Positions 1-51,316 of a DNA stretch of 51,316 nucleotides are shown here, in pieces. The notes under the pieces were generated by a model. That model was not told the DNA's origin, did no database searches, and saw only the letters and a list, made by a program, of their open reading frames with translations. Position 1 is the stretch's first letter. Every line of letters starts with the position of its first letter. The DNA is taken from positions 1-51,316 of IMG/VR virus record IMGVR_UViG_3300030101_000538; one strand, written 5' to 3'. The position numbers and the translations under genes are program-made. Origin of the DNA: a virus.

Positions 1-2
1 CG

Positions 3-2804
3 GGTGGTACTAGCAATACAACCACGATGGTTTTTCGTGATCCTCATGCTTGGTATCATGCGGTTGTTCGTATAGATACGACTCAAAGCACAGCGGCTAA
101 CAGAGCAAGATTGTATATCAACGGGACACTGATTACAGATTATGACAGCACTAATTATCCCAATCAAAACGGTGACATCTTTGAAAGTTCTCCCGACTGG
201 TGGATTGGTCGTTGGTCAAGTTCGACAGGACATGATTGGGACGGGTACATATCTGAAGTCGTTTACTGCGATGGGCAAAGCCTAGCACCAACAGCTTTTG
301 GAGAAACAGATGATAATGGCGTGTGGCGACCCATAGACCCAACATCCAATACTTTTGGCGACCAAGGCTTTTACCTACCGTTCACAGCCAGCGGAGCATT
401 GGGTGCTGACTACGGCACAACACGAACTGCACCATCTGTATCTTTTCTAGCGTCAAATAGTAGTACGACTAATACGACTAGTAGTTATACCTTTAGCAGT
501 CAGTCATTAGGTACAGCGGCAAGTGATCGTAAAATTTTTGTGTGTGCATCTATGTCAGCACATACTGTAGCAACTCTTGCTTTTGGCACAGTTACAATTG
601 GAGGAGTTACTGCAACTCAATTAATTGCTTCAAACGCAGACCCTACTGACAACATGCATCCTATGGCTATTTTTGTTGCAGATGTGCCTTCTGGAACTAC
701 AGGTGATATTGTTCTTAATGTTGCTTCGGGACACTCCGCTAACTGCGGCATAGGTATATACAGAGCTACAGCTTGTGGTGAGATGTTTGATTCTGGATCA
801 GCCGTGGGTGCTGGTAGTAGTTCTAAATCAGTAACAGTTCAGACTCCAAAAGGTGGTTTTGTTTTACTTCATGGCAATAGCAACAATGAAGATACTAGAG
901 TAACTCTTACAAATGTAACTGAGGATTATGATTTTGCATGTGAACCAGATGCAGGTGGTAATTTAGGAATATTTGGAGGGCTTAATACCTCTGCTGCTTC
1001 CTCTGATGCGGTTGGTTTAACCACAACAGCGGCAATAGGAAGTGGTTCATATTTTGGTCAAATATCTATTTCAGTTGCACCTATTGGTGATACATCTCTA
1101 AAAGCTGTAAACTCCCCCACGCAGTCCACTGACAGCCCGACTACTAATGCAGCCACTTTCTCACCGTTAATTACCCGTCATCAGACCAGCTTTTCTGGTG
1201 TTGCAAGTGATTGGACATTTACGAATGGTAACAGAACACTAACCCATACAAGTGGTAGTAGTGGTGATATTATGGCAGCGGCTTCTCAATTGCTTCAGCC
1301 AGGGCAGAAATATCACTTTGAGGCTGTAACTGAGAGTATGCACTCTAGCCAATATGCAAGATTTGCTTTGGCTCTTGTACCACAGAGTATGTGGGAGACA
1401 GATGCCTCACCCCTTACAGGAACAAATGATCAATTTGAAATAAGTTTAATTAAATCAGGTGGTACAGGATCAAACTCAGCAGCATTTGACGATGGCTCAT
1501 TGACTGCACCAACTAATAAGCCAACAACAAATTCACGACTTACTTTTGAAGTTGATATGTCTACCATTGGATCAACCACGGTTAGGTACTACTTCAACGG
1601 TAGCCTTGACACAACTTATAGCAGTTTGGGTTTTGCAGACGAGCCTTACTATGTTGTTTCATTTACAGGCACAGAGACTGATCGCAACGGTGTATTTAAT
1701 TTTAACTTTGGCTCTAGTGCCTTTACTGATACGCCAACATCAGGGCATACGGGTCTTACAGCTAAAGATGCTTTTGCAGGATCAGCACCCGCTATTGAAG
1801 ACGGCTCTGCTCATTTCCAAACAACCACATATACTGGAAATAATAGTTCTAATGAAGTAAACCAATCTGGTAACTCAACTTTTCAGCCCGACATGGTGTG
1901 GCTTAAAGACAGAGCATCTTCAGCGCACGGCACAATAATAGATGCAGTACGTGGCAGCAATAAAGGGATATACCCATCTCTCACCGCTGCTGAATATACT
2001 GAGAGCAATTTAAGTTTTGATGCAGATGGTTTTTCCATGACATCAGCGGGTTCTGCCGCCACAATTAATGTTTCTAGTAATACCTATGTTGGATGGCAGT
2101 GGCTTGCTGGAAATGCAACGTCTACACCAAGTGGCGGGTCCGTATCATCTACGGTTAGTGTAAACCAAACGGCTGGTTTTAGTATCGTATCTTGGACAGG
2201 AACTGGGGCTAACGCTACGATAGCACATGGGCTTGGGGCTGCTCCAAAATTTATTATAATTAAAAATCGCAGTAGCTCTCAAAATTGGCCTGTTTATTTT
2301 GAAAGTATTGGCAATGACAAGTCTCTTTTATTAGACACAACTGGTTCTCCAGCGGCTGGATTGTTTCAAGATACTACGCCTACTTCGACAGTATTTTCAG
2401 TTGATGGTTCTAATAACGTAAATAAATCTAGTGAAAATATGATAGCGTATTGCTGGGCTGAAATACCCGGATTTTCAAAATTTGGTGCGTTTTCATCAGG
2501 CAGTTCTGGTGATCCTTTTGTTGAATGTGGGTTTACACCAGCTTTAATTTTCCTGAAAAGAACAAGTGCTGCTGATAGTTGGTATGTTCAGGACATAGCC
2601 CGTGATCCAAATAATCCTGCTTACAGGTATCTTCAATGGAACGATAATGCTGTAGAAGCATCTAATTCTAGTGTCTATATTGACATTATAAGTAATGGAT
2701 TTGTGTGTGATTTAGGCGGCATCGTTACGAGTAGTGATGATATGATATTTGGAGCTTGGGCAGAAAATCCATTTGCAGGAACAACGCCAGCTACGGCAAG
2801 ATAG
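3..2804 (+). CDS. Tail fibre/adhesin-like protein with LamG-type domain, 5'-truncated
   Basis: The frame is open from the first complete codon at position 3, so the true start lies upstream. The first in-frame ATG (27) falls inside a domain. Residues 1-110 from that ATG look like the second half of a concanavalin/LamG jelly roll (AWYHAVVRIDTTQ, ARLYINGTL, WWIGRWSS, GYISEVVY). Such domains normally have about 100 more residues in front. A Ser/Thr/Gly-rich middle follows. The last 320 residues (from QTTTYTGNN) have the repeated beta pattern seen at the C terminus of many marine phage tail proteins (DUF7483-like, by memory). Role inferred: receptor binding at the tail tip. A fibre-assembly-like gene follows with a good ribosome site (ggagataaag). 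Confidence 0.75.
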   Translation, partial: GGTSNTTTMVFRDPHAWYHAVVRIDTTQSTAANRARLYINGTLITDYDSTNYPNQNGDIFESSPDWWIGRWSSSTGHDWDGYISEVVYCDGQSLAPTAFGETDDNGVWRPIDPTSNTFGDQGFYLPFTASGALGADYGTTRTAPSVSFLASNSSTTNTTSSYTFSSQSLGTAASDRKIFVCASMSAHTVATLAFGTVTIGGVTATQLIASNADPTDNMHPMAIFVADVPSGTTGDIVLNVASGHSANCGIGIYRATACGEMFDSGSAVGAGSSSKSVTVQTPKGGFVLLHGNSNNEDTRVTLTNVTEDYDFACEPDAGGNLGIFGGLNTSAASSDAVGLTTTAAIGSGSYFGQISISVAPIGDTSLKAVNSPTQSTDSPTTNAATFSPLITRHQTSFSGVASDWTFTNGNRTLTHTSGSSGDIMAAASQLLQPGQKYHFEAVTESMHSSQYARFALALVPQSMWETDASPLTGTNDQFEISLIKSGGTGSNSAAFDDGSLTAPTNKPTTNSRLTFEVDMSTIGSTTVRYYFNGSLDTTYSSLGFADEPYYVVSFTGTETDRNGVFNFNFGSSAFTDTPTSGHTGLTAKDAFAGSAPAIEDGSAHFQTTTYTGNNSSNEVNQSGNSTFQPDMVWLKDRASSAHGTIIDAVRGSNKGIYPSLTAAEYTESNLSFDADGFSMTSAGSAATINVSSNTYVGWQWLAGNATSTPSGGSVSSTVSVNQTAGFSIVSWTGTGANATIAHGLGAAPKFIIIKNRSSSQNWPVYFESIGNDKSLLLDTTGSPAAGLFQDTTPTSTVFSVDGSNNVNKSSENMIAYCWAEIPGFSKFGAFSSGSSGDPFVECGFTPALIFLKRTSAADSWYVQDIARDPNNPAYRYLQWNDNAVEASNSSVYIDIISNGFVCDLGGIVTSSDDMIFGAWAENPFAGTTPATAR

Positions 2805-2813
2805 GAGATAAAG

Positions 2814-3497
2814 ATGTTTGTATTAAATAATACAAAAGAATTAAAACCTGGAAAGACTTGGATAGATGATAATAGTATACAACATCCAGGTAACTGGGCA
2901 TCTGTATGGTCAGATGATGTTAAAGCTTCTTATGGTATTAAAGAAATTGCTATACAGACAAAACCTGATAGTAAGTTTTATTGGGTAAATGGGCCACATA
3001 TAGATGGTACTTGGACTTCTAAAGAACGAAGTCTTGAGGATGTAAAAGAAGTTGATGACGATGGTAAGGCTATTCTTGATGCAGACGGTAATCAAGTAAT
3101 TACACCTGGTCTTAAATCTCAGTGGATTACTAAAATAAAAGAAACAGCTAACAGCCTCTTAGCTCCTACGGACTGGCAGGTAGTAGCCAAGGCAGAACGT
3201 GACCGTGCTATTGACTCCGATGTAGCAACCTATCGTGCGGCTGTTATTACTAAATGCACTGCTATTAGAAAGGCTATAACAGATATAACCTATCCAGAAA
3301 CTCCTTCAGATTATGCAGCAGCAAGAGCAAAACTTGAGGATGACCGCACAGATGTAGAAAAGAAAATAGTATCTGATCACGATGCTGAAGTAGCCGCTGT
3401 GTTTACTTCTTTTAAAGCGTTGTTTGATGCACCTGTAGACAGTGACGGTAAGCCTACGGGTAACGCACCAATGTATGATTGGCCTGATTCAATATGA
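2814..3497 (+). CDS. Tail fibre assembly/chaperone-like protein
   Basis: This is a 227-residue soluble protein directly behind the fibre gene. The segment ANSLLAPTDWQVVAKAERD resembles the conserved core of phage fibre-assembly proteins and DUF4376 proteins (LL..TDW...R). A long charged helix (about 140-200) follows. The C terminus APMYDWPDSI is a short acidic-aromatic tail. Its place just after the fibre supports a role in fibre folding or as a fibre accessory. No catalytic motif is seen. The assignment is by family resemblance and context, so moderate. Confidence 0.55.
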   Translation: MFVLNNTKELKPGKTWIDDNSIQHPGNWASVWSDDVKASYGIKEIAIQTKPDSKFYWVNGPHIDGTWTSKERSLEDVKEVDDDGKAILDADGNQVITPGLKSQWITKIKETANSLLAPTDWQVVAKAERDRAIDSDVATYRAAVITKCTAIRKAITDITYPETPSDYAAARAKLEDDRTDVEKKIVSDHDAEVAAVFTSFKALFDAPVDSDGKPTGNAPMYDWPDSI

Positions 3498-3802
3498 AAT
3501 ATTTAATAATTATAGTATGTTTATTTTTTATATCATCTAATGTTAAAGCACAATCATTAGATGATTTAACTTTTACACAATTTAATATAGGACATCCTGT
3601 TCTTTGTATTGCAAGTAAAGATTTAAAACCAATACTAAAAAAAGAAGATAAAGTTTTTAGTGGTATGTTAAATCCAAGTGCTGTTATAGAATCATATATA
3701 GATGAAGATCAAACATTTTTAATTATAGTTCATAGTGTTAGTAATTTATCTTGTGTTTATTTTATGGGAACAATGGGAACTTTAAATAGTATTACGAATT
3801 AG
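3494..3802 (+). CDS. Small secreted/periplasmic hypothetical protein
   Basis: The 102-residue product starts inside the end of the preceding gene (ATGA overlap), which implies translational coupling. Residues 1-20 (MKYLIIIVCLFFISSNVKAQ) form a clear Sec signal peptide with a likely AQ-type cleavage site. The mature part has two cysteines that could form a disulfide. Its codons are more AT-rich than those of its neighbours. Function unknown. An exported protein between fibre genes could act in superinfection exclusion or the envelope, but nothing here proves that. Confidence 0.65.
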   Translation: MKYLIIIVCLFFISSNVKAQSLDDLTFTQFNIGHPVLCIASKDLKPILKKEDKVFSGMLNPSAVIESYIDEDQTFLIIVHSVSNLSCVYFMGTMGTLNSITN

Positions 3803-3811
3803 GAGTTAATA

Positions 3812-4741
3812 ATGCCCAGTACTTATACAACAAATCTTCGCTTGACAAAACAGGCAGATGGGGAAAACCCTAATACATGGGGTGAAGTTTTAAATGAAGG
3901 AATGATTAGCCTTGTTGATCATGCTATTGCTGGCTATACTTCTATTAGTGTAGGTACAACGGCTACTGTTACTCTTACTGAAAATCAAGGATCAGGGGAT
4001 CAGTCTAGGTCTGCTGTTTTAGAATTTAAAGGAACTATTGGTGGATCACATAATAATATTGATGTGTTAATTCCAAATAATTCTAAACTTTATGTTGTTA
4101 AAAACTCTATTACATATACAGATTCTACTGATAGTCTTGTTCTTAAAGTTGCTGGTAATACAGGAGTAACAATACCAGCAGGAACTGTAGCTCTTTATGT
4201 AACAAATGGTGTTACAACTCAGGCTGTTGAAAAAACTAATTTATCTAGTCTTACTGTTACTGGAGCAGCTAGGTTTGATTCTACTGTTACTGTATCAGGA
4301 GCGGCTGATTTTAAAACAAATATATCTGTAGGTGGGACATTTATAGCAACAGGTGCATCTAGGTTTGACTCTACAGTTACTGTATCAGGTAAAGGTAAGT
4401 TTACAACAGGTGCTTTTACACCTATTGTAACACTAACAGATGCTGCTTCAGTTGCTACTGATTTAAATACTGGTAATGTATTTTATGTTACTCTTGGTGG
4501 TAATAGAACACTTGCGGCTCCTACAGAAACAACTACTAACATTGGAGCAGTAGGACAAATATTTATTCAACAAGATGGAACAGGTAGTCGAACATTAAGT
4601 TATAATACTGTGTTTCAATTTCCTGGTGCTAGTGTGCCTGTGCTTAGTACAGCCGCTAATGCAGTAGATACATTATTTTATGCAGTACGAACAACGACAA
4701 AAGTAGATGCAATTCTAGTTAAAAACTTTAATAGAAGTTAA
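3812..4741 (+). CDS. Structural tail/fibre protein with internal repeats
   Basis: This 309-residue protein is Thr/Val/Ser-rich with high beta content, typical of fibre or tail-decoration proteins. The N terminus (MPSTYTTNLRLTKQADGENP then NTWGEVLN) matches a motif common at the start of marine phage tail proteins, probably the attachment segment. Two near-identical segments, GAARFDSTVTVSG and GASRFDSTVTVSG, lie about 30 residues apart in the middle and suggest a duplicated beta repeat. It is followed at 2 nt by the large stabilization-type protein. Virion location is inferred. Confidence 0.65.
   Translation: MPSTYTTNLRLTKQADGENPNTWGEVLNEGMISLVDHAIAGYTSISVGTTATVTLTENQGSGDQSRSAVLEFKGTIGGSHNNIDVLIPNNSKLYVVKNSITYTDSTDSLVLKVAGNTGVTIPAGTVALYVTNGVTTQAVEKTNLSSLTVTGAARFDSTVTVSGAADFKTNISVGGTFIATGASRFDSTVTVSGKGKFTTGAFTPIVTLTDAASVATDLNTGNVFYVTLGGNRTLAAPTETTTNIGAVGQIFIQQDGTGSRTLSYNTVFQFPGASVPVLSTAANAVDTLFYAVRTTTKVDAILVKNFNRS
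4259..4390 (+). repeat. Two 42-bp direct repeats inside the fibre-type gene
   Basis: The stretches 4259-4300 and 4349-4390 are near-identical 42-mers in the same frame and encode TGA(A/S)RFDSTVTVSG. The differences are mostly at third codon positions, so the duplication is kept at the protein level. Confidence 0.8.
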
Positions 4742-4743
4742 TA

Positions 4744-6894
4744 ATGGCTAAACTAGCTAAGTTTGATTTTGTTCCTGGCTTCCATAGGGAGTCTACTCAG
4801 TACGCTGAAGAGGGTAAATGGTTTGATGGAAACCGTGTACGCTTTCGTCAGGGTAAGCCTGAGAACATGCGTGGCTATGAAACAAGAGCAGCAGGTACAA
4901 AGTTTGATGGATCAGCTAGAGCTTTAATTGCATGGAGTGATGCAGACAATACTAAGAGAGCTATCTTTGGTACACCAGATAGACTGTATGAACATGATGG
5001 TGATCAGATATATGATATTACACCAATAACAACTGTAGTAACACTCAGTAATGTTTTTGGTACATCATCAGGAAGTACAAGAGTTTGTTGTTCAGATGCT
5101 AATCATGGACGTAAGGTAGGAGATCGTGTTCTTTTTACAACAGTAGCAGCTTTTAATAATGTAAGTCTACAAGGTAATGTATACCAAATTACATCTATAG
5201 AAAGTGCTAATGTATTTACAATCTCTGTTACTGATGCGGCTAATGCTACTGGTAGTGACGTAGGAGGTGCTGCTACATTTAATTACTACCTACCTACAGG
5301 CTTCTCTGTAGCTGCTGCTGGTACTGGTTGGTCAGCAGGTACGTATAATGCAGCAGACTCTACATCTGTAGGCATCTCTAAGATTACTGCTACTGGTGGT
5401 AATGCATTGGTTACAGTATCGTGTGCTTCTGCACATGGTGGTTCAGCAAATGATTACATAGAGTTTAAAAATACTTCTATTGATAGTAATGCTGCTACAA
5501 TAGGTGGTAACTTAAACCTTACTAAGACAGCTTTTGGAGGACCAGTATTTGCTATTGTATCTGTTAATGGAACACAGGTTATAGTTAGTGCAGGAGCTAA
5601 TGCAAGTGCAAGTGGTGATGTAACTTCTAATTTAAACATGACTGCTAAAATATATAAACAAACTGCTGGTAGTGGGACAGGTAGAGCATGGAACTCACCA
5701 GCCTCTACTGATGCTACTGGCTTAGTATTTGATATTACACAGTGGAGCTTTGATAACTGGGGTGAAGATGTTGTAGCTAATAGGCGGGGTAGTGGTATAT
5801 TCTATTATGATAGTGATGCATCTACATCACCTACTAGAGTTACCTCTGTTACAACATCTCCTGTAAGTGTTAACTCACTTATTGTATCACCTAATGATAG
5901 ACATCTTATTTGTCTTGGTACTAATCAGTTTTCAGCAACAGCTTCAGTAAGTGGTCCTTTTAATCCTATGTTGGTTAGATGGTCTGACCAAGATAATAGA
6001 ACGGAGTGGAACCCAACAGCAGATACAACATCAGGTGAAGTAGTTCTTACAGATGGAACTAAAATAGTAGGTGCTGTACGAGCAAGAAATGCTATTAATA
6101 TTTGGACTGATAACTCTCTTTGGTTAATGCAATTTGTTGGTGGTAACTTTACATTTAGATTTCAACAGGTAGGTACGAACTGTGGATTGATTGGTCCTCA
6201 TGCAGCCATTGACTATAATGGTGTAACTTATTGGATGGGCTATGATAACTTCTATCGTAATGCTGGCGCAGTAGAAGTTATACCCTGTACTGTTAGAAGG
6301 TTTATCTTTGATGATATTAATACCACTTACTATGATAAAGTTTATTGTGGTATTAACTCAGAGTTTAGAGAAATTATTTGGTTGTATGCATCTACAGGTC
6401 AGACTGAATGTGATAAATATGTTATCTTTAATCCAGAAGAAAACTATTGGGTATATGGTGATATGATCTTTACTACATTTACTGATCGTAGTGTGTTTGG
6501 CAATACTATTACAACAGGTGTAACTGCTGCTGGTAATAATATATATAATAATGAACCACCTGAAGTATTTACAGGTAGCGGTGAAACATTAATTTCATTT
6601 GTTGAGTCTGGTACATTTGATGTAGATGATGGTAATGCAGTTATGTTTATGAATAAAATTATACCTGACTATGATTTATCTGGTGGTCAAATTAAAATGA
6701 AGTTAGTTACAAAGAAGTATCCAGAAAGCACTGAAGAGATTACTAAAACATTTGATATATTTAATAATACAGAAAAAATTAATATTAGATCAAGAGGAAG
6801 GCAAGCTAAGATAAGGGTATCTTGTGAATCAAACAATGCAAGCTGGCGATGGGGATCAGTCCGTATTGCATTACAAGGTGACGGGGAGCGATAA
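4744..6894 (+). CDS. Large tail protein, P22 gp10-like DNA stabilization type
   Basis: The product has 716 residues. The N terminus (LAKFDFVPGFHRESTQYAEE, then GKWFDGNRVRFRQGKPENMRG) is the classic start of podovirus head-closure/DNA stabilization proteins, in which a propeller-like body follows. Later segments such as WTDNSLWLMQFVG, GLIGPHAAIDYNGVTYWMG and FNPEENYWVYGD are the blade-like repeats of that family. It probably plugs the portal side of the tail and binds fibres. It overlaps the next gene by one base. The assignment rests on recognised sequence pattern and position in the late region. Confidence 0.7.
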   Translation: MAKLAKFDFVPGFHRESTQYAEEGKWFDGNRVRFRQGKPENMRGYETRAAGTKFDGSARALIAWSDADNTKRAIFGTPDRLYEHDGDQIYDITPITTVVTLSNVFGTSSGSTRVCCSDANHGRKVGDRVLFTTVAAFNNVSLQGNVYQITSIESANVFTISVTDAANATGSDVGGAATFNYYLPTGFSVAAAGTGWSAGTYNAADSTSVGISKITATGGNALVTVSCASAHGGSANDYIEFKNTSIDSNAATIGGNLNLTKTAFGGPVFAIVSVNGTQVIVSAGANASASGDVTSNLNMTAKIYKQTAGSGTGRAWNSPASTDATGLVFDITQWSFDNWGEDVVANRRGSGIFYYDSDASTSPTRVTSVTTSPVSVNSLIVSPNDRHLICLGTNQFSATASVSGPFNPMLVRWSDQDNRTEWNPTADTTSGEVVLTDGTKIVGAVRARNAINIWTDNSLWLMQFVGGNFTFRFQQVGTNCGLIGPHAAIDYNGVTYWMGYDNFYRNAGAVEVIPCTVRRFIFDDINTTYYDKVYCGINSEFREIIWLYASTGQTECDKYVIFNPEENYWVYGDMIFTTFTDRSVFGNTITTGVTAAGNNIYNNEPPEVFTGSGETLISFVESGTFDVDDGNAVMFMNKIIPDYDLSGGQIKMKLVTKKYPESTEEITKTFDIFNNTEKINIRSRGRQAKIRVSCESNNASWRWGSVRIALQGDGER

Positions 6895-7169
6895 TGGCAA
6901 GATACCCTACTCTACCATTTACACTAACCAACGATGACTTAGTTGATATGTATAAACAAGTAAGAAGTTGGGGAGAAGTATTAGTTCAAGAATTAGACTC
7001 TAGAGATTTACAGGTTGACTCTGCTGAAGCACAAACTATCTTTAGGGTAACTACAGTAACAAGCATAGGTCGTCCTGTTAAGGGGGCTATTGCATACTCA
7101 ACAAGTACAGGAAAGTTTAAAGGATATGTTAGTCTTGGATCAGAAACATCTTGGCAGGATTTAAATTAA
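6894..7169 (+). CDS. Small virion-associated hypothetical protein (91 aa)
   Basis: It starts with ATG overlapping the stop of the stabilization-type gene and ends in a TAATG overlap with the next gene, so the three are translationally coupled. The product is a short mixed alpha/beta protein. Its helical start (DLVDMYKQVRSWGEVLVQEL) and beta ending (KGAIAYSTSTGKFKGYVSL) are common in small phage tail/attachment proteins. No enzyme motif. Structural function inferred from context only. Confidence 0.6.
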   Translation: MARYPTLPFTLTNDDLVDMYKQVRSWGEVLVQELDSRDLQVDSAEAQTIFRVTTVTSIGRPVKGAIAYSTSTGKFKGYVSLGSETSWQDLN

Positions 7170-7354
7170 TGAAGACATCTGATTATTTTAATTTAGTTAA
7201 TAATAGCACATACTTTAGTAATCTAAACCAAGGGTATGTTATTGATCCTACTCGACAAAGGCAGGACCAGAAGCAAGAAGTATTTGCGAAAAACGCAAAA
7301 ATAGAGTATAATAGTAGTAACAAAGTTTTTAAAGATTTGGATTATTTAACATGA
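7169..7354 (+). CDS. Small hypothetical protein (61 aa)
   Basis: The start chosen is the ATG at 7169 (MKTSDYFNLVNNSTYF), which shares an A with the previous stop (TAATG). An in-frame upstream start at 7151 would overlap for no reason. The product is polar, Asn/Gln-rich and unrecognised. A strong promoter-like sequence lies in its 3' part and its stop overlaps the next start by 4 nt. Confidence 0.55.
   Translation: MKTSDYFNLVNNSTYFSNLNQGYVIDPTRQRQDQKQEVFAKNAKIEYNSSNKVFKDLDYLT
7284..7312 (+). promoter_or_regulatory. Sigma70-like promoter, late-arm type
   Basis: The -35 TTGCGA (7284-7289), a 17-nt spacer and the -10 TATAAT (7307-7312) are followed by AGTAGTA. It lies inside the 61-residue gene and would feed the virion-protein genes starting at 7351. 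The TATAATAGTAGTA block is shared with the promoter at 46775. Confidence 0.6.
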
Positions 7355-7983
7355 CAATACCTATTTCATTATTAAAAGATGCTGCTTTAAAAGCTGGGTT
7401 AGAAAAACTTTTGGATCAAGCTAATATAGCAGAGCAAGATTTAAAAAAGTTTATGCCTATGTTAGAAACACAAGATAGTAGTCCAATGGACTTAGTAGAT
7501 GCAGCAGCGTATGCTAATGCTGCTCCTCCTGCACAACCTATGCCTAACCAAATGCAAAGGTCTATGAATGTTAGACCTGCTGATCCACAAAGAATGGCTA
7601 ACATGGAAAATATTAAACAAGCTTTAGACTCAGACTCAGCACTTGATAACTTGGCTATGATGCGTATGCAAAAAGCAGCAGGTGGTGGACAAGCATTAGA
7701 GAGTTTCTCTGGTCAAGTTCCAGGTGAAGGACATGGTATGGAAGATAATGTATATATGCCTATTGTAGATAAAGGAGATCAAGTAGCGACACTAGCTGTT
7801 AGTCCTGATGAGTATGTTGTTGATGCTCACACAATGTCTGCATTAGGAAATGGTAGTGCAGATGAAGGTGCAGATGTAATGGATCAAATAGTAAAAGAAG
7901 TTAGACAAGAAGCATTTGGTACTACACAACAACCAAATCAAATTAATGGACTACAATCACTCAGGAATAAAATGATAGGATAG
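7351..7983 (+). CDS. Virion-associated protein (210 aa), Met/Gln/Ala-rich
   Basis: The product begins with a helical, amphipathic segment, then a Pro/Met/Gln-rich linker (PPAQPMPNQMQRS). Its C-terminal half carries GEGHGMEDNVYMPI, VSPDEYVVDAHTMSALGNGS. The SPDEYVV.A..VSALG.GS signature is common in marine phage head/tail proteins encoded beside ejection proteins. No catalytic site is seen. It is likely a structural or internal virion component. It overlaps the previous gene by 4 nt and is followed at 5 nt by the 763-residue virion protein. Confidence 0.55.
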   Translation: MTIPISLLKDAALKAGLEKLLDQANIAEQDLKKFMPMLETQDSSPMDLVDAAAYANAAPPAQPMPNQMQRSMNVRPADPQRMANMENIKQALDSDSALDNLAMMRMQKAAGGGQALESFSGQVPGEGHGMEDNVYMPIVDKGDQVATLAVSPDEYVVDAHTMSALGNGSADEGADVMDQIVKEVRQEAFGTTQQPNQINGLQSLRNKMIG

Positions 7984-7988
7984 GAATT

Positions 7989-10280
7989 ATGGGCGTTTTA
8001 GATTTCTTTTTTGGTAGAACAAAACCAACACCAACTACAACAACTACTGTTCAGTCAAGCAAGCTTCCTGAAGAGATTGCTCCTTATGTAACACAGGTTC
8101 TTGAAGAAGCTCAGAAGCAATATGAAATTGCTAGAGATAAAGGATATGAACCCTATCCTGGTGAAACCATTGCACCTAGAACTCAAGAAGAAATAGATGC
8201 AATTGCTGGATTACGTGGATTAGTAGGTGGACAAGAAAAATATCTAACAGAAGCAGAAGAATCATTACGTGGTATACCTACAGAGTTTACAGCAGAAGCA
8301 GCACAAAAGTTTATGAGTCCCTATCAACAAGCTGTTACTGATATAGAGAAAAGAAAAGCTCAAGAAGATTTTCAACGTAGGATTATGCCACAGTTTGAAA
8401 AACAAGCTGTTGATGCTGGTGGTATGTCTGGTCTTGGTAGCCGTGCAGGTGTACAAGCAGCACAACTTGGTAGTGCATTTAGCCAACAACTAGGTGATAT
8501 ACAAGCAAAAGGACAACAGAAAGCTTATGAGGATGCCTATCGTCAGTTTACTGATCAAGCTGCAAGGCAACGTGCCAGAGCTTCTGATCTTCAAGGTTTA
8601 GGATTAACAAAGTTTCAAACTGGTTTAGCTGAACAAGGTCTTGGACAAAAACTTGCACAAGCTGATAGAGCAGAAGCACAGTCAGAATTAGATAAAGCTT
8701 TTAAAGAATACACAGAGCAAGAACAATATCCAGAGAGTGAGCTTGCACAGTTATCTAGTTTTGTTTATGGTAATCCATTCTTACAAACACCTGATAGAAC
8801 AACAACTCAATCAGGAATGTTACAGCCTACATCTTCAGTAGGTCAGGGTCTTCTAGGTCTTGGGTTAACTGGTCTTAATATTTATGGTAGGGCTGGTGGA
8901 TTTGGTCCTGGTGGTCCTAGCTTAAATAAATTTTTTAATCCTTATGGTAAAAAATATGGTGGTCGTGTTGTACAAAGGCAGGAGGGTGGTGAAGTACCTA
9001 ATATATATAATAAGCCACAAGCTAGTCCTGCTGAAAGAAGGGGCGGCCCACAACTAGGATTAGGATTAGGTAGTTTGTTTGGTTTTAGGTTTCCCCGAAG
9101 ACAAACTAATGTTATAGAGAATATAGATAATGCTGCTGGTTCTTTAAATGATTATAAAGAAGCTATGGATCAAGACATGTTAAATTTAAGAAGGGCTTCA
9201 GCAGGTATCTCTAGAACTTATAATCAAACATTTGGAAATCCACTACGATTCATTATGTCAGGATACTCGCCAGGAATGGAACAAAGGTCCACACAATTTC
9301 AAGAACAACAGGTTTTAGGAATGAAAGCTGGTGGAGGTCTACGTAGTCTGCCTGTTGTTAAACGTCAAGCAAGTGGTGGTCTAAGTGTAGCATCTTTTGG
9401 TGGTTCTGGTTTAGGTGGCTCAAGTGCTTTTAATGCTCCTAGACCTTCTAGAAATATTTTACCTACATCTGGACAATCTTCTTTTTTAAATACATTAAAA
9501 CAACTTGAAGGAACATATCCTGAATTTTCTAAATATCTATCAGGAGAAGCAGCTAGAAGAGATGCAGAGGAAAGAAAAACATTAAGAGAATCACAAATGA
9601 AAAGATTAAAAGAAGCTATGCCTCAACAAGATAGATTTGTTGGTTTAGCTGAAGCTGCTAGAAGAGTAATGGGTGCTGATCCATCTAAAGGATTTATTAA
9701 TGCACTTGTTGAAGGCATGTCTGGCCTAGATGAAGGACAAAGAGAAGCATATCTTAAACAAAAAGAACAAGAGCTTAAACTTCTTGAATTAGAATTAGAA
9801 GGTGAAGAGTCTGACTTAAAAGCTAAACAAGAAGCAAGAAAAGAAGGTGCAACTCTACCTCTTAAACTAGCAAAAATGGCTAAAGATTTAAAACCAGATT
9901 TAGCAAAATTAACTCCAACAGCATTAAAATATCTTGAAAATCAAGCAAATAAAAAATTTGGTATTTCAGTAACAGTAGATGATGCTGGTAATTTCCGAAT
10001 GAGAAAAGGTGAGAAATTTGTTAGTCCAGAACAAAGTGAAGAAGTATTTGAATATTTACGAGACGGAATGAGAACATATGCTGATTTACTTAAAGCTGGT
10101 TTTGACGAACCTTCAGCTTTAGCACGGGCTTTTCCTAAAAGTAGTAAACCTAAAAGTTCTGGTGGTCAAAAAGGTTCTTCATCATCTCAAACTTCTAATC
10201 CTCCCTCTCTTACTCCAAACGTAAAACCTACAAATGTGACAGGCATGATAGGACGAGTAACTTCTAAAACATCTGTATAA
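7989..10280 (+). CDS. Large internal virion/ejection-type protein (763 aa)
   Basis: Residues 1-260 are Gln/Ala/Glu-rich helix with coiled-coil character (EEAQKQYEIARDKGYEPYPG, QLGDIQAKGQQKAYEDAYRQ), as in phage ejection proteins. The middle is a Gly-rich linker with KYGGRVVQRQEGGEV, the GG-basic motif that marks many marine phage virion proteins. The C-terminal third is again a long charged helix (540-640). The combination of size, low complexity and placement before a 1,360-residue protein fits an internal core protein that leaves the capsid with the DNA. No enzymatic motif was recognised. Confidence 0.6.
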   Translation: MGVLDFFFGRTKPTPTTTTTVQSSKLPEEIAPYVTQVLEEAQKQYEIARDKGYEPYPGETIAPRTQEEIDAIAGLRGLVGGQEKYLTEAEESLRGIPTEFTAEAAQKFMSPYQQAVTDIEKRKAQEDFQRRIMPQFEKQAVDAGGMSGLGSRAGVQAAQLGSAFSQQLGDIQAKGQQKAYEDAYRQFTDQAARQRARASDLQGLGLTKFQTGLAEQGLGQKLAQADRAEAQSELDKAFKEYTEQEQYPESELAQLSSFVYGNPFLQTPDRTTTQSGMLQPTSSVGQGLLGLGLTGLNIYGRAGGFGPGGPSLNKFFNPYGKKYGGRVVQRQEGGEVPNIYNKPQASPAERRGGPQLGLGLGSLFGFRFPRRQTNVIENIDNAAGSLNDYKEAMDQDMLNLRRASAGISRTYNQTFGNPLRFIMSGYSPGMEQRSTQFQEQQVLGMKAGGGLRSLPVVKRQASGGLSVASFGGSGLGGSSAFNAPRPSRNILPTSGQSSFLNTLKQLEGTYPEFSKYLSGEAARRDAEERKTLRESQMKRLKEAMPQQDRFVGLAEAARRVMGADPSKGFINALVEGMSGLDEGQREAYLKQKEQELKLLELELEGEESDLKAKQEARKEGATLPLKLAKMAKDLKPDLAKLTPTALKYLENQANKKFGISVTVDDAGNFRMRKGEKFVSPEQSEEVFEYLRDGMRTYADLLKAGFDEPSALARAFPKSSKPKSSGGQKGSSSSQTSNPPSLTPNVKPTNVTGMIGRVTSKTSV

Positions 10281-10294
10281 TAGGAATAATCTAA

Positions 10295-13200
10295 ATGGCT
10301 CTAAATTATAATACTGGGTCTTTTGTAGAAATAGCTGAAGATTTAAAAAATCAAATCAATAGTAATAAATTAGAACGAAGTCAGATAGATAATTACTTAC
10401 GATCTAAGTATGACGTAACTGCTGACGAGTACTATGATGCTGCTGATGAAGCTTTAGAAGCAGAAGAAAAATACTTTGAGATGAAGGAGGAGTATGCTGA
10501 CTCTCCTTATTCACTCTTTGGAGTATTAGAATTAAGTCCTACATTTGTACCTGCTCATCTAAGAGATAAAGAAGTATCTGCACTACGCTCTTTTATGTAT
10601 GATCCTTTACGGTCTATTGCATCAGGTCTAGGAAATTTTGCATCTGGAGTTGTTGAAACAGGAGAAATGGTATTACCTGAAAAGATTACAAAACCTATAG
10701 GAGAGGTTGCCGATAAAATAGATGATAGTCTTTCAGATAATAAAGTTTATCAAGCACTTCAAGAAACTTTTGATCCAAAGGTTAATTTAGGTGAAGAAAT
10801 AGTTGGAGAGTTAGCTGGTATATTTACTGTTGGTGGTGCATTAACAAAAGGTATTACAAAGGCTGCTCCTGCTTTAGCTAAAAGAGAGCTTAAAACTTTA
10901 GGTGGAGCAATACCTACTGTTGCAGGATTTACAGCAGCAGATATTATTGTTACAGATAAAAATGAAAACTTAGCTAATATGATCTTAGAAACTTTTCCAG
11001 GTGGTGAGGGTGTAGTTTATGATCTGTTAGATAAGATAGCTATTAATCCAGATGATGCTGACTCTGTAAAACTATTTAAGAAAGCTATTGAAGGTACTGT
11101 TCTTGGTGGTATAACAGAGGTTGGTATTATTGCGGCTGCTCCTTTAATAAGAAAAGTAATGGCTAAAAGAAAAGCTGTTAGAGAAGATGGTGTATTACAA
11201 CCACCTAAAGATGATACAAATAAAATAACAGATACTGAAGTTGTAGAACGTCCTGATGGTACGTATCAACAAAGAGTAAGATTTAAACAACCAATTAAAC
11301 TTCTTACTCCTAAGTATGCAAGAGAATCTAAAAATCCTTTAAAAAGATGGTTTACATCTAGACAAGGATTAGATGAACAATCTTTTTTAGCTGCTGAAAA
11401 ATTAGATAGTAGTTTACGTGCTGCTTCTGTTAACGCAGAAGAATATGGAAAAGATTTTCTTAGAGTTCTTGAAAAAGAATTTGGTAAAAAACTTAATCAA
11501 ATAGATAAAGAAGATATAGAACTAGTCAATGATGCATTGGGTAGGATAGACCCTATTGATGAAACTGCTCCACAAGAAGTACTGAAAATATTAAAAAAGA
11601 AAAAGAAACCAACAAAAGATGAAAAAGATATTGTTGAAGCTTATCAACGTAAAGTTTTAAATGAAGCTAGAAAACGTCAGACTAATGCTTTAACTCAGTT
11701 ACCTGTAAATGTAGCTAATGAAATTACTAAGATAAGAACTGTTATTGATAACTATAGTAGAGATATTATAGATAGAGGTTTAACAGGAGGTAAAGAAATT
11801 ACTGCCGCCGTTGATAATAAAATTGGTTTGTATGTAACTACAGACTATGAAGTATTTACAAATCCTCAATGGGTAAAGCGCATACAAAATGCACATAAAG
11901 GTAAAGTAGATGATGTTGAAGCTTTAGAGATTATAGATGGTATACGTGGTTATCATATAAAAAGAAATCCGAAAGAATCCGAAAGAGGTATAGATGAGCT
12001 AGTACAAAAAACTGTTGATGCCTATAGTGAAGGTGAAGAAGCATTTATAAATTCTTTATTTCCTAAAGTTCAAAGTGATGGTCATGTTCTTGGAAAGATT
12101 ATGACAGGGCAAAAATATATCCCTAGTGATATTCGTAAACTTTTACGTCAAGTTGAAAATCCTACAAGTAGGGCAATGGCTACTATAGAAAAGCAAGGTA
12201 AACTAATTGCAGAGCATCAGTTTTTAACGGACATGAGAGATATAGCTCTTAGTGATTATGGTTCTCAACTATTTAGAACAGGATCAAAATTTAAATCTAG
12301 AGGCACAAAAACAGTTCGGCCAGATGAAGAAACTGGTGTAGCTACAGAAGTAGGAGAACAAACATTTACAGGTGAACTATCTGACATAGCAAATGATTAT
12401 ATTAAAACTTTAGGGCCAGATGCTAATCCACTTACAGGTATAATGACTACTAAAAGTTATAAAAATAAATTAAATAAAGGACTAGATATTCAAACACCTG
12501 AAGGTAAAGCTTTTAATGCAGTTTTTAAAACTACAAATGCAATGAATGCTTGGTTCTCTGGAGCGCAGACTGTTTTATCTGAATCTACTCATGCTCTTAA
12601 CGTAGGTGGTAACATGGTTATGACACTTGCTAACGGTAATTATATGCCGCTTACAGGTGGTTTAAAAGAAATGTTAACATATAATCCTACAATGAATAGG
12701 CTTGTCAATAAGGTAGGTGGAAAATTAAAAATTGATCCTGAAGAATATGCTGATCTTCAAAGAAAAGGTTTAGTTAATAGTGGTGTTAATCAAGAGTTTT
12801 TCTATCGTTCTCTTGATGATGCAGACTTTGATAAGCTTTTATATAATAAAAATAAACTTGTAAGGGGAGGAGCTAAACTTATTGATGGCATTGCTAAAGT
12901 TTATAGAGCAGAGGATGACATATTTAAAGTATATAATTACTATAAAGAACTAGATAGATATACTAAAGTTTTTAGTAAACAGTTAGCAAACAAATCAATG
13001 ACTAAGGCAGACATTGAAGAATATGCTGCAAGAATTGTTAAAGATACATTACCAACTTATTCAAGAGTTCCAAGATTTTTAAAAGCTACAAGACAGACTG
13101 GTGTTATTGGAGCCTTTCCATCTTTTACTGCTGAAAGTCTTAGAGTTTTTAAAAATAACTTTTTAATAGGTGGTCAAGATTTTCTTAGAGGTATTAAAGA

Positions 13201-14377
13201 TAAAAATACTGCATTAATGGCAGCGGGTGCAAATAGAATGGCTTCTGCTACAACAGTTGGTGTTCTTGGTACAGGATATCTTATATCAAATAATGAAGCT
13301 AATGGAATATCAGAGGATGATATGGGAGCCACTGAGGTAGTTGTTCCTCCATATGATAAAAATTCTACAAGACGATTTAACACACCAATCTTTCTTAATC
13401 CAAAGACAGGTAGTGTTGAAGTAAACTTTATTAATGTTAGTCGTACTAATCCTCAAGATGCACCATTAAAATTAATGAAGGCTATATATCAGTATGCAAC
13501 TAGTGGACAACCTTTAGATGAAAATCTTATACAAGATACTCTTTCTAAAGTAGGTAAAGTTATTGAACCCCTAGTAAGAGAATCACTAGCAGCAGAATTT
13601 ATTCTTGATTCACTTCGTGGAAGAGATAAGTATGGTAATGAACAAGCTTTTATGGATACATTTTATAAAGCTTTAGTAGAAAAAGCTGCGCCTAAAACAA
13701 TAATAGATATTTGGAAAGATACTAGAAAATTTAACTCTAAAACTGGTGTGAGTAAGACAGGATGGCCAGCCCGTTTTGAAGATAGTGTAAAGAAATACTA
13801 TGGAATTATACAACAAACTATAAACTATGATAAAAGTATACAGATGGTAGTTTCAAATAATGTAAGAGAAATAAAAAATATTGAAAGCAGTTTAAAGAAA
13901 AAAATTGGTGAGCTTCGTGAAGGAGTTGTAGATTATTCTGATCAAAATGAAATAAATAAAATAATAAAAACAGTAGATGATCATATGAGAGAAAGCTATA
14001 TTGCTCAAAAAAAATTAGCTCAAGACTTACATGCGTTTAAAAAAATGAGATACTATGTTAAAGGTAAAGGTAAAGACTCTATTAAAATAGATAATCAAAG
14101 TTTTGTACCTAAAAAAATGAATGATATAAAAATACTTGATATGCTTACATCAAATAATTTATTTAAAGAACCTAAATATGTTGAGGATGTGTTACTAAGA
14201 AATCCTACACAAAAAGGTGGTGTAGGTTATTTTTCACCATATCTTTTAGGAACAGGAACTGCTCAAATTTTTGAAGTAAAAGATAAAATACCTTCTGAAA
14301 TAGTACGATTAGTTGAAAATCGTTTAAATCAATGGAAAGAACAATCATTACCATTGTTAATTGAAGGTGAAGAATAG
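10295..14377 (+). CDS. Very large internal virion/DNA ejection protein (1360 aa)
   Basis: This is the largest gene of the window. The product is mostly helical. It has hydrophobic, Gly/Ala-rich segments near residues 170-215 (LAGIFTVGGALTKG) and 265-290 (GTVLGGITEVGIIAAAPLIR) that could be membrane-active, and a Lys-rich C-terminal part with coiled coils (about 1190-1260). Its size and place match the channel-forming ejection proteins of T7-like and N4-like phages. I see no lysozyme or transglycosylase signature, so the function is inferred from architecture. It ends in TAGTG, overlapping the next start. Confidence 0.6.
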   Translation: MALNYNTGSFVEIAEDLKNQINSNKLERSQIDNYLRSKYDVTADEYYDAADEALEAEEKYFEMKEEYADSPYSLFGVLELSPTFVPAHLRDKEVSALRSFMYDPLRSIASGLGNFASGVVETGEMVLPEKITKPIGEVADKIDDSLSDNKVYQALQETFDPKVNLGEEIVGELAGIFTVGGALTKGITKAAPALAKRELKTLGGAIPTVAGFTAADIIVTDKNENLANMILETFPGGEGVVYDLLDKIAINPDDADSVKLFKKAIEGTVLGGITEVGIIAAAPLIRKVMAKRKAVREDGVLQPPKDDTNKITDTEVVERPDGTYQQRVRFKQPIKLLTPKYARESKNPLKRWFTSRQGLDEQSFLAAEKLDSSLRAASVNAEEYGKDFLRVLEKEFGKKLNQIDKEDIELVNDALGRIDPIDETAPQEVLKILKKKKKPTKDEKDIVEAYQRKVLNEARKRQTNALTQLPVNVANEITKIRTVIDNYSRDIIDRGLTGGKEITAAVDNKIGLYVTTDYEVFTNPQWVKRIQNAHKGKVDDVEALEIIDGIRGYHIKRNPKESERGIDELVQKTVDAYSEGEEAFINSLFPKVQSDGHVLGKIMTGQKYIPSDIRKLLRQVENPTSRAMATIEKQGKLIAEHQFLTDMRDIALSDYGSQLFRTGSKFKSRGTKTVRPDEETGVATEVGEQTFTGELSDIANDYIKTLGPDANPLTGIMTTKSYKNKLNKGLDIQTPEGKAFNAVFKTTNAMNAWFSGAQTVLSESTHALNVGGNMVMTLANGNYMPLTGGLKEMLTYNPTMNRLVNKVGGKLKIDPEEYADLQRKGLVNSGVNQEFFYRSLDDADFDKLLYNKNKLVRGGAKLIDGIAKVYRAEDDIFKVYNYYKELDRYTKVFSKQLANKSMTKADIEEYAARIVKDTLPTYSRVPRFLKATRQTGVIGAFPSFTAESLRVFKNNFLIGGQDFLRGIKDKNTALMAAGANRMASATTVGVLGTGYLISNNEANGISEDDMGATEVVVPPYDKNSTRRFNTPIFLNPKTGSVEVNFINVSRTNPQDAPLKLMKAIYQYATSGQPLDENLIQDTLSKVGKVIEPLVRESLAAEFILDSLRGRDKYGNEQAFMDTFYKALVEKAAPKTIIDIWKDTRKFNSKTGVSKTGWPARFEDSVKKYYGIIQQTINYDKSIQMVVSNNVREIKNIESSLKKKIGELREGVVDYSDQNEINKIIKTVDDHMRESYIAQKKLAQDLHAFKKMRYYVKGKGKDSIKIDNQSFVPKKMNDIKILDMLTSNNLFKEPKYVEDVLLRNPTQKGGVGYFSPYLLGTGTAQIFEVKDKIPSEIVRLVENRLNQWKEQSLPLLIEGEE

Positions 14378-14733
14378 TGTTAGAACTAGGACCAAGAGAA
14401 CTTGTTACACTAGGCACAGTACTGGCTGGTCTAGCTGCTACATGGGGCGTACTCAAGACTACAATACGTAGTATGGTTAATGACCTAGAAGAGTACAAGC
14501 AAGAGCTTAACGACATTGCTACTAGACTAGACAAGGCAGAAGCTAAGATGGCTGTTGCTATTAGTTCTATAGATATTATGTCCAATGATATATTGTCTCC
14601 TCAGATATTGAAGAAGCAGTCAGAAAGAGATGGTGCAGTAGAGGAACGTCTACGTTCACTAGAAAAGAGTGTTGATAAATTTAACAATATGCACAATGGC
14701 TCACATCCACCTGTGGGCAAAGGAGTTGTTTAA
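14377..14733 (+). CDS. Membrane-anchored coiled-coil protein (118 aa)
   Basis: The start is GTG, overlapping the preceding stop (TAGTG). Residues 8-25 (LVTLGTVLAGLAATWGVL) form one membrane segment. A long coiled coil (30-100) and a polar tail with HNGSHPPVGKG follow. Such one-pass coiled-coil proteins next to a peptidase can be spanin-like or holin accessories. That is inference, and no lipobox or spanin partner was recognised. Confidence 0.55.
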   Translation: MLELGPRELVTLGTVLAGLAATWGVLKTTIRSMVNDLEEYKQELNDIATRLDKAEAKMAVAISSIDIMSNDILSPQILKKQSERDGAVEERLRSLEKSVDKFNNMHNGSHPPVGKGVV

Positions 14734-15110
14734 TGTGGGATTTTTTTACAGAAGACGAACTAAAGTGTAAGGGTACTGATGAGTGCAATATGGATGAAGA
14801 GTTTATGGAAATGCTTGTGGCTCTACGATATGCCTACGACAAGCCTATGGTTATATCTTCTGGCTATAGGGACGCTTCATATAATCAGGTTATAGGTGGG
14901 GCTAAGAACTCACCACACCTATCTGGTAAGGCAGTAGATGTTGTAGTATCTGGTAAGGATGCTTATGAGCTTATGTCTCTTGCTATGGAGAAGGGCTTCT
15001 CTGGTATTGGTGTATCTCAACGAGGACCACATGAGAGTAGGTTTATACATATAGATACAATGGACAACAGTAACATGCACCCAAGACCGTGGGTATGGAG
15101 TTATAAGTAA
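14733..15110 (+). CDS. M15-family peptidase (endolysin or virion peptidase)
   Basis: The 125-residue protein carries the Peptidase_M15_3 pattern SGYRDASYNQ...SPHLSGKAVDV...RFIHID. The zinc ligands are probably His62, Asp69 and His106. Such enzymes cut D-Ala-containing peptide bridges of peptidoglycan. There is no signal peptide, so export would need a holin, or the protein may be carried in the virion. It is coupled to both neighbours by 1-nt overlaps at the end of the virion gene block. A second wall hydrolase (SleB type) lies at 31788-32279. Confidence 0.85.
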   Translation: MWDFFTEDELKCKGTDECNMDEEFMEMLVALRYAYDKPMVISSGYRDASYNQVIGGAKNSPHLSGKAVDVVVSGKDAYELMSLAMEKGFSGIGVSQRGPHESRFIHIDTMDNSNMHPRPWVWSYK

Positions 15111-15676
15111 TGGACCCGTTAACACTAGCTGCAATTACAGGAGGCTTTGCTGCTGTTAAGTCAGCAGTGCAGGGTGTTCGTACTGCTCTTAATACAGCAG
15201 AAGATGTAGGTGCTATTGCTGGGCAGATAGATAGGTTATTTAAAACTCACTCAGAAGCTAAGAAAAGAATTGACTCTGCTTCTAAAGATAAGAAGTTAAA
15301 GAATAACAAGTGGGCAAAGTTTGTAAAGTTTAGACTCAAGGATGACGGTGACGACGAGACATCACTAGCTAATGTAGCAGCAGCCAAGCTTGCACAGAAG
15401 CAACAAGAAGAAGATATCAAAAGATTATCTATTGAAATTAATAAACGCTTTGGTGCTGGCACATGGGACGAGGTGTTAGAAGAACAACAGAAGCGTATAG
15501 AAGAACGTAAAGAAAGAATTAAGAAAGAGAAGGAGGAACAACAGCTAAAAGCAGAGCGCAAAGCACTCCAGCAAAGAGACTTATGGCAGACAATATTGAT
15601 TGAATCTGGTAAGATAGTAGTGGTTGCACTGTTTATAGCTGGTGTAGCAGCCTTTATATGGTATAATAAAGCATAA
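15110..15676 (+). CDS. Coiled-coil protein with C-terminal membrane anchor (188 aa)
   Basis: It is the last gene of the plus late arm. An Ala/Gly-rich N terminus (LTLAAITGGFAAVKSAVQGV) may itself contact membrane. The centre is a highly charged coiled coil (about 95-155, EEQQKRIEERKERIKKEKEE). One membrane helix sits at the end (IVVVALFIAGVAAFIWYN). This architecture is frequent next to phage lysis genes. A role in lysis or in the injection apparatus is possible but not shown. It converges on the small-terminase gene 23 bp away. Confidence 0.6.
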   Translation: MDPLTLAAITGGFAAVKSAVQGVRTALNTAEDVGAIAGQIDRLFKTHSEAKKRIDSASKDKKLKNNKWAKFVKFRLKDDGDDETSLANVAAAKLAQKQQEEDIKRLSIEINKRFGAGTWDEVLEEQQKRIEERKERIKKEKEEQQLKAERKALQQRDLWQTILIESGKIVVVALFIAGVAAFIWYNKA

Positions 15677-15682
15677 TGCTTT
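15668..15682. terminator. Weak bidirectional hairpin between convergent genes
   Basis: AAAGCA-TAA-TGCTTT forms a 6-bp stem overlapping the stop of the plus-strand gene, with short T/A-rich sequence on each side. It is the only hairpin seen in the 23-bp gap between the converging arms. The stem is AT-rich, so termination would be weak. Confidence 0.3.
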
Positions 15683-15699
15683 GTACGGCGTTTTAAGCC

Positions 15700-16206
15700 T
15701 CATATAGAGTATTCAGGCTCTTCTGGGTAGGGTAGGTCCACAGACCCTAGAGATGCTCCCTCCTCGTCGCTCTCTAACGGTAAATCCTCGAAGAAGTGGT
15801 GTGCAAAATCACATTTCTCTAGCAGAGCTACAACTTTCTCATAACCTAGTACATTTAGGCACCCTATGATGGCAACCTCTAGGGTGTCTTTGTCTGTTGA
15901 TATTTTACTATCACTATTTGCACCACGTATCCTAGATAAAAGTTCAAGTGCTTTGATTGCACTGTTGGTATGTCCATTTGCTTTTGCAAATTCGTACTGG
16001 CTTTCCATCTCCTTGATAACATCAACGTCTGTTTCTAGTTCTTGTTCTAATTCATGAACACGATCTATAACTTCTTGCTTCTGCAAGAGACGATAGCCCT
16101 GGTTGTATGCAGACTCTGCTGCATAGCCAGCCGCCTTTGCTGCTTCCGTGGCGTTACGGTGTAGCACATAGGCTTGTGAGAACTTTTCTTGTTTCTCATT
16201 TAACAT
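15700..16206 (-). CDS. Terminase small subunit
   Basis: This 168-residue protein has the Terminase_2 start: LNEKQEKFSQAYVLHRNATE, then AAKAAGYA, a helix-turn-helix used to recognise phage DNA. A helical oligomerisation region follows (VIDRVHELEQELETDVDVIK). The C-terminal tail is acidic (LPLESDEEG...YPEEPEYSI), as is usual for contact with the large subunit. It sits on the opposite strand and about 24 kb from the large subunit gene, which is unusual. It is the last gene of the minus arm. Confidence 0.85.
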   Translation of the reverse strand: MLNEKQEKFSQAYVLHRNATEAAKAAGYAAESAYNQGYRLLQKQEVIDRVHELEQELETDVDVIKEMESQYEFAKANGHTNSAIKALELLSRIRGANSDSKISTDKDTLEVAIIGCLNVLGYEKVVALLEKCDFAHHFFEDLPLESDEEGASLGSVDLPYPEEPEYSI

Positions 16207-16301
16207 TATTTATTTTTCCCTGATAGGTACTTTGGTTGATCCTTACCTTTTATTTTTTTGTTAAACCAATTTATAATCTTAGTATATAAATTATTTAACA
16301 T
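16206..16301 (-). CDS. Tiny basic protein (31 aa)
   Basis: The ATG at 16301 lies inside the end of the upstream membrane-protein gene. The TAA (16206-16208) shares a base with the ATG of the small-terminase gene. The product, MLNNLYTKIINWFNKKIKGK then DQPKYLSGKNK, is an amphipathic basic helix followed by a polar tail. The tight overlaps at both ends and the absence of any other gene in the gap support a real gene. Function unknown. Confidence 0.5.
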   Translation of the reverse strand: MLNNLYTKIINWFNKKIKGKDQPKYLSGKNK

Positions 16302-16542
16302 AGTATGTTATCAATCCATTTGACATGAGTGCTAGTGTTACAGCATTAATAACAATCAATGCTCTATCATTCCATAGTATACCAACAATAAACCAACCAA
16401 GCATACCAATTGCATGAAAGATAAGATTGGCTGGAAAAATATTATTACTTGTTAATATAACACCTATTATTAATAAGAAAGACGCTACCCATTTAATATA
16501 CCAGTCTAGTGTGTGTATGGGTGTCTTCTTATCTACCTTCAT
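16291..16542 (-). CDS. Small membrane protein (83 aa)
   Basis: It has three probable membrane helices: about 14-31 (WVASFLLIIGVILTSN), 38-56 (LIFHAIGMLGWFIVGILW) and 61-78. A short cytoplasmic N terminus (MKVDKKTPIHTLDWYIK) precedes them. The start overlaps the stop of the cupin gene by 4 nt. It lies near the holin gene, so a membrane or lysis role is possible. The family was not recognised. Confidence 0.6.
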   Translation of the reverse strand: MKVDKKTPIHTLDWYIKWVASFLLIIGVILTSNNIFPANLIFHAIGMLGWFIVGILWNDRALIVINAVTLALMSNGLITYYVK

Positions 16543-16880
16543 AGAGAGCCTACTGTTTCTCTTTCTATGTCGTTATGGTCAAACTCTGCCCAGTATAACT
16601 CAAATGCCTCACCACCTTCTACACCTTCAAACTGATGGTACTCTCCAGGCTTTACAGTTGTCCAGTCTCCAGGCTCTAGCACTGTCTCATCTACTAGATC
16701 ATAGTCATTCTTCCATACTTTAATTTTAAGGACACCTTCTGTTACATAGAAGCCATTCCATTTGTATTTATGTTTATGTTTGCTGCATGTACTGCCTTCT
16801 TTAAATTCAATTCTATGAAATTCTAGAACACCATTACCAAAAATAAATTCTGTTTCTCCCCATACCTTACCTGCTTTCAT
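16539..16880 (-). CDS. Cupin-domain protein
   Basis: The 113-residue single-domain cupin has motif 1 around HKHKYKWNGFYVTEGVLKI (metal-ligand candidates His35, His37) and motif 2 around LEPGDWTTVKPGEYHQF (His82). This arrangement resembles sugar-phosphate isomerase C-terminal cupins and WxcM-type sugar enzymes. With a methyltransferase and glycosyltransferase upstream, it may modify an activated sugar. The substrate cannot be read from sequence. It is coupled to both neighbours by overlaps. Confidence 0.75.
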   Translation of the reverse strand: MKAGKVWGETEFIFGNGVLEFHRIEFKEGSTCSKHKHKYKWNGFYVTEGVLKIKVWKNDYDLVDETVLEPGDWTTVKPGEYHQFEGVEGGEAFELYWAEFDHNDIERETVGSL

Positions 16881-17134
16881 TATGTAATCCTCTGCATGTC
16901 ATCTATAAATTTTTTCTCAACACAATTTATATCTTTAACAGATGCTTCTCCTTCGGGATATTGTTTTCTAGCAAACTCTTTTAATATAACAACATTCCTA
17001 TTAACATGTTCAAAACATTCTTCTTGTGTTTTAAAAAGTAAGGGTTGACTTTGATATTGATTTACAATAATAGCATTACTTAAATGTTTAAGCGGATCAG
17101 CAAAAAACATTGTTATTAAAATCATATATGTCAT
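16880..17134 (-). CDS. Small hypothetical protein with hydrophobic N terminus (84 aa)
   Basis: The first 12 residues (MTYMILITMFFA) are hydrophobic and could be a short signal or anchor. The rest has two cysteines (ECFEHV, NCVEKKF) spaced as for a disulfide, suggesting a periplasmic fold. The start lies 1 nt after the holin gene and the stop overlaps the cupin start. Function unknown. Confidence 0.5.
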   Translation of the reverse strand: MTYMILITMFFADPLKHLSNAIIVNQYQSQPLLFKTQEECFEHVNRNVVILKEFARKQYPEGEASVKDINCVEKKFIDDMQRIT

Positions 17135-17135
17135 A

Positions 17136-17543
17136 TTATTTCTTCTTCATGTTATTACGTTGTACGCCTTTCCACTTCTCAGCAGTACGCATACCACCAA
17201 GTCCAAGTAAAGCAAGGGTTAAAGACATAAGACCCTCAGTCTCAATATAAGGTAGTACTATATCTGCACCACTAAGTGCAATACCCCATACTGCTACAGG
17301 TTGTAGAACAAACTGCCATGCCAAACCAAAGGCACATATCCACATGATGGCTGGCCTAGCACCAGCAACAAAGATAGATGGCGACTTAGCTTGCTCAATG
17401 TTTGCCTGTGCTTGTGCTAGATCAAGTGATATCATCTGTTGTTTAAGCTCTGCATTAAGCTTAGTCTTTAGGTCTTTATCCTCAACAAACTTATCAAGGA
17501 CTTTACCTGCTACTCCAATAACTGAATCTGCTAATCCTAGCAT
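17136..17543 (-). CDS. Holin, GTA three-TM type
   Basis: The 135-residue protein matches the 'holin of 3TMs, for gene-transfer release' pattern. It has a charged helical N terminus (KVLDKFVEDKDLKTKLNAEL), then AKSPSIFVAGARPAIMWICA, FGLAWQFVLQPVAVWG and a third hydrophobic segment LMSLTLALLGLGGMRTAEKW. It would permeabilise the inner membrane at the end of infection. It is known from alphaproteobacterial gene-transfer agents and phages, which hints at the host class. It lies away from the M15 peptidase but on the same arm as the SleB hydrolase. Confidence 0.8.
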   Translation of the reverse strand: MLGLADSVIGVAGKVLDKFVEDKDLKTKLNAELKQQMISLDLAQAQANIEQAKSPSIFVAGARPAIMWICAFGLAWQFVLQPVAVWGIALSGADIVLPYIETEGLMSLTLALLGLGGMRTAEKWKGVQRNNMKKK

Positions 17544-17544
17544 C

Positions 17545-18252
17545 TTAGTCCTCCGTTAGTTGAAAGATTGTAGGAAAGTATTTAATCTTATAGGCTCGTC
17601 TCTTAATCTCTTCATCTACTTTATGATCTGCATATAGTATAATATTTAAATCAACATTCTTATGTTCTCTGAGCCTACTTGCTAAAAAGTTTGCCCACTC
17701 TTCAGGTTTAAAAATAGATACGTGTACGTTAGTACCATCTCTAAACTTTTTAAGTGCAGGAAGACAAGAGATGTTTAAAAATAATACTTTCTTTGCATAG
17801 TCAAGAAGCTCATCTACCACCCATCCTAAGTCTTCTTCTGGTACATGCTCTAATACATCTGTGCATACAACAGAATCAAATTTACCAGTAGGTAGCTTGT
17901 TATGTTCTTCATAACCTGGATCATATAGAGTATATTCTTTTATGTCCCAAATCTCAGGCAGTGGTTTAGAGATAGGGTTATCTATTTTAACTTTATCATA
18001 GTTCTTAGTGTATAGTAATCCTTTACCACTACCATAATCAAGAAGTGTTTTACATTTATTTTCTCTAAGAACATGTTGAATAACATCTACAAAACTAGCT
18101 ACACTTCGACCATTAAACATTTGATCAGAAGAGTCATGCATTAATTCATATTCTTTTAGTAGTTCCTCGTATCTTTCAGAGGGGAACTCTCTGCTGTAGT
18201 CATCGTCACACTCTATCTTTGACTTAACTGTAATAGCTTCTGCTTTTCTCAT
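17545..18252 (-). CDS. Class I SAM-dependent methyltransferase
   Basis: The 235-residue protein has SAM motif I LLDYGSGKG (about 70-78), an acidic residue at the end of the second strand (YTLYDPGYEE, Asp111) and FDSVVCTDVLEHVPEED, typical of small-molecule and glycan methyltransferases (Methyltransf_11/23 group). It overlaps the stop of the large fusion upstream by 4 nt, so the two are coupled. The context suggests methylation of a sugar or lipid intermediate rather than DNA. No DNA-methyltransferase motif (DPPY) is present. Confidence 0.8.
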   Translation of the reverse strand: MRKAEAITVKSKIECDDDYSREFPSERYEELLKEYELMHDSSDQMFNGRSVASFVDVIQHVLRENKCKTLLDYGSGKGLLYTKNYDKVKIDNPISKPLPEIWDIKEYTLYDPGYEEHNKLPTGKFDSVVCTDVLEHVPEEDLGWVVDELLDYAKKVLFLNISCLPALKKFRDGTNVHVSIFKPEEWANFLASRLREHKNVDLNIILYADHKVDEEIKRRAYKIKYFPTIFQLTED

Positions 18253-20615
18253 GAATAGTATTCCTTAAATGTAGGACGTTCCTCTCTTGATGCTTGTATA
18301 TCCCACAGGTCAGCAACCATAGTATCTTTGCCGTGGTATGTTAGCACACCTTCAAGACCAGGATCAGCAAAGACTTTCTCACAGTCCTGTGCCATAGCTA
18401 GAAGCTCACCTGTTGTCCAATATGTTTTATCTTGTACGTTTACCTCAATGTATTTAGGCTTGGGAGTTTCACCACCCTCAAGATCACCTGTAGTTTCAGT
18501 CTTCTCTTCATCAGTAGGCTCGTCTCTACAGCAATCAAAACCAAAGAGATGTACATCCCTGAAGCCCATCGTGTGGAACATACCAATGCCTCGCATGGCT
18601 GCACATGTACCACCTGTAATTAACGTAGCACCTTGAGGTATACCAAGGTCTTCGTTTAGCTTTACTACATTATTAGTGATTTGATTACCTCTCTCTTCCT
18701 CTTCTCGTAGTGAATCAGTAAAGGCATGCCATCCCCATATGTTAGCACCACTATCTTTAAGTAGTTTAGTTGTAGATGGGTCAGTCATTGACGCAACAAA
18801 GAACATTGTATCAGAAGATACATCTTTAAACAAGTCTTTTCTTACAATGTTATGTGTGCTTACACCTTCGACTGGACGGGGATCAAGAACAATACAACCC
18901 CACGGTACAATGCCATTCTTTAATAGATTAGGATAGGCATGTTTAACTGCAAGCATCTTTGCTGTAGGATTATCTTTCATGAAAGACTTTAATTCATCAT
19001 AGTCTAGATACGGTCCTGCTGAAACAATAATACCTTTGTCTCTATGTGCAGGATGTTTAACAATCCATTTATTATCGTCAATTAATTTAAGATTAGTTTG
19101 GATGTTACTAGTGATATATTCTTTTGGTACACTATCTCTGGGGTGTACAATAATAGGAACACGTTTAACTTCTTCAGGTATATCTTTAATATCATTGTTA
19201 GTTAAGACAACAACAAGGTGAGTTACACCACCGTTAACCACACGATCACTGGATGGAAGTATATGCTTTCGGTTTGTACTTTTCTGATCAAAGTTAGTCC
19301 AACCTTCTTCATCTTCAAAGCCTTCTTGAACTTTATTTGTTTCAATTTTTTCAAAGACTTTATTAACACCACGATACTTTTCAGGTGGTAGTTCTTCAGC
19401 TTCGTCCTTTGTAAAGTAGTGATCCATTAAAACAATAGGCACATTCTGCAACACATCAAACTCATGTGCTACAGTCTTCTCACTATTACCACTACCAATT
19501 AATGCTAGATCAATATCATCTGGTATATCTTTTGTAAGAACATCTCGAACATTACCTTTATGTAATTCATAGGTAAATGTTTTATCATTATGTTCTTTAA
19601 CATACTCAGTAAACTCATCTAGTCTTTTAATAACAGCCGCCTCAGTATTGTGAGGTTTAACATTGAACTCTTCTTTATCAATGGTAGATGTAGCATCTTC
19701 AAAGAGATCGTAACCAATGTAGTGTACAGTATCAGTACGATCAAAGGCAGCAAGAGACATCTCAATAGCACGACCAGCGTTCCATGTACCAGTCTCTAGT
19801 ATCTTCTTAGGTTCATAAAAACGAATAAGATCAGCAAGTTGCTTGTACCTACCAGGAAGAATGTCTGGTGTAGTTGATTCATCTGATAGAGGTATAACAC
19901 GATTACCATCAGCATCTCTAAGGTTCTTTGCTAGTGGGCTACGTAGGTCTGCAAGTATGGTATCTACAAACTCTGATGTCTCTGAGTTTAGTAATCTATA
20001 GTTCATACCATGTGCATTGTAGATAGATACTAAGGTATTAAGAATAAAGAAAGCTCTCCAGTCTCTATACTTTAGATAGTTGTCAGTAATGTATGCACCA
20101 CGTAGATCAGCAATAAGATCAACACAGGGTTGATATGTAATTTGAAATGCAGCAAAGTGTGTCTGATCTTCAATCAGTGTTAGAGGAACCTCATTATTGT
20201 CATCACTAAATACTTTCTCAAGATAGTTAGTAGTTATCTTATTCATAGTATGACAGTGAGGGTCAACCCAAAAAACCCACGACATAGAATTATTAAACAT
20301 CGTTTCACTGATAGCAAAAACTTTTGGAGCCTCTGTTAAAACATCAATGGTTTCGTTGTATTCAAACTCACCATTCTCTGTACCGTTATGTTCTTTATTT
20401 CTTTCAGCAAACTCTGTGTAATCAGATAGATTACTTAGATTATAATAGTGAATGTTCTTTGCTTTAGGTAATGAATAATGTTTGATATCCATATCATAAT
20501 AGTAACAATCAAATTCAATAGTAGTGTCCCACTTAGAAGCAAAGTCTTCTATAAGTCTGGCACCATTGCTTTTTAGTAGCTTCTCATTGAAGCATGTAAC
20601 AACTCTATAACTCAT
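18249..20615 (-). CDS. Three-domain fusion: glycosyltransferase-like, degenerate methyltransferase, DUF115/MptE-like
   Basis: The ATG at 20615 (MSYRVVTCFNEKLL) is preferred. A TTG at 20624 is also open, and numbering here is from that TTG. Residues 1-230 resemble a glycosyltransferase-type Rossmann fold (WVFWVDPHCHTMNK may hold the acidic motif). Residues 255-440 resemble a Methyltransf_24 domain (KKILETGTWNAGRAIEMS; DLALIGSGNSEKTVAHEFD), but the usual Asp-Gly-Asp-His is replaced by GSGNSE, so catalysis is doubtful. Residues 530-720 match DUF115/MptE-like enzymes (GIIVSAGPYLD; GGTCAAMRGIGMF; DVHLFGFDC), a family tied to sugar or flagellin glycosylation. It overlaps the GT8 gene and the methyltransferase gene, so the three form one unit. 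Confidence 0.65.
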   Translation of the reverse strand: MSYRVVTCFNEKLLKSNGARLIEDFASKWDTTIEFDCYYYDMDIKHYSLPKAKNIHYYNLSNLSDYTEFAERNKEHNGTENGEFEYNETIDVLTEAPKVFAISETMFNNSMSWVFWVDPHCHTMNKITTNYLEKVFSDDNNEVPLTLIEDQTHFAAFQITYQPCVDLIADLRGAYITDNYLKYRDWRAFFILNTLVSIYNAHGMNYRLLNSETSEFVDTILADLRSPLAKNLRDADGNRVIPLSDESTTPDILPGRYKQLADLIRFYEPKKILETGTWNAGRAIEMSLAAFDRTDTVHYIGYDLFEDATSTIDKEEFNVKPHNTEAAVIKRLDEFTEYVKEHNDKTFTYELHKGNVRDVLTKDIPDDIDLALIGSGNSEKTVAHEFDVLQNVPIVLMDHYFTKDEAEELPPEKYRGVNKVFEKIETNKVQEGFEDEEGWTNFDQKSTNRKHILPSSDRVVNGGVTHLVVVLTNNDIKDIPEEVKRVPIIVHPRDSVPKEYITSNIQTNLKLIDDNKWIVKHPAHRDKGIIVSAGPYLDYDELKSFMKDNPTAKMLAVKHAYPNLLKNGIVPWGCIVLDPRPVEGVSTHNIVRKDLFKDVSSDTMFFVASMTDPSTTKLLKDSGANIWGWHAFTDSLREEEERGNQITNNVVKLNEDLGIPQGATLITGGTCAAMRGIGMFHTMGFRDVHLFGFDCCRDEPTDEEKTETTGDLEGGETPKPKYIEVNVQDKTYWTTGELLAMAQDCEKVFADPGLEGVLTYHGKDTMVADLWDIQASREERPTFKEYYS

Positions 20616-21375
20616 AAGGTTCAATCATTCCTTTTCCTACAAGATACGTATACTCTTGATTCCACTCAGATGCATAGTAGCCATCAGCATGGCGAGTGCA
20701 AGACCAGTCTTTAAACCACGGTCCACCAGTGGTGAAGTGTACGTTCTTAGGTTTAATGTCAGAAGAAGAATGATTATCAAGCCAGTTCCACTCTTCGTCA
20801 ATACCACCAATGTCTGATTCTTTATCACCAACCCATTGAAATTGATGCAACCATGAACCAGACATTGTATTTACTTTCTCAACTGTAAGTTCTTTATTCT
20901 TAGGATGAGAACAATTCCAAAGCATAAGACTAGACCAGTTCTTTTTAGGATAAGATAGTTGTACTTGTTTATCCATCTTTACTCTATCTGTTGGTTCATA
21001 CTTATGTTTAACACAGTAGACAGGATAGTAATCTAGGTTATACTCTTCAAAGATTTCATTGATGTCAGTACGTATGAGCATATCACAGTCCATGTACAAT
21101 GCCCAACCCTCATACATGTTAAGAGCAGGAACAAGAAACCTAGAAAAACTAAACTCAGTAGAGAAAGGACGACCATCTATTAGGTCTATCTTTTGATTAC
21201 CATCTTCTTTATGTTCTCGCCAATACATATTCATCAGGCGTAGTGTATCTAGTTTAATAGGTATCACACGAACATTATCTACAGAGATACGTTCAATAGT
21301 AAACTTTAGTACTTCATAGGCTACACGTTCTTTAGGATCATAGCCAATGTAAACTGTGTTAGGTGCTTTCTTCAT
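20605..21375 (-). CDS. Glycosyltransferase, GT8-like
   Basis: The 256-residue GT-A protein has the metal and nucleotide-sugar DXD motif in WALYMDCDMLIRTD (Asp96/Asp98), a conserved STEFSFSRFLVPAL segment just before it, and late WNCSHPKNKEL and NVHFTTGGPWFKDW segments typical of GT8-related phage transferases. It would add a sugar to host LPS, a phage protein or DNA; the acceptor is unknown. It is the first gene of the glycan unit, behind an intrinsic terminator at 21385-21435, so it may rely on read-through or its own start. Confidence 0.75.
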   Translation of the reverse strand: MKKAPNTVYIGYDPKERVAYEVLKFTIERISVDNVRVIPIKLDTLRLMNMYWREHKEDGNQKIDLIDGRPFSTEFSFSRFLVPALNMYEGWALYMDCDMLIRTDINEIFEEYNLDYYPVYCVKHKYEPTDRVKMDKQVQLSYPKKNWSSLMLWNCSHPKNKELTVEKVNTMSGSWLHQFQWVGDKESDIGGIDEEWNWLDNHSSSDIKPKNVHFTTGGPWFKDWSCTRHADGYYASEWNQEYTYLVGKGMIEPYEL

Positions 21376-21384
21376 AGATACTCC

Positions 21385-21435
21385 AAAAAAAGTGGTTAGC
21401 TACTAGAATGACCAATGCAAACTAAGTAGCTAACC
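21385..21435 (-). terminator. Intrinsic terminator after hsp20
   Basis: On the minus strand, GGTTAGCTAC (21426-21435) pairs perfectly over 10 bp with GTAGCTAACC (21394-21403), and a run of seven T follows (21385-21391). It separates the Hsp20 transcript from the glycan genes. The T tract runs to within 10 bp of the GT8 start. Confidence 0.8.
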
Positions 21436-21450
21436 TAGTTGGTTTATATA

Positions 21451-21870
21451 TTAATTTATATCGTAGATAGTTTCCTTTTCATTTTCAGGAATAACTCTCT
21501 CAAGTGATATCTCCAACATACCATATTTAAGACTAACATCTTTAACAAAGACATTCTCTGCCAGTAGAAACTCTTTCTTAAAATCTCTATTAGCAATACC
21601 CTTGTAAACATAATCTTGTTTTGTTTCCGCAACAGACTTCTTACTTTCAATAGTTAAGGTTCCATCTTCACTCTTAACTGATAAGTCTTCTTTTGAAAAC
21701 CCTGCAACAGCCATCGTAATAACATACTCATCGCTGCTTTTCTTTATTAGATTGTGTGGTGGATATGCTTTAGATACACTGTTCCATATCCTCACAGCAT
21801 CATCCAAGAACCTTTCGTGACCAATGGCCCACTCAGGTAGGGTTTCAAACATCGTAAGTGAATTAACCAT
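21451..21870 (-). CDS. Small heat shock protein Hsp20 (IbpA-like)
   Basis: The 139-residue protein has the alpha-crystallin domain: PPHNLIKKSSDEYVITMAVA, GFSKEDLSVKSEDGTLTI and the closing motif LKYGMLEISLERVIPE, where family members have A...NGVL. The disordered N terminus is short. The start has a strong ribosome site (taggagaatgat). It holds unfolding proteins, probably protecting phage or host proteins during infection. It has its own promoter at 21929-21957 and a terminator behind it, so it appears to be separately transcribed. Confidence 0.9.
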   Translation of the reverse strand: MVNSLTMFETLPEWAIGHERFLDDAVRIWNSVSKAYPPHNLIKKSSDEYVITMAVAGFSKEDLSVKSEDGTLTIESKKSVAETKQDYVYKGIANRDFKKEFLLAENVFVKDVSLKYGMLEISLERVIPENEKETIYDIN

Positions 21871-21928
21871 ATCATTCTCCTATTAGCAAGTTGATATTAA
21901 CATGACCCATTATTGGCATCATACATAT

Positions 21929-21957
21929 ATTATACTACAAAAATACTCTTTCGTCAA
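21929..21957 (-). promoter_or_regulatory. Sigma70 promoter for hsp20
   Basis: The minus strand reads TTGACG (21957-21952), a 17-nt spacer and TATAAT (21934-21929). It lies in the 95-bp gap between the RNR stop and the Hsp20 start and leaves a 5' leader of about 50 nt. The match to consensus is 11 of 12. Confidence 0.75.
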
Positions 21958-21965
21958 GGACTTTT

Positions 21966-23651
21966 TTATACACCGCATGATCCACCATGACCAGTGATAG
22001 TGCATATGTCGTGTGTCTCTAGTCCTTCCTCAAACTCTTCGCCTAGTTTCTCAACAGCTTCAGAGTAAGATACACTACTAAGAGGCTGACCACCACGGCA
22101 CCCATCAGGGTACACTGTAAAGCCACGTAGTCTACCAGCATATGTAGCTAATGTCTCAGTGAAGTCATCTACTGTGTCTTCATTATTAAGCTTACTACCC
22201 CACTCAGGTAGGTTAATCGTAGAAGAGATAGACATATCTACATAGTCCTGTATGTCTGCTTGAAACTTAATGCGTCTCTTATAGTCAGATGCAAGGTCAA
22301 GAGCAGACTCAATCTTATCTGGATTGATACCATACAAATCAATGATCTCCTGTGCAGCACTGTCTACTACGTACTGATAGTGCCAACGTGTACCATTCTT
22401 GAGATACCTACGCTTGTAAGCTACAGCAAAGATAGGCTCAATACCTGTAGATGTACCAGCAAGAATACCAATAGAACCTGTAGGTGCAATAGCACGATTA
22501 GCTACAGGACGAGAGACGTTAAGCTGATCAGCAAACTTAGCACTGGTGTTGTCGCTGATACCTTTGTATACAGACAACCACTTATGTAGTCCCTCAGTTA
22601 CCTCGTACTTCTGTCCTGCTTTAATCAGCCACTCATGTATACCCATCAGACCTAGACCAAGCCTACGGTTCTTGTCTCTAACGTCATAGACTTTCTGGTA
22701 AGGAAGCTTGGCACGTAGTGTACCGCATAACAGAAACTTAGTAGCTAGTTCTACTACATTAGAAAACTCTGCAAGATTATCGATACGACCCATATTAATT
22801 GAGCCAAGATTACACACATCAGAATCATCTTCTGACGTAACTTCGGTACAGGCGTTGCGGAGTGTTTCGTTTTCTTTGTCGAAGAAGTTGAACGAGAATC
22901 CTGGTTCACCAGTTCTAAGGCTCTGACTAACATTAGTCCTAAAGGCATCTCCTACATCTCCTGTCTCATAGTAATTTAGTAGCCACTCTGTATCATAATT
23001 TACAGATATATTAGTCATGTCAAGTGGTGCAGGAAAGTTAAAGTCTTGTTCTTTAATCTGACCAATGGTATGTTCTGTTGTACCAATAGGCATATCATAC
23101 CAGTTTTTTGACATAAGAAACTTATCTACATCTGGATGTTTCCAATTAAGACTTGCATAAATTGCAGACCTTCTAGAACCACCCTGCATAACTCGTCTGC
23201 CTATCTCATTAATCATCTGCATCTTAGGTATAGGTCCAGAAGCAAGGCCACCTGTACCATTTAGTAGCCTACCCTCCTCACGATATACACTATAGTCAAT
23301 ACCAATACCACCGCCTGTCATCAGGCAAGACTCAGACTTCCATGATATGTTAGCCCAGTCTTCTCTTGTATCTTCTTCTGCCTTGAGCAAGTAGCAGTTA
23401 TTAAAAAACTTATTATCACGCCCAGCATAGTAGAGATATCTACCACCAGGAATAAACTTGAGGTCTGTAATAATTCTTTTGAGTTCTTCTTTCTCGTCCT
23501 TAGTCATATACGTTTGACATACATCATCTACAAGCACAGATGCTAGTGCATCCCATGTCTCACAGTTATGGTGGGAATATTTCTGCTTGAAGATATCCTC
23601 ACTAAACTTTGAACGAAACATAGGATTTTCGTTTGATCGGAATTGTACCAT
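21966..23651 (-). CDS. nrdJ: Ribonucleotide reductase, class II (adenosylcobalamin-dependent)
   Basis: It reduces ribonucleotides to deoxyribonucleotides, supplying DNA precursors. It is one chain of about 560 residues with no partner NrdB gene. Visible residues (numbered from a GTG one codon upstream) are Cys87 (FFNNCYLL), Asn267-Cys269-Glu271 (LRNACTEV), Cys281 (VCNLGSINM), IAPTGSIG and a C-terminal CTITGHGGSCGV redox tail. The start at 23651 is chosen because aaggaggggg lies just upstream; the GTG at 23654 is too close to it. It depends on host B12. It sits with ThyX, polymerase and primase-helicase on one strand, the usual marine phage nucleotide module. Confidence 0.9.
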   Translation of the reverse strand: MVQFRSNENPMFRSKFSEDIFKQKYSHHNCETWDALASVLVDDVCQTYMTKDEKEELKRIITDLKFIPGGRYLYYAGRDNKFFNNCYLLKAEEDTREDWANISWKSESCLMTGGGIGIDYSVYREEGRLLNGTGGLASGPIPKMQMINEIGRRVMQGGSRRSAIYASLNWKHPDVDKFLMSKNWYDMPIGTTEHTIGQIKEQDFNFPAPLDMTNISVNYDTEWLLNYYETGDVGDAFRTNVSQSLRTGEPGFSFNFFDKENETLRNACTEVTSEDDSDVCNLGSINMGRIDNLAEFSNVVELATKFLLCGTLRAKLPYQKVYDVRDKNRRLGLGLMGIHEWLIKAGQKYEVTEGLHKWLSVYKGISDNTSAKFADQLNVSRPVANRAIAPTGSIGILAGTSTGIEPIFAVAYKRRYLKNGTRWHYQYVVDSAAQEIIDLYGINPDKIESALDLASDYKRRIKFQADIQDYVDMSISSTINLPEWGSKLNNEDTVDDFTETLATYAGRLRGFTVYPDGCRGGQPLSSVSYSEAVEKLGEEFEEGLETHDICTITGHGGSCGV

Positions 23652-23661
23652 CACCCCCTCC

Positions 23662-23901
23662 TTAGTTGTAATAAAATTTCAAAATCATTTCCGCATAGTG
23701 TATAGCCTTCTCTATATCTTTCTTTCCTTCTCCTTTGGTTCTGTGTCTAGTAATATATTTAATAACATTACCTTCAAAATAGTTTAGATCATTTGAATGT
23801 ATATACTCAACAGGTTGTATGCCACAGTCTTTGTAATGATCACCACCTACCTGCCTCTGCATTGTATCACAGGAAGGAGTGAAGTTTTTGTCTGATATCA
23901 T
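23662..23901 (-). CDS. DUF3310 protein
   Basis: The 79-residue protein carries the family signature VGGDHYKDCGIQPVEYIHSN then NYFEGNVIKYITRH and KKDIEKAIHYAEMIL. Some databases label it a nucleotide kinase without evidence, and no P-loop is present. It is widespread in phages beside replication genes. The ATG at 23901 has a ggagaatgtag site in front and overlaps the upstream gene by 35 nt. It ends 10 nt before the RNR start. Confidence 0.85.
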   Translation of the reverse strand: MISDKNFTPSCDTMQRQVGGDHYKDCGIQPVEYIHSNDLNYFEGNVIKYITRHRTKGEGKKDIEKAIHYAEMILKFYYN

Positions 23902-24190
23902 CTACATTCTCCGATAAGGTTACTCGTAAAGCAAAAGTTCTAACTGTCTCCGGCTCTACACCAGCAAGCTCACATGTGATAGTAAAGTTTTCACATGTTG
24001 TACCTACAGACGCAAAGACCCATGCCATCGCCTGATCTCTATACAGGGATGTTTCATGCGGCTCATTATACTTCTCTGGTTTAGATAAGTCAAGCAGTGC
24101 TTGCAAAATAACTGCAAGATTTAAAGACCTATCAGGATTTTTATTTGTCAGATCATATAAAGATTCTGCCTCTAATATATCATCAATCAT
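23867..24190 (-). CDS. Hypothetical phage protein (107 aa)
   Basis: The ATG at 24190 (MIDDILEAESLYDL) is preferred over the open start at 24226, because it overlaps the GIY-YIG stop by only 8 nt. The product is helical. Its central part, LNLAVILQALLDLSKP, and AMAWVFASVGTTCENF.ITCELAGVEPETVR look like a conserved phage protein whose end resembles a small helix-turn-helix (ELAGVEPETVR). It could be a DNA-binding regulator, but that is not established. Confidence 0.5.
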   Translation of the reverse strand: MIDDILEAESLYDLTNKNPDRSLNLAVILQALLDLSKPEKYNEPHETSLYRDQAMAWVFASVGTTCENFTITCELAGVEPETVRTFALRVTLSENVDDIRQKLHSFL

Positions 24191-24575
24191 CTGGTGGCTC
24201 TTGTACGGGCCTGTAGAACTTACCACCTACGTAGTTATTGTAGTAGGCTTGCTCATCAGAACCTTCTAGTTTCTTTGTTAGTGCATGATTAATCATTTGA
24301 TAATAACATTCATAGTATTTTAAGCTACGTTTATTTTTGTACTCACCTATAATTTCAAACTTAAAGTTTTTCTTACCGTGCTTCTTGATGTCTTCATTAA
24401 GATGTTTGCTTGAACCAGTGTATACTTTCCAATTAGATTCAACTTTCTTTTTCTTTCGTGTATAAAAATATTGCTTACATCCTATATAAGATTTAGATGT
24501 TTTAATATTAGTTATTGTATATACAAAACCAAAGTGTGATGTAGGATCTGGCTTCTTACTATACTTCCAATGCAT
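24183..24575 (-). CDS. GIY-YIG nuclease domain protein
   Basis: The 130-residue single-domain protein has GFVYTITNIKTSKSYIGCKQ as the GIY...YIG core, then WKVYTGSSKHLNEDIKKHGK (the GSS..L..DI pattern of Seg-like phage nucleases) and FKFEIIGEYKNKRSLKYYEC with the candidate catalytic Glu. A C-terminal NNYVGGKFYRP may help bind DNA. It may be a free-standing homing nuclease or a replication or host-DNA nuclease. It is coupled (TAATG) to the exonuclease upstream and not inside an intron. Confidence 0.75.
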   Translation of the reverse strand: MHWKYSKKPDPTSHFGFVYTITNIKTSKSYIGCKQYFYTRKKKKVESNWKVYTGSSKHLNEDIKKHGKKNFKFEIIGEYKNKRSLKYYECYYQMINHALTKKLEGSDEQAYYNNYVGGKFYRPVQEPPDD

Positions 24576-25435
24576 TACCAGTCCATTACTTCAGGGACAT
24601 CAGGTTCTTTGCCAACTTGAACCAAGTATCTCTGACCTTGTGCATATTTAAAGACACGTATCCCTCTTCCTCCGTTAACGTCTGACCAACATTCTCTTTT
24701 ATGAGAACAAAAAACACAACCAACGGATAACTTAAAATTACCAGACTTGCCATCAGGAATAGGATCGTAGCAGCGATCAGGGATAACATCGCTGTCAACC
24801 AGTCCTTTAAGATGTTTAACCCTTGCTTCAGCATTTATAAACTCCATTGAATGTACTGGAGTTAACACAATCTCTCCAGTTGATTTATCTATTGCGAGGA
24901 AGGCTGCTTCCTTTAACCCATTAGCTTGTGCGTATGCAGATATCTGTGCAATATATCCAAAGGGATCATCTTCTAACAAACTATTATTCTTAAACTTTTT
25001 AAATGAACTAGTAGATGCACTCTTTACATCCACAAGAACACCATCAATAATACAATCCTGATGTCCTAAGACACCACCAACACTGACTTCTTTTTGTTGA
25101 TCTTCAACATCGTGTCCAGCAATTGATGCACACATAAGAAGAAACTCTTCAAGAATATATCCATATAAAAACTTTATGCGTGTGCTTGATGTAAGAGATG
25201 CACGTTCTTTATCTGAATTAATATTATACCATAGCTGTCTATCTGGTTTACCTATTTGTGACAGCCTTAACTTTTTATCTACAGACTCTTCGTCATATAA
25301 GAATTTTTTAGTATGTAACTTAACCATCTCTCCAAACTCTTCGACATACTTATCAACGTCTTCTTCAGACATATCAATAGCGGAGAGATTGAATAGGCTA
25401 TAGATATCTTCAACTAGTGTGTCAATTTTTTTCAT
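24575..25435 (-). CDS. PD-(D/E)XK exonuclease, Cas4/RecB-like
   Basis: The 286-residue protein has motif II/III LGHQDCIIDGVLVDVKSAS (Asp127, Asp136, Lys138), then FGYIAQISAYAQ (the Q...Y helix of RecB-type nucleases). It has four cysteines, Cys222 and Cys240-x2-Cys243-x5-Cys249, which could hold an iron-sulfur cluster as in Cas4/AddB. It probably plays the part of T7 gp6 in host DNA breakdown or recombination. The start ATG (25435) lies directly after an intrinsic terminator and has no Shine-Dalgarno sequence. Confidence 0.75.
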   Translation of the reverse strand: MKKIDTLVEDIYSLFNLSAIDMSEEDVDKYVEEFGEMVKLHTKKFLYDEESVDKKLRLSQIGKPDRQLWYNINSDKERASLTSSTRIKFLYGYILEEFLLMCASIAGHDVEDQQKEVSVGGVLGHQDCIIDGVLVDVKSASTSSFKKFKNNSLLEDDPFGYIAQISAYAQANGLKEAAFLAIDKSTGEIVLTPVHSMEFINAEARVKHLKGLVDSDVIPDRCYDPIPDGKSGNFKLSVGCVFCSHKRECWSDVNGGRGIRVFKYAQGQRYLVQVGKEPDVPEVMDW

Positions 25436-25440
25436 GTAAT

Positions 25441-25479
25441 AAAAAAGAGGGGAGCAGAATACGGAAACTACTCCCCTCT
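25441..25479 (-). terminator. Intrinsic terminator after the SSB gene
   Basis: On the minus strand AGAGGGGAG pairs perfectly with CTCCCCTCT (9 bp, 21-nt loop) and is followed by TTTTTT. It ends 5 bp before the exonuclease ATG, so SSB can be expressed at a higher level than the genes beyond it. Confidence 0.85.
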
Positions 25480-25496
25480 CTATCTCCTACGTTAGA

Positions 25497-25958
25497 TTAA
25501 AATGGAACTGCGTCAGTCTCTTGGACATATCCACCATCTACGGGGGCGAAGTCCTGCTGATTTCCAGCGTACTCAATAAAATCTACAATCTGTATAGCAG
25601 CAAGGTCAGCGGATATTCCTGACTTTCCAGCATAGTCCCATTCGTAGGGGATTGCCTTTACATTAACGGTACTACCATTAGCAATCTTCTTATCGTTATT
25701 CCAACGATTATTTTGTGAGTCCATCACAATCGGTGCATTACGTTGCGTACCATCTTTGCGGTGAACCTTACGTTTGATAGTTACAAAGTCTCCTCGTTCA
25801 TCTCCTTTGTTAGCAACTTTTAAACCAGACTTCTCAACAACCTCACGGTTGTCATCATTAATCTCTACTTGTATTGACCATACTGGATCGAACTTGGTGT
25901 TCGGCTCAGTGATGGAAGCATAGTGGCACTTACCAGTAATGTAAACGGGATCATTCAT
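25497..25958 (-). CDS. Single-stranded DNA-binding protein, T7 gp2.5-like
   Basis: The 153-residue protein is OB-fold-like (VYITGKCHYASITEPNTKFD, WSIQVEIND, GSTVNVKAIPYEWDYAGKSG). The acidic/aromatic tail ETDAVPF is the polymerase/helicase contact tail of phage and bacterial SSBs. It coats single-stranded DNA at the fork. A near-perfect sigma70 promoter (26047-26076) and a strong terminator flank it, marking it as a highly expressed single gene. The ribosome site is aaaggagaaatag. Confidence 0.8.
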   Translation of the reverse strand: MNDPVYITGKCHYASITEPNTKFDPVWSIQVEINDDNREVVEKSGLKVANKGDERGDFVTIKRKVHRKDGTQRNAPIVMDSQNNRWNNDKKIANGSTVNVKAIPYEWDYAGKSGISADLAAIQIVDFIEYAGNQQDFAPVDGGYVQETDAVPF

Positions 25959-26046
25959 ATTCTATTTCTCCTTTAAAATCCGCACCATTGCGGCACTGTG
26001 TGGGATCATTCCCAAGTTTTCGTTGTCTACTACTAACAACAAAAAG

Positions 26047-26076
26047 AATTATAGCACAGGTGGTGTGCTAGTGTCA
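26047..26076 (-). promoter_or_regulatory. Consensus sigma70 promoter for the SSB gene
   Basis: On the minus strand TTGACA (26076-26071), an 18-nt spacer and TATAAT (26052-26047) match consensus fully, with a TGC extended -10. It gives a 5' leader of about 80 nt before the SSB start at 25958. Confidence 0.85.
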
Positions 26077-26082
26077 AGTACT

Positions 26083-27714
26083 TTAATGTGTTTCTGCCCA
26101 ATTATTTCCAACTTTATAATCAGAGTCAAGCTCACACCTAAAGTTAAATGTTTTCTGTGTATGGTACATAGCATCTTTAGTAATCTGTGTAAAGCGTTTA
26201 ACATCGGCCTTGGCTACCTCAAACTGATACTCATCGTGTATTGAGGCTACAATCCTAGCATCAAGACCAGTTTTACGTATCCTATTGTCCATCTCTACAA
26301 GCCATTGCTTACATACAATAGCACCAGCACCCTGTAATAGTGTGTTTAGTGCGGCATGGTCTGATCTAATGTGTAGTCTTCTACCATCAAGACCTGGAAT
26401 ACTACCAGACTGTGCAGCCTCCTGTACATTAGAACGTAGTTTCTTGAGGGCTGGCATGTTACGTAGAAACTTTTGTATTAGTTTCTGACCATCAGATGCA
26501 GAACCACCTACTACCTTACCAATCTTAGCTGGACCTGCGCCATAAAGAAAAGCATAGATAAAAGTCTTTGCTTGATCTCTAGTCTTCAGTCCTGCTGCTT
26601 GTTGGTTGGCAGTATGTACATCACCAGTAAGAACCTCTTGTGTAAAGGTAGCATCATTCATGTAATGTGCAAGACATCTAAGTTCAAGACCAGATGCATC
26701 AGTACCTACTAGCTTATGTGTTTCTGTATTAGATACTGTCCATAGGCTACGGCACTCTTTACCATAGGGGCTGTATACTGCTGGTACTTGTGCCATATTA
26801 GGTTTGTTGTGTGCCATACGACCAGTGATTGTTCTTAGTGTAAGCACCCTACCACGTACACGCATGTCTTCGTCGCACTCTTGTATCCATGACTTGAGAA
26901 GTCCAGTTCTTTTCTGTAGAAGAAAGTAGCGGTTGAACATCTCAGCCTCTGGCATCTTGATCTTGGATAGAACCTCTTCATTAACAATGACATTACCTTT
27001 CTCTGTTAGTTTGTCTGGCTTCCATCCACGAGACATTAGACGTTCAGCTATCTGCTTACGACTTGCAATGTTAAATGGTACTATGTTTGTTTTTGTTTTG
27101 AGTTCTATAATCGTAGGCTCAAACTCTTTCTCAGCGTCACTCTCTAGTTGATGTTGTTCATCCTCAAGTTGAGCTAGAAGTATCTGTGCTTCTTTAAGGT
27201 TAAAGGCAAATCCATTACGTTGCTGCTTGTCTAATATAATTCTAATATTACGCTCTAGATTATAACAGGCATCAGAGAAACCTTTGCTTTCCTCTTCTAA
27301 TTTCTGTGCTACCTTATGAGTAAGATCAACGTCTCGCTTACAGTACTCTAACATCTCAGGTGTGTAGTGCTTGAAGTCATGGTAGTCTATCTTAGGAAAT
27401 CCAAAGCGTTCACCCCATGATTGTAGTGAGTGACCACCATCACGCACAGGATTAAATAGCTGTGACTCAATAAGAGTATCACGTACCTGTACAGGTGCGA
27501 TAGCAGAACCTGTTAGCTTGTTAAGAATGGGAGCATCAAAGCTAATACCATTGTGCATAATGAACTTTGATATACGCTTTGACCACTCACCAAACTCTTG
27601 ACATTGATTACCAATCCACTGACGCATCTCTCCTGTTTGATAATGTTTAGCTACAATGCAATGTATTATTCTTGCATCTAAGTCATCAGTCTCAATGTCT
27701 ACGATTGCTTCCAT
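26083..27714 (-). CDS. DNA polymerase, family A, T7-like
   Basis: At 543 residues it is shorter than T7 gp5 (about 700). The proofreading domain has Exo I VDIETDD (Asp6, Glu8), Exo II HNGISFD (Asp60) and Exo III YCKRD (Tyr124, Asp128). The polymerase domain has motif A VGTDASGLELR (Asp339), motif B RDQAKTFIYAFLYG (Arg379, Lys383, Tyr387) and motif C SIHDEY (His493-Asp494-Glu495). Tyr387 is at the position of E. coli Phe762 and T7 Tyr526, as in fast T7-type replication enzymes. No 5' nuclease domain is present. The stop of the downstream-reading neighbour abuts its start. Confidence 0.95.
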   Translation of the reverse strand: MEAIVDIETDDLDARIIHCIVAKHYQTGEMRQWIGNQCQEFGEWSKRISKFIMHNGISFDAPILNKLTGSAIAPVQVRDTLIESQLFNPVRDGGHSLQSWGERFGFPKIDYHDFKHYTPEMLEYCKRDVDLTHKVAQKLEEESKGFSDACYNLERNIRIILDKQQRNGFAFNLKEAQILLAQLEDEQHQLESDAEKEFEPTIIELKTKTNIVPFNIASRKQIAERLMSRGWKPDKLTEKGNVIVNEEVLSKIKMPEAEMFNRYFLLQKRTGLLKSWIQECDEDMRVRGRVLTLRTITGRMAHNKPNMAQVPAVYSPYGKECRSLWTVSNTETHKLVGTDASGLELRCLAHYMNDATFTQEVLTGDVHTANQQAAGLKTRDQAKTFIYAFLYGAGPAKIGKVVGGSASDGQKLIQKFLRNMPALKKLRSNVQEAAQSGSIPGLDGRRLHIRSDHAALNTLLQGAGAIVCKQWLVEMDNRIRKTGLDARIVASIHDEYQFEVAKADVKRFTQITKDAMYHTQKTFNFRCELDSDYKVGNNWAETH

Positions 27715-28178
27715 TAATCTATGTCCACTATATATCCATCTTTAGTTTGAAGGTGAAAGAACATCTCACCCTTGCGGATGTTACGATTAGAAACTTCCTT
27801 AACCTCTGAATTAAGAACACTATCACCATCAAAGAACCATGCTTGTTTACAGTCATCTCTGAAGACAACGAATGTTAGTAGATCATTATAGTGATCTTTC
27901 TTCCATTTGTCAAGAAGTCTTTTCTTTCTGTATGGTATACGTATATCTTTCCATGAGCTAGGCCAGTCGCCTTTCCAAGAATACTTTATCTCTACCTCAT
28001 AGAAGTGTCGTGGTAGATCAGGATTTATACTACATGTGATATCAAAGTAAGTGTTCTCTTTCATTGTAATGTCTGTTGAGTTTGTATTCTTTTCAAGCCA
28101 ACCTATCATAACATCCTTGGCTTTCTTGTCAGCAACATCATAGAGAGCCTTGTCAAATTTCTTTTTAACAGTCTCCAT
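27714..28178 (-). CDS. Putative PD-(D/E)XK-type endonuclease (154 aa)
   Basis: It sits exactly between primase-helicase and polymerase with 1-nt overlaps on each side. The core YFDITCSI...HFYEVEIKYSWKGDWPSSW has the Asp then Glu-x-Lys spacing of restriction-endonuclease-like folds. The following RIPYRKKRLLDKWKKDHYND is basic and may bind DNA. In T7-type modules a Holliday-junction or other nuclease lies here. The nuclease call is inference from the motif and should be treated as tentative. Confidence 0.5.
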   Translation of the reverse strand: METVKKKFDKALYDVADKKAKDVMIGWLEKNTNSTDITMKENTYFDITCSINPDLPRHFYEVEIKYSWKGDWPSSWKDIRIPYRKKRLLDKWKKDHYNDLLTFVVFRDDCKQAWFFDGDSVLNSEVKEVSNRNIRKGEMFFHLQTKDGYIVDID

Positions 28179-29809
28179 TACTCCTCTCCTTCCATAAAGG
28201 GATTGTCCACTTGAGTCATGCGGCCAGTGTCACGGTCATAGTGGAGGTAGCAAGATACACCTGTCTCACCAGTGTATCTGTTCTTGAGTATACGTACTGT
28301 AGTAGTGTTAGCTTCTACGTCATCCTCTGCTTGTTGGTTACGCTCTAGTCCAATGACTGCATCAGATAGGTGTGCGATAGATGCAGAGCCACGTAGATGC
28401 GAGAGTGATACCTCACGGCCATCCTCATGTCCACGATCACCTCCAGGTCTACGTAGATGGCTAACAAGTAGCAAGCCTATGTTAGTCTCCTCAACCAGTG
28501 AACGTAGCTTAGTCATCAGTATGTCGATAGACTTACGCTCATCACCGTTGTCCTCCTGACCTGATACCAAGATAGATAGGTGATCAAGAATAACCCACTT
28601 GCAGTCAAGTGCCTTTGCCATGTAGCGTACACGATCTAGTATCTCATCGTTCTCAATACTACCAAAGTGATCGAAGGCAAAGAATCTGCCGCTACCTAGC
28701 GTAGCATCCTGCCATACCTTGAGTTGCTCTGGTGTATACTGCTCACGTATCTCTTTGATATACAGCCTAGCATTAGCCTCAACACTCATGATATTGAAGG
28801 CAGTATTCTTTGTGCTTTCTTCAAGGGCAAGCACACCAATATTAGCTTCTGTATTCTGCATGATATGATGCATAAGCTCACGCATGATACTGGACTTACC
28901 CATACCTGCACCAGAGGTGAACGTCACAAGCTCACCAGTACGCATACCGTAAGTCTTCTCGTTCATCTTAGGCCAGGGATAGTGACAAGTCTCATTGATC
29001 TTCTCGTCGTATAGAGAAGAGCCAAGGTCAGCTAGGTTTATAATACCTGCTGGTGTGTAGGTACGTGCGTTCCACCATGACTGTACAAACTTCTCACGCT
29101 GCCCTGTCTTGAGATACTCATTAGCATCCTTGAGATCAAGGCTCACGATCTTACACTTGTTAGGTTCAAACAACTGTGCGACCTGTTGCTCTGCTAGTTT
29201 ACCTTGCTCGTCGTTGTCAAAGCATACAACCACGGTATCAAACTTATTGAGGTAGTCAAAGGATTGCTTGCAGTTTTTGAGGGCAGATGCTGCACCATTT
29301 TTTATAGATACAACAGGCCACTTGGAACCGAGTAGTTCGTATGCACTCATAGCATCAAGCTCACCCTCACATACTGTGATGTACTTACCACCCTGATTGA
29401 ATACATTCTGTCCAAACAAACCAGCCTGAGATAGCTGACCCTCTGACCAGAACTCTTTGTCACTGGTGCGTCGATACTTAGATGCAATGTGACCACCATC
29501 CTTGTCATAGTACTTATACTGATGCTCAGTAATCATAGAGCCAGACTTAGCTATCATAACATTATACTTTTTACATGTTTCTTGTGTAATTTTTCTGTCG
29601 TCAATCTGTGATAGTATGTAGTTTGAATTAGACTTTCGATTGATGGGTACTACCTGTTCTGCTTGCATGTCTTGGTTCGCTCCGACTGTTGTGTGACAAC
29701 TAAAACAATGTGTATGACCGTCATCATAGAGAGTGTTGGCATCACTTGAGCCACAATTCTCACAGGCCATATGCTTAACAAATTTACTGTTGGTTTCGTA
29801 CTGATACAT
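28178..29809 (-). CDS. Primase-helicase, T7 gp4-like
   Basis: The start at 29809 (MYQYETNSKFVKHMACENCG) has aaggaagggg in front; an open start at 29839 has none. Domains in order are a zinc ribbon (CENCG...CFSCH), a TOPRIM primase core (ITVCEGELDAMSAYE, VVVCFDNDEQGK) and a RecA-like helicase with Walker A FTSGAGMGKSSIMRE, Walker B KWVILDHLSIL and LLVSHLRRPGG plus a final LRGSASIAHLSD. It primes and unwinds at the fork together with the polymerase next to it. The length of about 543 residues is close to T7 gp4. Confidence 0.93.
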   Translation of the reverse strand: MYQYETNSKFVKHMACENCGSSDANTLYDDGHTHCFSCHTTVGANQDMQAEQVVPINRKSNSNYILSQIDDRKITQETCKKYNVMIAKSGSMITEHQYKYYDKDGGHIASKYRRTSDKEFWSEGQLSQAGLFGQNVFNQGGKYITVCEGELDAMSAYELLGSKWPVVSIKNGAASALKNCKQSFDYLNKFDTVVVCFDNDEQGKLAEQQVAQLFEPNKCKIVSLDLKDANEYLKTGQREKFVQSWWNARTYTPAGIINLADLGSSLYDEKINETCHYPWPKMNEKTYGMRTGELVTFTSGAGMGKSSIMRELMHHIMQNTEANIGVLALEESTKNTAFNIMSVEANARLYIKEIREQYTPEQLKVWQDATLGSGRFFAFDHFGSIENDEILDRVRYMAKALDCKWVILDHLSILVSGQEDNGDERKSIDILMTKLRSLVEETNIGLLLVSHLRRPGGDRGHEDGREVSLSHLRGSASIAHLSDAVIGLERNQQAEDDVEANTTTVRILKNRYTGETGVSCYLHYDRDTGRMTQVDNPFMEGEE

Positions 29810-29828
29810 GTTCGCCCCTTCCTTGTGC

Positions 29829-30608
29829 TTAGATAGCACGTTGGATACGCTTAATAGATTTTAATACATGTTCAAAGTCTTTTAGATGTAGTATATTAGG
29901 GCCGTCACTTGGTGAATTATCTGGGTCTTCATGCACCTCCATAAAAAAGTTTTCTACTCCTACTGCTGCGGCTGCACGTAGTAGGTACGGAACATACTCC
30001 CTATTACCACCAGAAGATTCTCCTAACCCTCCTGGTTTTTGCACACTGTGTGTAGCATCAAAGACTATAGGCACACCATGTGTTTTCTGGTATTCGTTTA
30101 TCATATAGATTAATCCAGTAAAGTCAACCACTAAATTATTATATCCAAAGCATGTACCACGCTCTGTGATTAAGACCCTCTCCATGCCTGTCTTAGACAA
30201 GATACCAGCAACATCCCACGGTGCAAGGAACTGACCCTTCTTTATATTAATAGTAGCACCTGTATACATAGCCTCTTTTATTAGATCAGTTTGTCTACAT
30301 AAAAATGCAGGTATCTGTATGATATCAGGTACTTTACCCCACTTAAAAACAGTTTTAATTTGCCTTACATCGTGAAAATCTACACATGTTTTTACATTAA
30401 CTATTTCAGATACGTCTCTAATCATACCTGTTCCTAGTACAAATCCCATACCACGTTTACCAGTGGCATGAGAACGATTAGCTTTGTCAAAGGATGCCTT
30501 AAAATAATAATCATATCCTAATGCATTGCATAAATCTTTACAATGTTTAGCTATCTTAACACCCTGTTCAACGCTTTCGATCTGGCACGGACCTGCTATT
30601 ATCCTCAT
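29829..30608 (-). CDS. kdsA: 3-deoxy-D-manno-octulosonate 8-phosphate synthase (KdsA)
   Basis: It condenses arabinose 5-phosphate and phosphoenolpyruvate to Kdo-8-phosphate, the precursor of the inner LPS sugar Kdo. The 259 residues cover the whole TIM barrel: IIAGPCQIES, YFKASFDKANRS, IQIPAFLCRQTDLI, INIKKGQFLAPWD, CFGYNNLVVD, FDATHSVQ, EVHEDPDNSPSDGPN. Metal-ligand candidates Cys8, His187, Glu224 and Asp235 point to the metal-dependent class. All expected catalytic segments are present, so it is probably active. It lies between a 56-residue gene and primase-helicase, inside the replication block. It is an unusual metabolic cargo gene. Confidence 0.92.
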   Translation of the reverse strand: MRIIAGPCQIESVEQGVKIAKHCKDLCNALGYDYYFKASFDKANRSHATGKRGMGFVLGTGMIRDVSEIVNVKTCVDFHDVRQIKTVFKWGKVPDIIQIPAFLCRQTDLIKEAMYTGATINIKKGQFLAPWDVAGILSKTGMERVLITERGTCFGYNNLVVDFTGLIYMINEYQKTHGVPIVFDATHSVQKPGGLGESSGGNREYVPYLLRAAAAVGVENFFMEVHEDPDNSPSDGPNILHLKDFEHVLKSIKRIQRAI

Positions 30609-30775
30609 TTATTAAGCTCTACACTATAGATATCTTTGTTACCTACTAGGTGTTGGGTTAGTTCTTTTCTATGATGGATAAAATCTTCTGCTTCTTTCTT
30701 AGATTTAAGTGAGGCTATTATAACATCACCCATTTCTTTATGTAGTATCACATTCCATTTTTTAAGTAGTGCCAT
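30605..30775 (-). CDS. Small protein (56 aa) between thyX and kdsA
   Basis: The ATG at 30775 overlaps the ThyX stop and the TGA overlaps the KdsA start (ATGA). The product begins MALLKKWNVILHKEMGDVII and ends HLVGNKDIYSVELNK, a small alpha/beta fold rich in Lys. The 4-nt and 14-nt overlaps fill exactly the otherwise empty 153-bp gap. Function unknown. Confidence 0.65.
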   Translation of the reverse strand: MALLKKWNVILHKEMGDVIIASLKSKKEAEDFIHHRKELTQHLVGNKDIYSVELNK

Positions 30776-31445
30776 TGGCTAACACCTTCCATGATATAGG
30801 GAACAGTTCATTCATTTCATTAGAGATAAGTTGTGCTATTTCTTTTGTTTCTTTCTGAGAGTCTTCACTCATTCTTAACTTACATACCCTAGCAAATGCT
30901 GCAAGTGTACCAGACCAGTACCACTGTGTGTAAAGTGATTGAGGTAGTATAGTTCTTGCTTGCTCTGGACACACACCCTTGTCTAACATAAGATTATAAG
31001 TGTCAATACAATGTCGTATAGTTTCTCTATATACATAGGATATGGTATCATTTTCTTTTACTACCTTATTAGATGATCCCTGTTTCTTATCATCAGCTAT
31101 CTCTCTCCACTCACTAGCTCTCCAAAACTCAGGCGAATCGCTGACATAACGTCTACTAACTTCATTCCACACCAGACCTACCTGATGCTTAACTAACTGT
31201 CTTGCCACAAAGATGGGTGCTGATATACGAAACTGTGCAGAGCAATGACCAAATGGTGTCCAGTGATTATGTTTAGCTAAATAGCTAATTAGTTTTTTAT
31301 CTTTATCTTTCATGTAAGACTTAACTAAATCACCATCATCCTCATCTCGCCAGTAGTTCCAGTCGCTTTGTTTATTAAAAGAAACCCTAGCAGCATTGAC
31401 TACAGTAAGATCACTGCCCATGTGATCTATAAGATCAACCCTCAT
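30762..31445 (-). CDS. thyX: Flavin-dependent thymidylate synthase ThyX
   Basis: It makes dTMP from dUMP with FAD and methylene-folate. The start at 31445 (MRVDLIDHMGSDLTVV) is chosen, since it overlaps the upstream stop. The ThyX motif reads KHQVGLVWNEVSRRYV, where bacterial enzymes have RHR..S.NE.S.RY; the Lys-His-Gln form is known to me from phage enzymes. Other core segments are NHWTPFGHCSAQFRI and PQSLYTQWYWSGTLAAFARV. With the class II RNR it secures dNTP supply. Confidence 0.93.
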   Translation of the reverse strand: MRVDLIDHMGSDLTVVNAARVSFNKQSDWNYWRDEDDGDLVKSYMKDKDKKLISYLAKHNHWTPFGHCSAQFRISAPIFVARQLVKHQVGLVWNEVSRRYVSDSPEFWRASEWREIADDKKQGSSNKVVKENDTISYVYRETIRHCIDTYNLMLDKGVCPEQARTILPQSLYTQWYWSGTLAAFARVCKLRMSEDSQKETKEIAQLISNEMNELFPISWKVLANGTT

Positions 31446-31620
31446 CGTAAGTACTATCCCACACATCAGATACAAAATCTTCTTTGTCTCTCATAATTTC
31501 ATCTACCTCTTGCTTGGCAAGTTTCTTTGCTTCTTTCTTATCGTATCCTTCTTCTTCATATTGATATACTAAGTCTCTGAATATGGTGTTACGGTCACGC
31601 TGCCAAAAGTTTTTAGACAT
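31435..31620 (-). CDS. Small hypothetical protein (61 aa)
   Basis: The ATG at 31620 (MSKNFWQRDRNTIFRD) overlaps the stop of the upstream gene; the open frame above it is a shadow. The product is acidic and helical (LVYQYEEEGYDKKEAKKLAK), with no known family. It overlaps the ThyX start by 11 nt. Confidence 0.5.
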   Translation of the reverse strand: MSKNFWQRDRNTIFRDLVYQYEEEGYDKKEAKKLAKQEVDEIMRDKEDFVSDVWDSTYDEG

Positions 31621-31774
31621 TTTCTTCCTCATGTTCTGCCCAAGTGTTACGGTTAGCATAGTCTCTCTTATACTGTGCTAATTCTTTTCTTAGATTTTTA
31701 ATTACATTATCTTTCTCATCTACTAATCTAGTTAGTTTTAATATATGAGAATGTAATCTTTCTCTTTCAGTCAT
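31613..31774 (-). CDS. Small coiled-coil protein (53 aa)
   Basis: The ATG at 31774 (MTERERLHSHILKLTRLVDE) is one of two adjacent ATGs just after a perfect -10 box, so the mRNA start would fall at or next to the ATG. The product is a single charged helix with heptad pattern. The stop overlaps the next ATG. Function unknown; a small regulator or inhibitor is possible. Confidence 0.5.
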   Translation of the reverse strand: MTERERLHSHILKLTRLVDEKDNVIKNLRKELAQYKRDYANRNTWAEHEEENV

Positions 31775-31778
31775 CATA

Positions 31779-31807
31779 ATTATAATCCTATTTAGCTTTG
31801 GTGTCAA
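31779..31807 (-). promoter_or_regulatory. Perfect consensus sigma70 promoter
   Basis: On the minus strand TTGACA (31807-31802), a 17-nt spacer and TATAAT (31784-31779) match consensus at all 12 positions. It overlaps the 3' end of the SleB gene and would drive the coiled-coil gene, ThyX, KdsA and beyond. The first ATG is only 1-4 nt from the -10. Confidence 0.85.
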
Positions 31808-32279
31808 GGTAAAATATATGACTACCAAGTTGGACTAACTTTTTAAATCTAGGACTAGTAGCCCAGAATGGTTTAACATACTGTGCATGGTAGTGTGTAG
31901 CATCTTGAATATATTTTATTGTTACACCATTCAAGGCTAGTTTAGATACGAATAAACTTCTTTCGTATGCGTCATGATCTGTTATTCTTTCTGCTTTACC
32001 ATCACACCAATAAGAAAACATACACTTGTTTCGTATTGGATTACCCTTCCATAGTTTACTTTGATGTACTACGTCACATAGATTAGATGGATAGTCATGT
32101 AGGTTAGCTCTATTTAATACTACTACAGCTACACCTAGCTGCGACAGTATACCTTCGGATCGTGCTTCAAAGTATACTGCCTCTGCTAGACAGGCTATTT
32201 CTTTTTCTTCTGCGTTAGCTTGCTTACCATGTGAATGTAAAAATAGTAATGATAAAATAAATGTACATAATAACTTCAT
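31788..32279 (-). CDS. Cell wall hydrolase, SleB (Hydrolase_2) family, secreted
   Basis: Residues 1-23 (MKLLCTFILSLLFLHSHGKQ) form a signal peptide ending near ANA. The catalytic domain shows CLAEAVYFEARSEGILSQLG with the family Glu, VVLNRANLHDYPSNLCDVV and CMFSYWCDGKAE, then the late ATHYHAQYVKPFWA. It probably cleaves peptidoglycan glycan strands after Sec export. It is a second wall enzyme besides the M15 peptidase, here on the early/middle arm. The start overlaps the upstream stop by 4 nt. Confidence 0.87.
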   Translation of the reverse strand: MKLLCTFILSLLFLHSHGKQANAEEKEIACLAEAVYFEARSEGILSQLGVAVVVLNRANLHDYPSNLCDVVHQSKLWKGNPIRNKCMFSYWCDGKAERITDHDAYERSLFVSKLALNGVTIKYIQDATHYHAQYVKPFWATSPRFKKLVQLGSHIFYLDTKAK

Positions 32280-32473
32280 TGCACTCTCTGTATTCTAATA
32301 TTAAAAGGAAAGACCCCACCTTGTGGATAGATGCCATCATTTATTAGATAGATTTCTGCCTCTTCTTGAGAGTCAAATACTTTTGTTTTCTCAGTTACTT
32401 CTTCTACCATAACATCTATTTCTTTAAGGTCTTCTATTATACCCCAGTCTGACTGTGTAATAATATAAGACAT
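32276..32473 (-). CDS. Small hypothetical protein (65 aa)
   Basis: The ATG at 32473 (MSYIITQSDWGIIEDLKEID) is chosen because it sits in a TAATG overlap with a tiny upstream frame. The open frame above it runs through the 47-residue gene in another phase. The product is acidic, with a beta ending GGVFPFNIRIQRVQ. No known family. Confidence 0.5.
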   Translation of the reverse strand: MSYIITQSDWGIIEDLKEIDVMVEEVTEKTKVFDSQEEAEIYLINDGIYPQGGVFPFNIRIQRVQ

Positions 32474-32517
32474 TAAAATATCAGAAGTGTAAGTAATATA
32501 TCTAAAAATACCATCAT
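32473..32517 (-). CDS. 14-residue hydrophobic peptide, possible coupling leader
   Basis: MMVFLDILLTLLIF is read from ATG at 32517, which overlaps the TGA of the 47-residue gene (ATGA), to a TAA that overlaps the next ATG. A purine-rich agggggcaagg stretch lies upstream. It may just carry ribosomes across the gap or be a genuine micro-protein. Low certainty. Confidence 0.3.
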   Translation of the reverse strand: MMVFLDILLTLLIF

Positions 32518-32657
32518 TTACCTTGCCCCCTATATCGTTTGAATGATGCACGTTTATGTTTGTTGTTTGGTTTTGATCTTACACTATGCCCAATAGATGT
32601 GCGCTTCTTAACTCTATTGAGTGAAGGATCAAATGCGTTCTGTGTTTTCTTTGCCAT
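32514..32657 (-). CDS. Small highly basic phage protein (47 aa)
   Basis: The product starts MAKKTQNAFDPSLNRVKKRT and ends FKRYRGQGK, with the core KKRTSIGHSVRSKP. I recall a very similar small basic protein (..RVKKRTSIG...KNKHKR...YRGQGR) in many marine phages, so this is probably conserved. It looks like an RNA-binding, ribosomal-protein-like peptide. The ribosome site ggagaataac is good. Function unknown. Confidence 0.75.
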   Translation of the reverse strand: MAKKTQNAFDPSLNRVKKRTSIGHSVRSKPNNKHKRASFKRYRGQGK

Positions 32658-32672
32658 GTTATTCTCCAGAAA

Positions 32673-32706
32673 TGGGGGAGCCTCACCGTATCAGCAAAGC
32701 TCCCCA
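32673..32706 (-). terminator. Hairpin downstream of the DUF932 gene
   Basis: On the minus strand TGGGGAGC (32706-32699) pairs with GCTCCCCCA (32681-32673) and only TTTCT follows, so it may be a weak terminator or an mRNA-stabilising hairpin between the DUF932 gene and the 47-residue gene. Confidence 0.5.
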
Positions 32707-32711
32707 TATAG

Positions 32712-33650
32712 TTAAGCCGCCAGTGCCATGCTCTTGGTTTCAAGATCAGTCCACTCATTAGAGTGTAGCATCTTGCGAACACGATCCTCACGGTTAACCT
32801 TTACGTTATGGTCTGCACCTCGCTTGCTGTTGGGATGCGAGGACCAGTATGTAGCAGCATTGTATGCTGACCAGAGCGTACCTTTATTACGCTCACTGTA
32901 CCCTTCGTACAACCCCCTGCCATGTAAGTGACGGTTCTCTTCGTCAAAGATTTTCATAAGGTTAGATAGCATTACCTTATTGTGTTCCTTCTTACGTGAC
33001 ACGTTGTTGGTACGTACAGCCAGTGTCTTAGTGAACAGGTTGATAGCTTGATCACGGGTGATGGTAGTGTCATACCAGTCACGCATACGATCCAGTCCAG
33101 TGCCAGAGATAAACTCACCAGCCTTCTGTATCTTAGAGGCAAAGGCAGGGACATTGAAGTTCTTGGTGTGCCTACCATAGACATAGGCTAGCTTGTCACC
33201 ACTGACCAGGGTATTGAAGCAACTGTGTCTCCACAGTCCCATCATACCGTTGTTAGCCCATGTCCTGTTGTGACTACTGCGAAAGCAGAACTCAGGTTCA
33301 ACAACATCTGAACCATCTCTCATGGACATAGCATGGGCAGGGAACTTAGCACGTAGTTCTAACTTAGCACCACCATCATGTACCTGTGTGGTAAACTCTG
33401 CATCTGTGGTGTCTACCTGTGCTAATGCAAGTGCTTGCTCTACACCGTTCACAATCTCATCGTACTGTGTGATAGCATAGTCTTCTGACACGATGCCAAG
33501 CACCTGCTTAGTATCCTTACGGCGTAGACCTACACCAATATCAGATGGTACTTTAGCTAACTTATCAAAACCTGCATCATCCCAGTCGTCCATAACTTGG
33601 AGGAGGGAAAACTTTTCTACTTCAAAGTCTATCATTGTATGGTCAAACAT
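32712..33650 (-). CDS. DUF932 protein
   Basis: The 312-residue protein has the DUF932 layout: KVPSDIGVGLRRKDTKQVLG, IVSEDYAITQYDEIVNGVEQ, FRSSHNRTWANNGMMGLWRH and NTKNF-like YGRHTKNFNVP followed by a helical second half. This family is common in phages and plasmids and of unproven function. It is sometimes found with plasmid or anti-restriction genes. It is larger than its 50-90 residue neighbours and more GC-rich. Confidence 0.8.
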   Translation of the reverse strand: MFDHTMIDFEVEKFSLLQVMDDWDDAGFDKLAKVPSDIGVGLRRKDTKQVLGIVSEDYAITQYDEIVNGVEQALALAQVDTTDAEFTTQVHDGGAKLELRAKFPAHAMSMRDGSDVVEPEFCFRSSHNRTWANNGMMGLWRHSCFNTLVSGDKLAYVYGRHTKNFNVPAFASKIQKAGEFISGTGLDRMRDWYDTTITRDQAINLFTKTLAVRTNNVSRKKEHNKVMLSNLMKIFDEENRHLHGRGLYEGYSERNKGTLWSAYNAATYWSSHPNSKRGADHNVKVNREDRVRKMLHSNEWTDLETKSMALAA

Positions 33651-33811
33651 TAGTCATTCCTTCTTTGGAGTTCAGTTAATAGTTCATTAAGTTGGTTAAT
33701 AGTTTCTACTAGTTCTGTACATTCTTTTAGTTTTATTTCTCCATTCAGTTGTATTTTAGAAAGTATCTCCATTGCATTTTCTACTGCATCAATATCGTTG
33801 ACTATCAACAT
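33650..33811 (-). CDS. Small helical protein (53 aa)
   Basis: The ATG at 33811 (MLIVNDIDAVENAMEILSKI) follows tgaggatt. Longer open frame above it overlaps a better gene. The product is a leucine-rich coiled coil (ETINQLNELLTELQRRND). Unknown function. Confidence 0.45.
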   Translation of the reverse strand: MLIVNDIDAVENAMEILSKIQLNGEIKLKECTELVETINQLNELLTELQRRND

Positions 33812-34010
33812 AATCCTCATAGCCCTCATGTACGCTGTTGAGTTCATTTTCAATCCATCCGTTAAGTTCTTCAGCATCAAACTCCTCCACAGATAAATCA
33901 CCTGCTATCATGTCCATGTACTCTTCTACCATAGAGTAGTACCATGCATCACCACCAGTATGTAAAAACTTTTTTACATCTTCGTATGTGTTAAACTCAG
34001 GCACGTTCAT
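33789..34010 (-). CDS. Acidic small protein (73 aa)
   Basis: The product begins MNVPEFNTYEDVKKFLHTGG. It is strongly acidic (DLSVEEFDAEELNGWIENEL), with an overall charge typical of small DNA-mimic or antirestriction-type proteins, though that is only a guess. The ribosome site is gaaaggagaaagcc, and a promoter lies 30 nt upstream. Confidence 0.55.
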   Translation of the reverse strand: MNVPEFNTYEDVKKFLHTGGDAWYYSMVEEYMDMIAGDLSVEEFDAEELNGWIENELNSVHEGYEDYVDSQRY

Positions 34011-34189
34011 TGGCTTTCTCCTTTCATGTTATCTTCTATTATACCACAATCTTGGTCATCTTGAAAGTCTATATCAGGAATAATATCTTTCTTTTTATTG
34101 GGCATAATCTTCTGTTGAAATTGCTTTAGTTCCAAAGACTTAGCAGAGGTGCTTCGTCTCCTGGCTATACGGCGTTGGGTCTTGGTCAT
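34007..34189 (-). CDS. Small basic/acidic protein (60 aa)
   Basis: The ATG at 34189 is set by aaggag seven nt upstream. The N-terminal half is basic (MTKTQRRIARRRSTSAKSLE) and the C-terminal half acidic (IPDIDFQDDQDCGIIEDN). The gene overlaps its neighbours by 50 and 4 nt. Function unknown. Confidence 0.45.
   Translation of the reverse strand: MTKTQRRIARRRSTSAKSLELKQFQQKIMPNKKKDIIPDIDFQDDQDCGIIEDNMKGESQ
34038..34066 (-). promoter_or_regulatory. Extended -10 promoter with TGTGGTATAATAGAAG
   Basis: The -35 TTTCAA (34066-34061) is weak, but with a 17-nt spacer there is TGG-TATAAT (34043-34038). The 16-mer TGTGGTATAATAGAAG recurs exactly at 41585-41600 on the plus strand. It would drive the 73-residue acidic gene. 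Confidence 0.55.
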
Positions 34190-34379
34190 CAACATACTCC
34201 TTGAGTATTGTTAATACTTCCTCCGCTACATCAAAAGCATCCTTGAGTGTAAGGGTCTTATGGTTTTGGAAAGACATGTACTCTCCTACCCTAAGACCCA
34301 CACACCTAATGTTTTTGTCACGGTCCCAGATGATATCAAAGGTATCAAACTCAGACTGCCATGTAACAAAGTTAATCAT
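34140..34379 (-). CDS. Small hypothetical protein (79 aa)
   Basis: It has an N-terminal beta part (MINFVTWQSEFDTFDIIWDR), then a C-terminal helix (KDAFDVAEEVLTILKEYVDD). Its start overlaps the stop of the 53-residue gene by 8 nt. No family recognised. Confidence 0.55.
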   Translation of the reverse strand: MINFVTWQSEFDTFDIIWDRDKNIRCVGLRVGEYMSFQNHKTLTLKDAFDVAEEVLTILKEYVDDQDPTPYSQETKHLC

Positions 34380-34533
34380 TACTTTCTTCTAACTTTATCT
34401 CATCGTCAGTAAATAAAGTTAGCTCATGCTCTTGACCATCTTTAGTAAAGACAGATACCGTAACAGTTTTAAAACTATTATAGTCTGATCTCTTTACTTT
34501 GATGTTAGATACTCTGTGGATGTCCATGTTCAT
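34372..34533 (-). CDS. Small beta-rich protein (53 aa)
   Basis: The ATG at 34533 follows ttaggagaaagcat, a strong ribosome site. It encodes MNMDIHRVSNIKVKRSDYNS, FKTVTVSVFTKDGQEHELTL and an acidic end, DDEIKLEESND. The overlap with the next start supports it. It fills a gap of 164 bp. Function unknown. Confidence 0.65.
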   Translation of the reverse strand: MNMDIHRVSNIKVKRSDYNSFKTVTVSVFTKDGQEHELTLFTDDEIKLEESND

Positions 34534-34543
34534 ATGCTTTCTC

Positions 34544-34789
34544 CTAACAAGGTTTACCAGTTACAACTTCTCCTACTTTACCATCATGTCCTACTTGTTT
34601 GAAGTAGAAGTAAGAACCTTTTTCTAAATCAACAAAGGGACCAATGGCATACGCTCCATCTGTAGGACTATTTGTCACTACATGACAGCCTACCCACACA
34701 TACTCTGCTTTACCATTTTTGTGGGCGGCTTCCCATCCAGGTGTGCAAGCACTTAATAGTACTACTAATGTTAGTGATATTATCTTCAT
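34544..34789 (-). CDS. Small lipoprotein (81 aa)
   Basis: The signal peptide MKIISLTLVVLLSAC has a clear lipobox (LSAC) with the lipidated Cys at residue 15, then a short mature part with two more cysteines. Small phage lipoproteins are often superinfection-exclusion factors or spanin outer subunits. The mature part here is beta-rich (EYVWVGCHVV, GSYFYFKQVG), which fits exclusion better than an o-spanin. That is inference. It has its own promoter. Confidence 0.75.
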   Translation of the reverse strand: MKIISLTLVVLLSACTPGWEAAHKNGKAEYVWVGCHVVTNSPTDGAYAIGPFVDLEKGSYFYFKQVGHDGKVGEVVTGKPC

Positions 34790-34826
34790 AGTATATCCTT
34801 ATGTTTTAATATTAATTATCGTACCT

Positions 34827-34854
34827 ATTTTATCATACCCCTGTAATCTGTCAA
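34827..34854 (-). promoter_or_regulatory. Sigma70 promoter for the lipoprotein gene
   Basis: TTGACA (34854-34849), a 16-nt spacer and TAAAAT (34832-34827) lie 38 bp upstream of the lipoprotein ATG, in the gap behind the 62-residue gene. Confidence 0.6.
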
Positions 34855-34887
34855 GAGATTTCTGATAAAGTAATACTACAGTATTCA

Positions 34888-35076
34888 TTAATCTATACTC
34901 CAATGACTTACTCTTTTACTTCTCATATAGTTAAATATATATGAGTGAAGATCACCTAGACCTTCATTGTCCATCATCCAATCAACGTAATCCTCTGCGT
35001 CAAAGTTAGATAGACCCATGTCAAGTGCTTCTTCAAACCAATTTTCTTTGGCTCTGTCGTTTCCTATATGGCTCAT
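34888..35076 (-). CDS. Acidic small protein (62 aa)
   Basis: The product begins MSHIGNDRAKENWFEEALDM, then GLSNFDAEDYVDWMMDNEGL, with Trp/Asp/Glu bias. It overlaps the upstream gene by 4 nt. Its composition is similar to the 73-residue acidic protein at 33789-34010, suggesting related roles. Function unknown. Confidence 0.5.
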   Translation of the reverse strand: MSHIGNDRAKENWFEEALDMGLSNFDAEDYVDWMMDNEGLGDLHSYIFNYMRSKRVSHWSID

Positions 35077-35348
35077 ATTTCTTCTCCTTCATAGACAATG
35101 ATTTCTTGTGCGGTCTTATCCTCTACCAAGTCTCCCTCTTTGTTTTCTATTAGTTGAAACGCAACGGCTCTTAGTTTAACTGGTTGTTCAAGCCAGTCTA
35201 TATTAAGGTTGATTGAATGAGAGTTATCATTGGTAGTTATCCAAATATCATTAGCCAAAATATCATGTGAAAATCCGTTATCTACAGCATGGGCAATCTC
35301 GCTCATTAGGTACTCAATTACAGTAGACATTAACTTTTCTAGTAGCAT
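35073..35348 (-). CDS. Small hypothetical protein (91 aa)
   Basis: The start at 35348 has aaggaaggaaagat upstream. The protein has a helical start (MLLEKLMSTVIEYLMSEIAH), a central beta part with DNSHSINLNIDWLEQ and a Glu-rich end. It couples to the next gene (ATGA). Function unknown. Confidence 0.5.
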   Translation of the reverse strand: MLLEKLMSTVIEYLMSEIAHAVDNGFSHDILANDIWITTNDNSHSINLNIDWLEQPVKLRAVAFQLIENKEGDLVEDKTAQEIIVYEGEEI

Positions 35349-35363
35349 TATCTTTCCTTCCTT

Positions 35364-35561
35364 TTAACCTACAGTAGTAGGTAAATCATCAGGGACTACA
35401 CTGATATGCCATGCATACTCCCCTTCATCGCTCACATAGTCCTCTATGAATTGTAGCTTAACTTTTAACTCATGCTTCTCTAATTCCTTATTGATTAGAG
35501 CAACACCTTGTTCAAAGCCATCACTCTTATGGCTATCATTAAACACTATTAAATTACTCAT
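35364..35561 (-). CDS. Small hypothetical protein (65 aa)
   Basis: The ATG at 35561 (MSNLIVFNDSHKSDGFEQGV) follows taaggagacagagg. The product is a compact alpha/beta protein with ALINKELEKHELKVKLQF. A promoter stands 55 bp upstream. Unknown function. Confidence 0.5.
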   Translation of the reverse strand: MSNLIVFNDSHKSDGFEQGVALINKELEKHELKVKLQFIEDYVSDEGEYAWHISVVPDDLPTTVG

Positions 35562-35615
35562 CCTCTGTCTCCTTACCACAAGATTAAATGGTTAATAGAT
35601 ATTATCATTGATAGT

Positions 35616-35644
35616 ATTATACCAACGATGCATGTAAAGATCAA
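35616..35644 (-). promoter_or_regulatory. Sigma70 promoter with extended -10
   Basis: TTGATC (35644-35639), a 17-nt spacer and TGG-TATAAT (35621-35616) lie in the gap between the ParB-like gene and the 65-residue gene. Confidence 0.7.
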
Positions 35645-35657
35645 GGTATAAAATAAT

Positions 35658-36422
35658 TTATTTATCATTAAGATTTTTTCCTATCTTTTCAAGCCGATAG
35701 ATTTCTTCTAACATATCTACCTGTTTAGCAAGACGGTTAAGCTCATGCTCTGTGTCCACTAGTCCACGCTTGAAGTTAAAGAAACTAAACTCCACATTGT
35801 TAAATGCCTGGAGCATAGCCTGTTGGAACTGTTGCTTGGCATGTGTCTTAGCTTCAAGTGGTGGGTATTTAGATAGATTTTTTAATGACTCTAATTTAGT
35901 TAGTATTGTCTCCGCATATGTCATAGTATCTTTACGTAGTTTACCTAGCCTAAAGTCCGTAGCATAACACGCTCGTCTTGAACTAGTTTTATTAAAGATA
36001 CCAATCAATACGCCACACGATACAAAAGGATACATACGTGCAAGATTAAGAAAGTTTCTATACTGTTTGTATCCTCTTTGGTCCCAGTAGTTAGCAAAAT
36101 CCCATCCCTTCCAGTTACGTTGGTTGGTATTAAGTCTGATCATACCTGTCCAATCTGTAGGTACTTCCATTACATAGAAAGGCAGGTTCAATTCTTTGTG
36201 GGCAATGTAGGTATGCTGCCCATCGTGAATGAAACCCTTCTTGTCTACTCGAATAGGATTGTACTCTGTAATACTACCCATCTCTGTAATAGATTCCTTA
36301 ATCTTATTAAGGTGATCCTTGAGAGGTGATCGCTGACCCTTGAGTGGCTTGAAAGAATTATACTGTGGATCAGATGGATTTACTTTAAATACTTCACTAG
36401 TCTTTTCAAGGTTCTTAAACAT
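35658..36422 (-). CDS. ParB/sulfiredoxin-fold domain protein (254 aa)
   Basis: Residues 12-85 carry a ParB-N-like domain: NSFKPLKGQRSPLKDHLNKI, then GSITEYNPIRVDKKGFIHDG, QHTYIAHKELNLPFYVMEV. The IHDGQHTYIAHKEL box matches the phosphate/nucleotide-binding box of the fold (usually G.HR..A...L). The helical rest ends in a coiled coil (LNRLAKQVDMLEEIYRLEKI). Phage members may cut or bind DNA, or use CTP or ATP; the substrate is not known. It has an intact Asp-Gly-Gln-His signature. Confidence 0.7.
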   Translation of the reverse strand: MFKNLEKTSEVFKVNPSDPQYNSFKPLKGQRSPLKDHLNKIKESITEMGSITEYNPIRVDKKGFIHDGQHTYIAHKELNLPFYVMEVPTDWTGMIRLNTNQRNWKGWDFANYWDQRGYKQYRNFLNLARMYPFVSCGVLIGIFNKTSSRRACYATDFRLGKLRKDTMTYAETILTKLESLKNLSKYPPLEAKTHAKQQFQQAMLQAFNNVEFSFFNFKRGLVDTEHELNRLAKQVDMLEEIYRLEKIGKNLNDK

Positions 36423-36426
36423 GGTC

Positions 36427-36705
36427 TTAGTCCTTTGGTTGGTTAATACGTACTACTAGTATGTCTTGCTCATTATCATCGTCATAGATACCTTCTATGA
36501 CAACACCACCAGCAAACTCCGCACCTATCTTGGTATTGTCATAGGTCTGAGTGTCCACTGGAATTCCAATGTATTTATATTCCATAGCATATTCCTTTAC
36601 ACCTGTGCCATTACATAAGGTACACTCTACCCACTTGGCTGATGGGTAGGGTGCTGTTGATCGCATACCATAGTAACAACTACAGTATTCAAGTATTCTT
36701 TTCAT
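36427..36705 (-). CDS. Small Cys-containing protein (92 aa)
   Basis: The N terminus has CSCYYG and VECTLCNGTGV, four cysteines in two CxC/CxxC pairs that could bind zinc, with a J-domain-like CxGTG knuckle. A beta-rich C terminus follows. Function unknown; a zinc-ribbon regulator is possible. Confidence 0.55.
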   Translation of the reverse strand: MKRILEYCSCYYGMRSTAPYPSAKWVECTLCNGTGVKEYAMEYKYIGIPVDTQTYDNTKIGAEFAGGVVIEGIYDDDNEQDILVVRINQPKD

Positions 36706-36760
36706 CTCTTTTCTTTAACTCTTCATAAGCTTCTTCAAAAGATTTAGCTGTGCCTGTCAT
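36689..36760 (-). CDS. Tiny protein (23 aa) bridging two genes
   Basis: It encodes MTGTAKSFEEAYEELKKRDE plus KNT, a single charged helix. The ATG overlaps the upstream stop (ATGA) and it overlaps the next start by 17 nt. No clear ribosome site, so its expression would be coupled. Tentative. Confidence 0.35.
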   Translation of the reverse strand: MTGTAKSFEEAYEELKKRDEKNT

Positions 36761-37332
36761 TTTAAATAATCCATATGTAATTTAGAAACATGATTAGCAT
36801 CACGGTATGTATTGGGATACTTCTCTGCTATTAAATTGCACCAGCTATCCCATAGTGATTGAGTACCGCCTAATTCCTCACAAGTTTTTACGTATAGCTT
36901 TGCTTTCTTTAGAGCGGTAGCATAGCTAGTCTTACCTAGTTTAAATGTATTCTCTGATAGTCCAAACCGTTTAAGATTGTGAACATCTAGACATGCTACC
37001 TTGCCTATACATAACTGTAGTATAAATCCAGACTTAGCTATTTGTATTCCAGGTATTGAAGATAACATTAATATTTTATCCTCTAATGGTAGCTTACCAT
37101 AGACTACATCGTATAGTTCTTGTTTGTTTTCTAGTATGTATTCCCATCCTTTACGTTTACTTGCAAAGAAAAACTTAGAGTCTAAGCCATTGGCTCTAAC
37201 ATCTTGCATTTGTCTGCCAACAGTAGACCATTGTTGCATGATAGATAGTAATACCATCAAGCACACTTGACTAAAGTTATCAGGTGATTGTTTGGCAAAC
37301 CTAGCAATTTGTCTTTGATGTGTTGCGTACAT
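36757..37332 (-). CDS. Helix-hairpin-helix-type protein (191 aa)
   Basis: The central LSSIPGIQIAKSGFILQLCI then GKVACLDVHNLKRFG resembles the helix-hairpin-helix plus following helix of the HhH-GPD DNA glycosylase group (L..IPG.G..KA..I.......LD.H). The catalytic Lys/Asp of that family cannot be placed with confidence. A DNA-repair or DNA-binding role is inferred. It lies in the block of accessory genes, overlapping the 67-residue gene by 32 nt. Confidence 0.5.
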   Translation of the reverse strand: MYATHQRQIARFAKQSPDNFSQVCLMVLLSIMQQWSTVGRQMQDVRANGLDSKFFFASKRKGWEYILENKQELYDVVYGKLPLEDKILMLSSIPGIQIAKSGFILQLCIGKVACLDVHNLKRFGLSENTFKLGKTSYATALKKAKLYVKTCEELGGTQSLWDSWCNLIAEKYPNTYRDANHVSKLHMDYLK

Positions 37333-37504
37333 TTATTTCATCCAATTCTGTTATGTTTACAAACATTAAATGTTCATGCGTCTCATAAGCTTTTAAGTGG
37401 GCTTCAAATTCATTATCAGCATGAACAAGTACATTATCAGGGTAGAGTATACCTATTGCTCCGATACGTCTACCTTTTTTCCACGATACTTTATAGGTTT
37501 TCAT
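37301..37504 (-). CDS. Small basic hypothetical protein (67 aa)
   Basis: The product begins MKTYKVSWKKGRRIGAIGIL, a beta-hairpin-like start, then helical EFEAHLKAYETHEH. Its 3' end overlaps the next gene by 32 nt. Unknown function. Confidence 0.5.
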   Translation of the reverse strand: MKTYKVSWKKGRRIGAIGILYPDNVLVHADNEFEAHLKAYETHEHLMFVNITELDEINVRNTSKTNC

Positions 37505-37518
37505 TTATTTTACTCCAT

Positions 37519-37707
37519 CTATGGTAGTGGTAAATCTAAACCAGCATCATCCAACACCCATATTAAAAATCTTTTAGGTGGTTTATCTGTATTCATTATA
37601 TACTTTACATACCTATCCCATTCGCCATTGTCAATACCTAACAGCTTAGACATGCGCCTAAGTTCAAATGCTAAGTATCGCCTACGTTCTGCATTGGTTA
37701 CAAACAT
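37519..37707 (-). CDS. Small basic helical protein (62 aa)
   Basis: The ATG at 37707 (MFVTNAERRRYLAFELRRMS) is used, since upstream in-frame sequence belongs to the transmembrane peptide gene. The product is helical, Arg-rich at the start, acidic in the middle and ends DDAGLDLPLP. Unknown function. Confidence 0.5.
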   Translation of the reverse strand: MFVTNAERRRYLAFELRRMSKLLGIDNGEWDRYVKYIMNTDKPPKRFLIWVLDDAGLDLPLP

Positions 37708-37712
37708 GGTTG

Positions 37713-37811
37713 TTATTTTCTTTTTAATAAAGTGAAAAATGCCCATGCAACTATGCACAGGCACACAAATGCCGCAATCAAATAGATTGTGGCTAGGATT
37801 ATTCCTATCAT
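37713..37811 (-). CDS. Single-pass membrane micro-protein (32 aa)
   Basis: MIGIILATIYLIAAFVCLCI then VAWAFFTLLKRK is one membrane helix with a basic tail. Its ATG overlaps the stop of the gene above (ATGA). Phage micro-membrane proteins of this kind often affect host physiology or lysis timing. No family. Confidence 0.5.
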   Translation of the reverse strand: MIGIILATIYLIAAFVCLCIVAWAFFTLLKRK

Positions 37812-37984
37812 TTAAACACTGATCGAATTGACATTGCTACACATTGAGTGCCTATTACTAGACCTAGTAAGTATATCCATCCTACATAATGGAATGTATG
37901 GTCTAGACTATAGATGGTTAAAGCTGTGCCAAGTATGGCGGTAATTATAGGCAGTATACGTTCTAACATTGGTAGTTTCTCCAT
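37808..37984 (-). CDS. Small two-helix membrane protein (58 aa)
   Basis: Start MEKLPMLERILPIITAILGT, then a second membrane stretch VGWIYLLGLVIGTQCVAM. No Shine-Dalgarno sequence is seen before the ATG (37984), which lies just after the structured RNA region. Transcripts may be processed there. Function unknown. Confidence 0.5.
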   Translation of the reverse strand: MEKLPMLERILPIITAILGTALTIYSLDHTFHYVGWIYLLGLVIGTQCVAMSIRSVFK

Positions 37985-38023
37985 TTAGTTGTGGGTATAA
38001 ATTGCTGCCGCCTTTAATTTTCT

Positions 38024-38108
38024 CCCAAATGGGTTAGCAGTCGCAGGTCTGCTTTATCAGATTATCAATCTGCCGTGCCTACTTGGGCTGGCATCGGACT
38101 CTACCAGC
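38024..38108 (-). ncRNA. Candidate structured RNA (three-way junction plus hairpin)
   Basis: On the minus strand CCCAAGT (38087-38081) pairs with ATTTGGG (38030-38024), enclosing CAGATT-GAT-AATCTG and AGCAG-ACCTGCGA-CTGCT hairpins, and GCTGG/CCAGC adds a hairpin at 38087-38108. One closing pair is G-T on the minus strand but A-C on the plus strand, which favours minus-strand RNA. It is tRNA-like but too short (64 nt) and has no T-loop. No known family recognised. Confidence 0.4.
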
Positions 38109-38177
38109 TTGCACCCTGCCACTGCTTCCACATAGACATAGTAGGAGGGATACCATGCCGCTTTTTACGTGGTTAAT

Positions 38178-38270
38178 TGGGAGAGGGAAGGGAGTCAAAC
38201 CCTTCGCTAGATTGTCTGTTCAATCTCAGTATAAAAATCAGATTTATACTGTTCGCCCGTCCGGCCTCTC
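38178..38270 (-). tRNA. tRNA-Ser-like gene (anticodon TGA), odd anticodon and D arms
   Basis: The minus strand has a type II tRNA outline of 90 nt plus encoded CCA: acceptor GAGAGGC/CCCTCTC (six pairs, last a C-C mismatch), T arm AAGGG-TTTGACT-CCCTT, long variable arm AGATTG-AACAGA-CAATCT and an anticodon hairpin of 9 bp with loop TCTGATT. The anticodon would be TGA (Ser, UCA). Position 33 is C instead of the near-universal U, and the D stem is poor, so it may be a degenerate tRNA or a tRNA mimic. Confidence 0.55.
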
Positions 38271-38300
38271 ATATGTTCTTGTCGATACAATCAAAATGGT

Positions 38301-38322
38301 AGGGGGCCAGTATTGACCCCCT
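38301..38322. terminator. GC hairpin after the 159-residue gene
   Basis: AGGGGG and CCCCCT (6 bp) around a 10-nt loop sit 8 bp past the stop of the gene at 38330-38809. On the minus strand ACCATTTTG follows, so it is only a weak terminator and may instead process or insulate the RNA region. Confidence 0.4.
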
Positions 38323-38329
38323 ATTTAAA

Positions 38330-38809
38330 TTAGCTGATAACTATTTCAGCGTTCAAGCGACTATTGAAAGCTTCAATGTCACCTTTTACTTCCCGCCCTT
38401 CCTCAATTGCTTTGTCTACTTGCGCTTGCGCTGCTTTTTGCAATTTTGCAAAGTCTAACAGCTTATCAAGGTCTAAAGCTTTGACGGGTTTCTCTTTGGT
38501 GAATTCATACCATGCAATCGCCATCGCATCTTGAATGAGATATTGACGCTTGCCTTTCTTAAAAGCTTGGTCTTTTTCTTTCCAGTTTTGGGGCGTGAAA
38601 GCTTCGATATATGCAATCATGCCTTGCTTTCTGGTAGAGTTGGGCATGGCATTTACCAAGCGAGTGAGTTTGGTATTGTCGCCATACTGTTCTGCATGGT
38701 GCATTGCTGACACTGCAACCACTTGTGACTTGGCATTAAATGTTTTACCCATCCTACGGATAGCGTTAATGCCATTGTCGATTTCTTTAGCGTTAAGAAG
38801 ATTTTCCAT
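38330..38809 (-). CDS. Conserved-looking phage protein (159 aa)
   Basis: The ATG at 38809 (MENLLNAKEIDNGINAIRRM) has aaaggatatcatt before it; the open frame continues upstream without a site. The product is helical, with NAKSQVVAVSAMHHAEQYGD, then TRKQGMIAYIEAFTPQNWKE and a Lys-rich C-terminal coiled coil. I recall similar proteins in many marine and enteric podoviruses, function unknown. It is the first gene of the minus arm, reading away from the intergenic hub, which fits an early gene. Confidence 0.7.
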   Translation of the reverse strand: MENLLNAKEIDNGINAIRRMGKTFNAKSQVVAVSAMHHAEQYGDNTKLTRLVNAMPNSTRKQGMIAYIEAFTPQNWKEKDQAFKKGKRQYLIQDAMAIAWYEFTKEKPVKALDLDKLLDFAKLQKAAQAQVDKAIEEGREVKGDIEAFNSRLNAEIVIS

Positions 38810-38869
38810 AATGATATCCTTTTGATAATTGGTTGATTGTATCAATAAGAACATAAGGAGAACAAACGC

Positions 38870-39217
38870 TTGAATACGCCAAACGGTCCACCGTCACCAC
38901 GTCACAAGGCCGTGGGTAGGTTTCGGGTTTTGCAATTCAAGGCTGACATTGTTAATCTGTTTTCGGAATTTCAACCGTGGGTGATCAACCCCACACTATA
39001 TTACCGCCTAGTATTTGGCGGGCATGCTTACTCTGGTGGCATACTACCATGTTGCCTAGTGCAACTCCCCATTACCAAAATCATGGGTGACGGCTGGCCC
39101 CGCCTTAAGTATCTGGCTTCGGTTATGTCCCCCAATCGCCTTGGCTCATGGGCTATGTCCCCGAAACGGTCCAGAAAACTGAGACCAGCTAACCGCCAAG
39201 CACGCTCATGGAATTAA
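38870..39217 (+). CDS. TTG-start ORF (115 aa) overlapping a possible structured RNA
   Basis: The frame has aaggag 8 nt before a TTG (38870) and runs 115 codons: MNTPNGPPSPRHKAVGRFRV ... ending QARSWN. The protein is unlike any family I know, Pro/Arg-rich and without a clear fold. The DNA is GC-richer than its surroundings. Within it are several short hairpins (CCACG/CGTGG, GTGGG/CCCAC, CCGCC/GGCGG, CCCAT/ATGGG). It could be coding, or a non-coding structured RNA. The evidence is balanced, so coding is tentative. Confidence 0.4.
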   Translation: MNTPNGPPSPRHKAVGRFRVLQFKADIVNLFSEFQPWVINPTLYYRLVFGGHAYSGGILPCCLVQLPITKIMGDGWPRLKYLASVMSPNRLGSWAMSPKRSRKLRPANRQARSWN

Positions 39218-39249
39218 CCCATCCGGCGGTATCGAACGACTTAGCGGTT
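39191..39249. repeat. Imperfect inverted repeat at the end of the GC-rich block
   Basis: AACCGCCAAG (39191-39200) and CTTAGCGGTT (39240-39249) pair over 9 of 10 bases, with a smaller ATGG/CCAT hairpin inside the loop. It spans the stop codon of the TTG ORF, so it is a structure or a terminator rather than part of a protein gene. Confidence 0.5.
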
Positions 39250-39976
39250 GCCCCAATTGGGTATCTCTGCATTCGATGATCTAAACCTAGCACAAGGTTG
39301 AATTGGGATCAATAGAAAAGTGAATGTTAGTTTTGCATACCTGCCATGCGTTAAATGCATAGCTATTATATATATATAATGTATAGGGCAATATGGGGAG
39401 AACAGACAAGGAACGAATGTAGTACGTTTGCGAACTCTGCTGTCCAGGTAGAAATATAGCTTTTTTAAAGATTGCTCTCCACGGGCCTTAAAATGCCTCC
39501 TGGGGCTGTCAAGCATAAAATGACCTAAAAACACCAAATAATTGAATGATGATGCAAATATGTCACACTATCATCATGTACACTATAATAACATCATAGA
39601 CATACTACACAATTAATTTGTAGAATAGATATAAACTACACAAAAACCAATACTTTGCAGGGATTGCATAGGTCCAGCATGGTGTACAATATCGGCATTA
39701 TACAAGCGAGATGGATGAAATAAATAGTATCACACAAGAATTATGTAGAATGTAAGGTATTCCCCACAAGAATTGTGTAGAATATAGAGGTATTACATAG
39801 ACCCCCCGTACAAAAAAATTGCCCATGTGTATTATATATATATATAACACTCTCGAATATTTAAAAAAATATCAGGGTCTATCATCAATAACCATAGGTG
39901 TGACATAATTACCACATCGGCCCTACTATTTAGTTACTATGATATATTTTTTATATATATTTATAATATACCTATT
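39250..39976. other. AT-rich non-coding hub before the large terminase
   Basis: About 730 bp without a credible gene. It has two (TA)n tracts (near 39366-39380 and 39832-39847), a TATAAT at 39584-39589 without a good -35, palindromic repeats (next entries) and a long AT block (39941-39975). It is the boundary between the minus and plus arms. The composition suits an origin or a control region. A 98-codon minus frame at 39241-39537 has no ribosome site and odd composition, so it is not called. Confidence 0.6.
39605..39793. repeat. Palindromic iteron-like repeats (CTACA...TGTAG type)
   Basis: Three related units share ACACAA-(G)AATT-N-TGTAGAAT: near 39605-39626 (CTACACAATTAATTTGTAG palindrome), 39732-39760 and 39764-39793. 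The last two are 32 bp apart and both continue into TA..GGTAT. A partial copy CTACACAA is at about 39636. Dyad symmetry suggests binding of a dimer. Confidence 0.6.
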
Positions 39977-40003
39977 GTGGAACTTACTAATAAGTGTTAT
40001 AAT
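39975..40003 (+). promoter_or_regulatory. Promoter placing the mRNA start on the large-terminase ATG
   Basis: TTGTGG (39975-39980), a 17-nt spacer and TGT-TATAAT (39998-40003). The ATG of the large-terminase gene begins 7 nt after the -10, where transcription would start. The promoter overlaps the in-frame GTG at 39977, so that GTG cannot be the start. Confidence 0.7.
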
Positions 40004-40009
40004 AGTACT

Positions 40010-41560
40010 ATGGAAAACTTAAATAGTAATCTACAGAGTAACTACATAGAGTCTTACATCAATCTTGAAGCCTTGTTGTCTCAACAGATAGAGCTACAAT
40101 GTAATGATGACTTCTTATCCTTTGTACGTTTGGTCGCCCCTACTATTGTGTCTGACTTTAAGATGGGAAGACATATAGAAATAATATCAAACAAACTACA
40201 ACAGGTAGAAAATGGTGAGATAAAAAGACTGATGGTCTTCCTACCACCACGTTCATCAAAGTCTGTTGTCTGTTCCAAACTATTCCCTGCATGGTACATA
40301 GGTAGAAACCCCAAACACGAACTATTAACTATATCACATAGTGATCAGCTTGCCAGTGACTTTGGTAGGTCCGTCAGAGATATTGTTAATATGGAAATGT
40401 TTCAAAAGGTATTTCGTGGTGTGGCACTTCGTAGTGATGTACGAGCAGCAGGTAAGTGGAAGACAAACCATGAAGGAACATACTATGCGGCTGGTGTTAG
40501 ATCACAGATAGCAGGACGAGGAGCGCATGTAGCAATCCTAGATGATGCAATGTCTGAAGAAGATGCAATCTCCAGTGCAGGTAGAAGGTTTATCAAGGAG
40601 TGGTATCCTGCTGGACTACGCACACGTATCATGCCTAACGGAGCTATTGTCATAATCAATACCAGATACCACTATGATGATCTATGTGGATGGCTACTGA
40701 AGCAACAAGAGAACATGCCAGACTATGAAACAATACCGTGGGATGTAGTTAAGATACCTGCATGGCTTGATGATGATGCATCAGAACTACTGGACTTACC
40801 TGTAGGGTCTAGCTATTTCCCTGAGTGGAAACCAGATCATGTCTTGAAGGTAGATGAAAATGAGATCAAGGCATCAAACGGTAGCCGCTACTGGAACGCT
40901 CTTTACATGCAAGACCCTACACCTGAAGAGGGTGGCCTCATAAAAAAGAAGTGGTTACAGAACTGGGAGTATGACGAACCACCCTCCTGTGACTTTGTAA
41001 TACAAACATTTGATACAGCCTTCTCTACATCTAACACAGCAGACTACAGTGTTATACAGACATGGGGTATCTTTCACCTATATGATCAAGACGAGGACGG
41101 GTACGAAGACTATGCATCTAATCTTATATTGCTTGGGAATGTTAAGGGTAGATTTGAATATCCTGAACTAAGACGAATATCACAGAAGCTATACAATCAG
41201 CACAAGCCTGATCTATGTATGGTAGAAAAGAAAGCTAGTGGTCAGTCTCTCATACAGGACTTACGTAGGTCTGGCTTACCTGTGTTAGAATACAACCCAG
41301 ACAGAGATAAGGTATCCAGGGTCTACGCTGCTACACCCATGATGGAGTCAGGTAGGGTATGGATACCAATGAACAAGAAGTGGGCAGATGATCTAGTGGA
41401 GGAGCTTATACGGTTCCCCAATGCAGCCCATGATGACCAAGTGGATGCCTTAACAATGGCTGTTCACTACATGAAAGACTCCTGGCATCTTACCCACCCT
41501 GATGATCCTGACTACGAAGAAGCACCCCGTAGTAAGAGAGCAACCTACTGGAATGTCTAA
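40010..41560 (+). CDS. terL: Terminase large subunit
   Basis: The motor and nuclease of DNA packaging. The ATG at 40010 is used (516 residues), because the open upstream frame runs through the promoter. The ATPase has a Walker A-like LPPRSSKS (about 79-85) and Walker B VAILDDAMSEED. The nuclease domain has QTFDTAFSTS, VEKKASGQSL and DDQVDALTMAV. No Shine-Dalgarno sequence is present, so the mRNA is probably leaderless. The cognate small subunit lies 24 kb away on the other strand. It is the first gene of the late plus arm. Confidence 0.93.
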   Translation: MENLNSNLQSNYIESYINLEALLSQQIELQCNDDFLSFVRLVAPTIVSDFKMGRHIEIISNKLQQVENGEIKRLMVFLPPRSSKSVVCSKLFPAWYIGRNPKHELLTISHSDQLASDFGRSVRDIVNMEMFQKVFRGVALRSDVRAAGKWKTNHEGTYYAAGVRSQIAGRGAHVAILDDAMSEEDAISSAGRRFIKEWYPAGLRTRIMPNGAIVIINTRYHYDDLCGWLLKQQENMPDYETIPWDVVKIPAWLDDDASELLDLPVGSSYFPEWKPDHVLKVDENEIKASNGSRYWNALYMQDPTPEEGGLIKKKWLQNWEYDEPPSCDFVIQTFDTAFSTSNTADYSVIQTWGIFHLYDQDEDGYEDYASNLILLGNVKGRFEYPELRRISQKLYNQHKPDLCMVEKKASGQSLIQDLRRSGLPVLEYNPDRDKVSRVYAATPMMESGRVWIPMNKKWADDLVEELIRFPNAAHDDQVDALTMAVHYMKDSWHLTHPDDPDYEEAPRSKRATYWNV

Positions 41561-41566
41561 AGTCAT

Positions 41567-41595
41567 TTGTGAGAATGACAAAACTGTGGTATAAT
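41567..41595 (+). promoter_or_regulatory. Late-arm promoter with extended -10
   Basis: TTGTGA (41567-41572), a 17-nt spacer and TGG-TATAAT (41590-41595), 30 bp before the next gene. The downstream AGAAG makes the 16-mer TGTGGTATAATAGAAG identical to the minus-strand site at 34033-34048. Confidence 0.7.
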
Positions 41596-41625
41596 AGAAG
41601 CAGGATTTAAACTTGGGGAATCACT

Positions 41626-43455
41626 ATGGCAAATGATTATATGGCAAAGTTAGCTGCTGATTTAGATGGTATGACTATGGGTGGTCTAGCTTCTAAGGGT
41701 CGCTATGGCGACACCATGATAGCACACATTAATCCCCAAGAAGCACAGATGCTTATGAAAGAAGGTGGCTCTGGTACAATCAATCCCATGACTGGTCTTC
41801 CTGAGTTTTTTGATTGGGCTGATGATTCAGGTGGTATGAGTTTTGATGAAAGTTCAGGTGATATAGATTATAGTGGTGGTAGTATGTCTTATTCAGATGA
41901 AGGAATAGGATACGATGAACCAGCTAGTAGTGAAGATAGTGGCCCAGAAGCAGATTGGGCATCAGGTTGGGGAGAGTCTGATCCAGGCGGTCCTACAAAA
42001 GGACAAGCACAAGAAGCAGCAGATAAAATGGAAACATTTGATGAAGGTGTAGAAGTTGCTAGAAATAGAGGTATAGATGTTAATCAAGATTTTATGCAAA
42101 GACTTTCTAATTCTATTGAAGGGAGAACTACAGATTCAAGAGGAAATAATACAGGATTAACAAGAGATGAAATAAGTACATTAAGTTCTTATACAGATAA
42201 TCCTAATGATTCTCGCTTTGGTTCTTATCTTGGATATAATGATCTTGTAGATATTAATGCATTTCAAAGTATAAAAGAAGACAATGATAGAAAAGATATA
42301 GAATATACAGATAGGTTATCCCAAGAGTTTAAAGAGAAAGGTTTAGACGCTACAATTGCTCCTGACCCAAAGAATCCAGGTAATTATGTATATTCAGGTA
42401 AAGATGCTACTCAAGCATTTCTTGGAGAACTAACGGGAAGTATTGGTAATTTAGTTGGTGGTTTTGGTTCAATGATGTTAGATGCCACTCAAATGACACC
42501 AGGAGGACTTGTAACAGGTGCGCTTTTTGGTCGTGATCTATTAGCCCCACAATTTTTTGAAGGTAAAAGTGTTCCTGGTCCTGGTAAATATATTGGAGAA
42601 AAAGTTGGTCTTGTAGATAAAGAAGGTAAAGCTCCTCTTGAAGGTTTATATAATTCAATAACTGGTTCTATTAAAGATGCTCTTGGTTTTGGAACCAAAG
42701 ATTCAGCAGATAAAATTTCAGTAAATAAAGATGGTACTGTTACTTCAGCATCAAAAGAAGGTAAAGATATTAGCTTATCTGGTGTGCCATCACCTACTGA
42801 TGTAATAGATAATATTCTTAATCAAGATGCTATGATGACTCCTGATTCACCTGAAGCATACTTTGGTACTTCACCTCAAACTGGTCTTCCCACTGATGAA
42901 GAATTTCTTGATATGACTAGTGGAGATGTGCCAGCATATACTGTGGCTGATTATGATGATCCTGCACAAAGGGCTGGACTTTCTGATACACCAAAGTTTG
43001 GTGATATAAGAGATGGATATAATATGGTTCTACAAGATAATATACAAAATGATCCTGCTTTTAGAGAAGGTAGAACAGCACCAGATTATCAAGCATTAGC
43101 AAATGAAAGAAGAGATGATTATCTATCTACACTAGATTTAAATACTGCCTCTACATTGGTTGATCCTGCTATACAATCTACTGCATTTACTAATCAACCA
43201 GATAGATTTGATGACCCTGGAGGTATTGAACCTATAGTACGTAGAAAACCAAGACCAGTAGTATCTCAAGCTATAGATGAAGCAGTTACTAAAGAAGAGA
43301 AACCGTCTTTTCCTACAGCATCCCTACCTAGACTAACAGAGGGTGGTTTAAAAACATTACAATATGTTTATAGGAATGATCCTGAAACACTACAAAATAT
43401 TTATAATAAGTATGCATTACCTGAACAATATAGCGGATTGAAAGCACTCGTATAA
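41626..43455 (+). CDS. Large virion protein before the portal (609 aa)
   Basis: The N terminus shows MGGLASKGRYGDTMIAHINP, then QEAQMLMKEGGSGTINPMTG, a motif I recall from marine phage proteins encoded just before the portal. The rest is acidic, Ser/Gly-rich and low-complexity with a short hydrophobic part (GNLVGGFGSMMLDATQMTPG). No fold recognised. It is probably a head or internal protein. It ends in TAATG overlapping the portal start. Confidence 0.6.
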   Translation: MANDYMAKLAADLDGMTMGGLASKGRYGDTMIAHINPQEAQMLMKEGGSGTINPMTGLPEFFDWADDSGGMSFDESSGDIDYSGGSMSYSDEGIGYDEPASSEDSGPEADWASGWGESDPGGPTKGQAQEAADKMETFDEGVEVARNRGIDVNQDFMQRLSNSIEGRTTDSRGNNTGLTRDEISTLSSYTDNPNDSRFGSYLGYNDLVDINAFQSIKEDNDRKDIEYTDRLSQEFKEKGLDATIAPDPKNPGNYVYSGKDATQAFLGELTGSIGNLVGGFGSMMLDATQMTPGGLVTGALFGRDLLAPQFFEGKSVPGPGKYIGEKVGLVDKEGKAPLEGLYNSITGSIKDALGFGTKDSADKISVNKDGTVTSASKEGKDISLSGVPSPTDVIDNILNQDAMMTPDSPEAYFGTSPQTGLPTDEEFLDMTSGDVPAYTVADYDDPAQRAGLSDTPKFGDIRDGYNMVLQDNIQNDPAFREGRTAPDYQALANERRDDYLSTLDLNTASTLVDPAIQSTAFTNQPDRFDDPGGIEPIVRRKPRPVVSQAIDEAVTKEEKPSFPTASLPRLTEGGLKTLQYVYRNDPETLQNIYNKYALPEQYSGLKALV

Positions 43456-46001
43456 TGGCAACAGAAAAAAATCCATATGATATGATTCCAGAACAGGGTG
43501 CAGAAGTAGTACCTCTTAATATGGAAGATAATAATATACCTGCTACATTTGAAGTGGCAGATGATGGTGGTGTTATTGTAGACCTCTCTGGTGCTACAGA
43601 GATGGAAGCAGATGAAGAAGTAGCTGAATGGTATGGTAATCTAGCTGAAGATATGAGTGAAGAAGAGCTAGAAGAAATTGCAGAGACTGTTCTTGAAAAC
43701 TACGAAGCAGATAAAGATTCCCGTTCTGAATGGGAAGCTATGTTTGAAAGAGGCTTTGAACTACTAGGTCTTAAACTACAGCAAGGCACAGAACCATTTG
43801 AGGGTGCATGTACAGCAGTTCACCCACTACTAATTGAGTCTGCTGTTAAGTTCCAATCAAAAGCTTCAGGTGAACTCTTTCCTTCCAATGGTCCTATCAA
43901 AGCACAGATACTAGGTGACTCAACCACAGAGAAAGAACAACAGGCCAACAGGGTTCAGAACTTTATGAACTATCAGCTTACGGAGCAGATGCCTGAATAC
44001 TTTGAAGAGTTTGAGCGGATGCTGTTCCATCTTCCACTGATTGGGTCTGCCTTTAAGAAGATGTACTATGATGCCACGGTTAAGCGTCCACGTTCAGAGT
44101 TTATTCCTATTGACCAGTTCTATGTGTCTTACTATGCTTCTGATCTATCCAATGCAGAACGCTACACACATGTAATCTATCGTAGTCCTGTTGAAATGAA
44201 TAAAGATATCAATGCAGGTATCTACATGGATACAGAGCTAGTAACACCATCCACTAATCCTGTAACAGGCTTTAGTGAAAAGATGGATACAATTATTGGA
44301 TTGTCTCCTGACTATGATAACGATCCACAATATGTTCTTCTTGAACAACACTGCTTCTTAGATATTGAAGAAGAAGAGTCTTGTCCGTATATTGTTACGG
44401 TAGAAAAAGATTCTAGAAAAGTTTTGAGTATTCGTAGAAACTATAAACAAGATGACAAGAACAAAGAAAAGATAAGCCACTTTGTGCATTATAGATTTGT
44501 TCCTGGTTTTGGATTCTACGGTCTTGGTCTTATTCACTTCTTGGGTAATTTGACTATGAGTGCTACTGCCGCAATGAGATCATTAATAGACGCAGGGCAA
44601 TTTGCAAATCTACCTGGAGGGTTTAAGGCAAAGGGGCTACGGGTTGTTGGTGACAACGAACCCATATCTCCTGGCGAGTTCAAGGAGGTTGAAGCAACTG
44701 GTGTAGATTTATCAAAGGCTATTATTCCCCTTCCTTATAAAGAGCCTTCCTCTGTTCTATTCCAGATGTTGAATTTCGTAACTGCTGCTGGTCAGAAGTT
44801 TGCGGATAGCACAGAACAAGTTATTTCTGATGCTGCCTCCTATGGACCCGTTGGAACAACAATGGCCCTGCTAGAAGCATCTAGCAAGTTCTTTAGTGCT
44901 ATTCATAAAAGAATACACAAGTCACAACGAGATGAATTTAGAATACTTGCTAGGATTGACCATGAGTATCTTCCAGGTGAATATCCATATGATGTACCAT
45001 TTGAAAGTCGTAGTATCTTTAAGTCTGACTTTGATGGTCGTGTAGATATTGTTCCTGTATCTGATCCTAACATACCTAGCAATGCACACCGTATGATGAT
45101 GGCTAATATGGTTCTACAGATGGCACAGCAGTCTCCTCCTGGTATGTTTAATATGGAAGAACTTAATCGTACAATTCTTAATGCTACGAATATGCCAAAC
45201 GTAGATGACATCATTCCACCAAAGATTACAGCACAGCCACTTGATCCTGTCTCTGATATAATGGCAGCAACAAAAGGATTACCTATTGCTGCCTTTCCTG
45301 GTCAGAACCATGATGCTCACATACAAGTAAAGATGGCCTATATGCAAGACCCTGCTAATGGTGGTAATCCTATTATGCAACGTATTGCTCCTATCCTACA
45401 GGCTAACGTCCAAGAACATTCTGTAATGAAGTATCAAGAGCAGATGAATGGTGTAGCACAGCAAATGCTTCAACAGGTTGATCCTTCTCAGGTTACACCT
45501 GCTACCACAGAGATGGCACTGGCACAAGCAGCACAGCAAGTAATGAACGCTAACATGGCTGCTGGTCAGGCACAGTCACCAGAACAACAGCTTGTTGCTC
45601 TTGAACAACAAAAGGTACAGCTTGAACAAGCAAAGATACAATCTCAAACGGCATCTGATGCAGCAGAGCTTGAATTAAAGAATAAAGAACTTGAGATGAA
45701 AGAGACTGGTCAGATCATAGACATGCTTAAAGCTACAGCACAATCTGAATCTAGAGAAGACCAAGCCGAAGAAAATAGATTATCTAAAGAAGCAATTAAA
45801 GAAGCTGAATTACAAACTAAGTTAAAAATAGAAAAAGGCAAACTTGATCTGGCAGATAAAAAAGAATATGTTAAAGTTCTTGTTGATATGTTAAAGAAAC
45901 AACAAGACGATGATAAAGAGATGGATCAAGCTGCACTTGAGAATTTAATTAAACTAGCAGACAGTCAATTTAAGGAGATGAGAAATGATGCAGAAGGGTA
46001 A
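43455..46001 (+). CDS. Portal protein
   Basis: The 848-residue protein has the portal core in WEAMFERGFELLGLKLQQGT, PFEGACTAVHPLLIESAVKF and LFHLPLIGSAFKKMYYD, continuing with FVPGFGFYGLGLIHFLGNLT. The C-terminal part is a long Gln/Glu-rich coiled coil (about 680-830) as in podovirus portal barrels (P22-like). It forms the dodecameric DNA gate. Large size and placement after terminase are normal. Its end overlaps a 54-residue gene. Confidence 0.9.
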   Translation: MATEKNPYDMIPEQGAEVVPLNMEDNNIPATFEVADDGGVIVDLSGATEMEADEEVAEWYGNLAEDMSEEELEEIAETVLENYEADKDSRSEWEAMFERGFELLGLKLQQGTEPFEGACTAVHPLLIESAVKFQSKASGELFPSNGPIKAQILGDSTTEKEQQANRVQNFMNYQLTEQMPEYFEEFERMLFHLPLIGSAFKKMYYDATVKRPRSEFIPIDQFYVSYYASDLSNAERYTHVIYRSPVEMNKDINAGIYMDTELVTPSTNPVTGFSEKMDTIIGLSPDYDNDPQYVLLEQHCFLDIEEEESCPYIVTVEKDSRKVLSIRRNYKQDDKNKEKISHFVHYRFVPGFGFYGLGLIHFLGNLTMSATAAMRSLIDAGQFANLPGGFKAKGLRVVGDNEPISPGEFKEVEATGVDLSKAIIPLPYKEPSSVLFQMLNFVTAAGQKFADSTEQVISDAASYGPVGTTMALLEASSKFFSAIHKRIHKSQRDEFRILARIDHEYLPGEYPYDVPFESRSIFKSDFDGRVDIVPVSDPNIPSNAHRMMMANMVLQMAQQSPPGMFNMEELNRTILNATNMPNVDDIIPPKITAQPLDPVSDIMAATKGLPIAAFPGQNHDAHIQVKMAYMQDPANGGNPIMQRIAPILQANVQEHSVMKYQEQMNGVAQQMLQQVDPSQVTPATTEMALAQAAQQVMNANMAAGQAQSPEQQLVALEQQKVQLEQAKIQSQTASDAAELELKNKELEMKETGQIIDMLKATAQSESREDQAEENRLSKEAIKEAELQTKLKIEKGKLDLADKKEYVKVLVDMLKKQQDDDKEMDQAALENLIKLADSQFKEMRNDAEG

Positions 46002-46149
46002 AGGCTATCCGTCTCATGTAAAGGACACTGATAAAAGTTTTGGTGATCCCTACGCACAGGACATTACAGGTGGTCGTAATATTCGTAGCGCACTAAATAA
46101 GTGGGACGAAAGTTCTTGGAAAGTTTCGGATTCTAAAAAAAGTAAGTAA
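45985..46149 (+). CDS. Small protein (54 aa) after the portal
   Basis: The ATG ATG pair at 45985/45988 is preceded by taaggagatgaga inside the portal end. The TAA shares a base with the next ATG. It encodes MQKGKGYPSHVKDTDKSFGD ... WDESSWKVSDSKKSK. It is polar and probably a minor virion or assembly protein. Function unknown. Confidence 0.65.
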   Translation: MMQKGKGYPSHVKDTDKSFGDPYAQDITGGRNIRSALNKWDESSWKVSDSKKSK

Positions 46150-46340
46150 TGGAAATCTGGGATGAAATTGGGGTAGAGCTTAATCAAGAGATAGATAGAC
46201 TAAGAAGTACTCTTGGTGCAGGTATTGCAGAAGACTTCTGCCACTACAGACAAATAGTTGGTTCAATTCACGGTATCGAATGGGCTAGAGATAATTTAAG
46301 AGATATCGTTAAAAAACGATTACATATGGAGGATGACTAA
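46149..46340 (+). CDS. Small helical protein (63 aa)
   Basis: It is coupled (TAATG) to the gene before. The product begins MEIWDEIGVELNQEIDRLRS, with AEDFCHYRQIVGSIHGIEWA later, a pattern I associate with small phage proteins beside the portal. No catalytic motif. Function unknown. Confidence 0.6.
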   Translation: MEIWDEIGVELNQEIDRLRSTLGAGIAEDFCHYRQIVGSIHGIEWARDNLRDIVKKRLHMEDD

Positions 46341-46344
46341 ATAA

Positions 46345-46773
46345 ATGCGACAAGTAGCTATGGGTGGGGCGGTTAAAAATGATTTATGGATTACAGATAT
46401 AGAAGAGGCACCTGATCCCTCTCCACTACCAGAACTACCAGGATATCATGTCCTAGTTCGTCCTATATCTGTTAAGAGTCAAACTAAAGGTGGAATATTT
46501 ATTCCAGACTCAACTAAAGAAGACATGTCTTATCTTACTACGGTAGGAAAAGTCATTGCTCTAGGTGATCTAGCATACGCTGAGAAAGATAAGTTTCCTA
46601 ATGGTCCTTGGTGTGAAGTAGGAGACTATGTATGCTACGGTAAACATACTGGCACCAAGATGGTATATAAAGGTGTTCGACTAATTCTTCTCTTTGATGA
46701 CCAAGTTGTTATGAGAGTAGAAGACCCTAAAGACCTTGATCCTACATTTAATTTAACAAAAGGGTCTGCATGA
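46345..46773 (+). CDS. GroES-like co-chaperonin
   Basis: The 142-residue protein has a Cpn10 fold signature: LPGYHVLVRPISVKSQTKGG, IFIPDSTKEDMSYLTTVGKV, then EVGDYVCYGKHTGTKMVYKG and VRLILLFDDQVVMRV. The mobile loop that binds GroEL is around KGGIFIPDST. The N-terminal extension of about 30 residues is longer than in host GroES. Located between portal and scaffold, it probably redirects host GroEL to fold the capsid protein, like T4 gp31. An in-frame Met6 start is also possible. Confidence 0.85.
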   Translation: MRQVAMGGAVKNDLWITDIEEAPDPSPLPELPGYHVLVRPISVKSQTKGGIFIPDSTKEDMSYLTTVGKVIALGDLAYAEKDKFPNGPWCEVGDYVCYGKHTGTKMVYKGVRLILLFDDQVVMRVEDPKDLDPTFNLTKGSA

Positions 46774-46774
46774 T

Positions 46775-46803
46775 TTGGGAAATCAACATTTTTATGGTAT
46801 AAT
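46775..46803 (+). promoter_or_regulatory. Late-arm promoter before the scaffold gene
   Basis: TTGGGA (46775-46780), a 17-nt spacer and TGG-TATAAT (46798-46803), followed by AGTAGTA. A small hairpin (TGATTT-GGG-AAATCA) with a T run overlaps its -35, perhaps ending upstream transcripts here. It leaves a 5' leader of about 43 nt before the scaffold start. Confidence 0.65.
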
Positions 46804-46852
46804 AGTAGTATAACGTAAAACACGTTTGTCTCGTTAGCAACGGAGAAAAGTA

Positions 46853-47806
46853 ATGGATAAAGATAATGATGGTTGGTCAGAAGTAGATGTTTCTGCTAAA
46901 CCAAAAGAACAAGAACAAATAGAGTTTGAACTTGAAGAAGAAGAACCAAAAGTAGAAGAGGTTCAAGTAGAAGAACCTAAAGAAGAAGTTAAAGAAGAGC
47001 CTCAAGAAGAAGAAGCTCCTAAAGAATTAGAAGGTATAGAAACAAAAGGTGCTGAGAAAAGAATACGTCAGCTAGTTCGTCAAAGGAAAGAACGAGAAGA
47101 AACTATTCAAACTCTTCTTGCTCAGAACGAAGAACTTAAAAATAACTTGAGTAAGAAAGATAAAGAAGTTGTTTCTATTACTAGCAATAGTTTAAATGCT
47201 AATGAACAATCATTAGAAAAAACTATTAAGATGGCTAAAGAAGCTTACCTTGAAGCTTTTGAAAATGGTGAAAAAGAAAAAGTATTAGAGGCACAAGAAA
47301 CATTAAATAATGCACAAGCAGATTTAAAGATGCTTCAACGCATGAAAGTAAATACAGCAAGACAACAAAAAGAACTTGAAGAACAACCAGAACCACAAGT
47401 TCAACAGCAATCTCAAACTACTGCTGTTGATGTAAAAGCCCAAGAATGGGCAGAACAAAATGACTGGTTTGGTAATGATACAATTAAAACTGCTGCTGCA
47501 TTAGCTCTTGATGCAGAACTTAAATCAGAAGGATATGATCCAAATGATAATGAATTTTACGAAGAAATTGACAGACGCTTGGAAAAAGCTTTTGGAAACT
47601 CTTCAGTCCGTGTGGAGGAAAACACGACTCAACCTTCTCAAGTGGTTTCAGGGGCTTCACGCTCGTCTCGGAACTCTAATTCAAAAGTTAAACTTTCTAA
47701 AGAAGATGTAAGACTTGCGAATAAATGGGGAATACCACTTGAACAGTACGCCGCAGAGAAGTTAAAAGTAACTACCGCTGATGGTGAGTACACTAACGTA
47801 ATATAA
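46853..47806 (+). CDS. Capsid scaffolding protein
   Basis: The 317-residue protein has a very acidic N terminus (EFELEEEEPKVEEVQVEEPK), a long coiled coil (75-185, with RQRKEREETIQTLLAQNEEL) and a basic/polar C terminus, the usual scaffold make-up. It lies just before the capsid genes. A second in-frame shadow in the same area is not a gene. The assignment rests on composition and position. Confidence 0.75.
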   Translation: MDKDNDGWSEVDVSAKPKEQEQIEFELEEEEPKVEEVQVEEPKEEVKEEPQEEEAPKELEGIETKGAEKRIRQLVRQRKEREETIQTLLAQNEELKNNLSKKDKEVVSITSNSLNANEQSLEKTIKMAKEAYLEAFENGEKEKVLEAQETLNNAQADLKMLQRMKVNTARQQKELEEQPEPQVQQQSQTTAVDVKAQEWAEQNDWFGNDTIKTAAALALDAELKSEGYDPNDNEFYEEIDRRLEKAFGNSSVRVEENTTQPSQVVSGASRSSRNSNSKVKLSKEDVRLANKWGIPLEQYAAEKLKVTTADGEYTNVI

Positions 47807-47821
47807 GCGTGGGAGAGAATT

Positions 47822-48319
47822 ATGACACGAAATGAATCACGTAATAGTAATCAAAGAGAAAATTTAGAACGAGAAGAAGAATGGTCGTTTGAAGAGCCAA
47901 ACGCTTTAGAAATTCCAGAAGATGTTAAAGAACGCTTTGCATCACAGGGTTTGACTCTACGTTGGATACGTATCTCCTTTAACGGTCAAGATGACTACAC
48001 AAATGTAGGCAAGCGTCAGCAAGAAGGCTGGGTGTTTGTTTCTCCTGAAGAAGTACCTGAGTTGGCTACTACCTCTTTCGTGAAAGAGGGTGGACGGTAT
48101 GAAGGCACAGTAAATAGGGCTGATCTTGCTCTAGCTAAAATGCCATCTAAAAAAGCAACGGCTAGAAATAAATACTATGAAAACAAAGCTAATGTTATGA
48201 TGGATGCTGTTAATCAACAATTAATGGGTAATTCTGATTCTCGTTTAGCAAGTATGCCTGTAACTAATTCTAGTCGTTCTGTAACAACAAAAGGAAGACA
48301 GCCCTCTTTTCAGGACTGA
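47822..48319 (+). CDS. Head-associated protein (165 aa)
   Basis: The product starts MTRNESRNSNQRENLERE, a charged disordered tail, then carries FASQGLTLRWIRISFNGQDD and YTNVGKRQQEGWVFVSPEEV, beta-rich and common in phages next to the major capsid protein. The C terminus is disordered. Probably an assembly or minor capsid protein; function inferred from position. Confidence 0.65.
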   Translation: MTRNESRNSNQRENLEREEEWSFEEPNALEIPEDVKERFASQGLTLRWIRISFNGQDDYTNVGKRQQEGWVFVSPEEVPELATTSFVKEGGRYEGTVNRADLALAKMPSKKATARNKYYENKANVMMDAVNQQLMGNSDSRLASMPVTNSSRSVTTKGRQPSFQD

Positions 48320-48344
48320 CTTCTATTAACTAAGGAGATGAAAC

Positions 48345-48959
48345 ATGTCTACTACTAAAGCATTTCGTGGTTTCATTCCCGCACGTAAAAAAGGTGGAGG
48401 TTACAATAACGAAGCTGTAACTGATACCATTGCGTTGACTTCGACTGGACAAACTGGAACACCTACAAATAGTATTTTCACGGGTGATCCTGTTGTTCTT
48501 CCAGGTGCTAACTTTGCTACGATTAGCCCCTACATTGCTGCGACCCTCAAGCCATCAGGCGTATTCATGGGTTGCCAGTATGTTGAAAATGGAGAGCCGA
48601 AGTTTTCCAGGTATTGGCCTGGAGGGACGAGTGCCACGGACGTTAAATTTTTTGTAATCACTGATCCAGATCAGACGTATTACATTCAAGCTTCTCTTTC
48701 GCTTTCTGCTGTTGAGTTGCTTATTGTTAAAAACTATAATGTAACTGTTAGTTCTACTGCCTCCTCTGGCAGCACGACCACAGGTCAGTCCAGCTACTAT
48801 CTAGACGGTGCATCTGGTACGGAAGCTTCGGCTGCTGTTCGTGTAATTGGTAAAGCTCAGTATCCTGACGAAAAAGATTCTGATGCCTATCCAATTGTAG
48901 AAGTATGGCTCAACCATCACCGTGACCGTTTTGTAACGGCTACGGCATCAACGGCTTAA
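48345..48959 (+). CDS. Capsid decoration-like protein (204 aa)
   Basis: The beta-rich protein has no cleavage motif. N terminus MSTTKAFRGFIPARKKGGGY and segments YIAATLKPSGVFMGCQYVEN, VIGKAQYPDEKDSDAYPIVE. It lies directly before the major capsid gene and has a strong ribosome site (aaggagatgaaac), suggesting high expression. Decoration role inferred. Confidence 0.65.
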   Translation: MSTTKAFRGFIPARKKGGGYNNEAVTDTIALTSTGQTGTPTNSIFTGDPVVLPGANFATISPYIAATLKPSGVFMGCQYVENGEPKFSRYWPGGTSATDVKFFVITDPDQTYYIQASLSLSAVELLIVKNYNVTVSSTASSGSTTTGQSSYYLDGASGTEASAAVRVIGKAQYPDEKDSDAYPIVEVWLNHHRDRFVTATASTA

Positions 48960-48974
48960 TAGGGAGGATTTATT

Positions 48975-49895
48975 ATGGCTATTAATAGAGCTAGTATTAG
49001 CAAACAACTCCTTCCTGGCCTTAACGCCGTTTTTGGAATGGAGTATGGAGAAGTTAATGATGAACATGCTTCTCTGTATGATGTAGAAAATTCAGATCGT
49101 GCTTTTGAAGAAGAAGTACTTTTCACTGGATTTGGTACTGCCCCAACTAAGGGTGAAGGTGCTGCTGTTAGTTATGACGGAGCGCAAGAAAGTTACACGG
49201 CTCGTTACTCACATGAGACGGTTGCTCTTGCTTTTGCTGTAACTGAAGAAGCAATGGAAGACAATCTCTATGACACGTTTGCTAAAATTCGTGCTAGGGG
49301 TCTTGCCCGTGCAATGGCAAATACCAAGCAAGTAAAAGCTGCCAATCTATTCAACAATGGTTTCTCTGATACCATTGGTGATGGAGCGGCGTTCTTCTCT
49401 GCTGCACACCCCACAATTTCTGATGGAAGTCAGTCTAACCTTTTGGCGGCTGCGGATTTATCAGAAGCTACTCTTGAGACTGCACTTACGAGCATCCAAA
49501 AAATAGAAGATGATCGTGGTATTCTCATTGGTGCAAGTGCGGTGTCATTGCACGTACCTGTTGATTCATGGGCAATTGCTGGTCGTATTCTGTCTAGTCC
49601 TGGCAACACTCAAACGAGTGCTGGTTCGGCTAATCCGAATACAAACGCAATTAACGTAACTCGAAGCATGGGTATGTTCCCTGAAGGTTACTTTATCAAT
49701 CGTCGCTTTACGGATACTAATGCGTATTTCATTAAGACTGATGTTCCTAATGGTACAAAAATGTTTGTCCGTTCTCCGCTTCAAACGAAGATGGAGCCAG
49801 ACTTTGATACTGGCAACCTGCGCTTTAAGGCACGGGAGCGTTACAGCTTCGGTGTATCTGACTGGCGTGGCTTCTTCGGAAGTGCTGGAACCTAA
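48975..49895 (+). CDS. Major capsid protein, HK97-type fold
   Basis: The 306-residue protein begins AINRASISKQLLPGLNAVFG and has YSHETVALAFAVTEEAMEDN (the long helix region), DDRGILIGASAVSLHVPVDS and FVRSPLQTKMEPDFDTGNL, FKARERYSFGVSDWRGFFGS near the end, the usual last beta element of the P-domain. No protease gene and no long leader are seen. The strong ribosome site (agggaggatttatt) and a hairpin after the gene fit high expression. Confidence 0.88.
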   Translation: MAINRASISKQLLPGLNAVFGMEYGEVNDEHASLYDVENSDRAFEEEVLFTGFGTAPTKGEGAAVSYDGAQESYTARYSHETVALAFAVTEEAMEDNLYDTFAKIRARGLARAMANTKQVKAANLFNNGFSDTIGDGAAFFSAAHPTISDGSQSNLLAAADLSEATLETALTSIQKIEDDRGILIGASAVSLHVPVDSWAIAGRILSSPGNTQTSAGSANPNTNAINVTRSMGMFPEGYFINRRFTDTNAYFIKTDVPNGTKMFVRSPLQTKMEPDFDTGNLRFKARERYSFGVSDWRGFFGSAGT

Positions 49896-49905
49896 TGGTG
49901 AAAGT

Positions 49906-49931
49906 GGGGGAGTAGTTAACGCTACTCTCCC
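49906..49931 (+). terminator. Hairpin after the major capsid gene
   Basis: GGGGGAGTAG pairs with CTACTCTCCC (10 bp, one G-T) around a 6-nt loop, then ATTCTT. It may terminate part of the transcripts or protect the abundant capsid mRNA, while later genes are reached by read-through. Confidence 0.65.
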
Positions 49932-49951
49932 ATTCTTCCAAAGGAGATATT

Positions 49952-50320
49952 ATGGCATCTAATATAAAAGTCGCACAGAATGTAAGTAGTGATGGAGCTA
50001 TCATAACTGGGTTTCGTTATGTAGATACTCCTACTGTTACATTAGGTTCTGAAGGTGGTAGTGATAATCCTACCCCCACAACCACTCGTATAATTGCTGT
50101 ACATGCTTATTCTACTATTGTAGGTGACATTGCTATTTCAGGCAGTAAACAGATTACTAATAAGACTGCCAAAGGTAATGCTCTTCGTTATAGGGTAGGT
50201 GCTACGGATTCTAACGATGCTTACATTGGCGACATGGGTGTTGCTGTGCATGGTATTGTAAGTCTTTCTACATCTGGTGCAGCAGCTATGGCTCCAACTA
50301 TTACTTTATATGTAGGCTAA
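49952..50320 (+). CDS. Small virion protein (122 aa)
   Basis: Ser/Thr/Gly-rich beta protein: MASNIKVAQNVSSDGAIITG, IAVHAYSTIVGDIAISGSKQ. It has a strong ribosome site (aaaggagatatt) right after the hairpin. Position after the capsid gene suggests decoration or head completion. Family not recognised. Confidence 0.6.
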   Translation: MASNIKVAQNVSSDGAIITGFRYVDTPTVTLGSEGGSDNPTPTTTRIIAVHAYSTIVGDIAISGSKQITNKTAKGNALRYRVGATDSNDAYIGDMGVAVHGIVSLSTSGAAAMAPTITLYVG

Positions 50321-50321
50321 C

Positions 50322-51002
50322 ATGCCTAACTATAGCGATCTTAAAACAGACATTATCAACACTTCTGAGAATGATGGGACTGAGTTTTCTAACCAAGTTC
50401 CTAAGTTTATTCAGAAGGCTGAGTTTCGTCTGATAAAAGAACTAGATGACTTTGGACTAGACGAGTACACTACTGTATCTGTTTCGTCTGGTAATGCTAG
50501 TGCTATTAGTCTTAATGATCGTGTTAGGCTTGTTAGAAACATTAACTTTAAAACAAGCAGCGGAACGAGCGTAACTAATCTACTACCTCGCACTGTAGAA
50601 TATGTAAATGATTATTGGCCTGTTAGTGCATCTACAGGCACACCACGATATTACACACGTAAGAATAATTCAACAATTAAAATTGTACCCACACCAGTCT
50701 CAGTAATTACGGCTGAAATACAAACAGCATCTCAACCACTGGCCCTTGCTTCTGCTACAGGAACAAGCGTAACGACCTCAAATTATTTTACAGAGTATTG
50801 CTATGATGCTATCTTTTATGGTTGCATGATGGAAGCAACTATGTTTAATAAAGACTGGAGTACTCTACCTGTATGGCAAGCACAGTATACTGCTGCTGTA
50901 GGGGCTTTACGTAACCAAGCAAGGCGTACTAGACAGGATGATATGGCTGTTGCAGCTTCTCCTGCTGGCGGTCCTAACACGATAACACAGGGAGCAAGTT
51001 AA
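50322..51002 (+). CDS. Head-tail adaptor protein
   Basis: The 226-residue protein has the helical adaptor start (YSDLKTDIINTSENDGTEFS, then NQVPKFIQKAEFRLIKELDD) seen in podovirus connector proteins of the T7 gp11 type, then a beta middle (PRYYTRKNNSTIKIVPTPVS) and a C-terminal helical part (WQAQYTAAVGALRNQARRTR). It probably sits under the portal. Overlaps the next gene by 1 nt. Confidence 0.75.
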   Translation: MPNYSDLKTDIINTSENDGTEFSNQVPKFIQKAEFRLIKELDDFGLDEYTTVSVSSGNASAISLNDRVRLVRNINFKTSSGTSVTNLLPRTVEYVNDYWPVSASTGTPRYYTRKNNSTIKIVPTPVSVITAEIQTASQPLALASATGTSVTTSNYFTEYCYDAIFYGCMMEATMFNKDWSTLPVWQAQYTAAVGALRNQARRTRQDDMAVAASPAGGPNTITQGAS

Positions 51003-51244
51003 TGAGTAAAGATAGTCCAGATACAACTGTAGGTCTTGATGCAGAATTTTCTAAAAGAGTAGAAGAGCAAAATAAAAAAGCTCTTAAAGGTAATCAAAAA
51101 AAACTTGATGTAAATAATGATGGTAAAATTACTGGAGAAGATTTTGAAATACTCCGTAAAAATCCAGATGCTAAAAAGAAATATGGTGGTAAGATTACTT
51201 ATCGTATGACAGGTGGGCAGGTTGTAGACTCTACCTATGATTAG
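51002..51244 (+). CDS. Small EF-hand-containing protein (80 aa)
   Basis: KLDVNNDGKITGEDFEIL is a canonical single EF-hand loop (Asp, Asn, Asp, Gly, Ile, Asp at positions 1, 3, 5, 6, 8, 12), as in dockerins and calcium-binding structural proteins. It is followed by YGGKITYRMTGGQVVD, a GG-basic motif shared with the protein at 7989. Calcium-dependent virion stability is an inference. Confidence 0.75.
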   Translation: MSKDSPDTTVGLDAEFSKRVEEQNKKALKGNQKKLDVNNDGKITGEDFEILRKNPDAKKKYGGKITYRMTGGQVVDSTYD

Positions 51245-51316
51245 TAGAGCAAGCATCCGACAACAAATTAGTAAACCACCTAGTAAAAAGAAACCAAGGA
51301 AAAAGAAAAAAGGAAG
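51237..51316 (+). CDS. Small basic protein, cut by the window end
   Basis: The ATG at 51237 overlaps the previous stop. The readable part, MISRASIRQQISKPPSKKKP then RKKKKG, is very basic. The frame is still open at the last base, so the gene continues outside the window. Its partner at the left end is the truncated fibre gene; the missing piece lies between them. Confidence 0.5.
   Translation, partial: MISRASIRQQISKPPSKKKPRKKKKG

Follow-up and report, generated by a model that had tools for sequence, protein, structure and literature searches.

The 51,316-nucleotide stretch of viral DNA analysed here (IMG/VR record IMGVR_UViG_3300030101_000538; the window) encodes a single 788-residue protein in which a GT-A glycosyltransferase-like part, a COMT-like methyltransferase fold and a DUF115/Maf-like part are fused. 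We propose that this protein is a Maf-like sugar transferase that probably uses a CMP-ulosonate donor, employs its methyltransferase part for binding and probably acts on a virion protein, a reading whose chances we put near even. The analysis observed predicted folds, separate homologues, fixed residue changes, a conserved cassette and, in other phages, stand-alone DUF115 genes in head modules; the donor sugar, the acceptor, the direction from split to fused genes and the loss of catalysis are inferred. The features of the window are as follows.

18249..20615, minus strand: fusion gene, 788 aa (GT-A-like part, COMT-like methyltransferase fold, DUF115/Maf-like part)
19920..20615, minus strand: N part, residues 1-232, GT-A glycosyltransferase-like (Foldseek, profile match)
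20256..20264, minus strand: DxD position of the N part, residues 118-120, reading D-P-H (alignment)
19191..19919, minus strand: middle part, residues 233-475, COMT/TylF-like methyltransferase fold (VIA, separate gene in phage L185)
19770..19796, minus strand: motif I, ETGTWNAGR, residues 274-282, SAM-site glycine motif (ExGxWNxGR in 122/122)
19479..19496, minus strand: GSGNSE, residues 374-379, replacing DGDHS/DGGHS (pattern G[SG]G[ND]S)
19419..19424, minus strand: D398-H399, the metal-site position still present (relatives whose site is intact have LDD/DN)
18252..19160, minus strand: C part, residues 486-788, DUF115/MptE-like and similar to the Maf central domain (PF01973, VIA, hhalign)
18591..18614, minus strand: GGTCAAMR, residues 668-675, near-invariant DUF115 motif (invariant alignment columns)
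20605..21375, minus strand: upstream GT8-like glycosyltransferase (phrog_28018, E 1e-46)
17545..18252, minus strand: downstream class I methyltransferase (family-library matches)
29829..30608, minus strand: KdsA, KDO-8-phosphate synthase (NF003543), a possible, optional supplier of donor sugar

The fusion gene runs from an ATG at 20615 to a stop at 18249-18251, and the plus strand across the region is crowded with stops. The first-pass annotation had described a three-part fusion without naming a strand; it is indeed one minus-strand open reading frame, and all three of its domain calls are supported by Pfam, profile and fold matches. The frame is kept in 122 distinct homologues, far beyond chance; these were reduced from 153 rows, some of the loci being overlapping fetches of the same contig, and one of the 122 has a gap at the middle motif. 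The fusion alignment itself comprises 35 homologues below 97% identity, with one further locus (L031) omitted for want of a start. A comparison of the three parts with one another led us to reject the idea that they are mutual repeats.

Relatives of the fusion number 541 in IMG/VR and zero among 50,697 isolate records. Searches of isolate phages by tblastn with the fusion, or with one stand-alone DUF115 stretch, gave no match, and PHROGs contains no family fitting the fusion protein. Among 68 candidates from bacterial genome contigs, a single fusion relative was found, on a 33-kb contig of a Sneathiella MAG bin that has phage gene order. Across a large and very common group of uncultured ocean phages, the fusion gene is conserved.

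The DUF115 domain and candidate donors

The Pfam MptE-like family PF01973 matches residues 502-697 above its cut-off (E 2e-13) and is found in all 36 aligned fusion members. The comparison with Maf/MptE proteins that had been suggested as a check yields matching folds with both Foldseek and VIA. Maf (5mu5) is the top PDB fold match of the whole model and of residues 232-788, with VIA Z scores of 17.4 and 18.1, respectively. VIA aligns model residues 239-773 with residues 31-503 of the Maf chain at an rmsd of 17.1 (14.0 for the two-domain model), which is not a rigid superposition; the pTM values of the models are 0.54 and 0.61. Sequence profiles point the same way. The C part matches the Maf set by hhalign with an E of 2e-7, the phage DUF115 profile matches 5mu5 with an E of 6e-8, and the Maf-type PseD model hits the phage protein with an E of 9e-6, well below the threshold set for that model. 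When searched by itself, the C part of the window protein retrieved no related sequence from the PDB sequences.

Sections of PMC11339370 describe the central PF01973 domain of Maf as resembling the sialyltransferase Cst-II and report that Maf enzymes accept CMP-KDO and act on flagellin. The stretch of the phage DUF115 profile that matches GGTCAAMR aligns weakly (E 0.12) with Cst-II residues 131-170. The main engine of the fusion would be this C-terminal domain, related to Maf, the enzyme that attaches sialic-acid-like sugars to bacterial flagella, and it would most likely move a CMP-activated ulosonate, sialic-acid-like or KDO-like, to Ser/Thr of a protein.

The KdsA gene of the window and a cytidylyltransferase gene in L191 speak for the CMP-ulosonate reading, but the survey of donor genes counts against it, since the group shares none of them throughout. 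The window's KdsA matches NF003543 with 318 bits against a cut-off of 242 and is present in 2 of the 20 virus records of the group, some of the other 18 being fragments. KDO as a group-wide donor was rejected because KdsA occurs in only these two records. NeuB was found in none of the 20 group records and none of 24 records. A cytidylyltransferase is likewise missing from the 20 and, across the 24, occurs only in L191, where this gene (PF02348) lies directly upstream of DUF115.

Gene neighbourhood and probable acceptor

The GT8-like gene, the fusion and the downstream methyltransferase form a cassette in 26/26 tabulated loci, which are chosen representatives of about 150. In the window's group, the cassette adjoins the terminase small subunit and genes of the replication/lysis side, not the head module, a point against our main reading. 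Phages of Caulobacter, Stenotrophomonas and Manatee Spring also have GT8-methyltransferase pairs, and one Roseobacter phage has the methyltransferase; no separate homologue of any of the three fusion parts was found next to these genes.

Separate homologues, for which the first-pass annotation had called, exist. Phage L185 carries all three fusion parts as separate neighbouring genes, located in its head module between the capsid and adaptor genes. Their profile matches are E 4e-6 for the GT-A-like gene, E 8e-37 for the methyltransferase and E 3e-17 for DUF115; the homologue of the upstream GT8 gene (E 3e-14) is Glyco_transf_8 by Pfam. Stand-alone DUF115 genes of other phages have capsid or scaffold genes upstream and adaptor-side genes downstream at 14 of 23 distinct loci. 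These 23 remained from 26 after the removal of L208, which has no DUF115 row (antisense frames were preferred there), and of the duplicates L214 and L223. At three loci outside the 14 (L211, L222 and L182), no neighbours were marked by profile, and inspection by eye places them with terminase, portal or scaffold-like genes. Of 31 stand-alone loci, 22 were tabulated, six are contigs already included, and the remaining three (L199, L209 and L212), probably near-duplicates, were omitted. Searches started from single stand-alone proteins added few or no loci.

Because stand-alone relatives sit among head genes, the fusion may glycosylate the phage particle. The acceptor would most likely be a phage structural protein, probably one of the virion. 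Additional sugars would come from the N-terminal GT-A-like domain and from the GT8 enzyme encoded next to the fusion, and the methyltransferase on its other side would methylate the product. The link to flagellin glycosylation that the first-pass annotation had drawn is not needed, since the relatives in other phages occupy the virion head module, which points more to a virion protein than to flagellin. Among the few papers retrieved on DUF115 or MptE-like proteins and phages, none names phage virion glycosylation by DUF115 in its title or abstract opening.

Instead of the virion, the cassette could modify LPS, capsule or flagellin on the surface of the infected host, perhaps as a means of excluding superinfecting phages, which we regard as possible if doubtful. 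Maf itself acts on flagellin (PMC11339370, in part), the window's phage carries KdsA, and an excerpt of PMC5332604 reads marine viral genomes with NeuA and KdsA as cases of surface modification. The position of the cassette with replication/lysis-side rather than structural genes also fits, as does a homologue of the downstream methyltransferase that follows a bacterial DUF115 gene (E 2e-22). However, the stand-alone phage DUF115 genes lie in the head module, an unexpected place for enzymes that act on the host surface, and KdsA is absent from 18 of the 20 related virus records, some of which are fragments.

The middle and N-terminal domains

The middle part superimposes on COMT with a VIA Z of about 16 and an rmsd of about 3 (model residues 240-475). 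In the window protein, Pfam Methyltransf_24 covers residues 273-390 under its cut-off (E 0.009); it matches 23 of the 36 aligned members, and TylF matches eight (E up to 0.1). The earlier description of a Methyltransf_24-like centre with GSGNSE in place of DGDH proved accurate. All 121 distinct members with letters at this position have G[SG]G[ND]S where DGxHS would be expected, so that DxxH reads GxxN/D and both the first metal-ligand Asp and the His are gone. The position of D398 is Asp in 121/121, followed by His in 100 and Asn in 21. The stand-alone methyltransferase of L185 retains IDGGHS. Active-site residues reported for two relatives are D136/D162/N163 (PMC4636158) and Asp275/His278/Asp304 (PMC9275233). 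Metal and catalytic residues are lost from this centre, yet the term degenerate is too weak, since the altered motif is fixed throughout the family and is no local decay of this copy.

The SAM-site motifs I and II are kept in 122/122 distinct members. With these motifs kept and the Asp and His lost, the middle domain more likely binds than methylates in the usual way. As regards the residues lost and kept, the earlier proposal of binding rather than catalysis is supported, and a binding role is the likelier one. The domain appears to descend from a metal-dependent O-methyltransferase and to have lost catalysis; it may bind SAM/SAH, the growing glycan or a partner domain.

It seems unlikely to us that the middle domain still methylates by some changed mechanism, perhaps one that needs no metal, which would make the fusion a three-activity enzyme. 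The intact SAM-site motifs and the conserved D398 would suit such an enzyme, GxGxS is as strictly conserved as a functional site would be, and the VIA fold matches include TrmR along with further class I methyltransferases. Nevertheless, the DxxH Asp and His of the relatives' active site are missing from every member scored, and a second methyltransferase is encoded next door at all 26 tabulated loci.

For the N part, no Pfam match exceeds its cut-off. Foldseek matches of models that include other parts are to the GT6 alpha-1,3-galactosyltransferase 5nr9 (E 3e-5) and the GT8 enzyme GlyE 5gvw (E 5e-5). The GT-A fold was tentatively assigned by elimination and from the weak profile match, cited above, to the stand-alone L185 gene at 7505-8269. 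D-x-D is present in 48 of 121 fusion members with letters at the site, and the window protein has DPH. By alignment, the visibly variable site of the fusion is this N-terminal DxD and not the middle motif.

Phage glycosyltransferases can act on DNA, and the window's phage has a ThyX gene, yet a cassette that decorates phage DNA with a hypermodified base bearing sugar and methyl groups is highly improbable: the C domain groups with Maf, which glycosylates protein, and scanning of genes against family libraries revealed no partner that would modify bases.

Implications and known systems

A broader and tentative interpretation is that Maf-type enzymes are encoded by many phages, which use them to decorate their own heads or tails with CMP-activated ulosonates (KDO or sialic-acid-like sugars), and that a dominant ocean lineage has one glycosylation protein in which counterparts of three genes of the head module are fused. 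Its middle domain may show how the methyltransferase-like N domain of Maf could arise from a sugar O-methyltransferase turned binding module. If so, Maf-like chemistry, known from bacterial flagella, would be a widespread phage means of sugar-coating particles, with likely effects on their adsorption, stability and recognition. The fusion also gives an abundant uncultured marine phage group a named, testable enzyme. The split gene (IDGGHS) and the fused gene (GxGNS) offer a clean experiment on the change from methyltransferase to binding module, and this pair bears on the unexplained Maf N domain.

The archaeal 6-hydroxymethyl-7,8-dihydropterin pyrophosphokinase MptE shares the C-domain fold, and we give very little credence to the C domain being such a pyrophosphokinase, or another nucleotide enzyme, with no part in protein glycosylation. 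The Pfam family name is MptE-like, the M. jannaschii enzyme (8sd5) matches model residues 486-762 with a VIA Z of 15.8 and an rmsd of 3.1 over 195 residues, and the phage DUF115 profile matches it with an E of 1.6e-7. However, the archaeal D-L-D-G-D, a motif with a putative role in MptE catalysis, reads L-D-P-R in the window protein and is absent from all 12 aligned phage proteins, and glycosyltransferases accompany the phage domain both as fusion partners and as neighbouring genes.

The COMT/TylF-like metal-dependent O-methyltransferases (Methyltransf_24, TylF) resemble the middle domain in fold and in motifs I and II and differ in carrying DxxH. Cluster O mycobacteriophages, as described in part of PMC11600133 (citing Freeman et al. 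2023), have three glycosyltransferases downstream of an O-methyltransferase, resembling the present cassette in that phage-encoded glycosyltransferases adjoin a methyltransferase, and modification of the capsid and tail tube proteins is reported for these genes. Unlike in cluster O, three domains are fused in the window's phage, and one of them is Maf-like.

The DUF115 domain of Maf itself is homologous by profile and alike in fold to the phage C part, and a Rossmann/methyltransferase-like domain precedes it in what appears to be the same order as in the phage protein. The Maf N domain is described as a Rossmann fold that has degenerated and whose methyltransferase motifs are weak (PMC11339370, in part), whereas the phage middle part retains clear SAM-site motifs and has no sequence match to it (hhalign probability 2.3). 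The C-terminal helical part of Maf is unmatched in the phage protein, where the VIA alignment stops at Maf residue 503 and the fusion ends shortly past DUF115, an absent VIA match being no proof of its loss. The phage protein in turn possesses an extra N-terminal GT-A-like domain.

The fusion gene and its domain models

The fusion is a single gene on the minus strand across 18249-20615, with an ATG at 20615, a stop at 18249, and a product of 788 residues; on the opposite strand the longest frame is a 102-residue ORF, with otherwise no long frame. The virus record containing it spans 58,291 bases, and the terminase of this phage shares ~40% identity with the terminases of pelagiphages HTVC027P and HTVC023P. 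The fusion family is very common in IMG/VR, with at least 541 relatives among the 599 candidate stretches listed, and the fusion gave no tblastn match among 50,697 isolate phage records. It is real, conserved, and unusual. The same phage gene order was seen on a 33-kb contig (L154, PAKP01000072.1) binned in a Sneathiella MAG, which may point to the host or reflect a binning error.

The first-pass annotation had divided the protein into a glycosyltransferase-like N part, a Methyltransf_24-like middle part, and a DUF115/MptE-like C part. These three calls stand because of results from Pfam and, on an AlphaFold2 model, from Foldseek and VIA-align. Pfam assigns MptE-like/DUF115 to residues 502-697 (E 2e-13) and, weakly, Methyltransf_24 to residues 273-390 (E 0.009); across 36 fusion members, the former is found in 36 and the latter in 23. 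The model, built with 36 sequences, has a mean pLDDT of 82.8 and a pTM of 0.54. Its top Foldseek match in the PDB is the Maf glycosyltransferase 5mu5 (E 1.8e-8); COMT-type O-methyltransferases come next, and glycosyltransferases of GT6 and GT8 rank lower. VIA-align places COMT over residues 240-475 (Z ~16), archaeal HPPK (MptE) over residues 486-762 (Z 15.8), and Maf over residues 239-773 (Z 17.4).

Separate homologues and the altered methyltransferase motif

Separate homologues of the fusion parts, which were also sought, were found as neighboring genes in one locus, L185:

L185 (IMG/VR contig 3300027822_000308), 3879-10115: uncultured phage; head module, from capsid to SU10-type adaptor

Running from capsid to adaptor (labeled SU10_adaptor by Pfam), the genes in between are, in order, DUF115 (two genes), GT8, GT-A-like, and methyltransferase. 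Profiles of the N, middle, and C parts match these genes at E 4e-6, 8e-37, and 3e-17, respectively, and the window GT8 matches the GT8 gene at E 3e-14; the fusion and its GT8 neighbor therefore correspond to an adjacent gene set of another phage. The split state is likely older than the fused one. Of the three domain calls, that of the N part is the least secure, because it draws on GT-A fold matches of unprinted model range and the profile match at E 4e-6. In the window, the N-part DxD reads DPH, and only 48 of 121 members have the motif intact. Among 22 representatives, 89 of 294 positions are invariant in the C part, versus 51 of 220 in the middle part and 19 of 220 in the N part; the DUF115 part is thus the most constrained.

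The stand-alone methyltransferase of L185 scores 60.1 bits against Methyltransf_24 (cut-off 26.3) and retains IDGGHS and LDD. At the D-G-x-H-S position, the 122 distinct fusion members carry GSGNS (83), GGGNS (19), GGGDS (19), or a gap (1). All 122 retain motif I (ExGxWNxGR) and motif II (G[YF]DLFE), and D398 is retained in 121/121 members, with H (100) or N (21) as the next residue. According to PMC4636158, D136, D162, and N163 hold the metal in a solved relative; PMC9275233 gives Asp275, His278, and Asp304 as active-site residues of the MycE/ThnM1 family, with both Asp residues holding Mg. Motif alignment with the L185 methyltransferase would put G374 of the fusion at the first Asp position and N377 at the His position. 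If the residues are so placed, every member has lost both the first metal ligand and the His but kept the SAM-site motifs. The suggestion that the middle part serves in binding rather than catalysis would fit this pattern better than ordinary catalysis does, although the pattern falls short of proof.

Gene neighborhoods and the possible acceptor

In 26 of 26 tabulated loci, whose fusions fall to ~45% identity, the GT8, fusion, and methyltransferase genes adjoin, separated by no more than one small ORF. In a bacterial genome, too, a DUF115 gene is immediately followed by a homologue of the downstream methyltransferase (E 2e-22):

L169 (G109), 1-2969: bacterial DUF115 protein, then the methyltransferase homologue

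In other phages, stand-alone DUF115 genes are found in the head module. Of 23 distinct loci, adaptor-side genes lie downstream at 19, capsid or scaffold genes upstream at 15, and both at 14, with capsid and scaffold labels assigned by us from sequence and position. Further sugar genes occur at some loci: a cytidylyltransferase (L191), a glycosyltransferase 2 fusion (L202), and a C-methyltransferase (L207).

L191, 5180-5974 and 5971-6783: cytidylyltransferase (PF02348) directly upstream of DUF115, inside a phage head module
L182, 5485-8056: prophage-like; two sulfotransferase-like genes and DUF115 between terminase-like and portal-like genes

We give about an even chance that the fusion acts on a virion protein; action on the host surface instead has a probability of about one third. 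Two findings count against a simple picture. In the window's own group, the cassette lies outside the head module, and no donor-sugar gene is group-wide among 20 virus records, a set that includes fragments: KdsA occurs in two (the window record and an 88%-identical relative, L008), and cytidylyltransferase and NeuB in none.

Window 29829-30608, minus strand: phage-encoded KdsA (KDO-8-phosphate synthase)
Window 16539-16880, minus strand: small cupin, weakly WbuC-like, near the cassette in some group members
L155 (beyond the window), 4325-7027, plus strand: 900-residue fibre-like protein made up of numerous Ser/Thr-rich VSVSGN/GGTxTV repeats, which might accept glycans

Comparison with Maf and known phage glycosylation

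The most probable identity of the fusion is a sugar transferase of Maf-like type, carrying a binding domain derived from a methyltransferase. According to PMC11339370, Maf begins with a degenerate Rossmann-fold domain whose methyltransferase motifs are weak, continues with a central PF01973 domain resembling the sialyltransferase Cst-II, and ends in a helical domain; both CMP-Neu5Ac and CMP-KDO can serve as substrates for Maf enzymes. The phage middle and C parts follow this domain order. Modeling residues 232-788 separately (56 sequences; pLDDT 85.8, pTM 0.61) again gave 5mu5 as the first match (Z 18.1, 347 residues); the rmsd of 14.0 indicates that the domains match Maf one after another, not as one rigid body. 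Against seven Maf-like proteins from Sneathiella-class genomes, hhalign matched the C part (E 2e-7) and gave no match to the middle part. When eight phage DUF115 proteins were combined into a profile, it matched 5mu5 at E 6e-8 and archaeal HPPK at E 1.6e-7, with a weak match to Cst-II (E 0.12). Unlike archaeal HPPK, the phage proteins do not have the DLDGD stretch, which argues against the C part being a pterin enzyme.

In the listed titles and abstract openings covered by the literature search, neither a Maf-like CMP-ulosonate-type route in phages nor the fusion itself was found. Phage-encoded virion glycosylation is already known from cluster O mycobacteriophages: PMC11600133, citing Freeman et al. 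2023, reports three glycosyltransferase genes downstream of an O-methyltransferase gene and attributes modification of capsid and tail tube proteins to these enzymes.

Follow-up and report, generated by a model that had tools for sequence, protein, structure and literature searches.

A GC-rich block beside a viral terminase gene as the probable leader RNA of an early operon headed by phrog_1448

Introduction

What is the function of a GC-rich block standing between divergent genes in a virus genome, and does it correspond to a structured RNA, to an unusual gene, or to neither of these? The block occupies positions 38870-39300 of the window, that is, of the whole stretch of DNA that was analysed (51,316 of the 58,291 bases of the virus record), and attention was drawn to it by an earlier note made from the letters alone, which saw there many short stems, a reading frame opening with TTG, and a possible kinship with GOLLD and ROOL. 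These two are large non-coding phage RNAs, often described near tRNA islands (PMC12286853).

Results

The higher GC content attributed to the block is real (0.513, against 0.381 in the window), and the genes around it are arranged divergently, with a minus-strand set on one side and the terminase, on the plus strand, on the other. The block is ORF-poor and lies directly upstream of a phrog_1448 gene, on the same strand, with a leader of about 0.5 kb upstream of that gene. The features of the locus are as follows:

38300-38323, minus strand: terminator-like hairpin 3′ of the phrog_1448 gene, with a 10-pair stem and a loop of 4
38330-38809, minus strand: early gene of the family phrog_1448 (PHROG E 1.9e-26)
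38810-39300, minus strand: non-coding GC-rich leader block with the stretch to the phrog_1448 start codon, recognized by its position, by the lack of coding signal in the TTG frame and by a counterpart slot in L013, L062, L067 and L077
39571-39976, no strand given: slot flank, some 400 bp before TerL, with conservation of 91% in L013, 84% in L067 and 77% in L062
39977-41560, plus strand: terminase large subunit (TerL), the divergent neighbour, used for finding relatives

Relatives of the terminase were collected from IMG/VR, and three of them (L013, L062 and L067) match the window piecewise as far as about 37.8-38.0 kb and then once more beyond about 39.57 kb, with no match between; in all three the first minus-strand gene is a phrog_1448 gene only 20-25% identical to the window copy, and upstream of it, on the same strand, is a stretch poor in ORFs. 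The layout of L077, the genome behind L035 and the bearer of a related TerL, is the same as that of the window. The matching flanks, the non-matching interior and the phrog_1448 layout of the relatives thus identify the block as the variable leader of an early operon. Homology of the block with the leaders of L013, L062, L067 and L077 was considered and rejected, as neither blastn of the block against these leaders nor the covariance model R1, presented below, gave a match. Its sole relative is L001 (IMG/VR), which is 99% identical over 5.3 kb and differs by one base within the block; an exact 18-mer sought in IMG/VR returned only L001, and a search of phages and plasmids yielded no homologue. 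Promoter-like sites are not commoner than in shuffles. As a separate observation, a region of some 200 bp that runs up to and past the start of the terminase gene (39833-40037), mostly non-coding, is 70-95% conserved in nearly all relatives, and is perhaps a packaging or regulatory site.

The second option of the earlier note, an unusual gene, refers to one frame:

38870-39217, plus strand: 115-codon frame opening with TTG, considered accidental, antisense to the leader

The frame does exist, and AAGGAG stands 9 nt before its TTG, as had been reported. Nevertheless, its codon score (−0.42) is below that of all 91 real gene segments (0.31 ± 0.16) and below the wrong-frame average (−0.25), small neighbouring genes scoring 0.08-0.27, and its GC content is flat across codon positions (0.53/0.49/0.51), the third-position GC of five phage genes taken for comparison being 0.10-0.27. 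The predicted protein has no relatives in Pfam, PHROGs, phages, GTDB genomes or IMG/VR other than in the near-identical L001, where one change falls within the frame, and no DNA similar to it was found in plasmids. As a gene, therefore, the frame was rejected on codon usage and on the missing homologues; it is very probably accidental, and the option of an unusual gene finds little support.

With respect to the stems, all the 5-mers that had been named are present: CCACG at 38897; CGTGG at 38911 and 38976; GTGGG at 38912 and 38977; CCCAC at 38990; CCGCC at 39004, 39100 and 39193; GGCGG at 39017 and 39225; CCCAT at 39068 and 39218; and ATGGG at 39083 and 39148. Their number, however, does not exceed chance, since exact 5-mer stems within 80 nt amount to 36 against 32.0 ± 7.2 in shuffles (36 is reached in 87 of 300), and longer exact stems show no excess either (6-mers, 8 against 8.1; 7-mers, 0 against 2.1). 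The folding of the whole block is ordinary, with z −0.82 on the plus strand and −1.59 on the minus strand (energies of −149 and −162 kcal/mol, respectively), and the stability of the window leader does not differ significantly from that of shuffles (z −1.2 to −1.6). Two hairpins can nonetheless be singled out:

39187-39252, minus strand: 21-pair bulged hairpin, 4 of the pairs being G.U, whose stability is found chiefly on the minus strand (arms 39187-39212 and 39232-39252)
38814-38854, minus strand: 14-pair hairpin containing the phrog_1448 ribosome site, AAAGGA (z −1.70)

The first confirms the long pairing that had been noticed at 39191-39249, which on the minus strand extends to 21 pairs including the G.U pairs; it reaches −38.2 kcal/mol (z −2.75) on that strand and −26.7 kcal/mol (z −1.99) on the plus strand in the 100-nt window 39160-39259, values that are suggestive only, as it ranks first among 108 overlapping windows. 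The likely sense strand of the block is the minus strand, and not the plus strand of the TTG frame. A weak terminator-like hairpin was also observed at 38885-38867, just before phrog_1448.

The proximity to tRNA genes that had been claimed was not borne out by ARAGORN, which found 0 tRNAs in the window. A degenerate tRNA-Ser-like element, missed by that program and read by eye, lies at about 38183-38272 on the minus strand, 0.6 kb from the block, with a possible anticodon TGA and the T-arm GAAGGGTTTGACTCCCTTC; its counterpart in L113 (1111-1245) seems to carry an insert. Rfam was also searched with cmscan, the whole window at the gathering threshold and 37700-40000 up to E 10, and no family was matched, neither GOLLD nor ROOL among them. 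GOLLD, ROOL or any other Rfam family was thus rejected for the block, given the lack of a covariance-model match and of a tRNA array, and the suggested likeness is further weakened by the position of the block as the leader of an early operon. The block would share with those RNAs the character of a large non-coding RNA of phages, and differs from them in its size of about 0.5 kb, in its leader position and in having a fold that is predicted only. Beside the tRNA-like element, a 185-nt ORF-poor element on the minus strand (37999-38183), 89% identical to L113 1239-1426 and with a predicted multi-stem fold, matches no Rfam family at the thresholds used, and is possibly another structured RNA.

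The leaders of L062, L067 and L113 are homologous to one another, and their consensus fold contains 67 pairs, of which 13 are compensated in the three sequences, a number reached in none of 500 shuffles; cells predicted as paired are so in 97.5% of cases, against 33-43% with the partners slid. Several conserved G.U pairs establish that the sense of this fold is that of the phrog_1448 strand. Its last two helices (9-10) enclose the phrog_1448 ribosome site, with which helix 9 pairs, and the 38814-38854 hairpin of the window has the same architecture. The covariance model of this clade (R1) gave no match in the window with filters on and, with filters off, a best score of 7 bits (E 0.24) outside the block, so that the window leader is not a detectable member of the L062 class.

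Similar results were obtained from other phages. The phrog_1448 leaders of Vibrio phages show compensation at 14 pairs among seven sequences, a number that none of 500 shuffles reaches; upstream of these leaders, a TTGACA-TATAAT promoter can be seen in their alignment. The L062-clade leaders and these Vibrio leaders (VpJYP1, VPp1, KIT05 and others) resemble that of the window in being ORF-poor, in their position and in the phrog_1448 gene downstream, and the L062 clade also in having the ribosome site within a hairpin; they differ in that no similarity of sequence or structure to the window block is detectable, and in that their folds are supported by covariation, whereas that of the window is predicted only. 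The leaders of Friunavirus are about 90% identical over 410 nt, ORF-free and non-coding, with one covarying helix in an 8:8 split that may represent a single event, and the leader continues where ORF3 is absent. Of the 14 leaders tested, 13 have a lower folding energy on the phrog_1448 sense strand than on its complement. The early leaders of phiKMV and Friunavirus (Fri1) are comparable to that of the window in that a span of 0.4-1.3 kb, free of annotated genes, opens or nearly opens an early operon that holds phrog_1448; unlike that of the window, they belong to isolated phages and lie at genome left ends with direct repeats and host promoters, and the sequences are unrelated. The phenomenon is tied not to the gene alone but also to the slot, and the link with phrog_1448 is not exclusive, as some TerL relatives without this gene are strongly structured there too (z down to −10.7), with compensation at 11 pairs across six sequences. 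No leader that was scanned (in the window, in relatives and in known phages, with L113 and the extra Vibrio leaders outside the set) has a match in Rfam, the scan of known phages found only tRNAs, and no description of phrog_1448 leaders was found in the open-licence literature. Separately, sequences resembling rrn boxA (GCTCTTTAA or GCTCTTTAG) were seen by eye after the early promoters of the phrog_1448 leaders of several isolated phages (L087, L089, L090 and L092) and hint at antitermination; the window has no clear copy of GCTCTTTAA.

The phrog_1448 gene of the window has a codon score of 0.08, and its protein is predicted to be all-helical (mean pLDDT 76); in a search by structure for its function, PDB gave no match, and the matches in BFVD were all members of its own family. 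The gene phrog_1448 is among the first early genes in phiKMV, in Friunavirus and in other phages. A 23-bp inverted repeat (21/23), unique in the window and partly common to L113, flanks the gene at 38272-38294 and 38833-38855, one arm preceding the tRNA-like element and the other lying in the ribosome-site hairpin, with which the first could thus in principle pair; as a promoter or a recombination site the repeat allows no firm reading.

Discussion

The explanation that best accommodates these observations, and one that we hold to be reasonably probable, is that the block is the untranslated 5′ leader RNA of a minus-strand early operon headed by phrog_1448, exchanged as a cassette and probably structured. 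Covarying RNAs of unrelated sequence at the same position in relatives and in other phages suggest that leaders are swapped like cassettes; judged from the covariation, this place is occupied in several unrelated phages by RNAs that are folded and that differ from one another. All this covariation comes from sequences that are not homologous to the window block, and it is mainly by analogy with these RNAs, in the slot of relatives or before phrog_1448, that the structured RNA first proposed is plausible, since the fold of the window barely surpasses shuffles; by the same analogy, the window's own leader would have a functional fold.

In such a scheme, the host RNA polymerase would initiate at some point in the interval from the block to the terminase gene, and an RNA of about 0.5 kb would be transcribed and would fold, without being translated, before phrog_1448 is reached. 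As the ribosome site of this gene lies inside a hairpin, the timing of protein synthesis, or the amount made, is probably set by the leader, which would in this manner control the translation of phrog_1448. Riboswitches and autoregulatory leaders are structured 5′ leaders that hide the ribosome site. The window leader resembles them in that its ribosome site is paired in a predicted hairpin, and differs from them in having no known ligand or binding protein, and no Rfam family.

An unlikely alternative is that the actual product is the RNA of the leader, which would stand alone as a structured molecule, its transcript being processed or ending ahead of phrog_1448, and would represent a large new class that phages exchange with one another. 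At 300-500 nt and with many helices, the leaders far exceed a simple ribosome-site switch, several unrelated classes share one slot, the Friunavirus leader is conserved where the adjacent gene varies, and the weak hairpin before phrog_1448 could serve as a terminator; however, the scan for terminators gave a hairpin count near the level of shuffles, and the covarying helix of the L062 clade includes the ribosome site of the gene, which points to control in cis. Quite improbable is a third view, in which the block, lying between divergent promoters, has no functional fold and is either filler under no selection or DNA that was acquired, its high GC content reflecting its origin. Stem numbers and a whole-block fold close to those of shuffles agree with it, as does a conservation confined to one near-identical contig; against it, the same slot is structured and covaries in relatives, the 39187-39252 hairpin is asymmetric between strands, and dense phage genomes would rarely keep 0.5 kb of idle sequence. 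Finally, translation of the plus-strand TTG frame into a short basic protein is scarcely credible in spite of its 115 open codons and its AAGGAG, because its codon usage and positional GC are unlike those of every real gene, its product would have 3 acidic and 17 basic residues, a frame of at least 115 codons arises in 69 of 1000 shuffles, and that AAGGAG falls within the strand complementary to the phrog_1448 leader hairpin.

Early phage leaders are usually dismissed as promoter regions. In at least two phage groups that share phrog_1448 the leaders clearly covary and, where scanned, match nothing in Rfam, and would therefore be RNA families so far absent from that collection; phrog_1448 may be controlled by RNA or work together with it, and the window block, with a fold that is predicted only, would be one more member of the slot. 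A wider and doubtful proposal, offered here tentatively, is that early operons beginning with phrog_1448 (in Vibrio phages, Friunavirus, the 58-kb relatives of the window, and possibly phiKMV-like and N4-sized phages) open with a large structured leader RNA, that several classes unrelated in sequence occupy one exchangeable slot, the window being a new class, and that the RNA, alone or together with the protein, may have an early action against the host during infection.

Two further observations concern the slot. A gene of about 220-260 aa (MSNYKLIGVGNNAKTVKGDGSEYL...) is conserved beside it (L113 1456-2135, L013 1549-2310 and L062 1567-2346). Another class of slot leader, in genomes without phrog_1448 (L039 4447-4860, L029, L038, L033, L021, L018, L004 and L061), contains repeated hairpins, for example GTAGTAGTAACGAAGTGTTACTAC, and has a very low folding energy in several of its members.
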